This document shows positions 1 through 64,000 of a stretch of 64,000 nucleotides of DNA, piece after piece. Under the pieces are notes generated by a model that saw only the letters and a program-made list of their open reading frames with translations, searched no databases and was not told the DNA's origin. Location of the stretch: the NCBI RefSeq assembly GCF_029210485.1, contig NZ_JARGET010000008.1, forward strand, positions 124,001 to 188,000. Reading direction: 5' to 3'. The DNA is from Hoeflea sp. YIM 152468 (GTDB lineage: Bacteria > Pseudomonadota > Alphaproteobacteria > Rhizobiales > Rhizobiaceae). The translations under genes were made by a program, and so were the position numbers. Numbering within the stretch: the stretch's first letter is position 1; the number at the start of each line of letters is the position of its first letter.

Positions 1-284
1 CGGCGGAATGCGATGAAGCGGAACAGGGCAAGGCTCAGCGGCCAGGCACAGGCCGCCCCGGCAAACACAAGTGCGGTGAGGCTCCAGTAGTGGCTGGTCA
101 GCGCGGCCATCGACAGCCATAACGAGGCCTGGGCCGAGATCGCCATGGCAGCCCCCCAGCCAAGCGCGCCGGAAATGCCCTCACGCCAGCCGATTCTGGC
201 GGCGCAAAGCCGGTCGCGCAGATTGGAGTTGTCATTGGCCGGTCTTGGCGCCGGGCCTTTGCGCCGTTTGACGAGATTGTTCAT
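1..284 (-). CDS. Partial membrane protein, unknown function
   Basis: The N-terminal 94 codons of a leftward gene that runs off the left edge. It starts at ATG 284-282, overlapping the stop of the DUF2259 gene in an ATGA junction, so the two are very probably translationally coupled. The protein begins MNNLVKRRKGPAPRPANDN, a basic hydrophilic stretch of about 35 residues. Two hydrophobic segments follow (about residues 38-62 and 68-92), consistent with an inner-membrane protein whose N-terminus is cytoplasmic by the positive-inside rule. I do not recognise the family, and the visible part is too short to assign a function. Confidence 0.7.
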   Translation of the reverse strand, partial: MNNLVKRRKGPAPRPANDNSNLRDRLCAARIGWREGISGALGWGAAMAISAQASLWLSMAALTSHYWSLTALVFAGAACAWPLSLALFRFIAFR

Positions 285-1012
285 TCAAACCGTCGGGTGA
301 TGGCGATCCAGCGGCCGTTTTCACCCTCAAAACCATGGGACCGCACCAGCACCAGGATTGCCTGTGTCACTACGCCACCCGACAGATGGGTAACAGCGCC
401 GCCAATGCGGTAGCCGACGGGGCAGCCGCGGCTTCGCGGCACGGCTTTGTCCTGATGCAGAAGCAACGCCGCAGGCTGGCCATTGATCTCGGTCATCTCC
501 AGCCCGAACCCGGTCGAGGTCTGGCCAAAGACGTCACACAGGCTGGAGGCCGGCAAGGGCTCTTCGCGCAGGCGGACCGTGTAGGCGCCAAACGGCTGCG
601 GCACCATCGACACAGGCGTATAGCGCAGCCGGTGCGCGGCCGCGTCGAGGCTTGAGGCCGGGCTGAAGGCGGCAATCACGCCCGGATTGTCGGAAAAGCG
701 ATGGATCGCCTCGCGGGAGGCAGATTTGCTCGCCGCCTCTGCGCGGGCAGCGCCGATCCCGGCCGATTCGTCCTCGATGACAACGCGCACCGTCGATCCC
801 GGCAGGAAGGCATCCCGTGTGGTGTCGATGAAGAAGCGGTTGGCAAAGGCAAATCCGGACCCATCCTGAATGCCGAACTCCTCGAACGCGAAGACCTTGC
901 CGTCAGCGGAAAATCCAAGCGGCCGGAATTCGGAGAATTCTCCGGCGTGCGCCGCGCCCGGGCCGAGCAGCAACGACACCAAAAGAAGCAGAATGGAACG
1001 CGCGGCAAACAT
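281..1012 (-). CDS. Predicted secreted protein, DUF2259 family
   Basis: 243-residue protein of the DUF2259 family of predicted secreted proteins, whose function is unknown. The family pattern is visible after the signal peptide: FSADGKVFAFEEFGIQDGSG, then FANRFFIDT. I chose ATG 1012 because it puts a clean signal peptide at the N-terminus (MFAARSILLLLVSLLLG, cleavage after AHA at residue 23); an upstream in-frame ATG at 1051 would add 13 polar residues in front of it. Two cysteines in the C-terminal half (LCDVFG and RGCPVG) could form a periplasmic disulfide. It is the third gene of a leftward group with a P1 aminopeptidase and a periplasmic binding protein, after an 87-base gap, and its stop overlaps the next start. 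Confidence 0.85.
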   Translation of the reverse strand: MFAARSILLLLVSLLLGPGAAHAGEFSEFRPLGFSADGKVFAFEEFGIQDGSGFAFANRFFIDTTRDAFLPGSTVRVVIEDESAGIGAARAEAASKSASREAIHRFSDNPGVIAAFSPASSLDAAAHRLRYTPVSMVPQPFGAYTVRLREEPLPASSLCDVFGQTSTGFGLEMTEINGQPAALLLHQDKAVPRSRGCPVGYRIGGAVTHLSGGVVTQAILVLVRSHGFEGENGRWIAITRRFE

Positions 1013-1099
1013 CGTGGAGCTTTCTGACTGGTTGGCCTGTCCGGGTAGCATCCGACAGGCAGGCAGGCAACCGGAAGACTGATCCGGCAGGGTATCGGT

Positions 1100-2110
1100 T
1101 CAGCCGCTCGTGGTTGCCCAGGCGGGCATCAAGTCTCGCGGATCGGGCGTGGCGTGGCAGATCCCGCGGGCGATGGCGCGGCTCATGGCCGATGCGGCGG
1201 CGGCACACAGCTCGATAAAGTCATCGGGCGAGGGCTTGCGTGCGGAGGCGCCGGTGGCAAGGCCAAACACCAGGTCACCGTCAAAGGGCGTGTGACTGGG
1301 CCAGATTGCCCGGGCGAAGCCGGCATGGGCGGCAATTGCGAGGCGTTTGGCCTCGGCCTTGGTAAGGCTGGCATCGGTGGCAATGACGGCGATTGTGGTG
1401 TTGGAGACGCCACGGGCCCGATCCCGGAACTTGATTTTCAGATCGGCCGCGTCGCCGGGAAACGGCGAGGGCATGCCCAGGCCGCCGAATTCGGCGCCGA
1501 TCTCGAACGGGGCTGCCCAGAAATGCCTTGTGTTTCCAATGGTGGCCGAGCCCATCGGATTGGCGGCAACAAGGGCGCCGATGGTAAAGCCGTTTGCGAG
1601 ACGGGCAGAGGCGGAGCCAAGACCGCCCTTGAAGGTTGCCGTCAGCGCGCCCATGCCGGCGCCGGCGCTGCCGATGGCAAACGCCTGCGACGCGGCTTGC
1701 GTCGCCTGGTAGCCGAGCTCGCGATAGGGCGGATAAACCCCCCAGTCCTTGTCGCCGCCATTGATCAGGTCAAACAGAATGGCTGCCGGAACGATCGGAA
1801 TTCGGTGCGGGCCAACCTCAAACCCCTTGCCCTGCTGGCGCAGAAACGCCTGTGCGCCGCTTGCGGCATCAAGGCCAAAGGCCGACCCGCCGGACAGGAT
1901 CAGCCCGTTGACAGTCTCCACGGTGTTGTGCGGCTCAAGCAGATCGGTTTCACGGGTGCCGGGGGCGCCGCCAAGCACCTGAACTGCGGCGGTTGCAGGC
2001 GGATCGCACACAATCGCGGTGACGCCGGAACTCAATCCCGCATCGCCGGCATTGCCAACGGTCAGCCCGTCCACATCGGTGATCAGGTTGCGCGGTCCGG
2101 CTGTCATCAT
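1100..2110 (-). CDS. P1 family peptidase (DmpA/S58-type aminopeptidase)
   Basis: 336-residue member of the P1 (DmpA, L-aminopeptidase/D-esterase, MEROPS S58) family of self-cleaving N-terminal-nucleophile hydrolases. The family N-terminus is clear: NLITDVDGLTVGNA, then NTVETVNGLILSGGSAFGLD (residues 62-81) and NPMGSATIGNTRHFWAAPFE. The conserved NTTIAVIATDASLTKAE (from residue 237) holds the expected autocleavage/nucleophile position. There is no signal peptide, so it probably acts in the cytoplasm. Its start overlaps the stop of the periplasmic binding protein gene (ATGA, 2107-2110), so the two are coupled. A role in trimming imported or unusual peptides is inferred from that pairing. The substrate is unknown; members include L-, D- and beta-aminopeptidases. 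Confidence 0.9.
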   Translation of the reverse strand: MMTAGPRNLITDVDGLTVGNAGDAGLSSGVTAIVCDPPATAAVQVLGGAPGTRETDLLEPHNTVETVNGLILSGGSAFGLDAASGAQAFLRQQGKGFEVGPHRIPIVPAAILFDLINGGDKDWGVYPPYRELGYQATQAASQAFAIGSAGAGMGALTATFKGGLGSASARLANGFTIGALVAANPMGSATIGNTRHFWAAPFEIGAEFGGLGMPSPFPGDAADLKIKFRDRARGVSNTTIAVIATDASLTKAEAKRLAIAAHAGFARAIWPSHTPFDGDLVFGLATGASARKPSPDDFIELCAAAASAMSRAIARGICHATPDPRDLMPAWATTSG

Positions 2111-3231
2111 TGGCTGTCACTGGTCAGTTGTGCAGTGTCTTCAAGGCTGAGCCGGCGGAAATTCCCGTCTTCCAGGATCGCAAGCACGAAGCCGGGCTCG
2201 CGGCGTTCGCCGTTCTGCCCGAAGGTCACGCGGCCGAGCGCTGTCGAGAAGCTCGCCGTGCGCAGGGCCTGGTCAAGGCCGGACCGGCTGTAGTCCATCC
2301 TCGTTGCGACGGCGCCGAGAATTTGGGCCGCCGCGTAGGCGGGGATGCGCAAGCCTTCCGCAATCAGGCCGCGGCTTTCGAAGGCGACTCTGGCGGCTTC
2401 GGCCTCAGGGCCCGGAAGCGCGCCGGCGGAAAGTATGGCGATGGTGCCGTCGGGAAGTGGGATTTCACCCTGGGGCGCATGCAGCATGTCGCCGCCCATG
2501 AAGTGAAGGTTGACGCCTTGAAGCTCGGCCTCCCGGGCGATCACCGCCAGATCGGTGCGCTCACCCCCGACAAAGACCCGGCTGACGCCTGCGGATTTGA
2601 GCCTGCGAATCAGGCTTGGCTGGGTGGCCTGGCCGGGGCGGAAATTGTCGACAAAGGTTGGCTTGAGGCCACGGTTTTCCAGATTGATGCGGATGGTCTG
2701 GACGAGTTCGCGTCCGGAAATGGCGCCGTCCTCGATCAGCGCGAATGGCTTGTCGGCCCACAGGCGGAAGATGGCATCCGCAGCAATCTCGGCCTCGGAG
2801 CCGGAGCGTGGCGCAAGGCGGAGGAATTTCCATCCGAGCCGCTGCGCCTCCTCGCCGATGATGTCGGCGCGGACCGTCAGGGTGATGACCGGGATGTTCT
2901 CGTCTGAGAGCAGCGGCAATGCGGCTGCGAGGCTTTCGGTGCACAAGAACCCGACCACGATATGGACGCCGGCTTCAATCATCGCTGCGGCAGCGTCGGC
3001 TCCGGCCCGTTCGGTGCAGCCGTCGTCGCCCTCGACAATGTCTTCGAACAAATTCGGGTTTGCGGCGTCCCAGGTCTGAAACGCTTGACGGACGTGATCG
3101 CCTAGCGGCTGGAACTGACCCGATTGCGGGATCACCAGACCGACATGCAGCGATTCGGCGCGCACCGGCATTGCGGCAAGCAGAGCCGCCACAACGAGGG
3201 CGAACGGGAACAGCGCATGGCGGATCATCAT
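2107..3231 (-). CDS. Periplasmic substrate-binding protein, branched-chain amino acid type
   Basis: 374-residue solute-binding protein of the Leu/Ile/Val-type fold (Peripla_BP_6). A signal peptide ends at about residue 25 (LAAMPVRA, then ESLHVGLVIPQSG), and the mature protein opens with the family strand and the SGQFQPLGDHVRQAFQ helix. Later blocks are VGFLCTESLAAALPLLSDEN and FVDNFRPGQATQPSLIRRLK. No permease or ATPase genes accompany it here, so it either feeds a transporter encoded elsewhere or is a stand-alone sensor. Two consecutive ATG codons (3231 and 3228) are possible starts and neither has a clear ribosome site. It is the first gene of a leftward operon with the P1 peptidase and the DUF2259 protein. 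Confidence 0.85.
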   Translation of the reverse strand: MMIRHALFPFALVVAALLAAMPVRAESLHVGLVIPQSGQFQPLGDHVRQAFQTWDAANPNLFEDIVEGDDGCTERAGADAAAAMIEAGVHIVVGFLCTESLAAALPLLSDENIPVITLTVRADIIGEEAQRLGWKFLRLAPRSGSEAEIAADAIFRLWADKPFALIEDGAISGRELVQTIRINLENRGLKPTFVDNFRPGQATQPSLIRRLKSAGVSRVFVGGERTDLAVIAREAELQGVNLHFMGGDMLHAPQGEIPLPDGTIAILSAGALPGPEAEAARVAFESRGLIAEGLRIPAYAAAQILGAVATRMDYSRSGLDQALRTASFSTALGRVTFGQNGERREPGFVLAILEDGNFRRLSLEDTAQLTSDSQ

Positions 3232-3410
3232 GGGCGGTATCTAGCCTGCCAGTGCGGGCTAAACCAAGCAAAATTCGCAGATTCGGGCCGGTGAGGCGCG
3301 GTCGATCGATAAAAAGTCGCCGGTGGCGGCTTTCAAATTGGCGTCCGCACTTTATGTATGAGGCACAATGAGTGCAATACCGGGAGAAATCCCAGAATTG
3401 AGGCGCAGGC

Positions 3411-3905
3411 GTGTTGAAACGGCAAACGATTGATTCCAAGGACTACCGCAACGCGATGGCGCGGTATGCGGGGCATGTGCAAATCGCCACAACAGCGCAT
3501 GACGGCAAGCGTCGCGGTGTGACGGTGACGGCGGCATGTTCGGTATCGGACAATCCGGGCACGTTGCTTGTCTGTCTCAATCACGCCAATCCGCACAATG
3601 AGATTTTTGCCGAATCGGGCATTTTCGCGCTCAACACGCTGATGGCTAGCCACGAACATCTGGCCGTGGCGTTTTCCGGTCTTGACCATCTCAGTGTCGA
3701 AGACCGGTTCGCGCAGGCCGAGTGGGATACCATCACCACCGGAGCGCCGGCGCTGATTGGCGCTGCGGCGGTGTTCGACTGCCGGCTGATCGATGCCAAG
3801 ACCGTGGCGACACACACGATCCTGATCGGCGAAGTCACCGGATTGCGGACCGGGCCGGCCGGACCGGCGCTTTTGTATATGGACCGCGGATACCATTCTG
3901 TTTAG
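3411..3905 (+). CDS. Flavin reductase-like domain protein
   Basis: 164-residue protein of the flavin reductase-like FMN-binding family (split-barrel fold), which supplies reduced flavin to partner oxygenases or acts as a small flavoprotein. Family features are DYRNAMARYAGHVQIATT, the strand RRGVTVTAACSVSDNP, the flavin-contact block LLVCLNHANPHNEIFAESGIFALNTL, and the closing VTGLRTGPAGPALLYMDRGY. The start is GTG at 3411, preceded by GAGG seven bases upstream. It is the first gene of a rightward run whose other members look like molybdenum-hydroxylase maturation factors and may supply electrons to that system (inference). Its natural partner cannot be told from sequence. Confidence 0.85.
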   Translation: MLKRQTIDSKDYRNAMARYAGHVQIATTAHDGKRRGVTVTAACSVSDNPGTLLVCLNHANPHNEIFAESGIFALNTLMASHEHLAVAFSGLDHLSVEDRFAQAEWDTITTGAPALIGAAAVFDCRLIDAKTVATHTILIGEVTGLRTGPAGPALLYMDRGYHSV

Positions 3906-3949
3906 CCTCGCGAGAGATGGCGCTGCCCCATCCCCACCCCGGAGCCATG

Positions 3950-4873
3950 ATGTCGATCACTCTTCCGTTGCCAGATTCGATAGATGAAACCCTCGCCCTG
4001 CTGTCGAGCCAGGGCTATGTGGCGAACAAGGCGCTGGCAACCGTGCTGTTTCTCAGCCTTCGGATGAAGCGGCCCTTGTTTCTCGAAGGCGAGGCGGGTG
4101 TCGGCAAGACCGAAATCGCCAAGGTTCTGGCCAAGGCGCTCGACCGGCCGCTGATCCGGCTGCAGTGCTATGAAGGACTGGATGTGTCCTCGGCGGTCTA
4201 CGAGTGGAATTATCCGGCGCAGATGCTCGAAATCCGGCTGGCCGAGGCCACCGGCGAAGACGACCGGTCGGCGATCGAGCGCTCTATATTCTCGGAAAAA
4301 CACCTGATTCGGCGTCCGGTGCTGCAGGCGCTGGACGGGGCCGATGGCCGGGCGCCGGTGTTCCTGATCGATGAGCTGGACCGGACCGACGAAGCCTTCG
4401 AGGCGTTCCTTCTGGAAATCCTGTCGGATTATCAGGTGACGATCCCGGAACTGGGCACGATCACGGCCAGTGAGCCGCCGATCGTCATCATCACCACCAA
4501 CCGCACCCGCGAGATTCACGACGCGCTCAAGCGGCGCTGCCTGTATCACTGGGTGGATTACCCCTCTGCCGCAGTGGAGCTCGAAATCGTCCGCCTTAAG
4601 GTGCCGGGCTGCCATGCGGAACTGTCGCGGCAGGTGGTGAGCTACGTTCAGAAGCTGCGGCAGATGGATCTGTTCAAGAGCCCCGGCGTGGCCGAGACCA
4701 TTGACTGGGCCACGGCGCTGACCGAACTCGACCGGCTCGCTCTCGACCCGGAGACTGTGTCTGACACGATCGGAACCCTGCTCAAGTACCAAGACGACAT
4801 CGCCCGCATTGAAGGCAGCGCCGGACGGGAGCTGCTGGCCGAGGTAAAGGCCGATCTGGCTCAGGCATTGTAA
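3950..4873 (+). CDS. MoxR-family AAA+ ATPase, CoxD-like
   Basis: 307-residue MoxR-type AAA+ ATPase. Walker A is GEAGVGKT (residues 47-54) and Walker B VFLIDELDR (from residue 137); sensor 1 is IVIITTNRTREIHDALKRR. In CO dehydrogenase (cox) and related molybdenum hydroxylase clusters, CoxD of this type works with the VWA protein CoxE to mature the Mo/Cu active site. The gene directly downstream encodes exactly such a VWA protein and overlaps it by one base (TAATG, 4871-4875). Two adjacent ATG codons exist; I prefer 3950 because GGAG at 3941-3944 is then five bases away rather than two. No structural coxMSL genes are in the window. Confidence 0.9.
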   Translation: MSITLPLPDSIDETLALLSSQGYVANKALATVLFLSLRMKRPLFLEGEAGVGKTEIAKVLAKALDRPLIRLQCYEGLDVSSAVYEWNYPAQMLEIRLAEATGEDDRSAIERSIFSEKHLIRRPVLQALDGADGRAPVFLIDELDRTDEAFEAFLLEILSDYQVTIPELGTITASEPPIVIITTNRTREIHDALKRRCLYHWVDYPSAAVELEIVRLKVPGCHAELSRQVVSYVQKLRQMDLFKSPGVAETIDWATALTELDRLALDPETVSDTIGTLLKYQDDIARIEGSAGRELLAEVKADLAQAL

Positions 4874-6102
4874 TGGCGGCACCCGCGACCGGGATCGATG
4901 GCAAGGACGGCGGCGGCCGCGTCGCCGACAATATCGTCTATTTCGCACGGGTGCTGCGCAAGGCCGGACTGAAGGTCGGCCCGGCAACGGTGCGCGATGC
5001 GGTCGAGGCGGTGCAAATCGCCGGGATTGGCAGCCGCGAGGAGTTTTACTGGGTGCTGCACTCGGTCTTCGTCAAGCGGCGCGAGGATCACGAGGTTTTC
5101 GATCAGGCGTTCAGACTGTTCTGGAGGACGCGCGATCTTGTCGAGAAAATGATCGCGATGTTTTCCCCGGTGGCGATGGAAAACAGGCAGCGGGAAAAGC
5201 TCAGACCCGGCGAGACACGAGTCAGTCAGGCGCTGTTTGAGGGGCACGAGACGAAGCGGCCGCCCGAAGACAAGCCGGTCATCGATATCGATGCACGCGA
5301 AACGATTTCGGGCAATGAAGTGTTGCGGCAGCGGGATTTCGCGCAGATGACCGCCAGCGAAATGGCTGCGGCCAAGCGGGCGATCGCGGCGCTGGCACTG
5401 CCGTTCGATCTGGTCGAGACCCGCCGCTACAAACCGTCGCCGGTGCCAAAAAAGATTGATCCGCGCGCCACCATGCGGGCTGCGATGCGGACCGGCGGCG
5501 ATCTGATCCTGCCGCGGTTCCGCAAGCGCCGGAAAACCCATCCGCCGCTGGTCATCATCGCCGATATTTCCGGCTCGATGAGCCAGTACACGCGGGTGTT
5601 CCTGCATTTCATGCATGTGATCAGCGAGAAACGGCGCGGGGTTCACACCTTCCTGTTCGGCACCCGGCTGACCAACATCACCCGGCAGCTCCGCCACCGG
5701 GACCCCGACGAGGCGGTTGATCAGTGCACCAGCGCGGTCAAGGACTGGTCGGGCGGCACCCGGATCGGCGAAGCGCTTCGGCTGTTCAACCTTCGCTGGT
5801 CGCGCCGGGTGCTGGGGCAGGGGGCGGTGGTGATCCTGATCACCGACGGGCTTGAGCGCGATTCGGTCGAGGAGCTTGAAACCGAAATCGACCGGCTGCA
5901 CCGCTCCTGCCGCCGGCTGATCTGGCTCAATCCGCTGCTGCGCTTTGACGGGTTCGAAGCCCGCGCGCGGGGTGTGCGCACCTTGCTTGGCCATGTCGAT
6001 GAATTCCGCCCGATCCACAATATTGCAGCGATGGCCGATCTGGTGGCGGCTCTGGGTGCAAGCGATGCGGCCAAGTCCGACCCGCGGCGCTATATGACTT
6101 GA
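4873..6102 (+). CDS. VWA domain protein, CoxE family
   Basis: 409-residue CoxE-like protein with a von Willebrand factor A domain in its C-terminal half. The metal-ion adhesion site is complete: DISGSMS at residues 231-237, the Thr in SGGTRIGEALRLF, and the Asp in ILITDGLERDSVEELETE. The N-terminal half (about residues 15-130) is a helical CoxE region (ADNIVYFARVLRKAGLKVGP). Known role: with a MoxR/CoxD ATPase it acts as a chaperone pair for cofactor insertion into molybdenum hydroxylases. Its one-base overlap with the MoxR gene supports a functional complex. No signal peptide or membrane segment is seen, so it should be cytoplasmic. Confidence 0.9.
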   Translation: MAAPATGIDGKDGGGRVADNIVYFARVLRKAGLKVGPATVRDAVEAVQIAGIGSREEFYWVLHSVFVKRREDHEVFDQAFRLFWRTRDLVEKMIAMFSPVAMENRQREKLRPGETRVSQALFEGHETKRPPEDKPVIDIDARETISGNEVLRQRDFAQMTASEMAAAKRAIAALALPFDLVETRRYKPSPVPKKIDPRATMRAAMRTGGDLILPRFRKRRKTHPPLVIIADISGSMSQYTRVFLHFMHVISEKRRGVHTFLFGTRLTNITRQLRHRDPDEAVDQCTSAVKDWSGGTRIGEALRLFNLRWSRRVLGQGAVVILITDGLERDSVEELETEIDRLHRSCRRLIWLNPLLRFDGFEARARGVRTLLGHVDEFRPIHNIAAMADLVAALGASDAAKSDPRRYMT

Positions 6103-6151
6103 ATTCGTCTGTCGGCGGTGGCCATACTGGGGGACAGCGATGGAGGCAGAC

Positions 6152-6511
6152 ATGACATCACAGATTTCAGTTGAAGCACCTGCCGAGACCTTTGCAGCGC
6201 AGCTTGATCCCTTAATGCTGGCGGAGAGCTGGATGCTGGAGGGCCGGGAGGTGGCCGTGGCAACGGTGATAAAGACCTGGGGGTCGGCGCCAAGGCCGGT
6301 CGGAAGCCATCTGGTGATTGATGCGGACGGCAATTTCAGCGGCTCGGTCTCGGGCGGCTGTGTCGAAGGCGCGGTGATTTCCGAAGCGGCGGAGGTGATT
6401 GCCAGTGGTGAGCCGAGAATGCTCGAATTCGGCGTTGCGGACGAGACCGCCTGGCGGGTCGGGCTCTCCTGCGGCGGCACGATCGAGGTCTATCTGGAGC
6501 GGATCGGCTGA
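6152..6511 (+). CDS. XdhC/CoxI family protein, N-terminal domain type
   Basis: 119-residue protein that is only the N-terminal XdhC/CoxI domain. Family motifs are VIKTWGSAPRPVGSHLVID, GSVSGGCVEGAVISEA and the closing LSCGGTIEVYLE. XdhC-type proteins bind molybdenum cofactor and hand the sulfurated form to xanthine dehydrogenase or CO dehydrogenase-type enzymes. I chose ATG 6152 because GGAGG lies five bases before it; an in-frame ATG at 6140, behind GGGGGA, would add four residues and is a real alternative. The stop overlaps the start of the next gene (TGATG, 6509-6513), which encodes the matching C-terminal domain. Confidence 0.88.
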   Translation: MTSQISVEAPAETFAAQLDPLMLAESWMLEGREVAVATVIKTWGSAPRPVGSHLVIDADGNFSGSVSGGCVEGAVISEAAEVIASGEPRMLEFGVADETAWRVGLSCGGTIEVYLERIG

Positions 6512-7206
6512 TGGACCCGCATCTGCTGAAAAAGCTCAATGCAGCGCGGCGCGACCGGCAAGCGGCGATCATGCTCACCGATCTTGCCGACGGCCGGAAC
6601 CGCCTGGTGATGAAAGGCGATCCGGCAGCCGGGGATCTGGGCAGTGCGGTTGCCAAGGCTTTCCGGACCGGCAAATCCGGCGTGGTGGAGGCCGAGGGGC
6701 AGCAGTTCTTTCTCAATGTGCATGTTCCGTCACCCAGAATGGTGATCATTGGCGCGGTGCACATCTCGCAGGCGCTGGCGCCGATGGCGAAAATCGCCGG
6801 TTTCGACGTCAGGGTGATCGATCCGCGCACGGCATTTGCAACCCCTGACCGGTTCAGGAACGTCGATCTGGCCGCGGACTGGCCCGAGGATGTGCTCAAA
6901 GAGCAACCGCTGGACGCGTTCACGGCGCTGGTGGCGGTCACCCATGACCCCAAGATCGATGACTGGCCGCTGATCTCGGCGCTCAAGGCAGAGGCGTTCT
7001 ATGTCGGAGCGCTGGGATCGCGCAAGACCCATGCGCGGCGGGTCGAGCGATTGACGGAGGCAGGTTTGAGCGATGCGGTTATCGGCCGGATTGCGGCACC
7101 GATCGGGCTCTCCATCGGCGCCCAGAGCCCGGAGGAAATTGCCGTGGCAATTCTGGCGCAGACCATCGCTGCCTTGCGCGAACCACCCCGGCCGTTGAAA
7201 GACTGA
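6511..7206 (+). CDS. XdhC family protein, C-terminal Rossmann domain type
   Basis: 231-residue protein carrying the C-terminal XdhC domain, a Rossmann-like fold. The nucleotide-binding-type turn is PRMVIIGAVHISQALAPMA (about residue 75); later conserved blocks are VAVTHDPKIDDWPLISAL, FYVGALGSRKTHARRVERL and IGLSIGAQSPEEIAVAILA. Together with the upstream 119-residue protein it makes up one full XdhC. Each piece is a clean domain, and the junction is a normal overlapping stop/start, so I read this as two genes rather than a frameshifted one. Expected role: molybdenum cofactor binding and delivery during maturation of molybdenum hydroxylases. Confidence 0.9.
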   Translation: MDPHLLKKLNAARRDRQAAIMLTDLADGRNRLVMKGDPAAGDLGSAVAKAFRTGKSGVVEAEGQQFFLNVHVPSPRMVIIGAVHISQALAPMAKIAGFDVRVIDPRTAFATPDRFRNVDLAADWPEDVLKEQPLDAFTALVAVTHDPKIDDWPLISALKAEAFYVGALGSRKTHARRVERLTEAGLSDAVIGRIAAPIGLSIGAQSPEEIAVAILAQTIAALREPPRPLKD

Positions 7207-7210
7207 CGGC

Positions 7211-8860
7211 GTGTTTTACGGGTCAGTTCCGCTGCGAGAGGCCGAAGGCACGGTGCTGGCGCATTCGCTGCGAACCGGCAGCCTGCGGCTGAAGAAGGGG
7301 CATGTGCTGACGGCCGGCGATCTCGAGGCAATCGGCCAAGGCGGCATCAGCACGGTCATCGTGGCGCGTCTGGATGATGGCGACGTTGGCGAGGACGCTG
7401 CGGCCGATACCCTGGCGGCGGCCTTCACCGGCGCGCATATCCGCGCGGCCAATGCATCCACCGGCCGCGTTAACCTGTTTGCCACCCAGGCCGGGCTGTT
7501 TTGTCCCGATCGCGGGCTGATCGACGGCTTCAACCGAATAGATCCTGCGATCACCTATGCCTGCCTTGCCGAGCATGTTGCCGTGCAAGCAGGCGAGATG
7601 GTTGCCACCATCAAGATCATTCCGTTGGCTGTTGCCGGTGTGACGTTGGAGCAGGCCGGCAGGGTGATTGCCGACCCCGGCTTTTCGCGGGTCGCGCCGT
7701 TCAAACCGGTGCGCGCCGGGCTGATCGCGACGATGCTGCCGACTCTGAAGACCTCGGTGATGGACAAGACCCGGGAGCGGCTGGCTGTGCGGCTGGCGCC
7801 GAGCGGCTCGAGCCTGGTCGAGGAGAGCCGCGTGGCCCACACGGCCGAAGCGGTTGCCGCCGAGATCGCCCGGATGGCGGCCGGGCTCGAGATGATCATG
7901 GTCTTCGGGGCTTCCGCCGTCACCGATCCCGAGGATGTCATTCCAGCGGCAATCCGCAAGGCCGGCGGGCATGTCGAGCGGGTCGGCATGCCGGTCGATC
8001 CGGGCAATCTGCTGGTGCTGGGGACGGTCGGCGATGTTCCGGTCATTGGCGCGCCAGGCTGTGCCCGCAGCCCCAAGGAGAATGGGTTTGACTGGGTGCT
8101 GGCGCGACTTCTTGCCGGCCAGATGCCGTCAACGGCAGATATCGCAGCAATGGGTGTGGGCGGATTGCTCACGGAAATTGTCACACGGCCGCAATTGCGG
8201 CAGCCCGTCGTAAAATCCAATCCGGACGGGGCGGATTTGAGCGTCGGCATTGTGCTGCTTGCGGCCGGCCGGGCCAGCCGCATGGGCGAGGCGGCGGGGC
8301 ACAAACTGCTGGCGGTGTTTGACGGGGAATTGCTGATCCGCAGGCTGGCACGGATGGCAATGTCGTCAACGGCGCGCCAGACGGTGGTGGTGACCGGATA
8401 CCGGGGCGAGGACATTGCCGCCCAGCTTGACGGGCTTGGCGTGCACCTGGCGCACAACCCGGCGTTCGAAAGCGGCATGGCCTCGTCGCTGAAATGCGGT
8501 CTGGGCGCGCTCGATGAGACCAGCGCCGGTGCGTTGATCCTGCTCGGCGACATGCCGGCTTTGACCGCCGCGCATCTGGACAGGCTGATCGCCCGTTTCG
8601 TCGAGCACCAGGGCAGGGCGATCATTCGCGCCTGCGACGGTGAGCGGCGCGGCAATCCGGTGATCCTGCCGCGGGCGGCCTTTGCCGAGGCGATGGCGCT
8701 GACGGGCGATGTCGGCGCCCGCGCCCTGATCGAAAGCGGTGTCTTTCCGGTTGTCGATGTTGAAATCGGCCCGGCGGCGCGCCTGGATGTCGACACGCCG
8801 GAGGCCGTGCGGGCAGCGGGTGGCGTCACCGAATCGACCGGATCTGCAGATGGACAATGA
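7211..8860 (+). CDS. Molybdopterin-binding / MobA-like nucleotidyltransferase fusion
   Basis: 549-residue two-domain protein. Residues 1 to about 330 resemble the MoeA/MogA-type molybdopterin-binding fold (VPLREAEGTVLAHSLRTG, later VFGASAVTDPEDVIPAAI). Residues about 345-540 are a MobA/MocA-type NTP transferase with the nucleotide loop LLAAGRASRMG (349-359), Lys365 and the metal-site segment LLGDMPALTAAHLDRL. Such fusions are predicted to make the cytidylated (MCD) or related dinucleotide form of the cofactor that molybdenum hydroxylases need. The start is GTG at 7211, four bases after the previous stop; no strong ribosome site is seen, which fits translational coupling. It ends eleven bases inside the following TfoX-like gene. 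Confidence 0.88.
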   Translation: MFYGSVPLREAEGTVLAHSLRTGSLRLKKGHVLTAGDLEAIGQGGISTVIVARLDDGDVGEDAAADTLAAAFTGAHIRAANASTGRVNLFATQAGLFCPDRGLIDGFNRIDPAITYACLAEHVAVQAGEMVATIKIIPLAVAGVTLEQAGRVIADPGFSRVAPFKPVRAGLIATMLPTLKTSVMDKTRERLAVRLAPSGSSLVEESRVAHTAEAVAAEIARMAAGLEMIMVFGASAVTDPEDVIPAAIRKAGGHVERVGMPVDPGNLLVLGTVGDVPVIGAPGCARSPKENGFDWVLARLLAGQMPSTADIAAMGVGGLLTEIVTRPQLRQPVVKSNPDGADLSVGIVLLAAGRASRMGEAAGHKLLAVFDGELLIRRLARMAMSSTARQTVVVTGYRGEDIAAQLDGLGVHLAHNPAFESGMASSLKCGLGALDETSAGALILLGDMPALTAAHLDRLIARFVEHQGRAIIRACDGERRGNPVILPRAAFAEAMALTGDVGARALIESGVFPVVDVEIGPAARLDVDTPEAVRAAGGVTESTGSADGQ

Positions 8861-9167
8861 CCGCATCCGCGAGATGTTTGCGAGCCTGGGCGAGGTGACG
8901 ATCAGGCGCATGTTCGGCGGCAAGGGCATCTATCATCAGGGCAAGATCCTGGCGCTGGAAGTCAGCGGCGAAATCCTGCTCAAGGCCGATGCGGAAACCG
9001 CGCCTGAATTTGCCGGTGCGGGCGCCAGCCAGTGGAGCTATGACGGCAAAACCAAGCCGGTGGCAATGCCGTACTGGTCAATTCCCGATGCGGCGCTGGA
9101 TGACCCCGAGGATCTGGCCAGATGGGTGGGCCTTGCCTGGGCCGCGGCGTTGCGGGCGAAGACATAG
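8850..9167 (+). CDS. TfoX/Sxy N-terminal domain protein
   Basis: 105-residue protein with only the TfoX N-terminal domain. It opens MDNDRIREMFASLGEV, with the typical IRRMFGGKGIYHQGKILALE, and later FAGAGASQWSYDGKTKPVAM and MPYWSIPDAALDDPEDLARW. Full-length TfoX/Sxy regulates competence in gammaproteobacteria; stand-alone N-terminal domains are common in Rhizobiales and their role is unknown. ATG 8850 lies inside the end of the previous gene (11-base overlap), and the reading frame is open further upstream only as an out-of-frame shadow of that gene. It is the last gene of the rightward maturation cluster, but no functional link to it is obvious. Confidence 0.85.
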   Translation: MDNDRIREMFASLGEVTIRRMFGGKGIYHQGKILALEVSGEILLKADAETAPEFAGAGASQWSYDGKTKPVAMPYWSIPDAALDDPEDLARWVGLAWAAALRAKT

Positions 9168-9218
9168 CAGGCTGCAGACCTGCACTTGAGCGGCTCACAC
9201 AAAAAGAGAGGATCACAC

Positions 9219-9249
9219 AAAAAAGCCGCCGGCGCGAAAGCCAGCGGCT
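9219..9249 (-). terminator. Rho-independent terminator of the RhlE helicase gene
   Basis: On the minus strand a GCCGCTGGC / GCCGGCGGC stem (nine pairs, one of them G-U) with a six-base loop is followed by six T. It lies about 30 bases after the helicase stop codon at 9278. Confidence 0.75.
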
Positions 9250-9277
9250 GTGGTCCTGTGCAAGCCTGTCGGGGTGA

Positions 9278-10840
9278 TCAGTACTTGCCGGCAATCATCA
9301 TGAATGCCGGGATCTCGTCGCCAAACCCGACCGGTGTCGGCTCGCGGTCATCATTGTCGCGGCCACCGCGGCGGTTGCGATTGCGGCTGCGATCATCATT
9401 GGCATTGGCATTAGCATTGGCATTGGCATTGGCCGGTTCGGGTGTCCGCTGCGGCGCGGGACGGCGTTGACGGTCCTGGCGTTGCCGAGGTGCTTCAGGT
9501 TCGTGGTGCGGCGCGTCCTTGGAGACGGCCTCGACGATTTCGGCGGGCTGCTGCACCGCTTCGACCTCAGCTTCCGCAGCTTCGACCGGCGCCGGCTTTT
9601 CGTCGTTGCTGCGCTTCTCGCCACGTCCGGAACGGCGCGCAGTCCCCTTGCTGTCGCTGCGGCGGCCACGCGCCGGCTTCTCGTCAGCTTCGTCGGAAGA
9701 CGACTGCAGGGCGTCCTTGCCATCAAGCCACTCGATGTCGCGGTCAATCAGCTTGGTGATCGCGTCGACATATTTGGCGTCCTTGCGCGAGACCAGTGTA
9801 AAGGCTGCGCCGGCACGACCGGCCCGACCGGTGCGGCCGATGCGATGGACATAGTCTTCGGCGTGGATCGGCACGTCAAAATTGAAGACGTGGCTGACAG
9901 CGGGTATATCCAGGCCGCGGGCGGCGACATCGGAGGCGACAAGCAACGAGATCTCGTTGTCCTTGAAGCCCTGAAGCATGTTGGTGCGTGAGCGCTGATC
10001 CATGTCGCCATGCAAAGCGCCGACCGAAAAGCCGTGTTTTTGCAGCGATTTGAAAAGATCAGCCACGTCTTTCTTGCGATTGCAGAAAATGATGGCGTTG
10101 GTCAGTTCGCTCTGGCTGCGGATCAACTCGCGCAGGCGTTCGCGCTTTTCGAAATCCTTGCCGCCGCAGGCAACCAGGCGCTGTTCAACCGTGGCGGCTG
10201 TGGACGAGGGCGGCGCCACTTCGATGCGGGCGGGATTTTGCAGGAACTTGTCAGCCAGCTTCTGAATCTCTGGCGGCATGGTGGCCGAGAAAAACAAGGT
10301 CTGACGGGTGAACGGAATGAATTTGACGATGCGCTCGATGTCGGGAATGAAGCCCATGTCGAGCATTCTGTCGGCTTCGTCGATGACGAGAACTTCCACG
10401 CCGGTCATCAACAGCTTGCCGCGTTCGGTATGATCGAGCAGCCGGCCCGGTGTGGCGATCAGCACGTCTGCGCCACGCTCCAGCTTGCGGTCCTGTTCGT
10501 CAAAGGAGACGCCGCCGATCAGCAACACGATGTTGAGGCGATGGTTCTTGCCGTATTTCTCGAAATTCTCATGCACCTGTGCGGCGAGTTCGCGCGTCGG
10601 TTCGAGGATCAGTGTCCGCGGCATACGCGCCCTGGCACGGCCTCTTTCCAGCATCGTCAGCATCGGCAGCACGAAGCCGGCAGTCTTGCCGGTTCCGGTC
10701 TGGGCGATGCCCAGAATGTCGCGCCTCTCCAGAGCCGGCGGAATAGCGCCTTCCTGAATCGGGGTGGGCGTCGTGTAGCCAGCGTCAGTGACGGCGGACA
10801 ATACTTTTTGGCTTAAGCCAAGATCAGCAAAAGTGGTCAA
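9278..10840 (-). CDS. rhlE: DEAD-box RNA helicase, RhlE type
   Basis: 520-residue ATP-dependent RNA helicase. Numbered from TTG 10840: Q motif GYTTPTPIQ (21-29), Walker A AQTGTGKT (46-53), PTRELA, TPGRLLDH, DEAD box at 154-157, SAT (185-187), then the C-terminal RecA domain with HGDMDQRSR, VASDVAARGLDIP and HRIGRTGRAG. The core ends near residue 380. About 140 residues follow of basic and acidic low complexity (RNA-binding-type tail), including six Asn-Ala repeats and the SRNRNRRGGRDND block. The start is uncertain: homology begins at LTTFADLGLSQKV, so TTG 10840 is preferred, but the frame stays open to an ATG at 10942. Expected role: ribosome assembly, RNA turnover and cold adaptation. Confidence 0.92.
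   Translation of the reverse strand: MTTFADLGLSQKVLSAVTDAGYTTPTPIQEGAIPPALERRDILGIAQTGTGKTAGFVLPMLTMLERGRARARMPRTLILEPTRELAAQVHENFEKYGKNHRLNIVLLIGGVSFDEQDRKLERGADVLIATPGRLLDHTERGKLLMTGVEVLVIDEADRMLDMGFIPDIERIVKFIPFTRQTLFFSATMPPEIQKLADKFLQNPARIEVAPPSSTAATVEQRLVACGGKDFEKRERLRELIRSQSELTNAIIFCNRKKDVADLFKSLQKHGFSVGALHGDMDQRSRTNMLQGFKDNEISLLVASDVAARGLDIPAVSHVFNFDVPIHAEDYVHRIGRTGRAGRAGAAFTLVSRKDAKYVDAITKLIDRDIEWLDGKDALQSSSDEADEKPARGRRSDSKGTARRSGRGEKRSNDEKPAPVEAAEAEVEAVQQPAEIVEAVSKDAPHHEPEAPRQRQDRQRRPAPQRTPEPANANANANANANDDRSRNRNRRGGRDNDDREPTPVGFGDEIPAFMMIAGKY
9398..9433. repeat. Six-unit GGCATT hexanucleotide tandem repeat inside rhlE
   Basis: Six consecutive copies of a six-base unit (ATTGGC on the plus strand; one copy reads ATTAGC), encoding (Asn-Ala)6 in the helicase tail on the minus strand. 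Because the unit is six bases long, changes in copy number would keep the reading frame. Confidence 0.9.
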
Positions 10841-11188
10841 TTGGGAGCGTTTTCCGTTTCGGAGTGTGCGGCAAAACACAGGAGAGCGATGAGATCGCAG
10901 GTCCTGCCCGTTTCGATTAATCGTTACCGCTGCCTGAGTCAAGAAAAAGCCCGAAATTTGGCCTTTAGCGGTTGCATTTCCTTCTGTTCCTGAAGAATCT
11001 CAGATCACTGAGCAGCCTGAACCTTCGATCCCAAGGCGCCGCATCCAGTTGATTGTCACGCCATCTGTCGCGTTATTGCTGGGACTTGCACTATCCTTGA
11101 CGGGATTGGCCGCAAGACAGATGACGGCCGCATCATTGGCAGTCGGCAGCCTGGCTTTCGGCCTGGGTGGCGTGCGGCGTGCGCCTGT
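10841..11188. other. Intergenic stretch without a supported gene
   Basis: Lies between rhlE and the M23 peptidase gene, both leftward. It must hold the rhlE promoter and the M23 transcript end, but I see no convincing -35/-10 pair and no hairpin followed by T residues. A rightward TTG-initiated reading frame from 11049 would give a short hydrophobic peptide that overlaps the end of the M23 gene. Its rare codons and lack of a ribosome site argue against it. Confidence 0.5.
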
Positions 11189-12493
11189 CTACCGGTTTGC
11201 AACCAGCAACGTCTTGAGTTTTTTTGCGGCTTTGAGAAAGCGCATGGCGTCGATCGGAGTGCCGTTGCGGCGCACTTCATAGTGCAGATGAGGTCCGGTC
11301 GAGCGACCGGTTGATCCGGATTTGCCGATGCGCGCGCCCATGATCACGTGGTCGCCTTCCCGCACTTCGATGGCTGAAAGGTGAGCGTAGCGGGTGGTCA
11401 GGCCATTGCCGTGGTCGATCTCGATCATCTTGCCATATCCGCCATTGCGCCCAGCATGAATGACGATACCGGTCCCGGTGCTGAAGATCGGGGTGCCGGT
11501 TGGCGCCCGGAAATCGATGCCGCTATGAAAGGCCAGGCGGCCGACAAACGGATCGCGGCGATTGCCGAAACGTGAGGTGATCTCGCGTCCCGGCGCCGGA
11601 TAGCCGACCGGCAGTTTGCTGGCGTGACGCCGCACTGCATCGAGTCGGCCAAGCGCCTGGTCGAGATCATCCATCGTTGCATCAAAGGCGTTGGGGTCAT
11701 TGGGGCGCACGAAGGGTCCGCCCACAGCGGTGTCGTCGAATGCCGGCATCGGCAAGCCTGTTGTCTTGATGATCTCGTCGATTTCAGAGGCGGTCTCGAA
11801 GGCGTCGATTGCCAGCGCCTGCATCTTCTCGATCTGCTCGCGTTCGATGGACTTGAGCGACAGGGTGACACTGGAGAAAATCCGGTCCGCCCGCTCTCCG
11901 ACCGATTCCCGCTCGACAGCGCCGATGCCGGAGGTGAAGGCGAGAGGATTCATATGAGCCTGCGCCGGGTCGGTGAGAATCGTCGCCCGGGTCGCAAGTG
12001 CGGCAAGACGCTGTGTCTTGGCAGCGGCGGTGGCCAGAGCAGCATGTTTCTTCGGGTTTTCGGTGGGAACCGGGATCGGGCCGGGCGCAGCACCGGCGCG
12101 GTCGAGCAACGGTCCCAGTTTTCCTTGACGATTTGTCAGAGCGTTCTGCCGGGCGATAAGCTCGGCGACTTTCTCCTCCATCAATTGCTGGTCGAGCAAT
12201 TGCCGGCTGGTGACCCGGTCGACCTGGGAGCGCAAAGCAGCGATCCGGTCCTCGTAAGCGTGCTGCATGCGGGCCTGGCGCGCCATTGATGCCCCGATAA
12301 GGTCGTCGCGCAGCACCAGATAGGACGTCGCGCCGAGATACCCGATCGCCATGACCCCCAGAAATGACATCAACAGACCGGCAATCCACGGACGAATGGT
12401 CACGTGACGGATGCTTTCGCCGCTGGCGAGTATGATTGTGTGCGAATGTTTTGGCTTTTTGCCAAAAACACGGCTGTCCTGCCTCTGCGACAC
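11189..12493 (-). CDS. Membrane-anchored M23 family metallopeptidase
   Basis: 434-residue peptidoglycan endopeptidase-type protein. A basic cytoplasmic N-terminus is followed by one membrane segment (about 34-62), a long helical, probably coiled-coil region (about 70-245) and a C-terminal M23 (LytM) domain from about 300. Zinc-site residues are present: HSGID with His323 and Asp327, and GPHLHYE with His402/His404, plus His371 in TTRYAHLS. It is therefore likely catalytically active on cell-wall peptide cross-links, unlike degenerate EnvC/NlpD-type activators. The topology, with a coiled coil between membrane anchor and peptidase, resembles cell-elongation or division hydrolases. Transcribed leftward from its own upstream region (12494-12602). 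Confidence 0.92.
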   Translation of the reverse strand: MSQRQDSRVFGKKPKHSHTIILASGESIRHVTIRPWIAGLLMSFLGVMAIGYLGATSYLVLRDDLIGASMARQARMQHAYEDRIAALRSQVDRVTSRQLLDQQLMEEKVAELIARQNALTNRQGKLGPLLDRAGAAPGPIPVPTENPKKHAALATAAAKTQRLAALATRATILTDPAQAHMNPLAFTSGIGAVERESVGERADRIFSSVTLSLKSIEREQIEKMQALAIDAFETASEIDEIIKTTGLPMPAFDDTAVGGPFVRPNDPNAFDATMDDLDQALGRLDAVRRHASKLPVGYPAPGREITSRFGNRRDPFVGRLAFHSGIDFRAPTGTPIFSTGTGIVIHAGRNGGYGKMIEIDHGNGLTTRYAHLSAIEVREGDHVIMGARIGKSGSTGRSTGPHLHYEVRRNGTPIDAMRFLKAAKKLKTLLVANR

Positions 12494-12602
12494 TCGGTAA
12501 TCCTCGTGGGAACGGGTTGCCGTTACTTGTTCAAGCGGGATTACACAGTGTTAAGGTTAACAAATATTTGAGCCCGCGCATTTCGGGGGCAATTGAGCGG
12601 TC

Positions 12603-13469
12603 TCAGGACATGTTCTGGCTGCTCAAGGCGCGGTAAAATGTCGGCGTCAGCCCGGCGGCGGCGCGGGCGAGGTCATTGAAGGGCGGTTTGAGGCCGCCTC
12701 GGAAATTGGCCCGTACGAGCAGTCTGAAAACCTCCGCCGGGTCCTTGCCCTGGCGGGCACAGATGAACCGGAACCATTTGGCGCCGATTGCGACATGTTT
12801 CTTCTCATCCTCGTAGATCACCTCGAGTACGGCAGCGGTCTCCTCGTCGCCGACCTCCCGCATTTTGATCAGCAACGACGGGGTCACGTCCAGCCCCCTG
12901 GCTTCGAGGATCAGCGGCACGACCGCCAACCTTGCGGTCAGGTCATTGCGGGTGTCGTGGGCGGCTTGCCACAGCCCGTCATGGGCGGGGAGATCGCCAT
13001 AATCCGCGCCCAGGGCATGAAGGCGTTGTCGCACCAGTTTGAAATGCTTGGCTTCTTCGAAGGCGACCTGCATCCATCCGTCAAAGAAACTCTGCGGCAT
13101 CGGGGCGGTGGCGAAACGGGCGACAATGTCGAGCGCCAGATCCATCGCATTGAGTTCGATATGAGCGATGGCATGCAGCAGTGCGATACGTCCGCGCTGC
13201 GAGTGGAGCGAGCGGCGCTTGACTTGCGTCGGCGGCACCAGGTCGGGCCTGTCCGGCCGCCCCGGACGAACAGGTGCAAGACTGTCGAGCGGCGAGCGCA
13301 ACGACAGGCGGCGGTTGTGCCATCGCCGGGCCACTTCCTGGGTGAGGGCTGTCTTGTCGTCCAGATCCCGGGCCCGAATGGCTCGGGCTGCACCATCGCG
13401 CAGTGACCGTAATGGCTGGTCGGGAGTCAGAGCGTCCGACTCCGCCTGGTGCGGCAGATTGAGCGTCAC
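12603..13469 (-). CDS. DUF455 ferritin-like protein
   Basis: 288-residue DUF455 family protein with a ferritin-like di-iron helical core. Carboxylate/His ligand motifs are visible in order: HIELNAMDLALD, FEEAKHFKLV, EARGLDVTP and YEDEKKHVAIGAKWF. The biochemical role of the family is not established; it is sometimes compared with tRNA-hydroxylating MiaE on structural grounds. The start is GTG at 13469, which overlaps the stop of bcp as GTGA (13466-13469), so expression is probably coupled to that peroxiredoxin gene. Pairing of a di-iron protein with a peroxidase suggests an oxidative-stress or metal-related context (inference). Confidence 0.85.
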   Translation of the reverse strand: MTLNLPHQAESDALTPDQPLRSLRDGAARAIRARDLDDKTALTQEVARRWHNRRLSLRSPLDSLAPVRPGRPDRPDLVPPTQVKRRSLHSQRGRIALLHAIAHIELNAMDLALDIVARFATAPMPQSFFDGWMQVAFEEAKHFKLVRQRLHALGADYGDLPAHDGLWQAAHDTRNDLTARLAVVPLILEARGLDVTPSLLIKMREVGDEETAAVLEVIYEDEKKHVAIGAKWFRFICARQGKDPAEVFRLLVRANFRGGLKPPFNDLARAAAGLTPTFYRALSSQNMS

Positions 13470-13933
13470 AGCGACCGCACCGCCTCCAGCACTGTCTGCG
13501 CATGCCCCTTGGGCTTCACCCTGCGCCAGATGCGGGCGATGGTGCCATCGGAGTCAATCAGGAAGGTGGAGCGCTCGACACCCATATAGGTCCGCCCATA
13601 CATGCTTTTCTCCTTCCACACCCCATAGGCCTGGAGCACTGATTTGTCAGTGTCAGACGCAAGGATGATGCCGAGATCATGTTTGGCGATGAATTTGTCG
13701 TGGGCTTTCACCGGGTCAGGCGACATGCCGACAACGATAGCCCCGGCGTCGTCGAATTCGGCTGCAAGAGCCGTAAAGTCGACTGCCTGGATTGTGCAGC
13801 CGCTGGTGTCGTCCTTGGGGTAGAAATAAAGCACGACCTTCTTGCCGGAAAGATCCTTCATCGACACGTTTCCGCCGCCATCGCGTGGCAAATCGAAGTC
13901 CGGAGCCCGCATACCTTCGTCAAGTTCGCTCAT
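13466..13933 (-). CDS. bcp: Thioredoxin-dependent peroxiredoxin, Bcp/PrxQ type
   Basis: 155-residue Bcp/PrxQ peroxiredoxin that reduces hydrogen peroxide and organic hydroperoxides in the cytoplasm. The active-site block YPKDDTSGCTIQA places the peroxidatic cysteine at residue 46, with the family Thr (PKDDT) and the Arg in GVERSTFLID. The resolving cysteine found five residues later in E. coli Bcp is a Val here, and no other cysteine exists in the protein. It therefore must work as a 1-Cys type, needing an external thiol. It is first in a two-gene leftward operon with the DUF455 gene and diverges from the AsmA-like gene across a 127-base gap with an AT-rich TATATATA stretch at about 13,990. 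Confidence 0.93.
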   Translation of the reverse strand: MSELDEGMRAPDFDLPRDGGGNVSMKDLSGKKVVLYFYPKDDTSGCTIQAVDFTALAAEFDDAGAIVVGMSPDPVKAHDKFIAKHDLGIILASDTDKSVLQAYGVWKEKSMYGRTYMGVERSTFLIDSDGTIARIWRRVKPKGHAQTVLEAVRSL

Positions 13934-14060
13934 TGGGGAAGCCTTTCATCGCATTGATGGAATGTTTTACATGTGACCCTGTCGTCCGCCGATATATATA
14001 GCTGAGCCCGACAGTCCACCAGAATCACTGACAAATCCGAAAGTTGACACCTCACCGCCG

Positions 14061-17000
14061 ATGCCGAATCAACCGATAGACAAGGTCAAATTCAGAAAAC
14101 GCGACATTGCCGCGTTGCACGACATGCCGTCTGCCAATGCGGACGATCAGATTTTGGTTCGGGGGCATCATCCGCGGCACTGGGCAAGGTCGACTGCCGG
14201 CTGGGTGGCCGGACTCCTTCTGCTGCTGACGGTTCTGATCGGCGGATTCTTTGCAGCCTTGCAGACAGGTCGCATCGACGGCTTCATCCGCGACCGCGCC
14301 CAACTGGCGCTGAGCCAGGCAGTTGGCCCGGAAAACCGGGCGCAACTCGAATCGGCGGCAATTCGTTTGACCTCGCGCGGCCAGCTCGCGCTTCTGGCGC
14401 GCGATGTTGTGGTGCGGCGGCAGGACGGATCGACACAGCCCAGCCATGCCGAAAGCATACTCATTGCGCTCGATCCGCTGGCGTTGCTGGGTGGCCGGAT
14501 CTCGGTGTCTTCGGTCGATGTTGACGGCGTTGGCCTGACCGCCCCGCAGGGCGATGGGTTTAATCTGACTGACCTTGCCGGATTCCGGATCGACGGTACG
14601 GACGCGATGATCGAACAGTTGTTTTCGCTTCTGAACAGCGTGGCCGAGCAAGCCAACACTGTGGACACAACGGAGTTCCGGTTTTCCGGCATTCGGATAT
14701 CGGGTGCCGGTGCGCCGGTTGTGATTGAAAATGCTGCGGTGCGCCGACTTGATTCGAAAAGATACGAGATCGAAGCGAACATCGAGCGGGCCGGACGCCG
14801 GATCAACTTCAAGGGGACAGCCAGCGCGCGCACCCGGGAAAGCGGGCTTTCGGCTATTTCGGGACAGATCGGCGGCCTTGCCATCGATTTCCGGACGAAA
14901 GCTCCCCTGGAACGGCAAAACGGTGTGTCAGCGCCGCTCGAGATCACGTTTGATGCCTCCCGCGCCACGGCGGAGCGGAGGGCGGCTCTTTCTGTCAAGG
15001 CGCTGGCGGTCGACGGAACCTTGATGATGGGAGGGGTGGAAGCCGCAATTCGCGAGGCTCGTCTGAACCTGGTTTACATGCCGAAGCTGCACAAGATCGA
15101 GATCACCCCTTCGATCTTCCGTGTTGGCGAAACCGTCATTCCCTTCACCGGTGGGCTGATTGACGCGGACCGGATCGACAAAACATCCGGACCCGGCATT
15201 GCCCTTGATTTCGTCACCACCCGGGGCCGCGCGGCACCCGGCGATTCCGATGAAGCGCCGATTTCTTTCGAAGGAAAGGCGTTCGGCCGGTTTGACGCGG
15301 CACAAAAGCTGCTGGTGGCGGAAGAGCTGACAATAGCGTCGGAGCAGGGCGCGCTGTTCGGATCGGCCTCCTGGCGGTTTGTCGAGGGAATTTCGCCGGA
15401 GATAAACCTGGTTGCCGAGGTGCCGCGCATGAGCACAGCGGCGGTGAAGCAATTCTGGCCCTATTGGGTGGGCAAGCGTGCACGGCGGTGGGCGCTTGAC
15501 AATCTTTACGGTGGAACCGTGAGCAACGGCCGCATTCAATTGGCGGCGCCAGCGGGCCATTACAAGCCGGAAGGCCAGAGCGGTTTCACGGAAGACCAGT
15601 TGCAGATCGATTTTGATATTGAACGAACCCGGATGAATGTGGCCGGAAACATTCCGCCATTGCGCGATACCGTCGGCCATATGCGCCTTCGCGGGACCAG
15701 TGTCAGCTTCAACATTGCCTCAGCCACGGCATTTTTTCCGACCGGACGCACCGTTGACGTGACCAATGCCACATTCTCGATTCCGGACACGGACTCGCAG
15801 CCGCTGATGGCAGATCTGGCGATGTCAGTGAGCGGCAACGCGGATGCGGTGGCCGAATTGATTTCCTATCATCCCATTGACGCACTTGATAAGATCGGAC
15901 TCGTGCCGGAGGAGTTGAGCGGAAAACTTTCCTCCAAGGTGACGGCGCGGTTCGGGCTTATCAATGAACAGTCACCGCCGCCGCCGGACTGGAATGTCAG
16001 TCTTGACCTGCAAGCTGTCGATATCGCCAAGCCGATCGATGGCAGGTTGCTGACCGAAATGACCGGCAGTCTCGTCGTGACGCCGGTGCGGGCCGAATTG
16101 AAAGCCGACGCACGGGTGGACGGGGCGCAGATGACCCTTGATGTGGTGCAGCCGGTCGGCAAGTCGTCGGTGCCGGTTCATAACAAACTGTCCGGCACCC
16201 TCAGCCCGGAAGATCGGGAAACACTCGCTCCCGGCAGTGGTGCCTTGGTGTCGGGCCCGGTCGGGTTCACGCTTGAAGGCGGCGCCGACGGCGTGCAGTC
16301 GGTGACCCTGGATCTCAAGGCCGCAAAACTCACCGTTCCAGGCGTCGGCTGGGTCAAGGGAGAGGGGGTGGCTGGAAAGCTTGCGTTTTCGATGCTTACC
16401 GAAGGCCAGAAGGTTCAGCTCTCGGATCTGAAGCTGTCGGGCGATGGGTTCGAGGCTGCCGGCGCTGTGACCCTCAACAAGGGACAATTGGTGGCAGCCA
16501 CGTTCGATCACGTGGCCTTGTCGCCGCGTGACAATTACCGGGCGACGGTTTCCCGCAAGGGCAAAGCTTACGTGGTCAAGATTGGCGGCAAGGCCATCGA
16601 TGCGCGCCCGATCATCACGCTGGCCAAAGCCGCGGGAGCGAGCGCACCGGGAGACGCATCCGCCAGTGCGCCGGTCGAGGTGGAGGCGAACGTCGAGTCG
16701 ATTCACGGCTATTCGGATGAAACACTCACCGGTGGATCGGTGCGTTACAAGGGCCAGGGAGCGCGGATCGATCTTCTTGACGTCAAGGCGGTGACCGGCA
16801 GCGGTCAGGCGCTGGTGATCGCGGTCGCGGGAAGCAAAACCAGCGAGACCATGGATGTCACCAGCGGCGACGCCGGTGCCTTCGCCCGTTTCGCCGGGAT
16901 TTACTCCCGCATCCGCGGCGGGTTGCTCAATATCCGGTTGAAGCGCCAGGACGGTCCGCTGCGCCGGGGAGTGATCGACATCAGGAATTTCGATGTGGTC

Positions 17001-17444
17001 GGCGAGCCGCGGCTGGGATCGCTGGTGTCAACGCCCGGCAATCAAGACGGCAAGAGCCTCAAGGACGCGGTCAAGGGTGGCCTTGATGTTTCCGAAGCCC
17101 GCTTTGAAGTGGCCAATGCCCGTGTGGTGTCCGGCAATGGCCAGTTGAGCGTCAGCGAAGGCGTGATCCGCGGCCCGCAGATCGGCGCATCGTTTCAGGG
17201 CCAGGTTTACGATCAGAAGGGGCGCATCGATCTGACCGGCACCTTCATGCCGGCCTATGGGGTCAACCGGCTGTTCAGCGAGTTGCCGCTGATCGGGGTC
17301 CTGCTAGGCAATGGCCGCGACCGGGGTCTGATCGGCATCACCTTCAGGCTGGCAGGCAAGACATCTTCGCCGCTGGTGGAGGTCAACCCGCTGTCGGTGA
17401 TTGCACCGGGTGTGTTCCGGTCGATCTTCGAGTTCCGGCCGTGA
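14061..17444 (+). CDS. AsmA-like / DUF3971 family protein, YhdP type
   Basis: 1127-residue inner-membrane-anchored protein with a large periplasmic part. A single membrane segment lies at about residues 45-66 (AGWVAGLLLLLTVLIGGFF), after a charged cytoplasmic N-terminus. The rest is a long beta-rich repeat structure typical of the AsmA/YhdP/TamB group of lipid-transfer bridge proteins, including a DUF3971 region in the middle. The C-terminus NRLFSELPLIGVLLGNGRD is the hallmark of the AsmA-like C-terminal domain. By analogy with YhdP it may move phospholipid to the outer membrane; that role is inferred. The start at ATG 14061 lacks a clear ribosome site, so a slightly downstream start is possible. 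Confidence 0.88.
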   Translation: MPNQPIDKVKFRKRDIAALHDMPSANADDQILVRGHHPRHWARSTAGWVAGLLLLLTVLIGGFFAALQTGRIDGFIRDRAQLALSQAVGPENRAQLESAAIRLTSRGQLALLARDVVVRRQDGSTQPSHAESILIALDPLALLGGRISVSSVDVDGVGLTAPQGDGFNLTDLAGFRIDGTDAMIEQLFSLLNSVAEQANTVDTTEFRFSGIRISGAGAPVVIENAAVRRLDSKRYEIEANIERAGRRINFKGTASARTRESGLSAISGQIGGLAIDFRTKAPLERQNGVSAPLEITFDASRATAERRAALSVKALAVDGTLMMGGVEAAIREARLNLVYMPKLHKIEITPSIFRVGETVIPFTGGLIDADRIDKTSGPGIALDFVTTRGRAAPGDSDEAPISFEGKAFGRFDAAQKLLVAEELTIASEQGALFGSASWRFVEGISPEINLVAEVPRMSTAAVKQFWPYWVGKRARRWALDNLYGGTVSNGRIQLAAPAGHYKPEGQSGFTEDQLQIDFDIERTRMNVAGNIPPLRDTVGHMRLRGTSVSFNIASATAFFPTGRTVDVTNATFSIPDTDSQPLMADLAMSVSGNADAVAELISYHPIDALDKIGLVPEELSGKLSSKVTARFGLINEQSPPPPDWNVSLDLQAVDIAKPIDGRLLTEMTGSLVVTPVRAELKADARVDGAQMTLDVVQPVGKSSVPVHNKLSGTLSPEDRETLAPGSGALVSGPVGFTLEGGADGVQSVTLDLKAAKLTVPGVGWVKGEGVAGKLAFSMLTEGQKVQLSDLKLSGDGFEAAGAVTLNKGQLVAATFDHVALSPRDNYRATVSRKGKAYVVKIGGKAIDARPIITLAKAAGASAPGDASASAPVEVEANVESIHGYSDETLTGGSVRYKGQGARIDLLDVKAVTGSGQALVIAVAGSKTSETMDVTSGDAGAFARFAGIYSRIRGGLLNIRLKRQDGPLRRGVIDIRNFDVVGEPRLGSLVSTPGNQDGKSLKDAVKGGLDVSEARFEVANARVVSGNGQLSVSEGVIRGPQIGASFQGQVYDQKGRIDLTGTFMPAYGVNRLFSELPLIGVLLGNGRDRGLIGITFRLAGKTSSPLVEVNPLSVIAPGVFRSIFEFRP

Positions 17445-17480
17445 CAAAAAAGGCCGCCGGTGCTGGGCGCGCCGGCGGCT
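17445..17480 (-). terminator. Terminator of tyrS (possibly shared with the AsmA-like gene)
   Basis: A perfect eight-base stem GCCGCCGG / CCGGCGGC (17453-17460 with 17472-17479) is followed on the minus strand by CC and a run of six T. It lies 25 bases after the tyrS stop and three bases from the convergent AsmA-like stop. On the plus strand it is followed by only TTG. Confidence 0.85.
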
Positions 17481-17504
17481 TGATCAATGCGGGTATGGCG
17501 CGCG

Positions 17505-18758
17505 CTACTGCGGCCGAACCAGGATGTGCTTCTTCTTGCCAAGCGAGAGTTTGATCACTCCGTCATCATTGAGATAGCTGGTGTTGACCAGGATCTTGTC
17601 GTCGGTGACAGGCGCATCATTGAGCTTGATCGCCCCGCCCTGGACATGTCGGCGGGCCTCGCCATTGGAGCCAGCCAGGCCAGCGCGGACAAACAGCGCC
17701 AGCAGACCGATGCCGGCCGCAAGTTCGGACGCTGCAACCGTGATGGTGGGCAGATCGGTTGCCGTCTGGCCTTCCTCAAAGGTCTTGCGGGCGGTCTCGG
17801 AGGCCTGTTCGGCTGCGGCCCGGCCATGCAGCATGGCAGTGACTTCGGTCGCCAGCAGCTTCTTGGCTTCGTTGATTTCAGCACCGCCAAGCGCCGCAAG
17901 CCGGGCGATCTCATCGAGCGGCAAGGTGGTGTAGAGCTTGAGGAAGCGGCCGACATCGGCATCCTCGCTGTTGCGCCAGTACTGCCAGAATTCATAGGCG
18001 CCGAGCATGTCGGCGTTGAGCCAGACCGCGCCATTGGCGGATTTGCCCATCTTGGCTCCCGACGATGTGGTCAGCAGCGGCGACGTGAGCGCGTAAAGCT
18101 GCGGACACTCCATCCGGTGGCCGAGATCGATGCCATTGATGATATTGCCCCACTGGTCCGATCCGCCCATCTGCAAGCGGCAGCCATAGCGCTTGTTCAG
18201 TTCAACAAAATCATAGGCCTGGAGAATCATGTAGTTGAATTCCAGGAACGACAGCGATTGCTCGCGATCAAGCCGGGTCTTGACCGAATCGAAGGCCAGC
18301 ATCCGGTTGACCGAAAAATGCCGGCCGACATCGCGCAGGAATTCGACATAGTTGATGCCCATCAGCCATTCGGCATTGTCGACCATCAGCGCATCCTGCG
18401 GCCCGGCGCCAAACTCAAGGTAGTTGGCGAAGACGCTCTTGATGCCGGCGATGTTGCCGGCGATCACATCCGGCGTCATAAGCTTGCGGGCCTCATCCTT
18501 GAAGGACGGATCGCCGATCATGCCGGTGCCGCCGCCCATCAAGGCGATCGGCCGGTGGCCGGTCTTTTGCATCCAGTGCAGCATCATGATCTGGATCAGA
18601 CCGCCGGCATGCAGGCTCGGGGCTGTCGGGTCGAAGCCGATATAGCCGGTCACAGTCTCTTTCCGGAACAGTTCATCAAGACCTGACGCATCGGAGGTCT
18701 GGTGAATGAACCCGCGCTCCTCAAGCGTGCGCAGGAAATCGGATTTGTAGGCTGACAT
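17505..18758 (-). CDS. tyrS: Tyrosyl-tRNA synthetase
   Basis: 417-residue class I synthetase that charges tRNA-Tyr. Blocks include [18 protein letters not shown] (the HIGH-equivalent region, residues 38-54), the tyrosine pocket [13 protein letters not shown] with [10 protein letters not shown], the ATP loop GAKMGKS (KMSKS equivalent, 236-240), and a C-terminal S4 RNA-binding domain (about 350-417, ending [14 protein letters not shown]). The HIGH signature reads HAGG here, so the second His of the motif is Gly. Other alphaproteobacterial TyrRS also deviate at this position, so the enzyme is probably active. Single gene, leftward, with its own terminator. Confidence 0.96.
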
Positions 18759-18985
18759 GTCGCTGTCCTTGCGGTTATCTCGTCATGACCGGGAAAAATC
18801 GGCGCCGGCCAAGTTCCGGCACCCGGACGCGCCTTTAGCACCGGCGCGCCATGCATTCAACCAAAGAGCCCCGAATCAGGTCGTGGCTGCCGGCGGTGAC
18901 GTCGAACTGCGCCTCTTGTCGGATTGCCCCCTGCGGGCGGGAGCGAATCTGCTAGGCCGGTCGGATAAACAACGAGGAGACGGCA

Positions 18986-20137
18986 ATGGCAGGGGAGGGT
19001 GGAGTGAAGCGGGCCATCGGATTGATGAGCGGCACGTCGATGGACGGGATCGATCTCGCCATGCTCGAGACCGATGGTGATGGCCGTGTTCAGCGCGGTG
19101 CGGCGTCCTTCACCGCCTATGATGCCGGGTTGCGTAAACGGCTTGAGCGGGCGCTGGAGACGGCCAAGGCGATCGAGACACGCAGCGACAGGCCCGGCGA
19201 GCTGGCTCAACTCGAAGCGGAGTTGACTGACCGGCATGCGGGTGCGGTCGAGGCCTTCCTGACGCGTGAAGGTCTGAGTCCAGCCCGGATCGATGTCATC
19301 GGGTTTCATGGCCAGACGGTTTTGCACCGGCCGTTGAAGCGGTTGACCGTGCAGCTGGGCGACGGTCAGCGTCTGGCTTCCCGATTGGGCATAGATGTCG
19401 TTCATGACATGCGTGCCCATGACATGACCCTTGGCGGGCAGGGGGCGCCGCTGGTGCCGGCCTACCACCGGGCGCTGGCCGCCGGGCTGGACCCGGACTG
19501 GGCCGGCAAATTGCCGGTGGCCTTTGTCAATATCGGCGGCATCTCCAACATCACCTATATCGGTCAGGATGGTGATCTGTGCGCCTTCGACAGCGGTCCC
19601 GGCAACACGCTGATCGACCAGTGGGTGACGCGGCACGCGGGCATTCCGTACGATTCGGGTGGGGCGATCGGATCGGAAGGCCGGGTTCTTTCGGGGCTTG
19701 CCAACCGCTATCTGACTTCGCCTTTTTTCACCGCCAGGGAGCGGATCTCGCTCGACCGCAATGATTTCAAGCTGCCCGATGACACGGAAGCCGGGCTGGA
19801 GGACGGCGCGCGCACGCTGGCCTTCGTGACCGCCGCGGCAATTGCGAAGGCGCAAGCACACCTGCCTCAAAAGCCCGAACTGTGGATTCTGACAGGTGGC
19901 GGCCGCCACAACCGGTTGATTGTCGAGGACCTGACCGTGGCAACGCGACACACCGGACAGGTGATCGTTGCGGAAGAGGCGGGGCTGAATGGCGATTCGA
20001 TGGAGGCGGAAGCCTGGGCCTGGCTGGCTGTGCGCTCCTTGCGCGGCTTGCCGCTGACCTATCCCGGAACCACAGGAGTGAGCGAGCCGGCCACGGGAGG
20101 GATGCTGGCGCGCGCCAAAAGGCCGGACATCGCCTGA
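18986..20137 (+). CDS. anmK: Anhydro-N-acetylmuramic acid kinase
   Basis: 383-residue AnmK, which cleaves and phosphorylates 1,6-anhydro-MurNAc to MurNAc-6-phosphate during peptidoglycan recycling in the cytoplasm. Visible family motifs are [20 protein letters not shown] (residues 8-27, ATP/phosphate loop and catalytic region), [38 protein letters not shown], and the closing [20 protein letters not shown] 18986 is preceded by GAGGAG at a good distance. It diverges from tyrS. No MurQ or other recycling gene is adjacent. Confidence 0.95.
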
Positions 20138-20292
20138 GGCTCCCGGCGGCTTGCTTGTCCGGACCGGTTTTCAAGAAGATCGGTCGGGGCCTGCAGCAAT
20201 TGCCGCATCAGAGCGTCGACTTCGGCAAAGGGCCGTCCAGTCGCCTGCACGCCGGAGAAATTCTCGGCGAAGCCGTCTTTTTGATACATCAT
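20059..20292 (-). CDS. Possible small protein overlapping the anmK 3' end
   Basis: A 77-codon reading frame beginning [19 protein letters not shown] just downstream of tRNA-Val on the same strand. The first 50 or so codons, which lie outside anmK, have strong G/C bias at third positions (about 70%), like the coding regions around it. The last 26 codons overlap anmK on the opposite strand. No ribosome site is clear, and I recognise no family. It may be a real short gene, a decayed one, or chance. Confidence 0.3.
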
Positions 20293-20304
20293 CTGTGGGG
20301 AAAA

Positions 20305-20380
20305 TGGTGGGCGATGACGGACTCGAACCGCCGACATCCTCGGTGTAAACGAGGCGCTCTACCAACTGAGCTAATCGCCC
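20305..20380 (-). tRNA. tRNA-Val (anticodon TAC)
   Basis: 76-base tRNA on the minus strand including an encoded CCA end (TGG at 20305-20307 on the plus strand). The acceptor stem GGGCGAT pairs with ATCGCCC. The D arm is AGCTCAGTTGGTAGAGC, the anticodon stem/loop CTCGTTTACACCGAG with TAC, and the T arm GGCGGTTCGAGTCCGTC. Confidence 0.97.
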
Positions 20381-20551
20381 TCAGTTCGGTGGCGCTTCCT
20401 TTAGGAGGTTCACCGCCGTTCCGCAACAAAAAACAACCGGGGTCCACATCTAAACGCAAGCCGGCCCGATTGCCTGCGGTTGCGAACCGGCTTTGAAGGC
20501 GCTGTTTTCCAACAAGTTTCAACTTTGTCGTATTTCCTTTGCAATCGACGC

Positions 20552-20580
20552 TTGACACCTCTGTGCGAACGCCGTACTTC
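20552..20580 (+). promoter_or_regulatory. Putative sigma-70 promoter of tRNA-Asp
   Basis: A perfect TTGACA (20552-20557), 17 bases, then TACTTC (20575-20580) as the -10. The predicted transcript start is about 40 bases before tRNA-Asp. Confidence 0.6.
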
Positions 20581-20626
20581 ACCGCTCACGGAACGGCGGT
20601 CACCCGCTGTTGCCGCTGAAAAATGC

Positions 20627-20703
20627 GCGGGTGTAGCTCAGTTGGTTAGAGTGCCGGCCTGTCACGCCGGAGGTCGCGGGTTCGAGTCCCGTCACTCGCG
20701 CCA
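20627..20703 (+). tRNA. tRNA-Asp (anticodon GTC)
   Basis: 77-base tRNA with encoded CCA. The acceptor GCGGGTG pairs with CACTCGC (one G-U); the D arm is AGCTCAGTTGGTTAGAGT, the anticodon arm CCGGCCTGTCACGCCGG with GTC, and the T arm GCGGGTTCGAGTCCCGT. A run of T residues follows immediately and probably ends the transcript. Confidence 0.97.
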
Positions 20704-21135
20704 TTTTTCAAGTTTGAAGCGGACGCCATGTTGCTTCGCCCTTCGGGGCACATCTTCTCCTCACAGATTGATTTTGCCTGATCTGCCAATGCCGGCTTTG
20801 CAAGTGGGATTCGGCGCGGGGCCACGGCGGCCCGTTTGCGGGAATCAGGCCGGGCGTGACCAGGCTTGCGCGGCAAGCGGCTGATTCTCCTGCGCGCGCT
20901 TTGGCCGCCTGTTTTGAGAGCGGGTGCGAAAAAAATGCGTCCTTTGTGGCTGCAGCAAGACACAGGCCTACGAAAACTGATACTATCAGCTCAAATCCTC
21001 CTTGCGCCCTTGCGCAGGGTGCCGGGCTGCGCTAACCACGCCGCGTTGCAACATGATCAGCCGTACAGGCGAGGGACCGGCTCCAGACCACGGGCAGGAC
21101 GGGCTTCGACTGTGACGGAAACAGGAACAAACGTC
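20704..21135 (+). other. Intergenic leader region of the nuo operon
   Basis: 432 bases without a gene, between tRNA-Asp and nuoA. It should contain the nuo promoter, but no convincing -35/-10 pair could be picked by eye. Two structures stand out: a perfect 13-base palindrome CTGATACTATCAG (20977-20989), a plausible operator, and a GC-rich hairpin near 21,002-21,020 (GCGCCCT paired with AGGGTGC) that would lie in the mRNA leader. Confidence 0.5.
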
Positions 21136-21501
21136 ATGACGGAACTTCTGGGCTCATATCTACCGATCGCCATCTTTATCGGATTGGCACTTGTCATCGG
21201 TCTGGCTTTGCTGATCGCGCCTTTCGCGGTCGCCTATAGAAATCCCGATCCGGAAAAACTCTCCGCCTATGAATGTGGTTTCAACGCCTTCGATGATGCG
21301 CGGATGAAGTTCGATGTGCGGTTTTATCTGGTCGCGATCCTGTTCATCATTTTTGACCTCGAGGTCGCATTCCTGTTTCCCTGGGCAGTTTCCTTCGGGG
21401 ACATCGGCTGGATGGGCTTCTGGTCGATGATGATGTTTCTCTGCGTGCTGACGGTCGGCTTTGTCTACGAGTGGAAAAAGGGAGCCCTGGAATGGGAGTA
21501 A
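21136..21501 (+). CDS. nuoA: NADH-quinone oxidoreductase subunit A
   Basis: 121-residue membrane subunit of proton-pumping complex I. Three membrane helices (about residues 8-30, 63-85 and 92-112) and the conserved loop [20 protein letters not shown], whose Cys region takes part in the active/deactive transition in related enzymes. I start at ATG 21136; the frame is open upstream but the family begins here. First gene of a rightward nuoA-N operon; it overlaps nuoB by ten bases. Confidence 0.97.
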
Positions 21502-22067
21502 GCAACACACCATTGGTGGCGCCTGCGCCCAAGGGAATCATTGATCCCGGTACCGGCAAGCCGGTCGGCAGCGACGATGTGTTTTTCGGCGAGATCAACA
21601 ACGAGTTGGCCGACAAGGGATTTCTGGTCACCTCCACGGACGAGTTGATCAACTGGTCCCGCACGGGGTCGCTGATGTGGATGACGTTCGGCCTGGCCTG
21701 CTGCGCTGTCGAGATGATGCAGATGTCGATGCCGCGCTATGACGCCGAGCGCTTCGGAATCGCGCCGCGCGCCAGCCCGCGCCAGTCGGACGTGATGATC
21801 GTTGCCGGCACGCTGACCAACAAGATGGCGCCGGCCCTGCGCAAGGTCTACGACCAGATGCCAGAGCCACGCTATGTGATCTCGATGGGCTCGTGCGCCA
21901 ATGGCGGCGGTTATTATCACTATTCCTATTCGGTGGTGCGCGGCTGTGACCGCGTCGTGCCGGTGGATATTTATGTCCCAGGCTGTCCGCCGACAGCCGA
22001 GGCGCTTTTGTACGGTGTGCTGCTGCTGCAGAAGAAGATGCGCCGCACCGGCACGATCGAGCGCTAG
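21492..22067 (+). CDS. nuoB: NADH-quinone oxidoreductase subunit B
   Basis: 191-residue subunit that holds the terminal N2 4Fe-4S cluster next to the quinone site. All four ligand cysteines are present: tandem Cys70-Cys71 in [11 protein letters not shown], Cys135 in [11 protein letters not shown] and Cys165 in [15 protein letters not shown]. The first 35 residues are a variable extension. ATG 21492 lies inside the end of nuoA. Peripheral-arm subunit, cytoplasmic side of the membrane. Confidence 0.97.
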
Positions 22068-22075
22068 GAGACCTG

Positions 22076-22681
22076 ATGATGAGCCAAGTGCTGAAGGAAC
22101 TTTCCGACTATCTCACCGAAGTCAAAGGTGGGTTGATTGACCGCGCCGAGATCGCTTTTGACGAGTTGACCTTGGTTACACAGCCGGGAAGCCTGATCGA
22201 ACTGATGACGTTTCTGCGCGATGACGCGCAGTGCCAGTTCATCAGTTTCATCGATTGCTGCGGTGTGGACTGGCCGGGCAGGGCGGATCGTTTCGATGTG
22301 GTTTATCATCTGCTGTCGCCGCGGCAGAATTTCCGCATCCGTGTTCAGGTGGCGACGTCTGAAGAGGCAGCCGTGCCGTCACTGACATCGGTGTTTCCAG
22401 GTGCTGACTGGTTTGAGCGCGAAGCCTATGATCTGTACGGCATTCTGTTCACCGGCCATCCCGACCTGCGCCGCATCCTCACCGATTACGGGTTCGAGGG
22501 CTATCCGCTGAGGAAGGATTTCCCGCTGACCGGATTTGTTGAGGTGCGCTACGATGATGAAGTCAAGCGAGTCGTCTACGAGCCTGTCGAGCTGAAGCAG
22601 GAGTTTCGCAATTTCGATTTTCTTTCCCCCTGGGAAGGCACCGATTACGTGCTGCCGGGCGATGAAAAAGCCAAGGGGTGA
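22076..22681 (+). CDS. nuoC: NADH-quinone oxidoreductase subunit C
   Basis: 201-residue 30-kDa subunit, separate from NuoD as in other alphaproteobacteria and mitochondria (fused in E. coli). Signature motifs are [17 protein letters not shown] and [27 protein letters not shown]. Two adjacent ATG codons (22076, 22079) follow AGGAG; the first has five-base spacing. It forms the connecting part of the peripheral arm near the quinone site and carries no cofactor. Confidence 0.97.
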
Positions 22682-22692
22682 GGACGGATACC

Positions 22693-23883
22693 ATGAACGA
22701 ACATAACGTCCGCAACTTCAACATCAATTTCGGCCCGCAACACCCGGCGGCACATGGCGTGCTGCGGCTGGTGCTGGAGCTCGACGGCGAGATCGTCGAG
22801 CGGGTGGACCCGCATATCGGGCTCTTGCACCGCGGCACCGAAAAGCTGATCGAATCGAAGACCTATCTGCAGGCGATTCCCTATTTCGACCGGCTCGATT
22901 ATGTCGCGCCGATGAACCAGGAACATGCCTTTGCGCTGGCGGTTGAAAAACTGGTCGGCGTCACCGTTCCCAAGCGCGGCCAGTTGATCCGGGTGCTGTA
23001 TTCCGAAATCGGGCGGATTCTGTCGCACCTGCTCAACGTCACGACGCAGGCCATGGACGTTGGTGCGTTGACACCGCCGCTCTGGGGCTTTGAAGAGCGC
23101 GAAAAGCTGATGGTGTTTTACGAGCGGGCCTGTGGCGCGCGCATGCACTCGGCCTATTTCCGGCCAGGTGGCGTGCATCAGGATCTGCCGCATGATCTGG
23201 TCGAGGATATCGGCAAGTGGTGCGATCCGTTCCTCAAGACCTGTGATGACATCGAAGGTCTGTTGACCGACAACCGCATCTTCAAGCAGCGCAATGTCGA
23301 CATTGCCGTGGTCAAGCTCGACGATGCCTGGGCCTGGGGTTTTTCCGGCGTGATGGTGCGCGGCTCAGGCGCCGCCTGGGACTTGCGCCGGTCACAGCCC
23401 TATGAATGCTATTCGGAATTGGATTTCGACATTCCGATCGGCAAGAATGGCGACTGCTATGACCGATACCTGGTGCGCATGCAGGAAATGCGTGAATCGG
23501 TTAAGATCATGAGGCAGTGTGTCGACCTGCTGCTGGGCGATGAGAAAGTCGGACCGGTTTCGTCGGAAGACGGCAAGATCGTCCCGCCAAAGCGCGGCGA
23601 GATGAAGCGGTCGATGGAAGCCTTGATTCATCATTTCAAGCTTTACACCGAAGGCTACAGGGTTCCCGAGGGCTCGGTTTATGCCGCCGTCGAGGCACCG
23701 AAGGGCGAGTTTGGCGTTTATCTTGTGTCGGATGGGTCCAACAGGCCGTACCGGTGCAAGATCAGGGCTCCTGGATTTGCGCATTTGCAGGCGATGGATT
23801 TCCTTTGCCGCGGTCATCAGCTGGCCGACGTCTCCGCGATTCTCGGCTCGATCGATATCGTGTTTGGCGAGGTTGACCGATGA
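22693..23883 (+). CDS. nuoD: NADH-quinone oxidoreductase subunit D
   Basis: 396-residue 49-kDa subunit lining the quinone-reduction chamber. It opens with [20 protein letters not shown] and contains the quinone-site HPAAHG motif, [14 protein letters not shown], and [18 protein letters not shown]. The C-terminus [27 protein letters not shown] matches the family end. An in-frame GTG at 22678 is less likely than ATG 22693, where the family begins. About 100 bases separate it from nuoE. Confidence 0.97.
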
Positions 23884-23981
23884 CTGGTTTTCAAGCTGCC
23901 GCAAATAGCCGTAACCCATCCATGACCAAGTCGCCGTTCGGCGAATTCAAATAAGCCGGAAGAAAGACAAAAGAGTTCACC

Positions 23982-25157
23982 ATGTCCGTTCGTCGACTTG
24001 CCGAAGAGAGTGTCCAGCCTGCGGAATTCGCGTTCAATCGCGAATTTGCCGCCCAGGCCAAGGTGTGGATCAAGAAATATCCCAAGGAGCGGGCGCAATC
24101 GGCGGTGATTCCGCTGATGATGCTGGCTCAGGAGCAGGATGGCTGGGTCACCAAGCGCGCCATCGAAACGATCGCCGACATGCTTGGGATGCCCTATATC
24201 CGGGCCCTGGAAGTGGCGACATTCTACACCCAGTTCCAGCTGAAGCCGGTGGGCAAGCGCGCGCATGTTCAGGTCTGCGGCACCACGCCTTGCATGTTGC
24301 GCGGCTCGGAAGCGCTGATAGAGGTCTGCCGCAACAAGATCCATCCCGAGCCTCTGCAACTCAATGAGTCCGGAACGCTGTCTTGGGAAGAGGTTGAGTG
24401 CCAGGGCGCCTGCGTCAACGCGCCAATGGTGATGATTTTCAAGGATGCTTACGAGGACCTGTCGCCCGAGCGCCTGGCCTATATCATCGACCGGTTTGAG
24501 GCAGGCCGGCCTGAAGAAATTCGTCCGGGCCCGCAAATTGACCGGATTTATTCGGCGCCGGAAGGCGGGCTGACAAGCGTCACCGAAGAGATCAAGCCCG
24601 GAAAGACGGCCTCGGCAAAGGATGCGAGCGCAAACAAGAGATCCCCGGCAGCGACAAAGGCCGGGCGGCCGAAGTCGCCTGCGACGCAGACCGCGACCAG
24701 ATCGCCTGCGGCTGCAAAAGCCAATGTGAAGGCTGACGCCAAGACTGCGGCCAGTGCCACCGATGCGCCTGCGATGACGGTTGCGCGCAAGGCCTCTTCC
24801 GCAATCGACACCGGCAAGGTCGCCACAGCCTCCCGGGCGGCAACAAGAGACGGTGCCAAGTCTGCGCCTGCGCTTGACGACAAGAACCGGCCCTCCGGCA
24901 TCGCCAAGCCGGCACAGCCTGATGATCTGAAGAAGATATCCGGCGTCGGGCCAAAGATCGAAGGCACGTTGCATTCATTGGGCATCTACACGTTCGCCCA
25001 GGTGGCGGCGTGGAAAAAGGCCGAGCGTGAGTGGGTGGATGGATACCTGAATTTCAAGGGCCGCATCGAGCGAGACGACTGGATCAAGCAGGCCAAGGCG
25101 CTGGCCAAGGGCGGCGAGGCCGAGTACATCAAGGTCTTCGGCAAGAAGCCGCGTTAG
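23982..25157 (+). CDS. nuoE: NADH-quinone oxidoreductase subunit E with C-terminal helix-hairpin-helix extension
   Basis: 391 residues, more than twice the usual core of about 160-180. Residues 1 to about 185 are the 24-kDa thioredoxin-fold subunit with the N1a 2Fe-2S ligands Cys99, Cys104, Cys140 and Cys144 (VQVCGTTPC; VECQGACVNAPMV). Residues about 200-310 form an Ala/Lys/Ser/Thr-rich, probably disordered linker. Residues 313-380 are a helix-hairpin-helix module (DDLKKISGVGPKIEGTLH, then FAQVAAW and FKGRIERDDWIKQA). The same module closes the protein encoded between nuoF and nuoG, and similar modules occur at the C-terminus of ribosomal protein L21 in this group. The core function, electron transfer in the NADH module, is certain; the role of the extension is unknown. 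Confidence 0.96.
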   Translation: MSVRRLAEESVQPAEFAFNREFAAQAKVWIKKYPKERAQSAVIPLMMLAQEQDGWVTKRAIETIADMLGMPYIRALEVATFYTQFQLKPVGKRAHVQVCGTTPCMLRGSEALIEVCRNKIHPEPLQLNESGTLSWEEVECQGACVNAPMVMIFKDAYEDLSPERLAYIIDRFEAGRPEEIRPGPQIDRIYSAPEGGLTSVTEEIKPGKTASAKDASANKRSPAATKAGRPKSPATQTATRSPAAAKANVKADAKTAASATDAPAMTVARKASSAIDTGKVATASRAATRDGAKSAPALDDKNRPSGIAKPAQPDDLKKISGVGPKIEGTLHSLGIYTFAQVAAWKKAEREWVDGYLNFKGRIERDDWIKQAKALAKGGEAEYIKVFGKKPR

Positions 25158-25166
25158 AGGTGAATG

Positions 25167-26474
25167 ATGTTAGCTGACAAAGACCGGGTTTTCACCAATA
25201 TCTATGGCATTTACGACAAGTCGCTGAAGGGCGCGATGGCGCGTGGCCATTGGGACGGCACCAAGGGCATCCTGGAAAAGGGCCGCGACTGGATCATCAA
25301 CGAGATGAAGGCGTCGGGCCTGCGCGGCCGCGGCGGAGCCGGGTTCCCGACCGGGCTGAAATGGTCGTTCATGCCCAAGGAGAGCGACGGTCGGCCGCAT
25401 TATCTGGTCATCAATGCCGATGAATCCGAGCCAGGCACGTGCAAGGACCGCGACATCATGCGGCACGATCCGCATACGCTGATTGAAGGTTGCGTGATTG
25501 CCGGTTTCGCGATGGGGGCTTTTGCCACCTACATCTATGTGCGCGGTGAATATGTGCGCGAACGCGAGGCGCTGCAGGCGGCGATCGACGAGTGCTATGA
25601 CGCCGGATTGCTGGGCAAGAATTCCAAGCTCGGCTACGACATGGACGTTTATGTTCACCATGGGGCCGGCGCCTACATCTGTGGCGAGGAAACCGCGCTT
25701 CTGGAGAGCCTCGAGGGCAAGAAGGGCCAGCCGCGGCTGAAGCCGCCGTTCCCGGCCAATATGGGGCTGTACGGCTGCCCGACGACCGTCAACAACGTCG
25801 AATCGATTGCTGTCGCACCGACAATCCTGCGCCGTGGCGGCGCCTGGTTCGCGGGTATTGGGCGGCCCAACAACACCGGAACCAAGCTGTTTTGCGTGTC
25901 GGGCCACGTCAATGCACCGTGCACGGTGGAAGAGGCGATGTCGATTCCGTTCCGCGACCTGATCGATACCCATTGCGGCGGCATTCGCGGCGGCTGGGAC
26001 AATCTGCTGGCGGTGATTCCCGGCGGCTCTTCCGTGCCGTGCATTCCTGCTGCCGACATCATCGATGCGCCGATGGATTTCGACAGTCTGCGCGATCTCA
26101 AGTCGGGACTTGGCACCGCGGCGGTGATCGTGATGGACAAGTCGACCGATATCGTCAAGGCGATCTGGCGGCTGTCGGTGTTCTACAAGCATGAGAGCTG
26201 TGGCCAGTGCACGCCGTGCCGCGAAGGCACCGGCTGGATGATGCGGGTGATGGAGCGTATGGTCAGAGGCAATGCGCAAAAACGCGAAATCGACATGCTG
26301 TTTGATGTTACCAAGCAGATCGAAGGTCATACGATCTGCGCGCTTGGCGATGCGGCGGCCTGGCCGATCCAGGGCCTGATCCGGCATTTCCGTCCCGAAA
26401 TGGAAGCGCGGATCGATCAGTACACACGCAATGCTGTGCAAAGCCGCAATGTGCGGCTGGAAGCGGCGGAATAA
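25167..26474 (+). CDS. nuoF: NADH-quinone oxidoreductase subunit F
   Basis: 435-residue 51-kDa subunit that oxidises NADH. It has the glycine-rich loop [17 protein letters not shown] (residues 52-68), the FMN-binding [20 protein letters not shown] (167-185), and the N3 4Fe-4S ligands Cys345, Cys348, Cys351 ([12 protein letters not shown]) and Cys391 (HTICALGD). ATG 25167 is preferred over ATG 25164 because GAGG (25157-25160) is then six bases away and homologues begin MLADKDR. It lies ten bases after nuoE. Confidence 0.97.
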
Positions 26475-26552
26475 GAGGCCTGCATTTGCCGGGCCCGGCA
26501 TGACAGGAAACGTCACGGGGATAAGAGCGCGCAATCGACAAGGAAGATGCTG

Positions 26553-27410
26553 ATGTCGATGTTTTCTTTTCCCACCGAGTTTATGATGAGCGAGATGATG
26601 AAACCGATGAGTAGCATGGCGGACTGGACCAGACTGGAAGAGATGCGTGTCTCTCCGCTGATGGTCTATCCGTTGGGTGCGACAGCGGCAGCGACCGCGA
26701 TTGGTTTCGGCCTTGCCGGACAGATGGCCGGTCTGATGATCGGAGCCATGCAGGGCGCAATGAAGAGCCAGGCATCGCTGCTGGGTGGCCTTCCGGATCC
26801 GAGCTGGATGCCGGCCTTCGCCAAAGACCTTGCGCCAGAAGCTGGCGAGAGCGACGCGGTGGCGGATGTGCAGCCGACGGCAAAAACAAAGACGGCGGAC
26901 ATCGTCGAGCTGAAGCCTGCGCCCCAACCGGTGGCTGCCAGGGCCAAGGCCAAGTCCCGTTCGGCAAAAGCCGTCAAGCCGAAAGCTGCTTCTGCGAAGG
27001 CAAAGGCTGACACGGCATCTGCAGCCGGCATGGACACCGCTTCAGCAGTGGTCGATAAGCTCAAATCCGATGCTGAACTTGCCGCAGCGGCGATCCGCGA
27101 ACGGGCATCGGTGGGAAGGGCGGCTGACAAGGAGCCTGCGGCGACACTGGCGCCTGAGCACTTTCGAAGGCCCGCCGAGATCGCAAAGCCGGAAGCGCCG
27201 GATGATCTGAAACTGATTGCCGGTGTCGGGCCGAAGCTCGAGCAGGTGCTCAACAGGCTTGGTGTCTGGACGTTTGCACAGATTGCCGCGTGGCAGCCGG
27301 AAGAAGTGGCGTGGGTCGATGATTACCTTCAGTTCCGCGGTCGGATTGACCGGGACGGTTGGATTTCACAGGCCGGTGCGTTGGCAAGGGGCGGGGCGAC
27401 CGCTGAATAG
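26553..27410 (+). CDS. Complex I-associated protein of unknown function with helix-hairpin-helix domain
   Basis: 285-residue protein between nuoF and nuoG. Residues 1-30 are Met-rich; residues about 36-70 (MVYPLGATAAATAIGFG and on) are hydrophobic, with small-residue spacing like an amphipathic or membrane-associated helix. Residues about 100-210 are an Ala/Lys-rich linker. Residues 215-285 are a helix-hairpin-helix module (DDLKLIAGVGPKLEQVL, FAQIAAWQPEEVAWVDDY, FRGRIDRDGW). By hand alignment this module matches the NuoE tail at about 43 of 68 positions. ATG 26553 has AGGAAG six bases upstream and is preferred over ATG 26547. The gene is embedded in the nuo operon in the same direction, so a supernumerary subunit or assembly role is plausible but unproven. 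Confidence 0.85.
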   Translation: MSMFSFPTEFMMSEMMKPMSSMADWTRLEEMRVSPLMVYPLGATAAATAIGFGLAGQMAGLMIGAMQGAMKSQASLLGGLPDPSWMPAFAKDLAPEAGESDAVADVQPTAKTKTADIVELKPAPQPVAARAKAKSRSAKAVKPKAASAKAKADTASAAGMDTASAVVDKLKSDAELAAAAIRERASVGRAADKEPAATLAPEHFRRPAEIAKPEAPDDLKLIAGVGPKLEQVLNRLGVWTFAQIAAWQPEEVAWVDDYLQFRGRIDRDGWISQAGALARGGATAE

Positions 27411-27520
27411 AAACACTCAGCCGGGCGGGATGGATTCCTTGCCCGGCAAGACGCTCAACTGGTCCCGCTCAGGGATGATACGCGGTTCGTCGGACCGTAT
27501 GCAAAGGTAGGACTGCTTGC

Positions 27521-29602
27521 ATGGCCAAGATCAAGGTTGATGGAAACGAGATCGAAGTGCCGGACCACTACACGCTGTTGCAGGCGTGTGAGGAGGCCGG
27601 CGTGGAAGTGCCGCGGTTCTGTTTTCACGAACGGCTGTCAATTGCCGGCAATTGCCGCATGTGCCTTGTCGAGGTGAAGGGCGGTCCGCCAAAGCCTGCG
27701 GCCTCCTGTGCCATGGGCGTGCGTGATCTGCGTCCCGGCCCGAATGGCGAAACGCCTGAAGTGTTCACCAACACGCCGATGGTCAAGAAGGCTCGCGAAG
27801 GGGTGATGGAGTTCCTGCTCATCAATCACCCGCTGGATTGCCCGATCTGCGACCAGGGTGGTGAATGCGACCTGCAGGACCAGGCCATGGCGTTCGGCAT
27901 GGACAGTTCGCGCTATGGCGAAAGCAAGCGCGCGGTCGAAGACAAATATATCGGCCCGCTGGTCAAGACCATCATGACACGGTGCATTCATTGCACCCGT
28001 TGTGTTCGCTTCACCACCGAAGTGGGCGGCATATCCGAACTCGGTCTGATCGGCCGCGGCGAGGATGCCGAAATCACCACCTATCTCGAGCATGCAATGA
28101 GCTCGGAGTTGCAGGGCAACGTCATCGACCTTTGCCCGGTTGGTGCGCTGACGTCGCGGCCCTATGCCTTCCAGGCGCGTCCGTGGGAGCTCGACAAGAC
28201 CGAATCGATTGACGTGATGGATGCGCTTGGCTCGGCAATCCGGGTCGATACCCGTGGCCGCGAAGTGATGCGGGTGATGCCGCGCGTCAACGAAGCGGTC
28301 AACGAGGAATGGATTTCCGACAAGACACGGTTCATCTGGGACGGCTTGCGCACACAGCGTCTCGACCGGCCCTATGTGCGCCGCAATGGTCGTCTGGAAG
28401 CAGCCTCCTGGGCAGAAGCCTTCGGCGCGATTGCAACCGCTGTGGCCGGCGCGACGCCCGATCGCATCGGCGCCATTGCCGGCGACCTGGCGACAGTCGA
28501 GGAAATGTATGCACTGAAATCGCTGATCAGTTCGCTTGGCTCAGTCAATATCGATTGCCGCCAGGACGGTGCTGCGCTGGATCCGGCTCTGGGTCGTGCG
28601 AGCTATATCTTCAATCCGACCATCGAAGGCATCGAGGATGCAGGCGCGATCCTGATCGTCGGCTCCAACCCGCGCCGTGAAGCCGCGATCCTGAATGCGC
28701 GCATCCGCAAGCGCTGGCGCATGGGGGAGTTGCCGATCGGCCTGATCGGCGAACAGGCGGACCTGCGTTACGATCATGAATATCTCGGCGCCGGACCGGA
28801 GACGCTCAAGGGCCTGCTCGATGGCAGCAACAAGTTTGCGGCCAAGCTCAAGCGCGCCAAAAGGCCGATGATCATCGTCGGACAGGGTGCATTGGCGCGC
28901 AGCGATGGCGCCGGTGTGCTCGCCAATGTTGCCAAGCTTGCCGATGCCGTGGGCGCGGTGAAGGGTGACTGGAACGGTTTTGCGGTGTTGCACACGGCGG
29001 CAGCGCGCGTCGGCGGGCTTGATCTCGGCCTGGTGCCGGGAGAGGGCGGCCTTGACGCGGGCGCGATGCTGAGCGGCACGGATGTGCTGTTCCTGCTCGG
29101 AGCGGATGAGCTCGACTTCACCAAGAAGACAGCCGGTTTCACGGTCTATATCGGCACCCATGGCGACAATGGCGCCCATCATGCGGATGTGATCTTGCCG
29201 GCAGCGACCTACACCGAAAAATCCGGGACCTATGTGAACACCGAAGGCCGGGTGCAGGTGACCAACCGCGCGGCGTTTGCTCCGGGCGAGGCGCGGGAAG
29301 ACTGGGCCGTGTTGCGGGCGCTTTCGGATGTGCTTGGCAAGAAGCTGCCCTATGATTCGCTGCGCGCGTTGCGGGCCGCCCTGTATGGCGACTATCCGCA
29401 TTTTGCGGAAATCGACATGATTTCCACCGGTGATGGCGGCGCGATTGCCGCAATTGCCAGGAAAGCGGGCAAGATGAACAAATCGGCGTTTGCGTCCACG
29501 GTCAAAGACTTCTATTTGACCAATCCGATCGCACGCGCGTCGGCGGTGATGGCTGAATGCTCGGCCTTGGCGAAGACCGCCAAGGCAGTGGCGGCGGAAT
29601 AG
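27521..29602 (+). CDS. nuoG: NADH-quinone oxidoreductase subunit G
   Basis: 693-residue 75-kDa subunit. The N-terminal ferredoxin domain carries the N1b 2Fe-2S ligands Cys34, Cys45, Cys48 and Cys63 ([17 protein letters not shown]). Next is the His/Cys-ligated N5 cluster region [19 protein letters not shown], then N4 with [14 protein letters not shown] and [14 protein letters not shown]. The remainder is a molybdopterin oxidoreductase-like domain that in complex I no longer binds molybdenum. Length matches alphaproteobacterial and mitochondrial NuoG (shorter than E. coli). It starts 110 bases after the helix-hairpin-helix gene. Confidence 0.97.
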
Positions 29603-29616
29603 GGGCGGGAAACATC

Positions 29617-30663
29617 ATGGACGGTTTCATCTCAACTTATATCTGGCCTGCGGCCGTCATGGTCGCGCAGTCGCTGCTGGTGCTCGTCGGGCTCTTGCTG
29701 TTTGTTGCCTATATCCTTTACGCCGACCGCAAGATCTGGGCTGCCGTGCAGCTTCGCCGCGGCCCGAACGTGGTCGGACCCTGGGGGCTGTTTCAATCCT
29801 TTGCCGATCTTTTGAAGTTCGTCTTCAAGGAGCCGGTGATTCCATCCGGCGCCAACAAGGGGGTGTTCCTGCTGGCGCCGCTGTTGGCGGTGACTTTGGC
29901 TCTGACCACCTGGGCGGTTGTTCCGGTCAATGCCGGCTGGGTGATCGCCGACATCAATGTCGGCATCCTGTTCGTGTTCGCGATTTCCTCGCTGGAAGTC
30001 TATGCCATCATCATGGGCGGCTGGGCCTCGAACTCGAAATACCCGTTCCTGGGTGCATTGCGCTCCGCTGCGCAGATGATCTCCTATGAACTGTCGATGG
30101 GTTTCGTCATCGTGGCGGTGCTGCTGTGCGTCGGCTCGCTCAACCTGACCGACATTGTCATGGCGCAGGTGGACGGTGTCGGCACCCGGATCGGGCTGCC
30201 AAGTTCGGCGCTTGACTGGCACTGGTTTGCGCTGTTCCCGCTGTTCATCATTTTCTTCATCTCGGCACTGGCCGAGACCAACCGGCCGCCCTTCGACCTG
30301 CCCGAAGCCGAATCGGAACTGGTGGCGGGATTCATGGTCGAGTACGGATCGACGCCTTACATGATGTTCATGCTCGGAGAGTATACGGCCATCGTGCTGA
30401 TGTGCGCTCTGACAACGATCCTGTTTCTGGGCGGATGGCTGCCGCCGCTTGATGTGTGGTTCCTCAATTGGGTGCCGGGCATCATCTGGTTCGTGCTCAA
30501 AGTCTGTATGGTGTTCTTCATGTTCGCCATGGTGAAGGCTTTTGTGCCGCGCTACCGCTATGACCAGCTGATGCGACTCGGCTGGAAGGTTTTCCTGCCG
30601 ATCTCGCTGGGCATGCTGGTGATCGTGGCGTTCTTCCTCAAATTGACAGGACTGGCACCATGA
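29617..30663 (+). CDS. nuoH: NADH-quinone oxidoreductase subunit H
   Basis: 348-residue ND1-type membrane subunit with eight predicted membrane helices. It forms the roof of the quinone channel and the start of the proton path. Conserved loops are [37 protein letters not shown] and the acidic cytoplasmic loop [20 protein letters not shown] followed by GFMVEYG. ATG 29617 is chosen because the family begins here and the upstream in-frame extension lies inside nuoG. Confidence 0.97.
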
Positions 30664-30719
30664 GCATGACCACCCCTTCCATCCTCCGGCTGATCGGGCC
30701 GGGCAAGAGCGGAGACTGA
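30660..30719 (+). CDS. Possible 19-residue leader ORF between nuoH and nuoI
   Basis: ATG 30660 overlaps the nuoH stop (ATGA) and opens a 19-codon frame, [19 protein letters not shown], that ends five bases before nuoI. It spans almost the whole nuoH-nuoI gap and contains the nuoI ribosome site region (GGAG at 30711). This geometry would let ribosomes leaving nuoH reach nuoI. It may act only as a coupling device; there is no independent evidence that the peptide is made. Confidence 0.3.
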
Positions 30720-30724
30720 CTGTC

Positions 30725-31213
30725 ATGGCCTTGGCTCAAGCTGCAAAATCACTGTTCCTGAAGGAATTTGTCAGCGCGTTCTTCATGTCGATGCGCTATT
30801 TCTTCGCCCCGAAGGCGACGTTGAACTATCCTTACGAAAAGGGCCCGGTGAGCCCGCGTTTCCGCGGCGAGCACGCTTTGCGACGCTATCCCAATGGCGA
30901 AGAACGCTGCATTGCGTGCAAGCTGTGCGAGGCGATCTGTCCCGCGCAGGCGATCACCATCGAAGCCGGACCACGGCGCAACGACGGCACCCGCCGCACC
31001 GTGCGGTATGACATCGACATGGTGAAGTGCATCTATTGCGGATTCTGCCAGGAAGCCTGTCCGGTTGACGCAATTGTCGAAGGCCCGAATTTCGAATTCG
31101 CCACGGAGACGCGCGAAGAACTCTACTACGACAAGGACCGGTTGCTCGCCAATGGCGATCGATGGGAACGGGAACTCGCCCGCAATATCGCGATCGATTC
31201 ACCCTACAGGTAA
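30725..31213 (+). CDS. nuoI: NADH-quinone oxidoreductase subunit I
   Basis: 162-residue TYKY-type subunit with two 4Fe-4S clusters (N6a and N6b), carried by [14 protein letters not shown] and [14 protein letters not shown]. Each follows the C-x2-C-x2-C-x3-CP pattern. It passes electrons from NuoG towards NuoB. The amphipathic N-terminus ([19 protein letters not shown]) docks on the membrane arm. A 142-base gap follows before nuoJ. Confidence 0.97.
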
Positions 31214-31355
31214 GACACGGGAACAGCGCTCCGGACGGGGGCACTGTCTTGAAACCAAACGCGGGGGCAGGGACGGCTCAAACCACTCCCTCCTTCATCC
31301 GGGACAGGAACACGGGGTTCCAGTCACTCGGGGGAAATACGAAAAGGCGCCGATC

Positions 31356-31970
31356 ATGGGTCTTCAGGCTCTGTTTTTCTATTTGTTTGCCTTTGTGGCA
31401 GTGGCTTCCGCCTTCATGGTGATCGCCGCGCGCAATCCGGTACATTCCGTTTTGTTTCTGATCCTCACCTTCTTCAATGCGGCCGGGCTGTTCCTGCTGA
31501 CCGGGGCAGAGTTTCTGGCGATGATCCTGCTGGTGGTCTATGTCGGCGCGGTCGCGGTTCTGTTTCTCTTCGTCGTGATGATGCTTGATGTCGACTTTTC
31601 GGAATTGAAGTCCGGCGCCCAGGAATATGCGCCGATGGGCGCGCTGGTCGGGTTTATTCTGGCTGCGGAACTGATCGTCGTGCTGGCTGGCAATACGTTT
31701 CACCCGGCAGTGGCGGGCAGCGGCACCAGTCCGATACCGGCATTGTCCGAACGCACGAACACCGAGGCGCTCGGTGACGTGCTCTACACGGATTTCATAT
31801 TCTACTTCCAGATTGCCGGCATGGTGCTTCTGGTTGCCATGATCGGCGCCATCGTGCTGACGCTCAGACATCGCCAGAATATCAAACGACAAGACATAAA
31901 CCAGCAGATCGCCCGGACACCGGAAACCGCTATGGAAGTGGTCAAGGTCAAGCCCGGCCAGGGCATTTGA
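31356..31970 (+). CDS. nuoJ: NADH-quinone oxidoreductase subunit J
   Basis: 204-residue ND6-type membrane subunit with five predicted membrane helices. The family block FLAMILLVVYVGAVAVLFLF includes the pi-bulge helix linked to coupling. A hydrophilic C-terminal tail of about 30 residues follows the last helix. ATG 31356 begins the family sequence MGLQALFFYLFAF; the long in-frame upstream stretch overlaps nuoI and is not coding. Confidence 0.95.
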   Translation: MGLQALFFYLFAFVAVASAFMVIAARNPVHSVLFLILTFFNAAGLFLLTGAEFLAMILLVVYVGAVAVLFLFVVMMLDVDFSELKSGAQEYAPMGALVGFILAAELIVVLAGNTFHPAVAGSGTSPIPALSERTNTEALGDVLYTDFIFYFQIAGMVLLVAMIGAIVLTLRHRQNIKRQDINQQIARTPETAMEVVKVKPGQGI

Positions 31971-31996
31971 ACGCGGGGATGTGAAGGAATAATTGC

Positions 31997-32305
31997 ATGG
32001 AAATCGGACTCGCCCATTATCTGACTGTCAGCGCGATCCTGTTCACGCTCGGCATTTTCGGGATATTCCTGAACCGCAAGAACGTGATCGTCATCCTGAT
32101 GTCGATCGAGCTAATCCTGCTCGCCGTCAACCTGAACATGGTGGCTTTCTCGATGCATCTCAATGATATCGTCGGGCAGGTGTTCGCGCTTTTCATCCTG
32201 ACGGTTGCGGCTGCGGAAGCATCCATCGGGCTTGCCATTCTCGTCGTCTTTTTCCGAAACCGCGGCTCCATTGCCGTGGAAGACGTCAACATGATGAAGG
32301 GCTAA
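31997..32305 (+). CDS. nuoK: NADH-quinone oxidoreductase subunit K
   Basis: 102-residue ND4L-type subunit with three membrane helices. It carries the two conserved membrane glutamates of the proton path: one in [16 protein letters not shown], the other in [13 protein letters not shown]. Normal full length. It lies 26 bases after nuoJ and eight bases before nuoL. Confidence 0.97.
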
Positions 32306-32312
32306 GAGAGCC

Positions 32313-34298
32313 ATGTACCAAGCTATCGTCTTCCTGCCACTTGTCGGCGCTCTCATTGCAGGTTTCGGCGGCCGGGCTATCGGTGCCAAGGCATCCGAAT
32401 ATGTGACCACGCTGTTTCTGATTGTCGCGGCGTTGTTGTCGTGGGTGGCCTTTTTCTCCATTGCCATGGGCGACGGCGAGACAGTCCGGGTCCCGGTGAT
32501 GCGCTGGATCGATTCCGGCTCGCTCAGCGTCGACTGGTTGCTGCGGATTGATGCGCTGACAGCGGTGATGCTTGTGGTGGTCAACACGGTGTCCTGCCTG
32601 GTTCATGTCTATTCCATCGGCTACATGCATCATGATCCGCATCGTCCGCGGTTCTTTGCCTATCTGTCGTTCTTTACCTTCGCCATGCTGATGCTGGTGA
32701 CGTCGGACAATCTGCTGCAGATGTTCTTTGGTTGGGAAGGCGTCGGCGTGGCGTCCTATCTGCTGATCGGTTTCTGGTACAAGAAGCCATCGGCCAATGC
32801 CGCGGCAATGAAGGCGTTCATTGTCAACAGGGTTGGTGACTTCGGCTTCCTGCTCGGCATTTTCGGCGTGTTCGTGCTGTTCGGATCGGCTTCGTTCGAT
32901 GTCATCTTTGCTGCTGCTGCCGATTATCTGCCGGCGGAAGGCGCGGATGCGGGCGGTACGATATTGACGCTGTTCGGCATGCATCTCGACAGGGCTGATG
33001 CCCTCACCGGTGTCTGTCTGCTGTTGTTCATGGGAGCCATGGGCAAGTCGGCGCAGTTCCTGCTGCATACCTGGTTGCCCGACGCGATGGAGGGTCCGAC
33101 ACCGGTGTCGGCTCTGATCCATGCCGCGACCATGGTGACGGCTGGCGTCTTCCTGGTGGCGCGGATGTCGCCGATCTTCGAATTGTCTCCCGATGCGCTC
33201 AGCGTCGTGATCTGGATCGGGGCGATTACCGCGTTCTTCGCAGCCACCGTTGGGTTGGTGCAGAACGATATCAAGCGTGTGATCGCGTATTCGACCTGTT
33301 CACAGTTGGGCTATATGTTTGTCGCCTTGGGTGTGGGTGCCTATGGCGGCGCCATCTTTCACTTGTTCACGCACGCCTTCTTCAAGGCGCTGTTGTTCCT
33401 GGGTGCGGGCTCGGTCATCCATGCCGTCTCTGACGAGCAGGACATGCGGCGCATGGGCGGCCTGCGCAAGAAGGTGCCTCTGACCTACTGGATGATGATC
33501 ATCGGCACCATCGCGCTGACCGGTGTCGGCATTCCCGGCACCCTGATCGGAACCGCCGGCTTCTTCTCCAAGGACATCATCATTGAATCGGTTTATGCGG
33601 CGCACAGCTCTCCATCCGGCATCGCGTTTGGTCTTCTGGTGATCGCAGCAATGTTTACCAGTTTCTATTCCTGGCGGTTGATCTTCATGACCTTCCACGG
33701 CAAGCCGCGTGCATCGGCAGACGTGATGCATCACGCGCATGAATCACCGATGGTGATGCTGGTGCCGCTGTTCATTCTGGCTGTGGGTGCCCTGTTTTCG
33801 GGTGTGGTGTTCAAGGAGTTCTTCTTCGGACATGGGTATGCCGAATTCTGGAAGGGCGCCTTGTTCACCAGCACCGGGAACACCATTCTCGACGACTTCC
33901 ACCATGTGCCGCTTTGGGTCAAATGGAGCCCGTTCGTGGCCATGCTGCTTGGACTTATCACAGCCTGGTTCTTCTACATCCGCTCGCCTGAAACACCCAA
34001 GCGGCTGGCCGAGGATCATCAGTTGCTGTACCGGTTCCTGCTCAACAAATGGTACTTTGACGAAGTGTACGATTTCATCTTTGTCCGCCCTGCCAAGTGG
34101 CTCGGCACCTTCCTGTGGAAACAGGGGGACGGTCGCGTCATTGATGGCTTTGGCCCGGATGGCATTGCCGCACGGGTGCAGGACGTCACCGGCCGGGTTG
34201 TGCGAATGCAGACCGGATATCTTTACCACTACGCCTTCGTGATGCTGATCGGAATTGCAGCGCTTGTCACATGGATGATGCTCGGGAGTGCATTCTGA
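32313..34298 (+). CDS. nuoL: NADH-quinone oxidoreductase subunit L
   Basis: 661-residue ND5-type antiporter-like subunit at the distal end of the membrane arm. Conserved elements are the Glu in [16 protein letters not shown], the Lys/His channel residues in [20 protein letters not shown], and the [15 protein letters not shown] helix. The C-terminus holds the lateral helix and a final membrane anchor. Its stop overlaps the nuoM start (TGATG, 34296-34300). Confidence 0.97.
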
Positions 34299-35809
34299 TG
34301 ACCGATTGGCCTCTTTTGTCAGTTGTCACCTTCATACCGCTGATTTGCGTGTTGTTTCTTCTGCCGATCAAGGATGACACCGAGATCGGACGACGCAACA
34401 TTCGTCAGGTGGCGCTGTTGGGAACGACCGCAACCTTCGTGATGTCGCTGTTGATCTGGGCAAGCTTTGATGTCAGCGATCCCGCCTTCCAGATGGTGGA
34501 AGCGATCGATCTGCCCGGTTCTATGTTTTCCTACGCCATGGGCGTGGACGGCATCTCGATGCTGTTTGTGATCCTGACCACCTTCCTGATGCCGCTGTGC
34601 ATTCTGGCCAGCTGGAATTCGGTCGAAACCCGTGTACGGGAATACATGATCGCCTTCCTGGTGCTCGAGACCATGATGATCGGCGTGTTCTGCGCCCTCG
34701 ACATCGTGCTGTTTTACGTGTTCTTCGAAGCCGGCCTGATACCGATGTTCATCATCATCGGCGTGTGGGGCGGCAAGCGCCGGGTTTATGCCAGCTTCAA
34801 GTTCTTCCTCTACACGCTTGCCGGTTCGGTGCTGATGCTGCTGGCGATCATGGCGATGTACTGGGATTCGGGAACCACCGACATACGCGCGCTGCTTGCG
34901 CATAATTTTCCGGCGGAGATGCAGACCTGGCTGTGGCTGGCGTTCTTTGCATCGTTTGCGGTGAAGATGCCGATGTGGCCGGTTCACACCTGGTTGCCTG
35001 ATGCGCATGTGGAGGCACCGACCGCGGGTTCGGTTATCCTGGCCGGCGTTTTGCTGAAGCTTGGCGGCTACGGCTTTCTTCGCTTCTCGCTGCCGATGTT
35101 TCCGCTGGCATCAGCCGATTTCGCGCCGCTCATCTTCACGCTGTCGGTTGTCGCGATCGTCTACACCTCGCTGGTGGCGCTGATGCAGGAAGACATGAAG
35201 AAACTGATTGCTTATTCTTCGGTGGCCCATATGGGCTTTGTGACGATGGGAATCTTCGCCGCCAACCAGCAGGGTGTGCAGGGCGCCATCTTCCAGATGC
35301 TCAGCCATGGATTGATATCGAGTGCGTTGTTCCTGTGTGTGGGTGTTGTCTATGACCGTTTGCACACCCGTGAGATCGCGGCCTATGGCGGACTGGTCAA
35401 GAACATGCCGAAATATGCCGTGGTGTTCATGCTGTTTACCATGGCCAATGTCGGTCTGCCCGGCACGTCAGGTTTTGTCGGTGAATTCCTGACGCTAATC
35501 GGCGTGTTCCAGGCCAACTCGATGGTGGCGCTGTTTGCCGCCACCGGCGTGATCCTGTCAGCGGGCTATGCGCTGTGGCTTTACCGCCGCGTCGTCTTCG
35601 GTGCGCTGGAAAAGGAAAGCCTGAAGGGCATGCTCGACCTGTCGGGCCGCGAGAAAGCGATCCTGTATCCGCTTGTCGCGCTGACAATCTTCTTTGGTGT
35701 CTATCCGGCACCGATCTTTGATGTGACGGCAGCTTCGGTTGACGCGCTGATAAACAATTACACGGCTTCGCTCCAGGCAGCGCGCGATCTTGCGCTGTCG
35801 GTTAACTGA
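34298..35809 (+). CDS. nuoM: NADH-quinone oxidoreductase subunit M
   Basis: 503-residue ND4-type antiporter-like subunit, one of three proton channels of the membrane arm. Visible motifs are the channel Glu in [17 protein letters not shown] and the Lys and His residues in [20 protein letters not shown], followed by [19 protein letters not shown] 34298 overlaps the nuoL stop. About 14 membrane helices are expected. Confidence 0.97.
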
Positions 35810-35829
35810 GCTACGGAGACTGCGGGACC

Positions 35830-37272
35830 ATGACGCCAGAAATACTTACATCCAGCCTACAGCTTTCCGTGCCCGAGCTCATGCTGGCCGTCGGAGCCAT
35901 GGTGCTTTTGATGATCGGCGTATTCTCGGGGGAGAAATCGGTAACCCTGGTCAACGGCTTTGGAGTCGCGTTGCTGATCATGGCCGGCCTGGTGCTGGTT
36001 CTGGTCACCGGTAACGGGGAAGCCTACAACGGCGCCTTTCTCTCCGATCCGTTTGCGCGCTTCATGAAGGTTCTGGCGCTGGTCGGGTCGATCACGGCCA
36101 TGGTGATGTCGGTGGGCCACGCCAAGGTCGAGCGGATCGACAAGTTCGAATTTCCGGTGCTGATCGTGCTGGCGACGCTCGGCATGCTGATCATGATCTC
36201 GGCCAACGACATGATCGCGCTCTATATGGGTCTCGAACTGCAGTCGCTGGCACTCTACGTCGTGGCCGCCATCAACCGCGACAGCCTGCGCTCGACCGAG
36301 GCGGGGCTCAAATATTTTGTTCTGGGCGCGCTGTCATCGGGCATGCTGCTTTACGGCGTTTCACTGGTTTACGGCTATACCGGCCATATCGGATTTGACG
36401 AGATTGCTGAAACGGTCGCCGGTGGCGAACGTTCGCTTGGCCTGGTTTTCGGTCTGGTATTCATTCTTGCCGGTATTGCCTTCAAGATCTCGGCCGTTCC
36501 GTTCCACATGTGGACGCCCGATGTCTACGAAGGCGCGCCAACTCCGGTCACGGCGTTTTTCGCGTCCGCGCCGAAGATCGCGGCCATGGCGCTCTTCATT
36601 CGCATCGTCATCGTTGCCTTTGAGCCGGTGACGCCCGACTGGCAGCAGATCGTGGTGTTCATCTCGATCGCCTCGATGGTGCTTGGCGCCTTTGCCGCAA
36701 TCGGCCAGAAGAATATCAAACGGCTGATGGCCTACTCGTCGATCGCGCATATGGGGTTTGCCTTGGTCGGCCTTGCCGCAGGCAGCCAGGCCGGTGTTCG
36801 CGGTGTCATCCTCTATATGCTGATCTACATGGTGATGACGCTGGGTACATTTGCCTGCATTCTCGCCATGCGGCGCAAGGAAGACGGCAATGTCGAACAG
36901 ATCGACGATCTTGCCGGGCTGGCGTCGACCAACCCATTCATGGCGCTGATGATGACCATCCTGATGTTTTCGCTCGCCGGAATTCCTCCGCTTGCAGGGT
37001 TCTTCGGCAAGTATTTCGTCTTCGTCGCCGCAATCGAGGCCAAGCTCTATGCCCTCGCCATTATTGGCGTGCTCGCATCGGTGGTCGGAGCCTATTACTA
37101 TCTCAGGATTGTCAAGATAATGTGGTTTGACCAGCCGGACGACGCTTTTGTGCCGGTTGCGGGCGAACTTAAACTGGTGTTCGGGGCATCGGGCCTGTTC
37201 GTGCTGTTTTATGTGCTTGTCTCCAACCCTCTGGGCCTGGCCGCCGACGTTGCTGCAAAGACCTTCTTCTAG
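35830..37272 (+). CDS. nuoN: NADH-quinone oxidoreductase subunit N
   Basis: 480-residue ND2-type antiporter-like subunit and last gene of the nuo operon. Conserved parts are [19 protein letters not shown] with its channel Glu, the Lys in [21 protein letters not shown], and [18 protein letters not shown]. It ends 18 bases before birA, so the transcript probably continues into the genes downstream. Confidence 0.97.
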
Positions 37273-37290
37273 AATGCCGCGGCGGACTGC

Positions 37291-38034
37291 ATGAAGGTGC
37301 CCGACTTCCGGCATATTGAGCTGGGGGATGTCGCGTCCACCAATGCCGAGTGCCTGGAGCGGGCGCGGGCAGGGGACGCCGGGCGGCTGTGGATCACCGC
37401 CGCACGTCAGACCGGTGGCCGTGGACGCCGGGGCAGGACATGGATTTCGGAGCCGGGAAATCTGTATTCGTCCTTGCTGCTGATTGATCCGGCTCCGTGG
37501 GCGGCGCTGGGCAGCCTGCCGTTGGCGGTCACGCTCGCTGTGCATGGGGCGGTGGCGTCAATGCTCCCAGACGGCGGCGGGGGCGGGTTGCGGATCAAGT
37601 GGCCAAATGACCTGTTGATCAACGGTTTCAAGACCGCTGGTATTCTGATTGAAGCCGAACAGCTTTCTGACGGCCGCCGGGCGGTCGTGATCGGCTGCGG
37701 TATCAATATCGCGCACCGGCCTGACACGGGGATCTACCCGGCGACCTGCCTTTCCGAACAAGGCAGTGCTGCGACACCGCAGGGCCTGTTCGCGCGGCTG
37801 GTTGTGTCGATGGACGCAACACTGCAAGACTGGGATGAGGGGCGTGGTCTTGCCGGTATTCGTAAGGCGTGGATCGATCGTGCTGACGGTTTGGGAAAGC
37901 CGGTGACTGTGAATTTGCCAGACCGCCAAATCCGTGGTCTGTTTGACGGAATTGACGGCGAGGGCAGATTGATGCTCGCCATGCCGGACGGGAGTAAACA
38001 GATGATCGCTTCAGGCGATGTGTTTTTCACCTGA
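37291..38034 (+). CDS. birA: Biotin-[acetyl-CoA carboxylase] ligase
   Basis: 247-residue biotin protein ligase that activates biotin with ATP and attaches it to carboxylase carrier proteins. The catalytic domain shows GGRGRRGRTWISEPGNLYSS (biotinyl-AMP loop), KWPNDLLINGFKTAGILIE with the catalytic Lys, and a C-terminal SH3-like cap (VNLPDRQIRGLFDGIDGEG). There is no N-terminal helix-turn-helix, so it is the non-regulatory class. It sits directly behind nuoN. Confidence 0.93.
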   Translation: MKVPDFRHIELGDVASTNAECLERARAGDAGRLWITAARQTGGRGRRGRTWISEPGNLYSSLLLIDPAPWAALGSLPLAVTLAVHGAVASMLPDGGGGGLRIKWPNDLLINGFKTAGILIEAEQLSDGRRAVVIGCGINIAHRPDTGIYPATCLSEQGSAATPQGLFARLVVSMDATLQDWDEGRGLAGIRKAWIDRADGLGKPVTVNLPDRQIRGLFDGIDGEGRLMLAMPDGSKQMIASGDVFFT

Positions 38035-38165
38035 CGCCGCATGGTTTTTGTCTTGAGCCGAGTCCGGCTGAAGCGAAAAGTCATGCCAAATGTGTAGTTT
38101 ACAGCGACCTTGGAGCATCAAACCCGATGCGTGGCGCTGCATGAAATGACAAGACAGGACACTTG

Positions 38166-39833
38166 ATGACAAAAGACCAGGATCTCGTATTCGTCCCCTT
38201 GGGCGGCGTCGGCGAAATCGGCATGAACCTTGCGCTGTATGGCTTTGGCTCTCCCAAAAAGCGCGACTGGATCATGGTGGATTGCGGCGTTACCTTTCCC
38301 GGCCCGGAACTGCCGGGCGTCGACCTGATCTTGCCGGATGTCGACTTCGTCAAGAGCCTGGGCAAGAGGCTCAAGGCGATCATCATTACCCACGCCCATG
38401 AGGATCACTACGGCGGTCTGGCGCAGATATGGCCGCAGCTCAAAGCGCCGGTCTACGCTTCAGCCTTCACGGCCGGGATGCTGGAAGCCAAACGTTCCTA
38501 TGAGCGCACACGCGCAGAGGTTCCGGTTACGCTGTTCAAGGCCGGAGAGCGCTTCACCGTCGGCCCGTTCGAGATCGAACCGATTGCCGTCAATCACTCG
38601 ATTCCGGAGCCGTTTTCGCTGGCGATCCGCACACCGCTGGGCAATCTCATTCATACCGGCGACTGGAAGATCGACATCACGCCTTCGCTGGGACCGCTGA
38701 CCGACGAGCGCCGGTTCCGGCAATTGGGCGAGGAGGGAATCCTTGCCATGATGTGCGATTCGACCAACGCAATGCGGGACGGGATTTCACCATCGGAGAA
38801 GGAAGTCAGTGCGGGTCTGCGCGAAGTCATCGAACAGGCTGAAGGCCGAGTGGCGATCACCACGTTCTCCTCCAATGTCGGTCGTATCCGTTCGATCGCC
38901 GAAGCTGCGCGCGATGCCGGACGCGAAGTGCTGCTGCTTGGCAGTTCGATCAAGCGGGTGGTCAATGTTGCCACGGATTTGGGGATGATGGATGGGATTC
39001 CCGAATTTCTGGCCGAAGACGAGTTCGGGTATATCCCCCGCGACAAGGTGGTGATCATCCTGACCGGTAGCCAGGGCGAACCGCGCGCAGCGCTGGCCAA
39101 GCTGTCACGGGATGAAATGCGCAACGTCGCTTTGGCATCCGGAGACACGGTGGTGTTTTCCTCGCGCACCATTCCCGGCAATGAAAAGGGCATAAACGAT
39201 ATCAAGAACGGCCTGATCGAACAGGGTGTCAAGATTGTCACCGACACCGATGCGCTGGTGCATGTGTCAGGCCATCCGCGCCGCAACGAACTGGTGCAGA
39301 TGTATGAATGGGTCAAGCCCCAGATCCTGGTGCCGGTGCATGGCGAGGCTGCACACCTGACTGCACAGGCCGAACTGGCACAGGCATCGGGAATTGCGAT
39401 CACGCCGCGTGTGCGCAACGGCTCGATCCTGCGGCTGGCGCCAGGCGTCCCGGAAGTCATTGGTGACGCGCATCATGGCCGTATCTACAAGGATGGGAAC
39501 CTGATCGGTGACTATGACGAAATGGGCATTTCGGAACGGCGCAAGCTGTCATTTGCCGGTCATGTGTCTGTCAGTGTCGTGCTTGATCAGCGGTTTGAAT
39601 TCCAGCGCGATCCCGTTGTCTCGGCGATCGGACTGCCGGCCAGTGATCGCGATGGCGATGACATGGAAGATATCCTCTATGATTCAGTTCTGGGGGCAGT
39701 GGAGAGTATTCCGCGCGGCCGCCGCAAGGATATTGACGGTGTTCGAGAGGCTATTCGCCGCTCTGTTCGCGGTGCGGCCAACGAGGTATGGGGCAAGAAG
39801 CCGGTGGTGACGGTGTTCGTCATCAAGGTGTGA
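38166..39833 (+). CDS. rnj: Ribonuclease J
   Basis: 555-residue metallo-beta-lactamase-fold ribonuclease with 5'-exonuclease and endonuclease activity in rRNA and mRNA processing. The zinc site is THAHEDHYGG, with His76, His78, Asp80 and His81; later ligands are in VNHSIPEPF and LIHTGDWKID. The beta-CASP domain has FSSNVGRIRSI and LTGSQGEPRAAL, then VSGHPRRNEL and LVPVHGEAAHL. An in-frame TTG lies one codon before ATG 38166; ATG fits the family N-terminus MTKDQDLVFVPLGGVGEIG. Located 131 bases after birA. Confidence 0.95.
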   Translation: MTKDQDLVFVPLGGVGEIGMNLALYGFGSPKKRDWIMVDCGVTFPGPELPGVDLILPDVDFVKSLGKRLKAIIITHAHEDHYGGLAQIWPQLKAPVYASAFTAGMLEAKRSYERTRAEVPVTLFKAGERFTVGPFEIEPIAVNHSIPEPFSLAIRTPLGNLIHTGDWKIDITPSLGPLTDERRFRQLGEEGILAMMCDSTNAMRDGISPSEKEVSAGLREVIEQAEGRVAITTFSSNVGRIRSIAEAARDAGREVLLLGSSIKRVVNVATDLGMMDGIPEFLAEDEFGYIPRDKVVIILTGSQGEPRAALAKLSRDEMRNVALASGDTVVFSSRTIPGNEKGINDIKNGLIEQGVKIVTDTDALVHVSGHPRRNELVQMYEWVKPQILVPVHGEAAHLTAQAELAQASGIAITPRVRNGSILRLAPGVPEVIGDAHHGRIYKDGNLIGDYDEMGISERRKLSFAGHVSVSVVLDQRFEFQRDPVVSAIGLPASDRDGDDMEDILYDSVLGAVESIPRGRRKDIDGVREAIRRSVRGAANEVWGKKPVVTVFVIKV

Positions 39834-39843
39834 GAGGATAGCC

Positions 39844-40248
39844 ATGCTGGGACGCTTGAACCATGTCGCGATTGCAGTGCCGAATCTGGCCGCGGCAAGC
39901 GCCCAGTACCGGACCATGCTCGGTGCCGAAGTCACAGAGCCTCAGGTGCTACCCGAGCATGGCGTCACGGTTGTCTTCATCCTGCTGCCCAATACCAAGA
40001 TCGAATTGCTCGAACCGCTGGACGAGACGTCGCCGGTCGCCCCCTTTCTGGCCAGGAATCCGTCCGGTGGCATGCACCATGTCTGTTACGAAGTTGAGGA
40101 TATCCTGGCGGCGCGAGATCATCTCAGGCAGCAGGGCGCGCGCATTTTGGGCGATGGCGAGCCGAAAATCGGTGCGCACAACAAGCCGGTGTTGTTCCTT
40201 CATCCGAAGGATTTTAACGGTACCTTGATCGAACTCGAGCAAGTCTGA
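39844..40248 (+). CDS. mce: Methylmalonyl-CoA epimerase
   Basis: 134-residue vicinal-oxygen-chelate (glyoxalase-fold) protein that interconverts the two epimers of methylmalonyl-CoA in propionate metabolism. The family pattern is RLNHVAIAVPNLAAASAQYR, LPEHGVTVVFILLPNTKIELLEP, GMHHVCYEVEDI and the metal-ligand end NGTLIELEQV. The His and Glu metal ligands are in place. It lies ten bases after rnj and is followed closely by the DUF1467 gene. Confidence 0.93.
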   Translation: MLGRLNHVAIAVPNLAAASAQYRTMLGAEVTEPQVLPEHGVTVVFILLPNTKIELLEPLDETSPVAPFLARNPSGGMHHVCYEVEDILAARDHLRQQGARILGDGEPKIGAHNKPVLFLHPKDFNGTLIELEQV

Positions 40249-40259
40249 GGAGCGCTGAC

Positions 40260-40541
40260 ATGGGTTTGGGCGCAGGTTTTGCCATTTTTTTCATCATCTG
40301 GTGGGTGGTCTTGTTCACGGTGCTGCCGTTTTCTGCACGCAGCCAGGCCGACGAGGATAACGTCACGCCGGGAACCCCGCCCAGTGCTCCGGCAGATTTC
40401 CACTTTTCAACGGTGTTCTGGCGGACGACCGCCCTGTCGGTCGTGGTGTTTGGCCTCTATTTCCTGGTCACAGTGGTGGGCGGTTTCACGCTCAACGACC
40501 TGATCGCGCTCACACCGGATTTCAAGCGTTCAGGCATCTGA
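40260..40541 (+). CDS. DUF1467 family small membrane protein
   Basis: 93-residue protein of the DUF1467 family, conserved next to mce in alphaproteobacteria; function unknown. Two membrane helices are visible (about residues 5-25, FAIFFIIWWVVLFTVLPF, and 56-79) joined by a polar loop of about 30 residues. It starts eleven bases after mce and is probably co-transcribed with it. Confidence 0.85.
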   Translation: MGLGAGFAIFFIIWWVVLFTVLPFSARSQADEDNVTPGTPPSAPADFHFSTVFWRTTALSVVVFGLYFLVTVVGGFTLNDLIALTPDFKRSGI

Positions 40542-40577
40542 TCCGGGCTGGAAGCCTGGGCGCAGCGGTCGATCCAT

Positions 40578-40602
40578 GGAACTTTGTCCCGGCGCCCCCG
40601 TT
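40578..40602 (+). promoter_or_regulatory. Putative EcfG/RpoE2-type general stress promoter
   Basis: GGAAC (40578-40582), 16 bases, then CGTT (40599-40602). This matches the published consensus for the alphaproteobacterial general stress sigma factor EcfG (RpoE2): GGAAC, 16-17 bases, CGTT. It would start transcription about 30 bases before the 77-residue gene. Confidence 0.6.
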
Positions 40603-40637
40603 GTAGGGGCATCGTAACCGTTCCACGGAGGCTTTTG

Positions 40638-40871
40638 ATGAGCACTGCATCCCACAAACCCGACCGCTTGACGGAATCCGACCTCGCCCAGGACGAGATG
40701 GGCGACAATTCGCTGCAGGGCGACGACCAGGCGAATGTGCGCAACCAGCGCCATGCCGTTCCCGATGTGAAGCAAAAGGCCGATGACAGCGTCATCGAGA
40801 GCCTGAAGAAAGCCGACAAGGATGTCCGTGCCAAAGCCGAGCTTGGCAAAGGCGCGCGCAAGGACGATTGA
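40638..40871 (+). CDS. Small hydrophilic protein, probable general-stress gene
   Basis: 77-residue, highly charged protein, MSTASHKPDRLTESDLAQDE at the start and ending in a Lys/Asp-rich tail (LGKGARKDD). No membrane segment, no cysteine and low hydrophobicity, so it is probably partly disordered. GGAGG lies nine bases before ATG 40638. I do not recognise a named domain, though short hydrophilic genes at this position between DUF1467 and proS occur in rhizobia. The EcfG-type promoter just upstream suggests induction in the general stress response; function is otherwise unknown. Confidence 0.75.
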   Translation: MSTASHKPDRLTESDLAQDEMGDNSLQGDDQANVRNQRHAVPDVKQKADDSVIESLKKADKDVRAKAELGKGARKDD

Positions 40872-40964
40872 AACGCGACGGGTGGTTCCCTCGCTTGAGT
40901 GAATCTGCGAGATGGCCGGAGCGGCACACCAGCCTGCCCAAGAGAAGGCCGGGGGAATCAGGAC

Positions 40965-40989
40965 AAAAAAAACAAGGCTCGAAGCCTTG
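40965..40989 (-). terminator. Rho-independent terminator of the proS-upstream sRNA
   Basis: Seven-pair stem CAAGGCT / AGCCTTG with a three-base loop, followed on the minus strand by eight T. No protein-coding gene precedes it on that strand, which is what drew attention to the sRNA. Confidence 0.85.
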
Positions 40990-41117
40990 CTGTTTAAGTG
41001 TCGCGTGATCTGTTTCCCGGTTGCCCGGGGGCTGCGAACAAAGCGCGCCTGAGATCCTATCCTCCCAAGACTTTGACCGCGAATTGGGCAACTCCTGATA
41101 GGACTTGCCTCTTTAGT
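40965..41117 (-). ncRNA. Probable small RNA upstream of proS (alpha-r9/Smr9C-like)
   Basis: The minus strand between the 77-residue gene and proS has a complete transcription unit without an open reading frame. A -35 GTGACA (41152-41147), 16-base spacer and -10 TTAAAT (41130-41125) give a predicted start near 41117. It ends at a strong terminator (seven-base stem CAAGGCT / AGCCTTG, loop TCG, then eight T at 40972-40965). The product would be about 153 bases. It contains an internal hairpin GGCAAGTCCT / AGGAGTTGCC. Position, strand and size match what I remember of the alpha-r9 (Smr9C) sRNA next to proS in Sinorhizobium; I could not check the sequence match. Confidence 0.65.
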
Positions 41118-41124
41118 GGGCTTT

Positions 41125-41152
41125 ATTTAACTCAATGCGGAAGGCTTGTCAC
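41125..41152 (-). promoter_or_regulatory. Putative promoter of the proS-upstream sRNA
   Basis: On the minus strand GTGACA (five of six to TTGACA) and TTAAAT (four of six to TATAAT) are 16 bases apart. They are placed correctly for a transcript that ends at the terminator at 40965. Confidence 0.55.
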
Positions 41153-41345
41153 GCGCTTTTTATGACAATAATGCCGGTTGCATTCACAATCGTGCGGCAA
41201 TCTGGCCATGAAGCCGATGACAGGCGGCGCTACGGGTTTTCTTTGGCGGGCGAAGCGGATAAGAACGCATGAGTCCTGGCCCCGGCCGGGCAACCCTTAT
41301 TTTGCCTGATTCTTCCTTCAGAGCTGAGCCAAAGCGGATCATCCC

Positions 41346-42689
41346 ATGCGTCTGTCTAAATATTTTCTGCCCATCCTCAAGGAAAACCCCAAGGATGCGG
41401 AAATCGTTTCCCACCGTCTGATGGCGCGCGCCGGCATGATCAAGCAGCAATCGGCCGGGATCTATTCCTGGCTGCCGCTTGGCAAGCGGGTTCTCGACAA
41501 GGTGTGCACCATTGTCCGCGAGGAACAGGACCGGGCAGGGGCAATCGAAATCCTGATGCCAACCGTGCAGCCCGCGGACCTGTGGAGAGAAAGCGGCCGC
41601 TACGATGATTACGGTCAGGAAATGCTGCGCATCAAGGACCGCAATGATCGGGAGATGCTGTACGGTCCGACGAATGAGGAGATGGTGACGGATATCTTCC
41701 GCTCCTACGTCAAGTCCTACAAGGATCTGCCGCTCAATCTCTATCATATCCAGTGGAAGTTCCGCGATGAGCGCCGGCCCCGTTTCGGGGTCATGCGCGG
41801 CCGCGAGTTCCTGATGAAGGATGCCTATTCCTTCGATCTCGATTATGAGGCGTCACGGGCCGCCTACAACCGGATGTTCGTGTCCTATCTGCGCACATTC
41901 GAACGCTGCGGACTGAAATCGATCCCGATGCGGGCCGACACCGGGCCGATCGGCGGCAGTCTCAGCCATGAGTTCATCGTTCTGGCCGAAACAGGGGAAA
42001 GTCAGGTCTTCTGCCATCGCGATTTTGAAGGTTTTTCCGTGCCGGGTGCGGATATCAATTATGACGATGCCGCAGCCGTCGCCGCCATTGTCGACAAATG
42101 GACGGCGCCGTTTGCAGCCACCGACGAGATCATGGACAAGGAAGACTGGGCGCGGGAAGCCTGGGATGGGCTCGCCGAGGACGCCCGCGTCTCCGCTCGC
42201 GGCATCGAAGTCGGTCACATCTTTCATTTCGGCACCAAATACTCCGAACCGATGAATGCCTTTGTTCAGGGGCCGGACGGCAAGCAGCATTACGTTTCGA
42301 TGGGCTCTTACGGGATCGGCCCGTCCCGCCTGCTTGGCGCCATCATCGAGGCATCGCACGACGAGAACGGCATCATCTGGCCTGAAGGCGTGGCGCCGTT
42401 CGATGTCGGCCTTATCAACATGAAGCCCGGCGATGCCGCTTGCGATGCAGCCTGCGAACGTATCGAGTCAGCGCTTGAGAATGCGGGACTGGAGGTGCTT
42501 TACGATGACACCGACGAGCGCGCCGGCGGCAAGTTCGCCAAGGCTGATCTGATCGGCCTGCCGATACAGGTGATTGCGGGGCCGCGTGCCGTTGCCGACG
42601 GCAATGTCGAAATCAAGGTCCGGGCCACGGGCGAGCGGGAAACGATGTCGATCGACGCTGCTATCAACCGCCTCGCACAAGCCCGCTAG
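41346..42689 (+). CDS. proS: Prolyl-tRNA synthetase (short alphaproteobacterial type)
   Basis: 447-residue class II synthetase that charges tRNA-Pro. Motif 2 is [19 protein letters not shown], followed by LMKDAYSFD; motif 3 is [14 protein letters not shown]; a C-terminal anticodon-binding domain (about 345-447) follows. At this length it lacks the inserted editing domain of the E. coli enzyme, as is normal for alphaproteobacteria, so mischarged Ala-tRNA-Pro must be cleared in trans. The N-terminus [20 protein letters not shown] is typical. It starts about 230 bases from the predicted start of the divergent sRNA. Confidence 0.96.
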
Positions 42690-42716
42690 GCCAAGGTTGA
42701 TCCAAAGGATAGCGCC

Positions 42717-44012
42717 ATGACCGATCCGGATACCGTACCCCCTGTTGCCGCGCCTGTCGCCAAGCCGTTCTCGGCGTTTGAACGCATGGTCGCCTGGCGC
42801 TATTTGCGGTCACGGCGCAAGGAAGCCTTCATTTCGGTGATTGCCGGGTTTTCGTTTTTCGGAATCATGCTCGGGGTGGCGACCCTGATCATCGTCATGG
42901 CGGTGATGAATGGGTTTCGCGGTGAACTGATCACCCGGATTCTGGGCATCAATGGTCACATGGTGGTGCAGCCGATCGACCGCCCGCTGGACGATTATGC
43001 GGCGCTGGCATCGCGCTTCAAACTGGTTGATGGCGTGGTCAATGCGATTCCGATGGTCGAGGGACAGACCCTGGCCTCCGGCGCCGGCGGGGCTGGAACC
43101 GGGGCGCTGGTTCGCGGCGTCAGGGCTGAAGACTTTCAATCCATGAAGATCATCTCCGACAATATCCGCGCAGGTGATCTGGTCGGGTTTCTCTCTGGCG
43201 AAGGGGTGGCGATCGGGTCGCGGATGGCGCAGTCGCTCGGCCTGGCTGCAGGCGACCTGATCACGCTGGTGGCACCGGAAGGCGATGTGACGCCCTTCGG
43301 CATGACCCCGCGGGTCAAGGCCTACCCGGTATCGGCGATCTTTGAAGTGGGCATGTCGGAGTATGATTCCTCGATCATCTACTTGCCGCTCGAAGAGGCG
43401 CAGCTCTATTTCAATGCCGAGGGACTGGTTCAATCCATCGAGATCTTCGTGGACAAACCGGATGAGATCGACCGGATGCGCCCCCTGCTTGAGGCTGCGG
43501 CCGAACGGCAGATCTTCATCACCGATTGGCGGCAACGCAACCAGACCTTCTTCTCAGCCCTACAGGTCGAGCGCAATGTGATGTTCATGATCCTGACGCT
43601 GATCATCCTGGTGGCCGCGCTCAATATCGTGTCGGGGCTGATCATGCTGGTCAAGGACAAGGGCAGGGACATCGCCATCCTGAGAACCATGGGGGCGTCG
43701 GCAGGTTCGGTGATGCGAATCTTCTTCATGACCGGTGCCGCCATCGGTGTGTCCGGTACCATTGCCGGCTTCCTGCTCGGAGTTGTGGTCTGCCTCAACG
43801 TCGAACGCATCCGCCAGTTTTTCTCCTGGCTCTCCGGCACCACCCTGTTCAATCCGGAGCTTTATTTCCTGAGCCAATTGCCTGCCGACATGGACACCGG
43901 CGAAACAATCGTGGTGCTGCTGGTGGCCCTTGTTCTGTCTTTCATCGCCACGCTGATCCCGTCCTGGCGGGCGTCAAGGCTCGATCCGGTACAGGCGCTG
44001 CGCTATGAATGA
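42717..44012 (+). CDS. lolC: Lipoprotein-releasing ABC transporter permease (LolC/LolE)
   Basis: 431-residue permease of the Lol system, which extracts mature lipoproteins from the inner membrane. It has the family's four membrane helices (about 42-66, 290-315, 335-360 and 395-420) and a large periplasmic domain between the first two. The N-terminal [20 protein letters not shown] and the coupling segment [22 protein letters not shown] are diagnostic. Only one permease gene is present beside lolD, so the complex is probably a homodimer of this subunit rather than LolC-LolE. It overlaps lolD by eight bases. Confidence 0.92.
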
Positions 44013-44706
44013 TCCCGTCCGCACGCCTAAGCCTGCGGTTTTGCAGATGATCGACGTTGGGCGTCATTTCGTCCAGGGTGAGAAAGACATATCGATTCTG
44101 GATGGCGCGAGTTTCAGCCTGCAGGCGGGTGAAACCGTGGCGCTGGTGGCGCCGTCGGGAACCGGAAAATCCACGCTTTTGCATCTGGCCGGATTGCTCG
44201 AGCGGCCTGACGAAGGCGATGTGATCATCGCCGGCGAGGCGTGCGGGCAATTGTCGGATGACCGCCGTACGGCGATCAGGCGCTCGGAAATCGGTTTCGT
44301 CTACCAGTTCCACCATCTGCTGCCGGAATTCACCGCGCTCGAAAACATCATGATGCCGCAACTGATTTCGGGTCTGTCGAAGGCCGACGCCAAGGAACGG
44401 GCAGAGCAATTGCTGGACTACATGCGGATCGGACACAGGGGCGCGCACCGCCCGTCCGAACTGTCGGGCGGTGAACAGCAGCGTGTGGCAATTGCGCGCG
44501 CTGTCGCCAATGCGCCGTTGCTGCTGCTGGCAGACGAGCCGACCGGTAATCTTGACCCCGAAACCGCCGGCTATGTGTTCGAGGCGCTTGACGCGCTGGT
44601 GCGGCAGTCCGGGCTGTCGACCGTGATTGCCACGCACAACCACGACCTGGCGAGCCTGATGGATCGTCGGGTGACCTTGCACGATGGCAAGGTGGTGGAA
44701 GTTTAG
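44005..44706 (+). CDS. lolD: Lipoprotein-releasing ABC transporter ATPase LolD
   Basis: 233-residue ABC ATPase that powers lipoprotein release. Walker A is APSGTGKST, the signature [16 protein letters not shown], and Walker [17 protein letters not shown]; the H-loop is [11 protein letters not shown]-loop context [21 protein letters not shown] is typical of the LolD/MacB subclass. It is translationally coupled to the permease gene. Cytoplasmic face of the inner membrane. Confidence 0.94.
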
Positions 44707-44813
44707 GCCGGAGCGCCGCGTCCGCAATTCTTCCAGCTCCCGGGTGCGTTCCGCGTCCCGGCCGCGCCGCATTCCCTCCTCGCTTGGAGTTGGCGCCGAT
44801 CACAATCAAACCC

Positions 44814-44851
44814 CAAAAAAAAGGCATGGCGGATTTCTCCACCATGCCTTT
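44814..44851 (-). terminator. Terminator of the alpha/beta hydrolase gene
   Basis: Nine-pair stem AAGGCATGG / CCATGCCTT (44821-44829 with 44842-44850), followed on the minus strand by T residues from the eight-base A run at 44815-44822. It lies 24 bases after the hydrolase stop; a shorter T stretch on the plus side may also help end lolD transcription. Confidence 0.8.
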
Positions 44852-44874
44852 GTAATCGTATCGGTTTGCCCGGA

Positions 44875-45552
44875 TCAGCGCAGGCGTTTGGCAGCGGTTT
44901 CGGGCACCAGTTCGCCGGCCAGCCGGCGGTCGAGATAATCCTCGCACTCGCTCATCAGCTCGTCGATCTTGCCCGAGAAAAAGTGGTTGGCGCCGGGCAT
45001 GGTCTTCTGGGTGATCAGGATGCCCTTTTGCAGCTTGAGCTTTTCGACCAGGCCGTTGACGTCCTTTTCCGGCGCAACCCGGTCGGCGTCACCGTGAATG
45101 ATCAGGCCCGATGAAGGGCAGGGCGCCAGGAACGAGAAGTCATAGGTGTTGGGCTGCGGCGCAATCGAGAAGAAACCCTCGATTTCGGGCCGCCGCATCA
45201 ACAGCTGCATGCCGATCCAGGCGCCAAAGGAATAGCCGGCGACCCAGCAGCTGCGCGAATCGGGATGCAGGCTCTGGACCCAGTCGAGAGCGCCGGCGGC
45301 GTCGGACAGTTCACCGGCGCCATGATCGAACTCACCCTGGCTGCGGCCGATGCTGCGGAAGTTGAACCGCAAGGTGGTAAAGCCGCGCTGCTGGAACATG
45401 TAAAACAGCTGGTAGACGATCTGATTGTTCATGGTTCCGCCGAATTGCGGATGCGGGTGCAGGATGATGGCGATCGGCGCATTCTTTTCCTTGCCCGGCT
45501 GATAGCGGCCTTCGAGACGTCCGGCGGGTCCGTTGAAAATTACTTCAGGCAT
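44875..45552 (-). CDS. Alpha/beta hydrolase, dienelactone hydrolase-like
   Basis: 225-residue serine hydrolase of the alpha/beta fold. The nucleophile elbow is AGYSFGAWIG, preceded by the oxyanion strand IAIILHPHPQFGGTMNNQ; the acid is likely in IIHGDADRVAPE and the His in MPGANHFFSGK. The block LRFNFRSIGRSQGEFDHGAGE is typical of a widespread bacterial family with unknown substrate. ATG 45552 is chosen for the GGAG seven bases upstream; an ATG five codons earlier is less likely. It diverges from the suf operon and shares its upstream region. Confidence 0.88.
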   Translation of the reverse strand: MPEVIFNGPAGRLEGRYQPGKEKNAPIAIILHPHPQFGGTMNNQIVYQLFYMFQQRGFTTLRFNFRSIGRSQGEFDHGAGELSDAAGALDWVQSLHPDSRSCWVAGYSFGAWIGMQLLMRRPEIEGFFSIAPQPNTYDFSFLAPCPSSGLIIHGDADRVAPEKDVNGLVEKLKLQKGILITQKTMPGANHFFSGKIDELMSECEDYLDRRLAGELVPETAAKRLR

Positions 45553-45639
45553 TGTTACTCCGTGCATAGTCTGGGTTCGCGTGACCTGCCGCTGGTTTTG
45601 TTGAAAGCTGGCGGACGGGTGGATATCGCTTCCGTGCCC

Positions 45640-45668
45640 TTGACGGGGACGGGGCGTCTCCTTAGAAC
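45640..45668 (+). promoter_or_regulatory. Putative promoter of the suf operon
   Basis: TTGACG (45640-45645), 17 bases, then TAGAAC (45663-45668). The predicted start site near 45675 falls inside the Irr-type box, about 120 bases before the first suf gene. Confidence 0.55.
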
Positions 45669-45672
45669 CTAG

Positions 45673-45689
45673 TTTAGAATCGTTCGAAA
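45673..45689. promoter_or_regulatory. Iron control element (ICE, Irr-binding box) of the suf operon
   Basis: TTTAGAATCGTTCGAAA, an interrupted palindrome TTTAGAA-N3-TTCGAAA that differs at one base from the published rhizobial ICE consensus TTTAGAA-N3-TTCTAAA. A further partial half-site (CTTAGAAC) lies just upstream. Because it overlaps the predicted transcript start, it should act as a repression site under low iron (Irr logic). Confidence 0.7.
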
Positions 45690-45796
45690 CTGCAGCGTGA
45701 TCGCTGAACGTGCATGTGTCTTACGGCATCGGATACAGAAAATTCAAGGAAAATGCGTTGACCACCTGGTTTCCGCACTCCGCAGGCAAGGAAAAC

Positions 45797-46969
45797 ATGA
45801 AAAAAGAGCGTCTCTATCTCGATTACAACGCCACCGCGCCGCTTTTGCCGGCAGCGCGGGCTGCGATGATCGATGCGATGGAGCTCTCCGGCAATCCGTC
45901 TTCGGTGCATGCCGAGGGACGCGGGGCGAGATCGGTCCTGTCGAAATCACGCGAGGCCGTCGCCAGCCTTTGCGGCGTGCCGGGCGCGCAGGTCAGCTTT
46001 TGCTCGGGCGCGACGGAAGCGGCCAACCATGTGTTGACGCCTGACTACCGGATGGGCCGCTCTGCCATTCGCGTCTCCCGCTTGCTGGTTTCGGCGGTGG
46101 AACATCCGGCAGTTCTGGCGGGCGGCCGGTTTTCGGCCGATCAGATTACCGTGCTCGCCGTTGACCGTCACGGACGACTGGATCTTGGCGCGCTTGAACA
46201 GGCTTTGGCCGATCATGACGAAACCACCGGTCAGGTGATGCTTGGTCTGCAACTGGCCAACAATGAGACCGGTGTCATTCAGCCCGTCCGTGAGGCGGCC
46301 GATCTTGTCCACGCGCATCGCGGCCTGGTGGTTGTTGATGCAGTGCAGGGTGCGGGCCGGCTGCCGCTGTGGCTTGGCGATCTTGGTGCGGATTTCCTGA
46401 TTCTGTCAGGGCACAAGTTCGGCGGACCGAAGGGGACAGGCGCGCTTGTCAGTGCCGGTGAAACATTGATGCCAGTCCCGCTGGTGCGCGGCGGCGGTCA
46501 GGAAAAGGGCCATCGTGGCGGCACTGAAAACCTGATCGGCATTGCAGGCTTTGGCGCAGCAGCGGAGGCTGCCGGTGCTGCGCTGTCCGACATGCCCCGG
46601 CTTGCCGGTTTGCGCGACCAGATGGAAACCGCCATGCGCGCGAGCGCGCCCGATCTGATCGTGCACGCCGATGCGGTTTTGCGGTTGGGCAACACCAGCT
46701 TTTTCTCGCTTCCCGGCCTCAAGGCAGAGACGGCGCAGATTGCTTTCGATATGGAAGGGCTGGCGGTGTCGGCGGGAGCTGCCTGCTCGTCAGGCAAGAT
46801 TGGCCTGAGCCACGTCTTGTCTGCCATGGGCGCCGACGCGGATCTGGGCGCGATCCGGATCAGCCTTGGCAATGGGCACACAGAGAGTGACATTGAGCAG
46901 TTCCTTGGCTCGTTCAATGCCATTAACAGCCGGCGAATGGCGCGCAGGAGCGCACCAGCGGCGGCTTGA
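45797..46969 (+). CDS. sufS2: Cysteine desulfurase, IscS/NifS type (SufS2)
   Basis: 390-residue PLP-dependent cysteine desulfurase of group I. It opens MKKERLYLDYNATAPLLPAA. The PLP Lys lies in ILSGHKFGGPKGTGALV, and the catalytic Cys in SAGAACSSGKIGLSHVL on the long mobile loop typical of group I. ATG 45797 has AAGGA four to nine bases upstream; the frame is open further upstream without homology. It is the first gene of the suf operon, which has a second, group II desulfurase (sufS) later; the order matches sufS2-B-C-D-S1-X-A described in rhizobia. Confidence 0.9.
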   Translation: MKKERLYLDYNATAPLLPAARAAMIDAMELSGNPSSVHAEGRGARSVLSKSREAVASLCGVPGAQVSFCSGATEAANHVLTPDYRMGRSAIRVSRLLVSAVEHPAVLAGGRFSADQITVLAVDRHGRLDLGALEQALADHDETTGQVMLGLQLANNETGVIQPVREAADLVHAHRGLVVVDAVQGAGRLPLWLGDLGADFLILSGHKFGGPKGTGALVSAGETLMPVPLVRGGGQEKGHRGGTENLIGIAGFGAAAEAAGAALSDMPRLAGLRDQMETAMRASAPDLIVHADAVLRLGNTSFFSLPGLKAETAQIAFDMEGLAVSAGAACSSGKIGLSHVLSAMGADADLGAIRISLGNGHTESDIEQFLGSFNAINSRRMARRSAPAAA

Positions 46970-47123
46970 TGCAGCCAAGAGTTTTTGGTGCGCGAGACAG
47001 AATTATTTCGCGTGCAATGTGGCGTTACCAGTCGCCACACCCTACATAGTGGTGAGCCTTTTGAGGTCCATCACCCGACGTTAACAAGCTGCCGGCCTTG
47101 ACCCGGCGAGATTGGAGAGCGCC

Positions 47124-48593
47124 ATGCGTGCTGTGCAGGAAACTATTGATCAGGTCAGAGAAATTGACGTTGACCAGTACAAATACGGCTTTGAGACGGT
47201 TATCGAGAGCGATACCGCGCCCAAGGGCCTGAGCGAAGACACCATCCGGATGATTTCGGAGAAGAAGAACGAGCCGGAATGGATGCTTGAATGGCGCCTG
47301 GACGCCTACAGGCGCTGGCTGACCATGGAAGAGCCAAGCTGGGCGCGCGTCGACTATCCCAAGATCGATTTCCAGGACATCCACTATTACTCGGCGCCCA
47401 AGAGCACCGCAGGACCGACGTCGATCGAAGATGTCGATCCGGAACTGCTCCGGGTTTACGAAAAGCTGGGCATTCCGCTGCAAGAGCAGGAAATCCTTGC
47501 CGGTGTGCAGCGGCCGAAGATCGCTGTCGACGCGGTGTTCGATTCGGTTTCCGTCGTCACCACGTTCCAGGAAGAGCTTGCCAAGGCCGGCGTGATCTTC
47601 ATGTCGATCTCGGAAGCCATGCGCGAGCATCCCGAACTGGTTCAGAAGCATCTCGGCACCGTGGTGCCGGTGACCGACAACTATTACGCCACGCTCAATT
47701 CCGCGGTGTTTACCGACGGCTCGTTTGTGTATGTGCCCAAGGGCGTCCGCTGCCCGATGGAATTGTCGACCTATTTCCGCATCAATGAGAAGAACACCGG
47801 GCAGTTTGAACGGACGCTGATCATTGCCGAAGAGGGCGCCTATGTGTCCTATCTGGAAGGCTGTACAGCGCCGCAGCGCGACGAAAACCAGTTGCATGCC
47901 GCCGTGGTTGAACTGATCGCGCTTGACGATGCCGAGATCAAGTATTCGACGGTGCAGAACTGGTATCCGGGCGACAAGGCAGGCAAGGGCGGAATCTACA
48001 ACTTCGTCACCAAGCGCGGCGATTGCCGTGGCAAGAATTCGAAGATCTCCTGGACCCAGGTGGAGACCGGTTCGGCCATCACCTGGAAGTATCCGTCCTG
48101 CATTCTGCGCGGCGACGGGTCGCGCGGCGAATTCTATTCGATCGCCGTGTCGAACGGTTACCAGCAGATCGATTCGGGCACCAAGATGATCCATCTGGGC
48201 AAGAACACATCAAGCCGGATCATCTCCAAGGGGATTGCGGCGGGCAATTCGAGCAACACCTATCGCGGCCAGGTCTCGGCCCACGGCAAGGCGACAAATG
48301 CCCGTAATTTCACCCAGTGCGACAGCCTGCTGATCGGCAATGACTGTGGCGCCCACACAGTGCCCTATATCGAGGCGAAGAACTCGACGGCACAGTTCGA
48401 GCACGAAGCCACCACCTCGAAAATATCCGAGGACCAGCTGTTTTACTGCCTGGCCCGCGGCATTCCCGAGGAAGAGGCGATCGCACTGATCGTCAATGGC
48501 TTTGTCAAGGATGTGATCCAGGAATTGCCGATGGAGTTTGCCGTCGAAGCTCAGAAGCTGATCGGCATCAGCCTTGAAGGCAGTGTCGGCTAG
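47124..48593 (+). CDS. sufB: Fe-S cluster assembly protein SufB
   Basis: 489-residue scaffold protein of the SufBC2D complex. It shows the SufB N-terminal [20 protein letters not shown], the core [40 protein letters not shown], and the C-terminal block [20 protein letters not shown], followed by [21 protein letters not shown]. Conserved functional residues (Cys in the QCDSL and NDCGAH motifs, and the Glu/His in FEHEA) are present. ATG 47124 follows GGAGAG. Cytoplasmic. Confidence 0.96.
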
Positions 48594-48666
48594 GCTGGTC
48601 GGTGATGGTGCATAGGCCAGGAGCAGCAGCAGTTGCGGCCCGCGCCTTGCAACAAAGCAGGAGTGG

Positions 48667-48888
48667 ATGTCCGCAATGACGGTGAAAACTGAAATCAGGG
48701 TCGAAATCGACAAGCTCAAGAACCGGTACCGGGATCTGGGCGGATCGATTGATGACCTTTTGGAAGCGATTTCGCGCGGCACGACAGGCACGAGCGAGAA
48801 GATGTTGAGCACCGAACTGCATCGGGCTCGCCTGGAGCTGGCGTCGATCGCACGCCGGCTGCAGGGCTTGCAGAACGACGACGACTGA
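48667..48888 (+). CDS. Small predicted coiled-coil protein in the suf operon
   Basis: 73-residue protein between sufB and sufC, in the operon direction. The sequence MSAMTVKTEIRVEIDKLKNR and later LSTELHRARLELASIARRLQ reads as two amphipathic helices with heptad-like spacing, ending in an acidic tail (QNDDD). AGGAG sits three bases before ATG 48667; ATG 48676 is an alternative. No cysteines, so it is unlikely to bind a cluster itself. I do not recognise a family. Hypothetical genes at this position are common in rhizobial suf operons. Confidence 0.65.
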   Translation: MSAMTVKTEIRVEIDKLKNRYRDLGGSIDDLLEAISRGTTGTSEKMLSTELHRARLELASIARRLQGLQNDDD

Positions 48889-48915
48889 GCCGTGCCTTAC
48901 CAAGGGAGCCTGATA

Positions 48916-49083
48916 GTGAGCATCGATGCAACCGCCGTTGCCTGGTACGCGGTGATCTGTGGCGCCCTGTCAGCCTTTGCACCGAGTTTCGGTGGCAGGC
49001 TCCTGCGGGTGGCGATCGGCGGCGCAGTCGGGATCCTGGCAGCCACAGTGCTGCCGGTGGTCAGAGGAATGATGGGGCTGTGA
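48916..49083 (+). CDS. Small two-helix membrane protein in the suf operon
   Basis: 55-residue protein starting at GTG 48916 (AGGGAG seven bases upstream). Two hydrophobic segments separated by a short basic turn (WYAVICGALSAFAP, then GRLLRVAIGGAVGILAATVL) suggest a small membrane hairpin. It starts 27 bases after the previous small gene and ends 66 bases before sufC. No family recognised. A membrane protein inside an otherwise soluble Fe-S assembly operon is odd. Confidence 0.5.
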   Translation: MSIDATAVAWYAVICGALSAFAPSFGGRLLRVAIGGAVGILAATVLPVVRGMMGL

Positions 49084-49149
49084 GGTCACGGCCCGGCCGG
49101 GCTTGTCCCGGGAACGCAAAACCATGAAATCGAGTTGGGAAAATACGAC

Positions 49150-49905
49150 ATGCTAGAAATCAAGAACCTTCACGCCCGGATCGCCGAAGACGGCACCGAA
49201 ATCATTCGCGGCCTCAACCTGACGGTAAAGGCGGGCGAAGTGGCAGCCATCATGGGGCCAAACGGCTCCGGCAAATCGACCTTGTCCTACATTCTGGCAG
49301 GACGGGATGACTACGAGGTCACCGAGGGTGACATCCTGTACAACGGCGAGAGCATTCTCGAGCTTGATCCGTCCGAGCGCGCCGCCAAGGGGATTTTCCT
49401 GGCGTTTCAGTATCCGGTCGAGATCCCGGGTGTGGCCACCATGCAGTTTCTCAAGGTGGCAATGAACGAGCAGCGCAAGGCGCGTGGTGAAGACGAGCTG
49501 ACGACCCCGGACTTCATCAAGCGGGTCAAGGACGCTGCAGCCACCCTGCAGATTGATCCGGCCATGCTCCGGCGGCCGCTTAATGTCGGGTTCTCCGGCG
49601 GCGAGAAGAAGCGGGCGGAAATCCTGCAGATGAAGCTGCTTGCACCGCAATTGTGCGTTCTCGATGAAACCGATTCAGGCCTCGATATCGACGCGCTCAA
49701 GATCGTGTCCGGCGGGGTCAATGCATTGCGCTCGCCCGACCGCGCCATCATTGTCATCACCCACTACCAGCGCCTGCTGGAATATATCGTGCCCGACAGC
49801 GTGCATGTGCTGCACAGGGGCCAGGTGATCAAGTCCGGCGACAAGGATCTGGCCCGCGTGCTGGAAGCCGAAGGTTATACCGGTATCGTCGAAGCTGCCG
49901 CCTGA
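49150..49905 (+). CDS. sufC: Fe-S cluster assembly ATPase SufC
   Basis: 251-residue ABC-type ATPase of the SufBC2D scaffold. Walker A is GPNGSGKST, the signature NVGFSGGEKKRAEILQM, and Walker B LCVLDETDSGLDIDAL, with the SufC-specific D-loop, and the H-loop ITHYQRLLEYIVPD. ATG 49150 matches the family start MLEIKNLHARI; a TTG five codons upstream is not needed. Energises conformational change of SufB/SufD during cluster building. Confidence 0.97.
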   Translation: MLEIKNLHARIAEDGTEIIRGLNLTVKAGEVAAIMGPNGSGKSTLSYILAGRDDYEVTEGDILYNGESILELDPSERAAKGIFLAFQYPVEIPGVATMQFLKVAMNEQRKARGEDELTTPDFIKRVKDAAATLQIDPAMLRRPLNVGFSGGEKKRAEILQMKLLAPQLCVLDETDSGLDIDALKIVSGGVNALRSPDRAIIVITHYQRLLEYIVPDSVHVLHRGQVIKSGDKDLARVLEAEGYTGIVEAAA

Positions 49906-49948
49906 GGTGACGCCAAAAGACGAGGCCGCGAGGCCAGGAGATACAGAC

Positions 49949-51220
49949 ATGAACATACAGACAAAACCACCCCACACAGTAGCAGAGCAGGGGATTCTGG
50001 ACAGTTACGCCCAAATGATGGGCCAGTTGCCGGGCGACGCGCCGGTCACGGCCGCGCGGGACAAGTTGCTCGGTGCATTCAGCGCCGCCGGTCTTCCGAC
50101 CCGACGGATTGAAAGCTGGCACTACACGGATCTGCGCAATCTGTTGCGCGCCTTGCCGGGCGCGGCCAGTGGCGCAGCGCAACGGACTGACCCGGTGGTC
50201 CGCGGCAGCGTCGTGCTGCCTTTGATTCAGGGCCAGAGCGCGGAGGCGAGCACGCCTGAAGGCATGGACCTCACGCCTTTCATCGACCTGCTTGCCTCCG
50301 GTGAAGCGGCAAAGATGCTTGTCGCGCGCGATGCCGACGATCTGGTGGGACGGCTCAACGGCACTTTTGTCGCCGATGGATACCGCCTCACGGTCGCTGC
50401 CGATCAGGCCATCAAGGAGCTTGTCGAGATCCAGTCAGTCCAGTCGGGCGGACAGGTCCACAACCGTTTTGACGCAAGCTTTGGCGCGAAATCCAGCGCC
50501 ACGGTGATCGAGCGGCATCTGGGCGACGAGGCCCACCCGGGCCTGTCGACCGCGATCACGACGCTTGAGCTGGGCGACGGCGCGGAAGTGACCTGGATCA
50601 TTCTGCAGGATTGTGGTGTTGAGGATCAACGCCTGGCCCAGCTCAACACCCGGCTCGGTGCGGGCGCCACGCTGAAGGTCTATGTGGTCAATGTCGGCGG
50701 CAAGCTGGTGCGGCAGGAGCTGAATGTCGATGTGGCCGGCGAAGGCGCGCATTTCGACTTGCGCTGCGTCAACCTGCTGGCGGGCGACAGCCACACCGAC
50801 ATCACGTTGACACTGGATCACAATGTGCCCAACACGACGTCGAAGGAGATCGTCCGCACCGTGGTGCTGGATCGTGCCCGCGGCGTGTTTCAGGGCCAGA
50901 TCCGGGTGGCGCAGATTGCGCAGAAAACCGATGCCCAGATGTCGTGCAACACCTTGTTGCTCTCCGATGGCGGTGAATTTGCCGCCAAGCCCGAGCTCGA
51001 GATTTTTGCCGATGACGTGATCTGCGGCCATGGCGCGACGGTGATCGACATCAACCACGATCATCTTTTCTACCTGATGGCCCGTGGTGTGACCGAAAAA
51101 TCGGCTCGCGCATTGCTGATCAATGGTTTTGTCGATGAGCTGATCGAAGAGCTCGAGAATGAAGAGCTGATCGAGGCTCTGGAAACCCATATCGCACAGT
51201 GGCTTATCGATCATGGTTGA
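49949..51220 (+). CDS. sufD: Fe-S cluster assembly protein SufD
   Basis: 423-residue SufD, partner of SufB and SufC. It has the N-terminal PTRRIESWHYTDLRNLLRA helix, the core beta-helix (VVLDRARGVFQGQIRVAQIA) and the C-terminal KPELEIFADDVICGHGATVI with its functional Cys/His, then YLMARGVTEKSARALLINGF. ATG 49949 lies nine bases after AGGAG. It overlaps sufS by eight bases. Confidence 0.95.
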   Translation: MNIQTKPPHTVAEQGILDSYAQMMGQLPGDAPVTAARDKLLGAFSAAGLPTRRIESWHYTDLRNLLRALPGAASGAAQRTDPVVRGSVVLPLIQGQSAEASTPEGMDLTPFIDLLASGEAAKMLVARDADDLVGRLNGTFVADGYRLTVAADQAIKELVEIQSVQSGGQVHNRFDASFGAKSSATVIERHLGDEAHPGLSTAITTLELGDGAEVTWIILQDCGVEDQRLAQLNTRLGAGATLKVYVVNVGGKLVRQELNVDVAGEGAHFDLRCVNLLAGDSHTDITLTLDHNVPNTTSKEIVRTVVLDRARGVFQGQIRVAQIAQKTDAQMSCNTLLLSDGGEFAAKPELEIFADDVICGHGATVIDINHDHLFYLMARGVTEKSARALLINGFVDELIEELENEELIEALETHIAQWLIDHG

Positions 51221-52451
51221 GGTGCTGAATCAGGCCTATGATGTCGAGGCTGTGCGCCGGGATTTTCCGATCCTGTCGCGCATGGTCAACGACAAGCCGC
51301 TGGTCTATCTCGACAATGGGGCTTCGGCACAGAAGCCCCAGGCGGTGATTGATGCGGTAAGCCATGCCTATTCGCATGAATATGCCAATGTGCATCGCGG
51401 CCTGCATTTTCTCTCCAATGCGGCAACCGACGCTTACGAGAAGGCGCGCGAGATCGTGGCGCAGTTTCTCAATGCGCCATCGGTCGACAATGTGGTGTTC
51501 ACCAAATCGACCACCGAAGCGATCAACACGGTGGCCTATGGTTATGGCATGCCGCATATCCATGACGGCGACGAGATCGTCATCACCATCATGGAACACC
51601 ATTCCAACATCGTGCCGTGGCATTTCCTGCGTGAACGCCAGGGCGCGAAGCTGGTCTGGGTCGGCGTCGATGATCAGGGCAATTTCGATCTCGATGATTT
51701 CCGCAAGGCGCTCACCGACCGTACCAGGCTGGTGGCGATCACCCAGATGTCCAACGTGCTGGGCACCGTGGTCGACGTGAAGGAAGTTTGCCGTATCGCC
51801 CGCGAGCGCGGCATCAAGGTGCTGGTCGACGGCAGCCAGGCCGCCGTGCACATGCCGGTGGATGTCCAGGATATAGATTGCGACTGGTATGTGATGACCG
51901 GCCACAAGCTGTATGGCCCCTCGGGCATCGGCGTGCTCTATGGCAAGACCGAGGCGCTCACATCCATGCAGCCGTTCATGGGTGGCGGCGAGATGATTGT
52001 CGATGTGAGCGAAGAGGGCGTCAGCTACAATGATCCGCCGCACCGGTTTGAGGCGGGCACGCCGCCGATCGTGCAGGCCATCGGCCTCGGCGCAGCACTT
52101 GAATATATGAACAGCCTTGGCCGCGACCGCATTGCCGCACATGAGGCGGATCTGACAGCCTACGCCTCGGAGAAGCTGTCGGCGGTCAATGCGCTGCGGC
52201 TGATTGGCACGGCGCCGGGCAAGGGGGCGATCTTTGCCTTCGAGATCGAGGGTGTTCACGCCCATGACATCTCGATGCTGATCGACCGCTCCGGCGTGGC
52301 CGTCAGGGCGGGGACGCATTGCGCCCAGCCACTGCTCAAGCGGTTTGGCGCAACGTCGACATGCCGGGCCTCGATGGGCCTTTACAACACCCGGGCAGAA
52401 ATCGATGTGCTGGTTGAAGCGCTCGACAAGGCGCGGGCGTTCTTCTCCTAG
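51213..52451 (+). CDS. sufS: Cysteine desulfurase SufS
   Basis: 412-residue group II cysteine desulfurase. It opens YDVEAVRRDFPILSRMVNDK and LVYLDNGASAQKPQAVIDAV. The PLP Lys is in YVMTGHKLYGPSGIGVLYG, and the catalytic Cys in VAVRAGTHCAQPLLKRFG on the short loop typical of the SufS class. It provides persulfide sulfur to SufB, usually helped by SufE or SufU; neither is in this window. The start overlaps the end of sufD. This is the second desulfurase of the operon (sufS1 in rhizobial nomenclature). Confidence 0.95.
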   Translation: MVEVLNQAYDVEAVRRDFPILSRMVNDKPLVYLDNGASAQKPQAVIDAVSHAYSHEYANVHRGLHFLSNAATDAYEKAREIVAQFLNAPSVDNVVFTKSTTEAINTVAYGYGMPHIHDGDEIVITIMEHHSNIVPWHFLRERQGAKLVWVGVDDQGNFDLDDFRKALTDRTRLVAITQMSNVLGTVVDVKEVCRIARERGIKVLVDGSQAAVHMPVDVQDIDCDWYVMTGHKLYGPSGIGVLYGKTEALTSMQPFMGGGEMIVDVSEEGVSYNDPPHRFEAGTPPIVQAIGLGAALEYMNSLGRDRIAAHEADLTAYASEKLSAVNALRLIGTAPGKGAIFAFEIEGVHAHDISMLIDRSGVAVRAGTHCAQPLLKRFGATSTCRASMGLYNTRAEIDVLVEALDKARAFFS

Positions 52452-52505
52452 GACCGTTTTCAATCGAACGGGCCCTGGTTTTTTGAGTTTTCGTTTGTCT
52501 TTCCG

Positions 52506-52522
52506 GGGAAACCGGGTTTCCC
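52506..52522 (+). other. Perfect stem-loop between sufS and sufT
   Basis: GGGAAAC / GTTTCCC with a CGG loop in the 104-base gap between sufS and sufT. No T run follows, so it is not a classic terminator; it could be an mRNA processing or stability element. Confidence 0.45.
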
Positions 52523-52555
52523 TTGTCCCTGACAAACTTCAAAGGAGCAAAGCCA

Positions 52556-52945
52556 ATGAGCGACGCACCCGAAACTGACACAAATGCAGCCGCGACGGAG
52601 ACCAGTGCCGCGGGCCAATCCGCGATCCCGCGCGAGGAGCTGGCGCGATTGAGCGACGACATCATTGCGGCGTTGAAAACCGTCTATGATCCGGAAATTC
52701 CCTCCGATATCTATGAGATCGGCCTGATCTACAAGATCGACATCGAGGACGACCGGATGGTCAAGATCGAGATGACGCTGACCGCGCCGGGTTGCCCGGT
52801 CGCAGGCGAGATGCCGGGCTGGGTGGAAAATGCGGTCAGCACCGTCGAAGGCATCTCGGGCGTGGAAGTGTCGATGACATTTGATCCGCCCTGGACACCG
52901 GACCGGATGAGCGAAGAAGCGCAAGTGGCGCTCGGCTGGTATTAG
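52556..52945 (+). CDS. sufT: SUF system assembly protein, MIP18/DUF59 family (SufT)
   Basis: 129-residue protein of the DUF59 (MIP18-like) family, associated with Fe-S protein maturation. After a polar, Ala/Thr-rich N-terminus of about 30 residues comes the domain: IIAALKTVYDPEIPSDIYEI, then LTAPGCPVAGEMPGWVENAV with the conserved Cys, and MTFDPPWTPDRMSEEAQVAL. AAAGGAG precedes ATG 52556. It occupies the sufX position in the rhizobial suf operon. Likely role: late Fe-S cluster delivery (family knowledge). Confidence 0.9.
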   Translation: MSDAPETDTNAAATETSAAGQSAIPREELARLSDDIIAALKTVYDPEIPSDIYEIGLIYKIDIEDDRMVKIEMTLTAPGCPVAGEMPGWVENAVSTVEGISGVEVSMTFDPPWTPDRMSEEAQVALGWY

Positions 52946-53053
52946 CCGCCGGCTCGGGAAACCACGAGTGCCGCTTGTTAAGTTGACTGGTCCACACTAC
53001 ATTCATGGAACGAAGCAGCGGGCCTTGTGTCCGCTTTGCCGAAGGAGGCCGTG

Positions 53054-53443
53054 ATGAGTTTTGCCGTAATGACATTGACACAGGCTGCGGCTGATCGCGT
53101 CAAGACGATTGTGAAAACGTCGGACGGTGCCGAAGGTATTCGGGTCAGTATCAAGAAGGGCGGCTGTGCCGGGATGGAATACGCCATCGATCTGGCAACC
53201 GAGGCCAATCCGAAGGATGACCGGATCGAGCACGACGGTGCCAGTGTGTTCGTGGCGCCGGAGGCTGTGCTCTATCTGCTGGGCACTGTGATGGATTACG
53301 AGGTGACGAAGTTGCGCTCGGGGTTCGTGTTCAAGAACCCGAACCAGACATCGGCCTGCGGCTGCGGCGAGTCGGTCGAACTCAAGCCCGCGGAACTGGC
53401 CAGGCTTGCGGAAGCCGGCAATCCGGTGGTGCGCGCCGAATAA
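53054..53443 (+). CDS. sufA: A-type Fe-S carrier protein SufA
   Basis: 129-residue A-type carrier that receives a cluster and passes it to apoproteins. The three-cysteine pattern is complete: KKGGCAGMEY and, near the C-terminus, QTSACGCGESVEL. It also has the family helix LTQAAADRVKTIV. ATG 53054 has GGAGG five bases upstream. Last gene of the suf operon, followed by a strong terminator. Confidence 0.94.
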   Translation: MSFAVMTLTQAAADRVKTIVKTSDGAEGIRVSIKKGGCAGMEYAIDLATEANPKDDRIEHDGASVFVAPEAVLYLLGTVMDYEVTKLRSGFVFKNPNQTSACGCGESVELKPAELARLAEAGNPVVRAE

Positions 53444-53483
53444 CCTGACGGTTTGAAGTGATACTCATTTGAATCCAGAATTG

Positions 53484-53514
53484 CCCGCAAGTCTCTGACT
53501 TCGCGGGTTTTTTC
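53484..53514 (+). terminator. Terminator of the suf operon
   Basis: Ten-pair stem CCCGCAAGTC / GACTTcGCGGG with one bulged base and a TCT loop, followed by six T. It lies 40 bases after the sufA stop. Confidence 0.88.
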
Positions 53515-53654
53515 TTGTTGTTCCGGTGTCGGGCGTGTGTGCCCGTGCTGGTGTCTGGCGGGATGTGCCGGGCCGTCGTGCCGGACCCGATCCGGCAACC
53601 CGCCAGCCCAAGTCCCCGGGCTGAAAAGGTTTCTCATTGCGCCGACGCGGGGTC

Positions 53655-53685
53655 GCCGGACCCCGGATCAAGCCCGGGGTGACGG
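53655..53685. repeat. REP-like palindromic element
   Basis: ACCCCGG-N7-CCGGGGT (53660-53666 with 53674-53680), with core CCCCGGATCAAGCCCGGGG flanked by GTGACG. Sequences of this form (CCGGATCAAG-CCGGGGTGACG) are a recurrent intergenic palindrome in many alphaproteobacterial genomes. Confidence 0.6.
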
Positions 53686-53740
53686 GAGTGGGAACGTCTT
53701 CCTTGCCAAAACTCGCGCCGCGGCCAGATGTTCGCTGTCT

Positions 53741-56296
53741 CTAACTCCGCATCTTCTCGCCCATCGGATCGAAGGGTGCTTGCAGTGCGATCCGCGCCGG
53801 GCGGCGGATGCCGAGGATTTCGATTTCGAACATGCCTTCGTCGCCATTGGTGGCGAGGCTTGCGGGGATATAGCCCTGGGCCATCGACTGGCCGATGGTG
53901 TAGCCATAGCCGCCCGAGGTGATCCATCCGACCACGCGCCAGTCACCATCCCGCAAGGTTCCGTCTGCGGGCTTGGCGATCTCGGCGCCATCCGCATCGA
54001 AACGCGGTGCGCCATAGCCGTGCGGGGTCTCGACCGTGCCGTAATCGGTGTCGCCGACCCTGGCCCAGACCGGTTCATCGCCCATCACGTCGGCATCGAG
54101 TGCATCGACCAGGAACGATGTTCGCATCAGTGCCGGACCGTCGGCATGTTCCTTTGCGGCGGCCTCGCGGCCGATGAAGTCACGTTTGGACAGCTTGACG
54201 AACCGGTCCATGCCGCCCTCATAGGGGCCGTAGATCGGCCGCAGTTCGCGGAACCAGGTCGGGAAGTTCTTCTCCAGACGCATCGACAACAGCGCCCGCA
54301 TGCCGAAATCGGCAATGCCGAACTCCTCTCCGGCTGCCTTGATCGCCCGGTAGACCGCCAGTTCATAGGCGGGCTGCATCCAGATCTCGTAGCCGAGATC
54401 GCCGGTGTAGGTGACGCGGTTGACCATGCAGGGTGCGCCGCCGACATCCATCTGGCGGAAATCCATGAAGCGGAAGGCGGCGTTGGAGACGTCGTCATCG
54501 GTCAGTTTGGCGAGCAGATCGCGGGCGCGCGGACCGGCGATCGACAGCCCGACCAGGGTCAGATCATAGCGGTGAATGCGGATCGCGCTGTCAGCGGGCA
54601 GGTGCTGGTTGAACCAGCGCATGTGATAGCGCTGGGCTGCGGACGAGCCCCAGACCATGAAATCCTCATCTCCGGCCTTGGCGATGGTGAAATCGCCGAT
54701 CAGCTTGCCGAATTCATTGAGCATCGGGGTCAGCACGATGCGGCCCTGTCTGGGCATTGTGTTGGTCATCAACAGTGACAGCCAGGCTTCGGCGCCCGGC
54801 CCGCTGACGCGGTATTTGGCAAAATTGGCGATCTCGGTGACGCCGACGCGCTCGCGGACGGCGCGGACTTCCTGGCCGACAGGCTCGAAGTCATTGGAAC
54901 GGTGGAAGGACAGCACGTCGTGGGCCTCGGCGGCGGACGGTGCGAACCACAAGGGGGTTTCCAGTCCCCAGCTGTCGCCCATCACGGCGTGGTTGTCGCG
55001 GATCATGACATCATAGAGCGGGGTGGTCTGCTGCGGCCGGGCGGCGGGCAGTTCCTCGTTCGGAAACGAGATCGAGAAGCGGCGGGAGTAATTTTCGCGC
55101 ACCTTGGCATTGGTGTAGCGCAAGGTCGCCCACTCGCCGTAGCGCGACACGTCCATGCCCCAGATATCCGCGCCCGGGTCGCCATGGACCATCCAGTTCG
55201 ACAGCGCCAGGCCGACGCCACCGCCCTGGCTGAAGCCGGCCATGACCGCACAGGCGGTCCAGTAATTGGTCAGGCCCGGCACCGGACCGACCAGCGGGTT
55301 GCCATCGGGCGCGAAGGTGAAGGGGCCGTTGATGACCTGCTTGATGCCGGCGTTTTCCAGTGCCGGGAAATGCCGGAATCCGACTTCCAGCGAGGGCGCT
55401 ATGCGATCAAGGTCGGGGGCGAGCAGTTCATGGCCGAAATCCCACGGTGTAGACACCGGCGACCAGGGCCTGCAGGCCTTCTCATAGGTGCCGAGCAGAA
55501 TGCCGGAGCGCTCCTGCCTTGTGTAGATCTCGCCCTTGAAGTCGATGACGCCGACCAGCTCGCGACCGGTTCTGGCGTTGAATTCCAGAACTTCGGGCAT
55601 TTCCTCGGTGAGCAGATACATGTGCTCCATCGCCAGAAGCGGCAATTCGAGACCGACCATGCGGCCGATTTCGCGCGCCCACAGCCCGCCGGCATTGACC
55701 ACGTGATCGGCCTTGACCGTGCCTTGCTCGGTGATGACGTTCCAGGTGCCATCGGCTTCCTGGGTCAGGTCGGTCACGCGGTTGCGCAGCACGATCTCGG
55801 CGCCAAGCTTCTGGGCGGCCTTGGCATAGGCATGGGTGGTGCCGGAGGGATCAAGATGGCCTTCGACCGGGTCCCACAGCGCGCCGACAAAATTGCTCTC
55901 ATCCATCAGCGGGAACATCGCCCTGGCCTCGGACGGGGTGATCAATTCGGTTTCCATGCCGAGATAGCGCCCCTTGGCGTGCACCAGCCGGAGAAAATCC
56001 ATCCGCTCGGGGCTGTCGGCCATCATCACGCCGCCGGTCAGATGCAGGCCGCAGGACTGGCCGGAGAGCGCTTCGAGCTCCTCGTAGAGGCTGACAGTGT
56101 AGGCCTGCAATTTGGCGACGTTGGGGTCGCCGTTGAGCGTGTGGAAGCCGCCGGCGGCATGCCAGGAGGAACCAGAGGTCAATTCCGAGCGTTCAATCAG
56201 CATGACATCGCTCCAGCCAGCCTTGGCCAGGTGATACAGCACCGAACAGCCGACGACACCGCCACCAATCACCACAGCTCTGACATGCGATTTCAT
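53741..56296 (-). CDS. FAD-dependent oxidoreductase with aminomethyltransferase domain (dimethylglycine/sarcosine dehydrogenase-like)
   Basis: 851-residue two-part enzyme. Residues 1 to about 400 are a DAO-type FAD domain with the dinucleotide fold VVIGGGVVGCSVLYHLAKAG, the flavin-attachment-type segment ELTSGSSWHAAGGFHTL, and FTFAPDGNPLVGPVPGL. Residues about 430-850 are a GcvT-like folate-binding domain (GVTEIANFAKYRVSGPGAEA, then VTYTGDLGYEIW and the C-terminal GITSGGYGYTIG-like block). Such enzymes demethylate dimethylglycine or sarcosine and pass formaldehyde to tetrahydrofolate. ATG 56296 (GGGGGGA upstream) fits the family start; the open frame continues upstream without homology. Exact substrate is not resolved. 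Confidence 0.88.
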   Translation of the reverse strand: MKSHVRAVVIGGGVVGCSVLYHLAKAGWSDVMLIERSELTSGSSWHAAGGFHTLNGDPNVAKLQAYTVSLYEELEALSGQSCGLHLTGGVMMADSPERMDFLRLVHAKGRYLGMETELITPSEARAMFPLMDESNFVGALWDPVEGHLDPSGTTHAYAKAAQKLGAEIVLRNRVTDLTQEADGTWNVITEQGTVKADHVVNAGGLWAREIGRMVGLELPLLAMEHMYLLTEEMPEVLEFNARTGRELVGVIDFKGEIYTRQERSGILLGTYEKACRPWSPVSTPWDFGHELLAPDLDRIAPSLEVGFRHFPALENAGIKQVINGPFTFAPDGNPLVGPVPGLTNYWTACAVMAGFSQGGGVGLALSNWMVHGDPGADIWGMDVSRYGEWATLRYTNAKVRENYSRRFSISFPNEELPAARPQQTTPLYDVMIRDNHAVMGDSWGLETPLWFAPSAAEAHDVLSFHRSNDFEPVGQEVRAVRERVGVTEIANFAKYRVSGPGAEAWLSLLMTNTMPRQGRIVLTPMLNEFGKLIGDFTIAKAGDEDFMVWGSSAAQRYHMRWFNQHLPADSAIRIHRYDLTLVGLSIAGPRARDLLAKLTDDDVSNAAFRFMDFRQMDVGGAPCMVNRVTYTGDLGYEIWMQPAYELAVYRAIKAAGEEFGIADFGMRALLSMRLEKNFPTWFRELRPIYGPYEGGMDRFVKLSKRDFIGREAAAKEHADGPALMRTSFLVDALDADVMGDEPVWARVGDTDYGTVETPHGYGAPRFDADGAEIAKPADGTLRDGDWRVVGWITSGGYGYTIGQSMAQGYIPASLATNGDEGMFEIEILGIRRPARIALQAPFDPMGEKMRS

Positions 56297-56509
56297 ACCT
56301 AGTCCCCCCAGTGCAAGCTTGGCGGCAGATTGCGAAATCGAAACTGGTCGCACAAGAGGCAATTGCGATATGATCGAAGAAAGCCAAAACAGCAGAGTTG
56401 CCATATGGATCCGCAACGCCAGTTTTTTCATGATGCCCATATTTTGGCGCTGGTTTATGGAGTAGATACGTTCAGGGCGCATTCACACATGGCCTGTAGA
56501 TTGGATGAG

Positions 56510-58456
56510 ATGAGACACGTGCGGGACAGGACCTCCAAAGCGCGCGGCCCCTTGTGGCTGCGAAGCCTTCCGGCTGCCCTGATCTCTGGCCTGCTCTGCG
56601 GCCTGATCTCCACCACGGCGCCTGTGCCGGCCGATGCCCTGGAAATCTTCGGGTTCAAGCTGTTTGAATCCGAAGCCGACGAGGCGGTGGTGGTTGCTGA
56701 TCCATTGTCCTATGCGGTGGCGATCGAGGTTCCGGGTGATCCCGAAGGGGTTCTGCGCAGCGAGCTGGAAGCCGCGTCACAACTGGTTCAGGGCGCGGAC
56801 CGGCCGGTGTCCGGATCGATCGGGCTGATCCAGCGTGCCAACAGCGATTTCGAACAACTGATTGCAGCTCTGTACGAAAACGCCCGCTATGCCGGGGAAG
56901 TTCGCATTTTTCTCGATGGAAAGCGCCTTGCGGACTTGCCGCCTGATGCTGATTTGCGCGGCGCTCAACCGGTTCCCGTCCGCATTCTGGTCGAACCGGG
57001 CAAACAGTTCCGTTTCGGCGAGATCGCCATTCAGGACGTCGATGGCCGCGCCTATGGCGCTCAAACACAAGGGTTGACCACGGGGCAACTGGCCAAATCG
57101 ACGGTGATTCTCGATGCCGAAAAAGCGCTGGTTCGGGATCTCAAGAACACCGGTCATCCGTTTGCCAGGGTTTCCGGCCGCGATATTGTCGCCGATCACG
57201 CCCGCGGCGTTATCGATGTCTCGCTGCGGCTCGAGGCCGGGCCGATTGCGCCGTTTGGCCAGACCGCGGTTGACGGGGCCGAAAGTGTCGATTCGCGATT
57301 CATCGCCCGGATGGCCGGTATTCCCGATGGCGAGCAGTACGATCCGGCAGCGCTTGCTGCGGCAGAAAAGCGGTTGCAGGCGCTTGAGGTGTTTTCGACC
57401 GTGTCCGTGCGGGGCGGCGAGAGCCTTTCCGCCGACGGCACGCTGCCTGTTCAGGTGACGGTGGCGGAGCGCAAACACCGCTTTCTCGGTGCCGGGGCGA
57501 CCTACTCCTCCACCGATGGCGGCGGGCTGGAGGCCTATTGGGGACACCGCAACCTGTTTGGCCGAGCGGAGAAATTCCGCATCGAGGGATCGGTGAGCAG
57601 TCTGGGCGAAACCGCCGAAGCAGAAGACATGACCTGGCGCGGCGCGATGCTGTTTGAAAAGCCCGGCGTTCTCGGGCCGGCCTCCAAATTCACCTCCAAG
57701 CTCGAGGTCAAGCAGGAAAACCCCGACGCCTATCGGCGATTCTCGGTCACCGGCGGGGTCGGCATTACCTACGAACTCACCGCCGATCAAACGATCTCGG
57801 CTGGCATCGACGTTGAATACGCCAGGCTGACCGACAGCTTCAATGTCGATCTTGAGACCATTACTGTGGCGTTGCCGCTGGAATATGTCCGCGACACCCG
57901 CGACACCAAGCTCAATCCGACCACCGGCACACGTCTGGCGCTGCTGATCGAGCCGGCCCACGAAATCAATGGCGGCGCAAGTTTCGTCAAGCTGCGCGGC
58001 GAGGCCTCGGCCTACCGGGCGCTGGACGACGACAAGCGCTTCGTGCTCGCGGGACGACTTGCCGCGGGATCGATCTACGGCGCCGATCTGGCAGCGATTC
58101 CGGCCAACCGGCGGTTTTATGCCGGTGGCGGCGGCTCGGTCCGGGGGTACGGCTATCAGGATATCGGCCCGGTGGACGCCAATGGCAAACCGACCGGCGG
58201 CCGCTCCTTTATCGAAACATCAGCGGAAGTGCGCATCGGCATCACCGATACCATCGGCATCGTGCCGTTTGTCGATGCCGGTCTGGTGAGTGCAGGTCAG
58301 AATTTCTCGGATGCCGAATTCAAGACCGGCGCCGGTCTGGGCCTGCGCTACGCAACACCGTTCGGTCCGCTGCGTATCGACGTCGCCGTGCCTCTGAACA
58401 AGGGGCCGACGGATCCCGATTACGGAATCTATGCCGGGATCGGGCAGGCATTCTGA
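56510..58456 (+). CDS. tamA: Translocation and assembly module TamA (Omp85 family)
   Basis: 648-residue outer-membrane Omp85 protein. From ATG 56510 there is a signal peptide (basic RTSKARGPLWLR, hydrophobic AALISGLLCGL, cleavage near PADA). Three POTRA-type repeats follow (about residues 30-290), then a 16-strand beta-barrel ending in GIGQAF with a terminal Phe. The barrel motif YYLGG-like RRFYAGGGGSVRGYGYQDIG and the GLGLRYATPFGPLRIDVAVPL strand are diagnostic. The start is uncertain (ATG 56489 and 56405 also in frame); 56510 gives the best signal peptide. Partner of tamB, whose ATG lies two bases after its stop codon begins to end (no gap). Confidence 0.9.
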   Translation: MRHVRDRTSKARGPLWLRSLPAALISGLLCGLISTTAPVPADALEIFGFKLFESEADEAVVVADPLSYAVAIEVPGDPEGVLRSELEAASQLVQGADRPVSGSIGLIQRANSDFEQLIAALYENARYAGEVRIFLDGKRLADLPPDADLRGAQPVPVRILVEPGKQFRFGEIAIQDVDGRAYGAQTQGLTTGQLAKSTVILDAEKALVRDLKNTGHPFARVSGRDIVADHARGVIDVSLRLEAGPIAPFGQTAVDGAESVDSRFIARMAGIPDGEQYDPAALAAAEKRLQALEVFSTVSVRGGESLSADGTLPVQVTVAERKHRFLGAGATYSSTDGGGLEAYWGHRNLFGRAEKFRIEGSVSSLGETAEAEDMTWRGAMLFEKPGVLGPASKFTSKLEVKQENPDAYRRFSVTGGVGITYELTADQTISAGIDVEYARLTDSFNVDLETITVALPLEYVRDTRDTKLNPTTGTRLALLIEPAHEINGGASFVKLRGEASAYRALDDDKRFVLAGRLAAGSIYGADLAAIPANRRFYAGGGGSVRGYGYQDIGPVDANGKPTGGRSFIETSAEVRIGITDTIGIVPFVDAGLVSAGQNFSDAEFKTGAGLGLRYATPFGPLRIDVAVPLNKGPTDPDYGIYAGIGQAF

Positions 58457-58457
58457 C

Positions 58458-61400
58458 ATGGCCGCGACGCAAAGACAGAGATCCCGTCCGAGCGCGATCT
58501 GGCGCGCGATTCGCTGGCTTGCCATCCTCGTGCTTGTCAGTCTTGCTGCTGCGGTCCTGGTCTTTACCACCACGCCGGGCGGCTGGCTGATTGCGTTGAC
58601 CTTGAACCGGCTTGGCTCGAGTGCCGAGCAGAGTGTGGAGATCGACCGGATCGACGGGCTGCTGTCAGGGTCAACGCGGATCGGTCATGTGCTGCTGAGC
58701 GATGCAGAGGGTGAGCCCTGGCTGTTGCTCAAGGGCATCAGCATCGACTGGTCGCCGCTGGCGCTGTTCAGCGCCGGGCTGGCCATCGACGACATCTCCA
58801 TTGACGCGGTGGAACTGGCGCGGCTGCCGGAAGGCTCCGGTAGCGAGACTGATGAGGGGGCTCTGGTCCTGCCGCTGGCGTTTGATATCAAGCGGTTCTC
58901 GGCGCCCGACATTCTGGTGGGAGAGGCGGTGGCGGGACAGTTGGCACGGTTTGAGGCCAAGGGCAGCGCACGGGTTGACGGCGCGATGTCGGCAGCGCTG
59001 GCTGACCTGGTGGTCAAGCGCATCGACGGGGTCGGTGGCGAACTGACACTGGATGCCGACTATCTCAAATCCGAAGACCGCTTCAACATATCGGCCACCT
59101 TGTCGGAACCGGCCGGTGGTGTGATGGCGCATCTGCTGCAGCTTTCGGAACAGGACGCCTTCTCCCTGACGGCAACCTCGCAAGGGTCGCTCGCAGACTG
59201 GCGGCTCAATGCAGCCGGAACGATCAATGACCAGATCGTGGCCGAGGCCAATTTGCAGATGGTCGCCGGGGAGGCGGGTGACGCTGTCTCGCTTCAGGCC
59301 AATGGAGCGTTCGCCCAGTTCCTGCCGCCATCGGTTGGCCAGATCGTGGCCGGGCGCAGCGAACTCATGCTCGAAGGCCTGCTGGAGCCGGATCGCAACG
59401 GCGCGGTGATCGACATTTTCACCTTTTCCTCGAGCAAGCTGTCGGCGCAGGGCCGGGGCCGCGTGGCCAAGGCAGGTGACGTGGATCTTCGCCTATCGGT
59501 GACAGCGCAACCGGAAGCCACCGCATTGGAGTTCGGCGCCGATGCATCGCGTGTCCGCGTGGACGTGCCGGATGCCAGTCTTCGTATCACCGGCACTGCC
59601 GAAGAGGCTGCGGTGCGGCTGGAGATTTCAACCGACCGGGTGTCCGGGGGTGATTTCAGCGCAGACGCTGTGTCCGCGGTCGTGGATTTCGACCGGTTCG
59701 CGCTGGCAACGCGCAGCGGAACCGGCCAGATCGAGGTCAGACTGGCGGCCGTGGGTGCGAGCAACGACATTGTCGCCCGCGCAACAGCTGGTGGCGTGAC
59801 GCTCTCGGGCGCCGTGGCGCTCGATGCGGAAGGGGCAATTGCCAGCGACCAGCTTCAGCTCAAATCCGGTGTCGCCACAGTGCTGATCGAGACCTTGTCT
59901 CTTGCCGGTTCGGGCGTGCTGGAGGCCAATCTCTCGGGCCGGATCCGCAATGCGGTGATTTCACCGCAGGCGCCGCAGATGCTGGGGGATGAGACGGCTT
60001 TCACGGCGGTGGTGGCGCGCAATGAGGGTGGCGCGCTGACCGTGCGCGATTTTGACGTGGCGTCCGACTTCGCCAAGGCCTCCGGCGGTGTGGCCCTGAG
60101 TGCGGACGGGGACATTGCCGCTGACATCGCCGCCAGCCTGTCGAGGCTTGCCGGAACAGACGCTGCGGTGTCCGGTGGCCTGAATCTAACCGCCAGCCTA
60201 TCGGGCAAGGCATCGGCACCGGCCTTTGAGGCGAGACTTACCGGCAACCAGCTCCAGCTTCAGGGCCGTGATCTGTCCGGCCTGGTGCTTGAAGCCACGG
60301 GTGTGGCGGATCCTGCCAGGCCGCAGGCCGATGTCACACTCTCCGGAGCCCTGGAGGGGCGCCCGGTCGAAGGCAGCGTCGTGGTGAGCCAATCCGACGG
60401 TGCGGTGCGGATCGAGCCGTTGCGGCTGCAGGTTGCGGACAATCTGATATCGGGGGCGCTTGTGCTTGATGAGGCCTATCGCCCCAAGGGCACAATTGAT
60501 CTCGACCTCAAGGAGATCGGCGCCTTGTCGGCACTGGCGCTGCAAGCCATCAACGGCAGCGGTGGCGGCACCATCAGGTTCGATGTGCGTGGCACTGAAG
60601 CAATCGCAGACGTCCAGCTTGGCTTTCCCGAGCTTTCGGGCGAGGGGTTCAGCGTCCGTGATGCCCGGCTCAAGGCCAGCATCGAGGACCTGATGGGGAC
60701 GGCGAAACCCACCGGCACATTGGATGTTGCCGCGCTAAGCGCAAGCGGCACCGATGTTTCGGACCTGTCCGCTGCGCTGTCGCAAGCCGGCGGCTGGACG
60801 GTGATCGAAGGCAAGGCGCAAGCCGCCGGACTGCCGGTTTCGCTGACTGCGCGGGTGCGAGCCGGCGACAACGGCACGGAACTGGAAATCGAGACTGCGC
60901 GGACAAGCTGGAAAGGCCTCGGAGTCACGCTGAGCGAACCGGCCCGGGTGGTGGTGCGCGATGGCGTGGCCGAAATCGAGCGGCTGGTCATCTCTCCCGG
61001 CGGCGGTCGGATTTCTGTCACCGGCTCGGCCGGAGAGACGCTGGCTGTCGATGTTGCCATTTCGGGCCTGCCGCTGACATCGGTCAATGCGGTGGCGCCA
61101 GGGGCGGGATTGTCGGGTGTTCTGGCAGGCACGGTCACTGTGCGGGGCAAGGCCTCGGCGCCGGTGATCCGGTATGACCTGACCGGCAACGATGTGCGGG
61201 CTGCGGCGGCCTCGTCGGTCGCCGATGTGCCGCTGGCGGTCAATGCAAGCGGCGGTCTGGAGGCCGGAAAACTCAGTTTCAACGCCCGGGCCAACGGCAG
61301 CGGATTGGCGTTCACTGCATCCGGCGCCCTGGATACTGCCGGCGCGCAGGCGATTTCGGCTGATATCAAGGGCACAGTGCCGTTTTCGTTGCTGTCGGGC

Positions 61401-62648
61401 GCCATTGCAAAACAGGGACTGGCGCTGACCGGTGCGGCGCAAGCCGACATCGCCATCTCCGGTTCCGTGCGCGCGCCCCGCTATTCGGGGACCATCACCA
61501 CATCGGGCAGCCGCCTGGTTGACGGACGCTCGGGCGTGGCGATCAACGATCTCGCGGTCGATATCGGACTGTCTACCGATCAGGCCTCTATCCGGACACT
61601 GTCGGGAGAGCTCGCCTCTGGCGGGCAGATCACGGGGTCTGGCACGGTCGGGCTGGATCCGGCGGCGAATTTTCCGGCTGACTTGAAGCTCAAGGTTTCG
61701 CGCGGGCGCTATGCGGACGGGCAGATGGTGGCAACCCGGTTTGATGCCGATCTGACGCTCACCGGCGCGCTGACGGCGCTGCCGCAGTTGGGTGGCAGGA
61801 TCGTGCTCGACGAAACCACACTCACCGTTCCCGATACGCTGCCGACGTCGATCGCGCGGCTGGATGTGACCCATAGAAATGCCCCTGCCGACATTCAGGC
61901 CCAGGCCGAGCGGCTTTCGGGCGGCAGCGAGGCGGGAGCTTCGGATGGTCTGGGGCTTGATGTGCAACTGCAGGCGAGCCGGATCTTCGTGCGTGGCCGT
62001 GGCATGGATGTAGAGCTTGGCGGATCGCTGCGGTTGACCGGCACCACCGGGAGGCCAATCGCATCGGGCGGCTTCGACCTGGTGCGCGGCCGGCTCAGTG
62101 TACTGGGCAAGCGGCTGGATTTCACCCGCGGCTCGTTGAGCTTTGCAGGCTCTGTTGTGCCCTATCTGGATCTGGCGGCAACAAGTCGGTCGGGCAGCAC
62201 CACCGTGACCGTTCTGGTGACCGGACCGGCGGACGCGCCCGAATTTTCGTTCACCTCCAGCCCTTCACTGCCGGAAGACGAAGTCATGGCTCAACTGGTG
62301 TTTGGCCGCTCGATGAGCAGCCTGTCGCCGCTTCAGATCGCGCAACTGGCCGAAGCCGCCGGACAATTGACCGGGGTGGTCAACGGCGGCGGTCTGGTGG
62401 AGCAGTTGCGCCGCGCCACCGGCGTGGACGACATCGATGTGCGCACCGACGAGGAGACCGGCGACACGTCGCTGGGCGTGGGAAAATATCTCAATGACCG
62501 CACCTATCTGGGGATTGAAAGCGGCTCGTCGGCAGGGTCGGGCAAGGCGCGCATTGATCTCGATATCGGCAAGGGCATCAAGCTGCGCGGTGAAGCCGGT
62601 TCCGATGGCGAAACCAAGGGCGGCATCTTCTTTGAACGCGAATATTGA
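58458..62648 (+). CDS. tamB: Translocation and assembly module TamB
   Basis: 1396-residue inner-membrane-anchored periplasm-spanning protein. A basic N-terminus and one membrane helix (about residues 20-42, AIRWLAILVLVSLAAAVLVF) are followed by a very long beta-rich, repetitive region and a C-terminal TamB (DUF490) domain from about residue 1050. The end includes FTSSPSLPEDEVMAQLVFGR, then ASGQLT-like helices and a terminal EREY. It couples with TamA in outer-membrane protein insertion and lipid transport. The gene directly follows tamA (one base between stop and start). Full normal length. Confidence 0.93.
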   Translation: MAATQRQRSRPSAIWRAIRWLAILVLVSLAAAVLVFTTTPGGWLIALTLNRLGSSAEQSVEIDRIDGLLSGSTRIGHVLLSDAEGEPWLLLKGISIDWSPLALFSAGLAIDDISIDAVELARLPEGSGSETDEGALVLPLAFDIKRFSAPDILVGEAVAGQLARFEAKGSARVDGAMSAALADLVVKRIDGVGGELTLDADYLKSEDRFNISATLSEPAGGVMAHLLQLSEQDAFSLTATSQGSLADWRLNAAGTINDQIVAEANLQMVAGEAGDAVSLQANGAFAQFLPPSVGQIVAGRSELMLEGLLEPDRNGAVIDIFTFSSSKLSAQGRGRVAKAGDVDLRLSVTAQPEATALEFGADASRVRVDVPDASLRITGTAEEAAVRLEISTDRVSGGDFSADAVSAVVDFDRFALATRSGTGQIEVRLAAVGASNDIVARATAGGVTLSGAVALDAEGAIASDQLQLKSGVATVLIETLSLAGSGVLEANLSGRIRNAVISPQAPQMLGDETAFTAVVARNEGGALTVRDFDVASDFAKASGGVALSADGDIAADIAASLSRLAGTDAAVSGGLNLTASLSGKASAPAFEARLTGNQLQLQGRDLSGLVLEATGVADPARPQADVTLSGALEGRPVEGSVVVSQSDGAVRIEPLRLQVADNLISGALVLDEAYRPKGTIDLDLKEIGALSALALQAINGSGGGTIRFDVRGTEAIADVQLGFPELSGEGFSVRDARLKASIEDLMGTAKPTGTLDVAALSASGTDVSDLSAALSQAGGWTVIEGKAQAAGLPVSLTARVRAGDNGTELEIETARTSWKGLGVTLSEPARVVVRDGVAEIERLVISPGGGRISVTGSAGETLAVDVAISGLPLTSVNAVAPGAGLSGVLAGTVTVRGKASAPVIRYDLTGNDVRAAAASSVADVPLAVNASGGLEAGKLSFNARANGSGLAFTASGALDTAGAQAISADIKGTVPFSLLSGAIAKQGLALTGAAQADIAISGSVRAPRYSGTITTSGSRLVDGRSGVAINDLAVDIGLSTDQASIRTLSGELASGGQITGSGTVGLDPAANFPADLKLKVSRGRYADGQMVATRFDADLTLTGALTALPQLGGRIVLDETTLTVPDTLPTSIARLDVTHRNAPADIQAQAERLSGGSEAGASDGLGLDVQLQASRIFVRGRGMDVELGGSLRLTGTTGRPIASGGFDLVRGRLSVLGKRLDFTRGSLSFAGSVVPYLDLAATSRSGSTTVTVLVTGPADAPEFSFTSSPSLPEDEVMAQLVFGRSMSSLSPLQIAQLAEAAGQLTGVVNGGGLVEQLRRATGVDDIDVRTDEETGDTSLGVGKYLNDRTYLGIESGSSAGSGKARIDLDIGKGIKLRGEAGSDGETKGGIFFEREY

Positions 62649-62787
62649 GGCGTTTCGCCTTCGGTCACCATAAGTTGACCCGAAAGCTGGCCTGAGCCGA
62701 CGTTCAGACAAGCAGGGCGATTGAAAATGAACTCGCCGTGTCCCACGTTCTAGACTGAGAGCAAAACCTTTGGAGAGGGAGCCCGGT

Positions 62788-63237
62788 ATGACCCGACCAT
62801 ACGAGAAAACTGATGATGCCATTGCCAAGCTGACGCCCGAGCAGTTTCGGGTGACCCAGCAGAGCGGAACCGAACGGCCGTTCACCGGGGAGTACAACGA
62901 CACCAAGGCGGCCGGGATCTATGTCGACATCGTCTCCGGCGAGCCGTTGTTTGCCTCGTCCGACAAATTTGAAAGCGGCTGCGGCTGGCCCAGTTTCACC
63001 AAGCCGATAGAGCCCGCACATGTGGCCGAGATTCGCGATACCAGCCTTGGCATGATCCGTACCGAAGTGCGGTCCACGCATGGCGACAGCCATCTCGGAC
63101 ATGTGTTTCCCGATGGGCCCAAAGATCGTGGCGGATTGCGCTACTGCATCAATTCGGCCTCGTTGCGGTTTGTAGCGAAAGCCGACATGGTGGCTGAAGG
63201 CTATGGCGATTATCTTGACCAGGTGGAGGATATCTAG
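62788..63237 (+). CDS. msrB: Peptide-methionine (R)-S-oxide reductase
   Basis: 149-residue MsrB, which reduces the R epimer of methionine sulfoxide. Motifs are [20 protein letters not shown], the substrate site [29 protein letters not shown], and the catalytic Cys in [13 protein letters not shown]. The paired CxxC zinc-binding motifs of many MsrB are absent, so it is the zinc-free form. GGAGAGGGAG precedes ATG 62788. It abuts msrA with no gap. Confidence 0.95.
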
Positions 63238-63744
63238 ATGACTGAACGCGCAGTTCTGGCTGGCGGTTGCTTCTGGGGCATGCAGGATCTGATCCGCAAG
63301 ATGCCCGGCGTTGAGAAGACCCGCGTCGGCTACAGCGGCGGTGACGTGAAAAACGCCACCTACCGTGACCATGGCACCCACGCCGAAGCCATCGAGATCT
63401 ACTTTGATCCGAACCGGATCAGCTACCGGCAATTGCTGGAATTCTTCTTCCAGATCCATGATCCGTCTACCCCCAACCGGCAGGGCAACGACCGCGGCAC
63501 GGCTTATCGCTCGGCGATCTACTATGCCGATGAGCAGCAGCGGCAGACGGCTCTCGACACCATTGCCGATGTCGATGCGTCGGGTCTGTGGCCGGGCAAG
63601 GTGGTGACGGAAGTCGAGCCGGTGGGCGATTTCTGGGAGGCCGAACCCGAGCATCAGGATTATCTCGAGCGGATCCCGAACGGCTATACCTGCCATTTCG
63701 TGCGGCCCGGCTGGGTGCTGCCCAAGCGCGCCGCCGCCGAATAG
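63238..63744 (+). CDS. msrA: Peptide-methionine (S)-S-oxide reductase
   Basis: 168-residue MsrA, reducing the S epimer of methionine sulfoxide. It opens [18 protein letters not shown] with the catalytic Cys in GCFWG, then [20 protein letters not shown] with conserved Glu/Tyr, and [19 protein letters not shown] plus YRSAIY. The ATG immediately follows the msrB stop codon, so the pair is one operon covering both stereoisomers. The C-terminal recycling cysteines of some MsrA are absent. Confidence 0.95.
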
Positions 63745-63855
63745 CCGGCGCGCCACCGGTGTGACCGGGCATGGCGGCGGTGGACACACTCGCCGCTTGT
63801 CCCCGGTTGAGCTGCATCATGGCTCAGGCAACCCCGACTGCGGAAAGGATGGCTC

Positions 63856-64000
63856 ATGCAATTTGGTTCCCTGCACCGCTCCGCTCCGGAGCTTCGGGTG
63901 CAACACTGGATTGACGGTGAAGGCCAGAACCGGCTGCCGCTGACGCTGCGGGAACTGGGCGAGGGGATGAAAATCCTGTTCTGCTTTCAACACGCCTGTC
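63856..64000 (+). CDS. Thioredoxin-fold protein, N-terminal fragment
   Basis: The first 48 codons of a gene that runs off the right edge, beginning MQFGSLHRSAPELRVQHWID behind AAAGGA. The segment EGMKILFCFQHAC at the edge is the beta strand leading into what is probably a CxxC active site in a thioredoxin/peroxiredoxin fold. The family is inferred from memory of similar proteins (FCFQHxCPGCH); the decisive residues lie beyond the window. It follows the msrB-msrA pair after 111 bases in the same direction, consistent with a shared oxidative-damage theme. Confidence 0.55.
   Translation, partial: MQFGSLHRSAPELRVQHWIDGEGQNRLPLTLRELGEGMKILFCFQHAC

Follow-up and report, generated by a model that had tools for sequence, protein, structure and literature searches.

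The genes nuoE, nuoF and nuoG of Hoeflea sp. YIM 152468 are located together in the window, the 64,000-nucleotide stretch of DNA that was analyzed (contig NZ_JARGET010000008.1, positions 124,001 to 188,000). A further gene lies between nuoF and nuoG and encodes a protein that we designated X (Table 1). NuoE, which belongs to the cytoplasmic arm of complex I, has the length of 391 residues given in the first-pass annotation and matches the long NuoE family (NF009040, PRK12373) from end to end, whereas for X the match to that family is confined to the linker and module (111-285). The length of 285 residues given earlier for X agrees with a start at MSMFSFP, which is common to four Hoeflea relatives.

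Table 1. Positions in the window of the nuo genes, of X and of the features encoded within nuoE and X.
Feature	Positions	Strand	Description
nuoE	23982..25157	+	391 aa, long form with linker and C-terminal module; Pfam 2Fe-2S_thioredx 4e-48, residues 28-172; NCBIfam NF009040 570 bits (cut-off 514)
NuoE linker	24567..24905	+	residues 196-308, Ala/Lys/Thr/Ser-rich, net charge +11
NuoE helix-hairpin-helix module	24906..25124	+	residues 309-381; Pfam HHH_5 0.0027, under its cut-off
nuoF	25164..26474	+	436 aa; name from reading and position
X (nuoF-nuoG protein)	26547..27410	+	ORF of 287 aa; 285 aa if start at 26553
X N-terminal hydrophobic helix	26667..26780	+	family-specific motif PLMAHPxAAxAAATAxGFG; AlphaFold2 low confidence
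X linker	26832..27182	+	residues 96-212 of 287-aa ORF, net charge +4
X helix-hairpin-helix module	27186..27398	+	residues 214-284 of 287-aa ORF; AlphaFold2 pLDDT 85
nuoG	27521..29602	+	693 aa, downstream neighbor of X; name from reading and position

NuoE and X end in the same module, in which 43 of 67 positions are identical (about 43 of 68 had been counted by hand). The local alignment score of the two modules was 239, compared to 24.7 +/- 4.8 (maximum 48) for 2000 shuffles, which places it 45 standard deviations above, and BLASTP of NuoE against X gave E = 2e-33 across the module and linker. The linkers had also been described as similar; they are alike in their Ala/Lys-rich composition but in nothing beyond it, and homology of the linkers was rejected because their score of 83 (shuffles 64.1 +/- 8.4) was reached in 53 of 2000 shuffles. 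The hydrophobic N-terminal segment previously noted in X is present but weak for a transmembrane helix, with a best 19-residue Kyte-Doolittle mean of 1.49; the same measure gave 2.40 and 2.51 in two proteins similar to protein-O (described below) and 2.21 in L005. AlphaFold2 modeled the N-terminus of X as one long helix with low confidence (pLDDT 51). No phasin family was listed for X in Pfam at E <= 1, a PHROGs search with X and NuoE returned no family at 0.01, and a tblastn search with the phage form gave no match among named phages at 1e-3.

The X module was modeled confidently by AlphaFold2 as four helices. The top fold matches of the module were helix-hairpin-helix proteins, at weak scores, and Pfam HHH_5 fell below its cut-off for the window NuoE and was not listed for X. 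The best whole-domain Foldseek match was NusA AR2 (6ib8_C, probability 0.89, E 0.28), which was solved bound to the protein SuhB; its VIA Z of 6.9 is level with those of RadA and DNA polymerase theta, and a Z below 8 may reflect a common arrangement only. NusA AR2 was also a weak profile match (1wcn, 0.0095), with identity to the module of at most 27%. Among 187 distinct modules, near-fixed residues were W57 (99%), D4 (98%), Q60 (96%), R51 (95%), Q30 (94%) and R54 (92%), and the glycines of the first hairpin were kept (G11, 99%; G13, 95%). The helix-hairpin-helix consensus is GhGxxxA; its Ala position is Glu in 82% of the modules and Ala in 8%.

The distribution of the two copies was assessed within the genus and the family, the latter being group f1, read as Rhizobiaceae from its Hoeflea, Shinella and Sinorhizobium records (group f37 is presumably Rhodobacteraceae). 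In the window genus, 15 of 17 other genomes had the full NuoE module, the exceptions (G004, G008) being matches cut at contig ends, and 15 of 17 had X, the exceptions (G007, G008) being drafts 75-77% complete. A search with the N-terminal helix found X in at least 22 of 51 genomes, a lower bound because the search misses diverged forms (G904 and G908, not listed, have X-like proteins together with NuoE modules). All 22 X proteins found in this way carry the module. NuoE was without the module in five of these 22 sampled X-bearing family genomes (G613, G893, G899, G911 and G925; each sequence read). In the other 17 a NuoE module accompanies X, as read from the gene in G000, G003, G019, G020, G024, G406 (part) and G895 and as deduced elsewhere from a match to the module lying 2.0-2.7 kb upstream. 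X is likewise present, and NuoE without the module, in Sinorhizobium meliloti and G727. A NuoE without the module among close relatives, which the first-pass annotation had expected to speak against its reading, was seen in certain genera of the family; the window genus was not one of them.

The X module was the only module found genome-wide in G613, G893, G911 and G925, but not in G899, in counts that diverged copies above E 0.001 would escape. Single-module genomes of other kinds were G278, with the module on S2 only, and G686, with the module on a small membrane-anchored protein only; no module was found in the small genomes G022, G023, G491 and G738. Because five of 22 X-bearing genomes have NuoE without a module, the X module does not need the NuoE module as its partner, and a pair of NuoE and X modules was rejected as a required mechanism. 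The two copies look redundant, since X retains its module in genomes where NuoE has none.

The module also occurs on proteins outside complex I. A module on ribosomal protein L21, mentioned in the first-pass annotation, is present in the window genome (L006), where Pfam L21 matched and HHH_5 scored above its cut-off, and the same genome encodes a further module on a membrane-anchored protein. The L21 and S2 families with a C-terminal module (NF008915, NF008916 and NF008966) matched the NuoE and X modules through their C-termini (2.9e-22 to 6e-15), although the host proteins differ. Hosts in relatives included S1, S2, L19, L27, PHB depolymerase, phasin, ABC ATPases and RND pumps and, in some relatives, a protein-O-like membrane protein encoded between nuoE and nuoF. 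The 12 protein-O-like loci analyzed (L175-L186) were picked for two matches lying close together and thus give no frequency. Module charge was assessed in 179 unique module proteins, whose loci were partly hand-chosen with NuoE over-represented (71) and which are not a host census; host labels came from BLAST to read seeds, with Pfam or NCBIfam confirming examples only. Eight of the 179 fitted no host class, and L179:3887-4405 and L240 carry no host label. Two or three modules were found on the membrane-anchored proteins L055, L141, L142, L143, L189, L190, L191 and L217. An OmpA-like motif lay within 900 bases upstream in 14 of 25 membrane-anchored proteins (32 minus seven encoded in nuo operons), compared to 0 of 133 other hosts as a control, and OmpA was confirmed by Pfam for L005 only. 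Literature on ribosomal extensions, an operon reading frame and COG/PRK names gave no lead on the module, the last yielding a passage on a Halomonas PHA polymerase.

Judged from these comparisons of sequence, the module is not restricted to complex I but is a tag that many unrelated large machines within one bacterial class carry. In the form given earlier, the idea that complex I assembly is linked to translation or RNA is not supported: PHB depolymerase, a phasin, ABC ATPases and RND pumps bear the module, as does a photosynthetic complex. With so many further hosts, its occurrence on L21 does not point to translation in particular, and L21 was rejected as a specific link. The suggestion of a shared partner or self-association survives as a property of the module on many hosts, but direct contact between the NuoE and X modules is not required.

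The 8qby structure is presumably that of the Paracoccus denitrificans complex I. In the available text, the subunits given for this complex are 14 core ones together with NDUFS4, NDUFS6, NDUFA12 and PIMT, and no protein like X is named (PMC11522691), which suggests that an X-like protein is not a universal need of complex I. Protein-O is described in the available text as a subunit of the Dinoroseobacter shibae photosynthetic core whose gene lies in the nuo operon between nuoE and nuoF, and the module on NuoE and protein-O is already noted there, without a function (PMC12079452). Protein-O (RC-LH1, PDB 8yy9 chain O) and X share a plan of N-terminal membrane-associated part (putative in X), long flexible linker and C-terminal module, and the X module matched chain O at 8.9e-20. 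In contrast, the N-terminus of protein-O is a two-helix hairpin in the RC-LH1 map, whereas X appears to start with a single segment of weak hydrophobicity and a different motif, and the gene for X lies between nuoF and nuoG. A reaction-centre gene (PF00124) had no match in the window genome, and a role of X as a reaction-centre subunit was on this basis rejected here.

The nearest studied relative of the module is Caulobacter PhaH, which is reported, in the available part of a review, to bind DNA nonspecifically via its helix-hairpin-helix domain and to space PHB granules along the nucleoid (PMC13052382). The earlier statement that the module had no described function was, given this report, nearly right. 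The PhaH model (NF045508) matched the linker and module of X through its C-terminal part (3.4e-21; X residues 120-280, profile 78-232 of 234), whereas the N-terminal part of PhaH lies outside the match and the score, 76 bits, falls short of the cut-off of 250. As in PhaH, the module and a lysine-rich linker might bind nucleic acid, and NuoE and X would then anchor complex I to the nucleoid or to RNA. This is possible but on balance doubtful. The conserved hairpin glycines, the arginines R51 and R54 in the second half, the low-scoring profile matches to RadA, DNA polymerase IV and uS13, and the basic character of the window NuoE (linker +11, module +3) are consistent with such binding. However, modules were mostly acidic by median charge (X -4, S2 -4, L19 -5, S1 -7, L21 -2, NuoE -1) and were basic only in LivG (+3), Dpp (+2.5), RND (+2), the phasin (+4) and some protein-O-like proteins, the 60 residues preceding S2 modules were also acidic (median -9.5), and the Glu at the consensus Ala position argues further against it.

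We tentatively favor, at a little under an even chance, the explanation that the shared element is a putative docking module, some 70 residues long and joined to its host by a long flexible tether, that recognizes a common ligand, either protein or nucleic acid, and, present in redundant copies, positions complex I. The module would have been added at the C-terminal ends of many otherwise unrelated proteins in alphaproteobacterial machines, and X would have an accessory role, probably being fixed to complex I or to the membrane through its N-terminal helix. The shared conserved surface suggests that the modules of NuoE, X and other hosts bind the same ligand, and the likely effect would be to keep complex I in place on a scaffold in the cell, much as PhaH reportedly positions PHB granules on the nucleoid. 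Because the single-module genomes keep the module conserved, its ligand is probably not another kind of module-bearing protein, homotypic binding being possible. One ligand for all hosts is argued against by the variation in module charge, from -7 (S1) to +4 (phasin). Mean module identity between host classes (0.45-0.52 among S2, L21, membrane-anchored and PhaZ) was close to the value within them (0.47-0.53), and likeness among host classes could also come from recent spread.

The membrane-anchored proteins in which the module occurs two or three times would serve as scaffolds if modules bound each other and module-bearing complexes clustered, and the side-by-side occurrence of the module on NuoE and X, or on NuoE and a protein-O-like protein, fits such binding. 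We consider this unlikely, as genomes with a module on X only, S2 only or a small membrane-anchored protein only leave homotypic pairing as the sole form of it. The patchy and broad host range, together with several relatives whose NuoE is without the module and the four small genomes in which none was found, would also suit a mobile appendage spread by recombination, with no specific function in the nuo operon. That explanation appears very improbable, given polar positions that are near-fixed across hosts and the module on every one of the 22 X proteins.

The presence of one small domain on five ribosomal proteins, respiratory and photosynthetic complexes, storage-granule proteins and transporters points to a novel ligand or organizing rule, and this breadth joins the separate earlier cases of protein-O/NuoE and the granule protein PhaH. 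A broader form of docking, which we regard as rather improbable, is that the module serves as a class-wide address tag, whose single ligand gathers ribosomes, complex I, the photosynthetic core, PHB granules and transporters at one scaffold. If so, respiration and photosynthesis would be physically coupled in phototrophs whose NuoE and protein-O, encoded adjacently, share the tag. The single-module genomes provide clean strains for asking what the module binds.

Protein X is encoded between nuoF and nuoG, so that the forward strand carries the order nuoE-nuoF-X-nuoG, and both NuoE and X end in a probable helix-hairpin-helix domain of about 70 residues, hereafter the module. Alignment of the two modules gave 43 identical residues of 67, a score 45 s.d. 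above 2000 shuffles, which bore out the identity reported in the first-pass annotation. The linkers, also described there as similar, were alike in composition but barely beyond it (53 of 2000 shuffles reached the score), and the hydrophobic N-terminal segment ascribed to X was found. The linker and module carried net charges of +11 and +3 in NuoE and of +4 and -2 in X. The four named relatives of X, with 59-61% identity, belong to Hoeflea, which makes this genus or a close relative the most likely source of the window. In the window's genome, an open frame of 578 aa holds another NuoE-type domain next to a NuoF-like region (38% identity) and lacks the module.

Coordinates of the nuo genes in the window and of related features at other loci
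Feature	Location	Strand	Description
nuoE	23982-25157	+	[2Fe-2S] thioredoxin-like domain (residues 28-172), linker, C-terminal module
nuoF	25164-26474	+	
X	26547-27410	+	moderately hydrophobic N-terminal segment, linker, same module as NuoE
nuoG	27521-29602	+	
Second NuoE-type domain	L002 (C19:162964-163380)		same genome as the window
Third module-bearing protein	L179:3887-4405		172 aa, N-terminus of no assigned class
nuoF-nuoG slot of G021	L054:5896-6354		152-aa ORF without module
NuoE and X with shared tail	L248:1566-5145		G904
NuoE and X with shared tail	L249:1762-4947		G908
OmpA-like motif upstream of membrane-anchored module protein	L005 (13-1782), L027, L055, L076, L093, L096, L099, L101, L102, L138, L143, L188, L189, L191		

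We take structure 8qby to be the complex I of Paracoccus denitrificans; its NuoE chain has 239 residues and was aligned over 3-214, and therefore has no space for a linker and module. This complex is described as having 14 core subunits plus NDUFS4, NDUFS6, NDUFA12 and PIMT (PMC11522691), and its mass spectrometry is reported to show additional proteins, mostly deemed likely contaminants (PMC8115037). The subunit list and the short NuoE count against the module being a universal need of complex I.

A search with an alignment of 41 modules (E <= 0.001) matched 48 of 387 genomes sampled evenly across the class and 129 of 397 sampled across the phylum; of the latter, 13 genomes with putative matches (best E 6.3e-10 or weaker) lay outside the class. 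At the threshold applied to it, the genome of the window held four copies: NuoE, X, ribosomal protein L21 (L006) and a 272-aa protein (L005) with an N-terminal hydrophobic helix, whose gene is preceded by one of the OmpA family (Pfam OmpA, 1.8e-21). Reading of open frames placed the module on NuoE, X and protein-O-like proteins; on five ribosomal proteins (S1, S2, L19, L21, L27); on ABC ATPases of the LivG and Dpp types and on RND pumps; on PHB depolymerase (PhaZ) and a phasin; and on membrane-anchored proteins bearing one to three modules. Pfam or NCBIfam confirmed at least one example each of NuoE, L19, S1, L27, phasin, RND, PHB depolymerase, LivG, L21, S2 and the Dpp type, and the NCBIfam models for long NuoE, L21, S2 and PhaH already include the module. 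Ribosomal hosts beyond the L21 and S2 forms of NCBIfam were S1 (L158), L19 (L137, L149) and L27 (L173). No description of this host breadth was found in the open-licence literature, where, among the items returned, the module was recognised only in the protein-O paper (PMC12079452) and a PhaH review (PMC13052382).

An OmpA-like motif ended the gene preceding a membrane-anchored module protein in 14 of 25 cases, and in 0 of 133 other module hosts taken as a control. Such a protein may join the cell wall to a cytoplasmic module.

In protein-O, a subunit of the Dinoroseobacter shibae RC-LH1, residues 8-59 make a hairpin in the membrane, with the reaction centre on one side and the antenna ring on the other; the remainder is invisible in the complex, residues 159-239 are akin to the C-termini of NuoE and other proteins, and the gene, to whose product the paper assigns no function, sits between those for NuoE and NuoF (PMC12079452). 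X shares this plan and occupies a neighbouring slot of the nuo operon, but its N-terminus differs, and no reaction centre was found in the window's genome, unlike the protein-O host. The order nuoE with module, module-bearing protein, nuoF was present at 12 of 12 loci (L175-L186), a count that reflects their selection for two close matches. One genome carried a third module-bearing protein between the protein-O-like gene and nuoF.

Within the family (51 genomes, 50 genera), the module was present in 47 genomes and the N-terminal helix of X in at least 22. Separate searches found no module in G022, G023, G491 and G738, family members of 1.1-2.0 million bases. Each of the 22 helices had a module behind it within one protein, as borne out by open frames in 21 and by direct reading in G895, and in 17 of these genomes a further module lay 2.0-2.7 kb upstream, at the expected place of NuoE. 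The order sample had the X helix in 6 of 150 genomes, five in this family and one outside as a marginal partial match. Reading of each NuoE in the other five X genomes (G613, G893, G899, G911, G925) revealed 267-313 residues with the linker kept and the module absent, X with its module lying between nuoF and nuoG; in all but G899 this was the only module found genome-wide. NuoE likewise lacked the module in Sinorhizobium meliloti and G727. The opposite case was G021, in which NuoE has the module and the nuoF-nuoG slot an ORF without it. The only module found was on S2 in G278 and on a membrane-anchored protein in G686. The module therefore needs no partner module on another host. Self-association, proposed in the first-pass annotation, is consistent with multi-module membrane proteins, but only its homotypic form is compatible with single-module genomes, and we regard it as improbable.

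Because the same plan recurs on many hosts, we tentatively favor, at somewhat below an even chance, a tethered docking domain, in which an anchor and a long flexible linker would present a small domain with a constant surface to a protein or nucleic acid. Among polar and aromatic residues, those best conserved over 187 distinct modules were W57 (99%), D4 (98%), Q60 (96%), R51 (95%), Q30 (94%) and R54 (92%); a module devoid of specific function seems very improbable. Identity between host classes was about that within classes for S2, L21, PhaZ and membrane-anchored modules, as a shared ligand would yield, although recent spread is an alternative cause. Module charge also differs by host, which argues against one ligand for all: medians were acidic for X (-4), S2 (-4), L19 (-5), S1 (-7, one protein), L21 (-2) and NuoE (-1), and basic for LivG (+3) and phasin (+4, one protein).

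That most modules are acidic favors a protein ligand, as does a resemblance to NusA AR. AlphaFold2 predicted a confident four-helix module (pLDDT 85), for which the top Foldseek matches were NusA AR2 structures (6ib8, 1wcn; weak E of 0.28, probability up to 0.89). VIA-align gave Z 6.9 for AR2 and 6.7 for AR1, with RadA and DNA polymerase theta tied, a range that may reflect a common arrangement alone. Strong PDB profile matches were limited to 9wqv_a (1.4e-29, named complex I 41 kD subunit) and 8yy9_O (2.1e-27).

The nearest experimental lead to the ligand is Caulobacter PhaH, which, according to the review, spaces PHB granules along the nucleoid, its N-terminus binding granules and its helix-hairpin-helix domain binding DNA nonspecifically (PMC13052382). 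The linker and module of X match the NCBIfam PhaH model. By analogy with PhaH, and given the basic NuoE and the conserved arginines, the module might bind nucleic acid, which we consider rather unlikely.

The likeness of NuoE and X in G904 and G908 extends past the module into a common tail, GGRDEY.xVFGKEP[RK], suggesting copying within the operon. On viral contigs, 11 of 20 loci matched at least 60 module residues, mostly in small proteins of no known family. Six small proteins on viral contigs (L195-L197, L199-L201), mostly of 119-125 aa (L195, 159 aa), have similar N-termini and end in the module.
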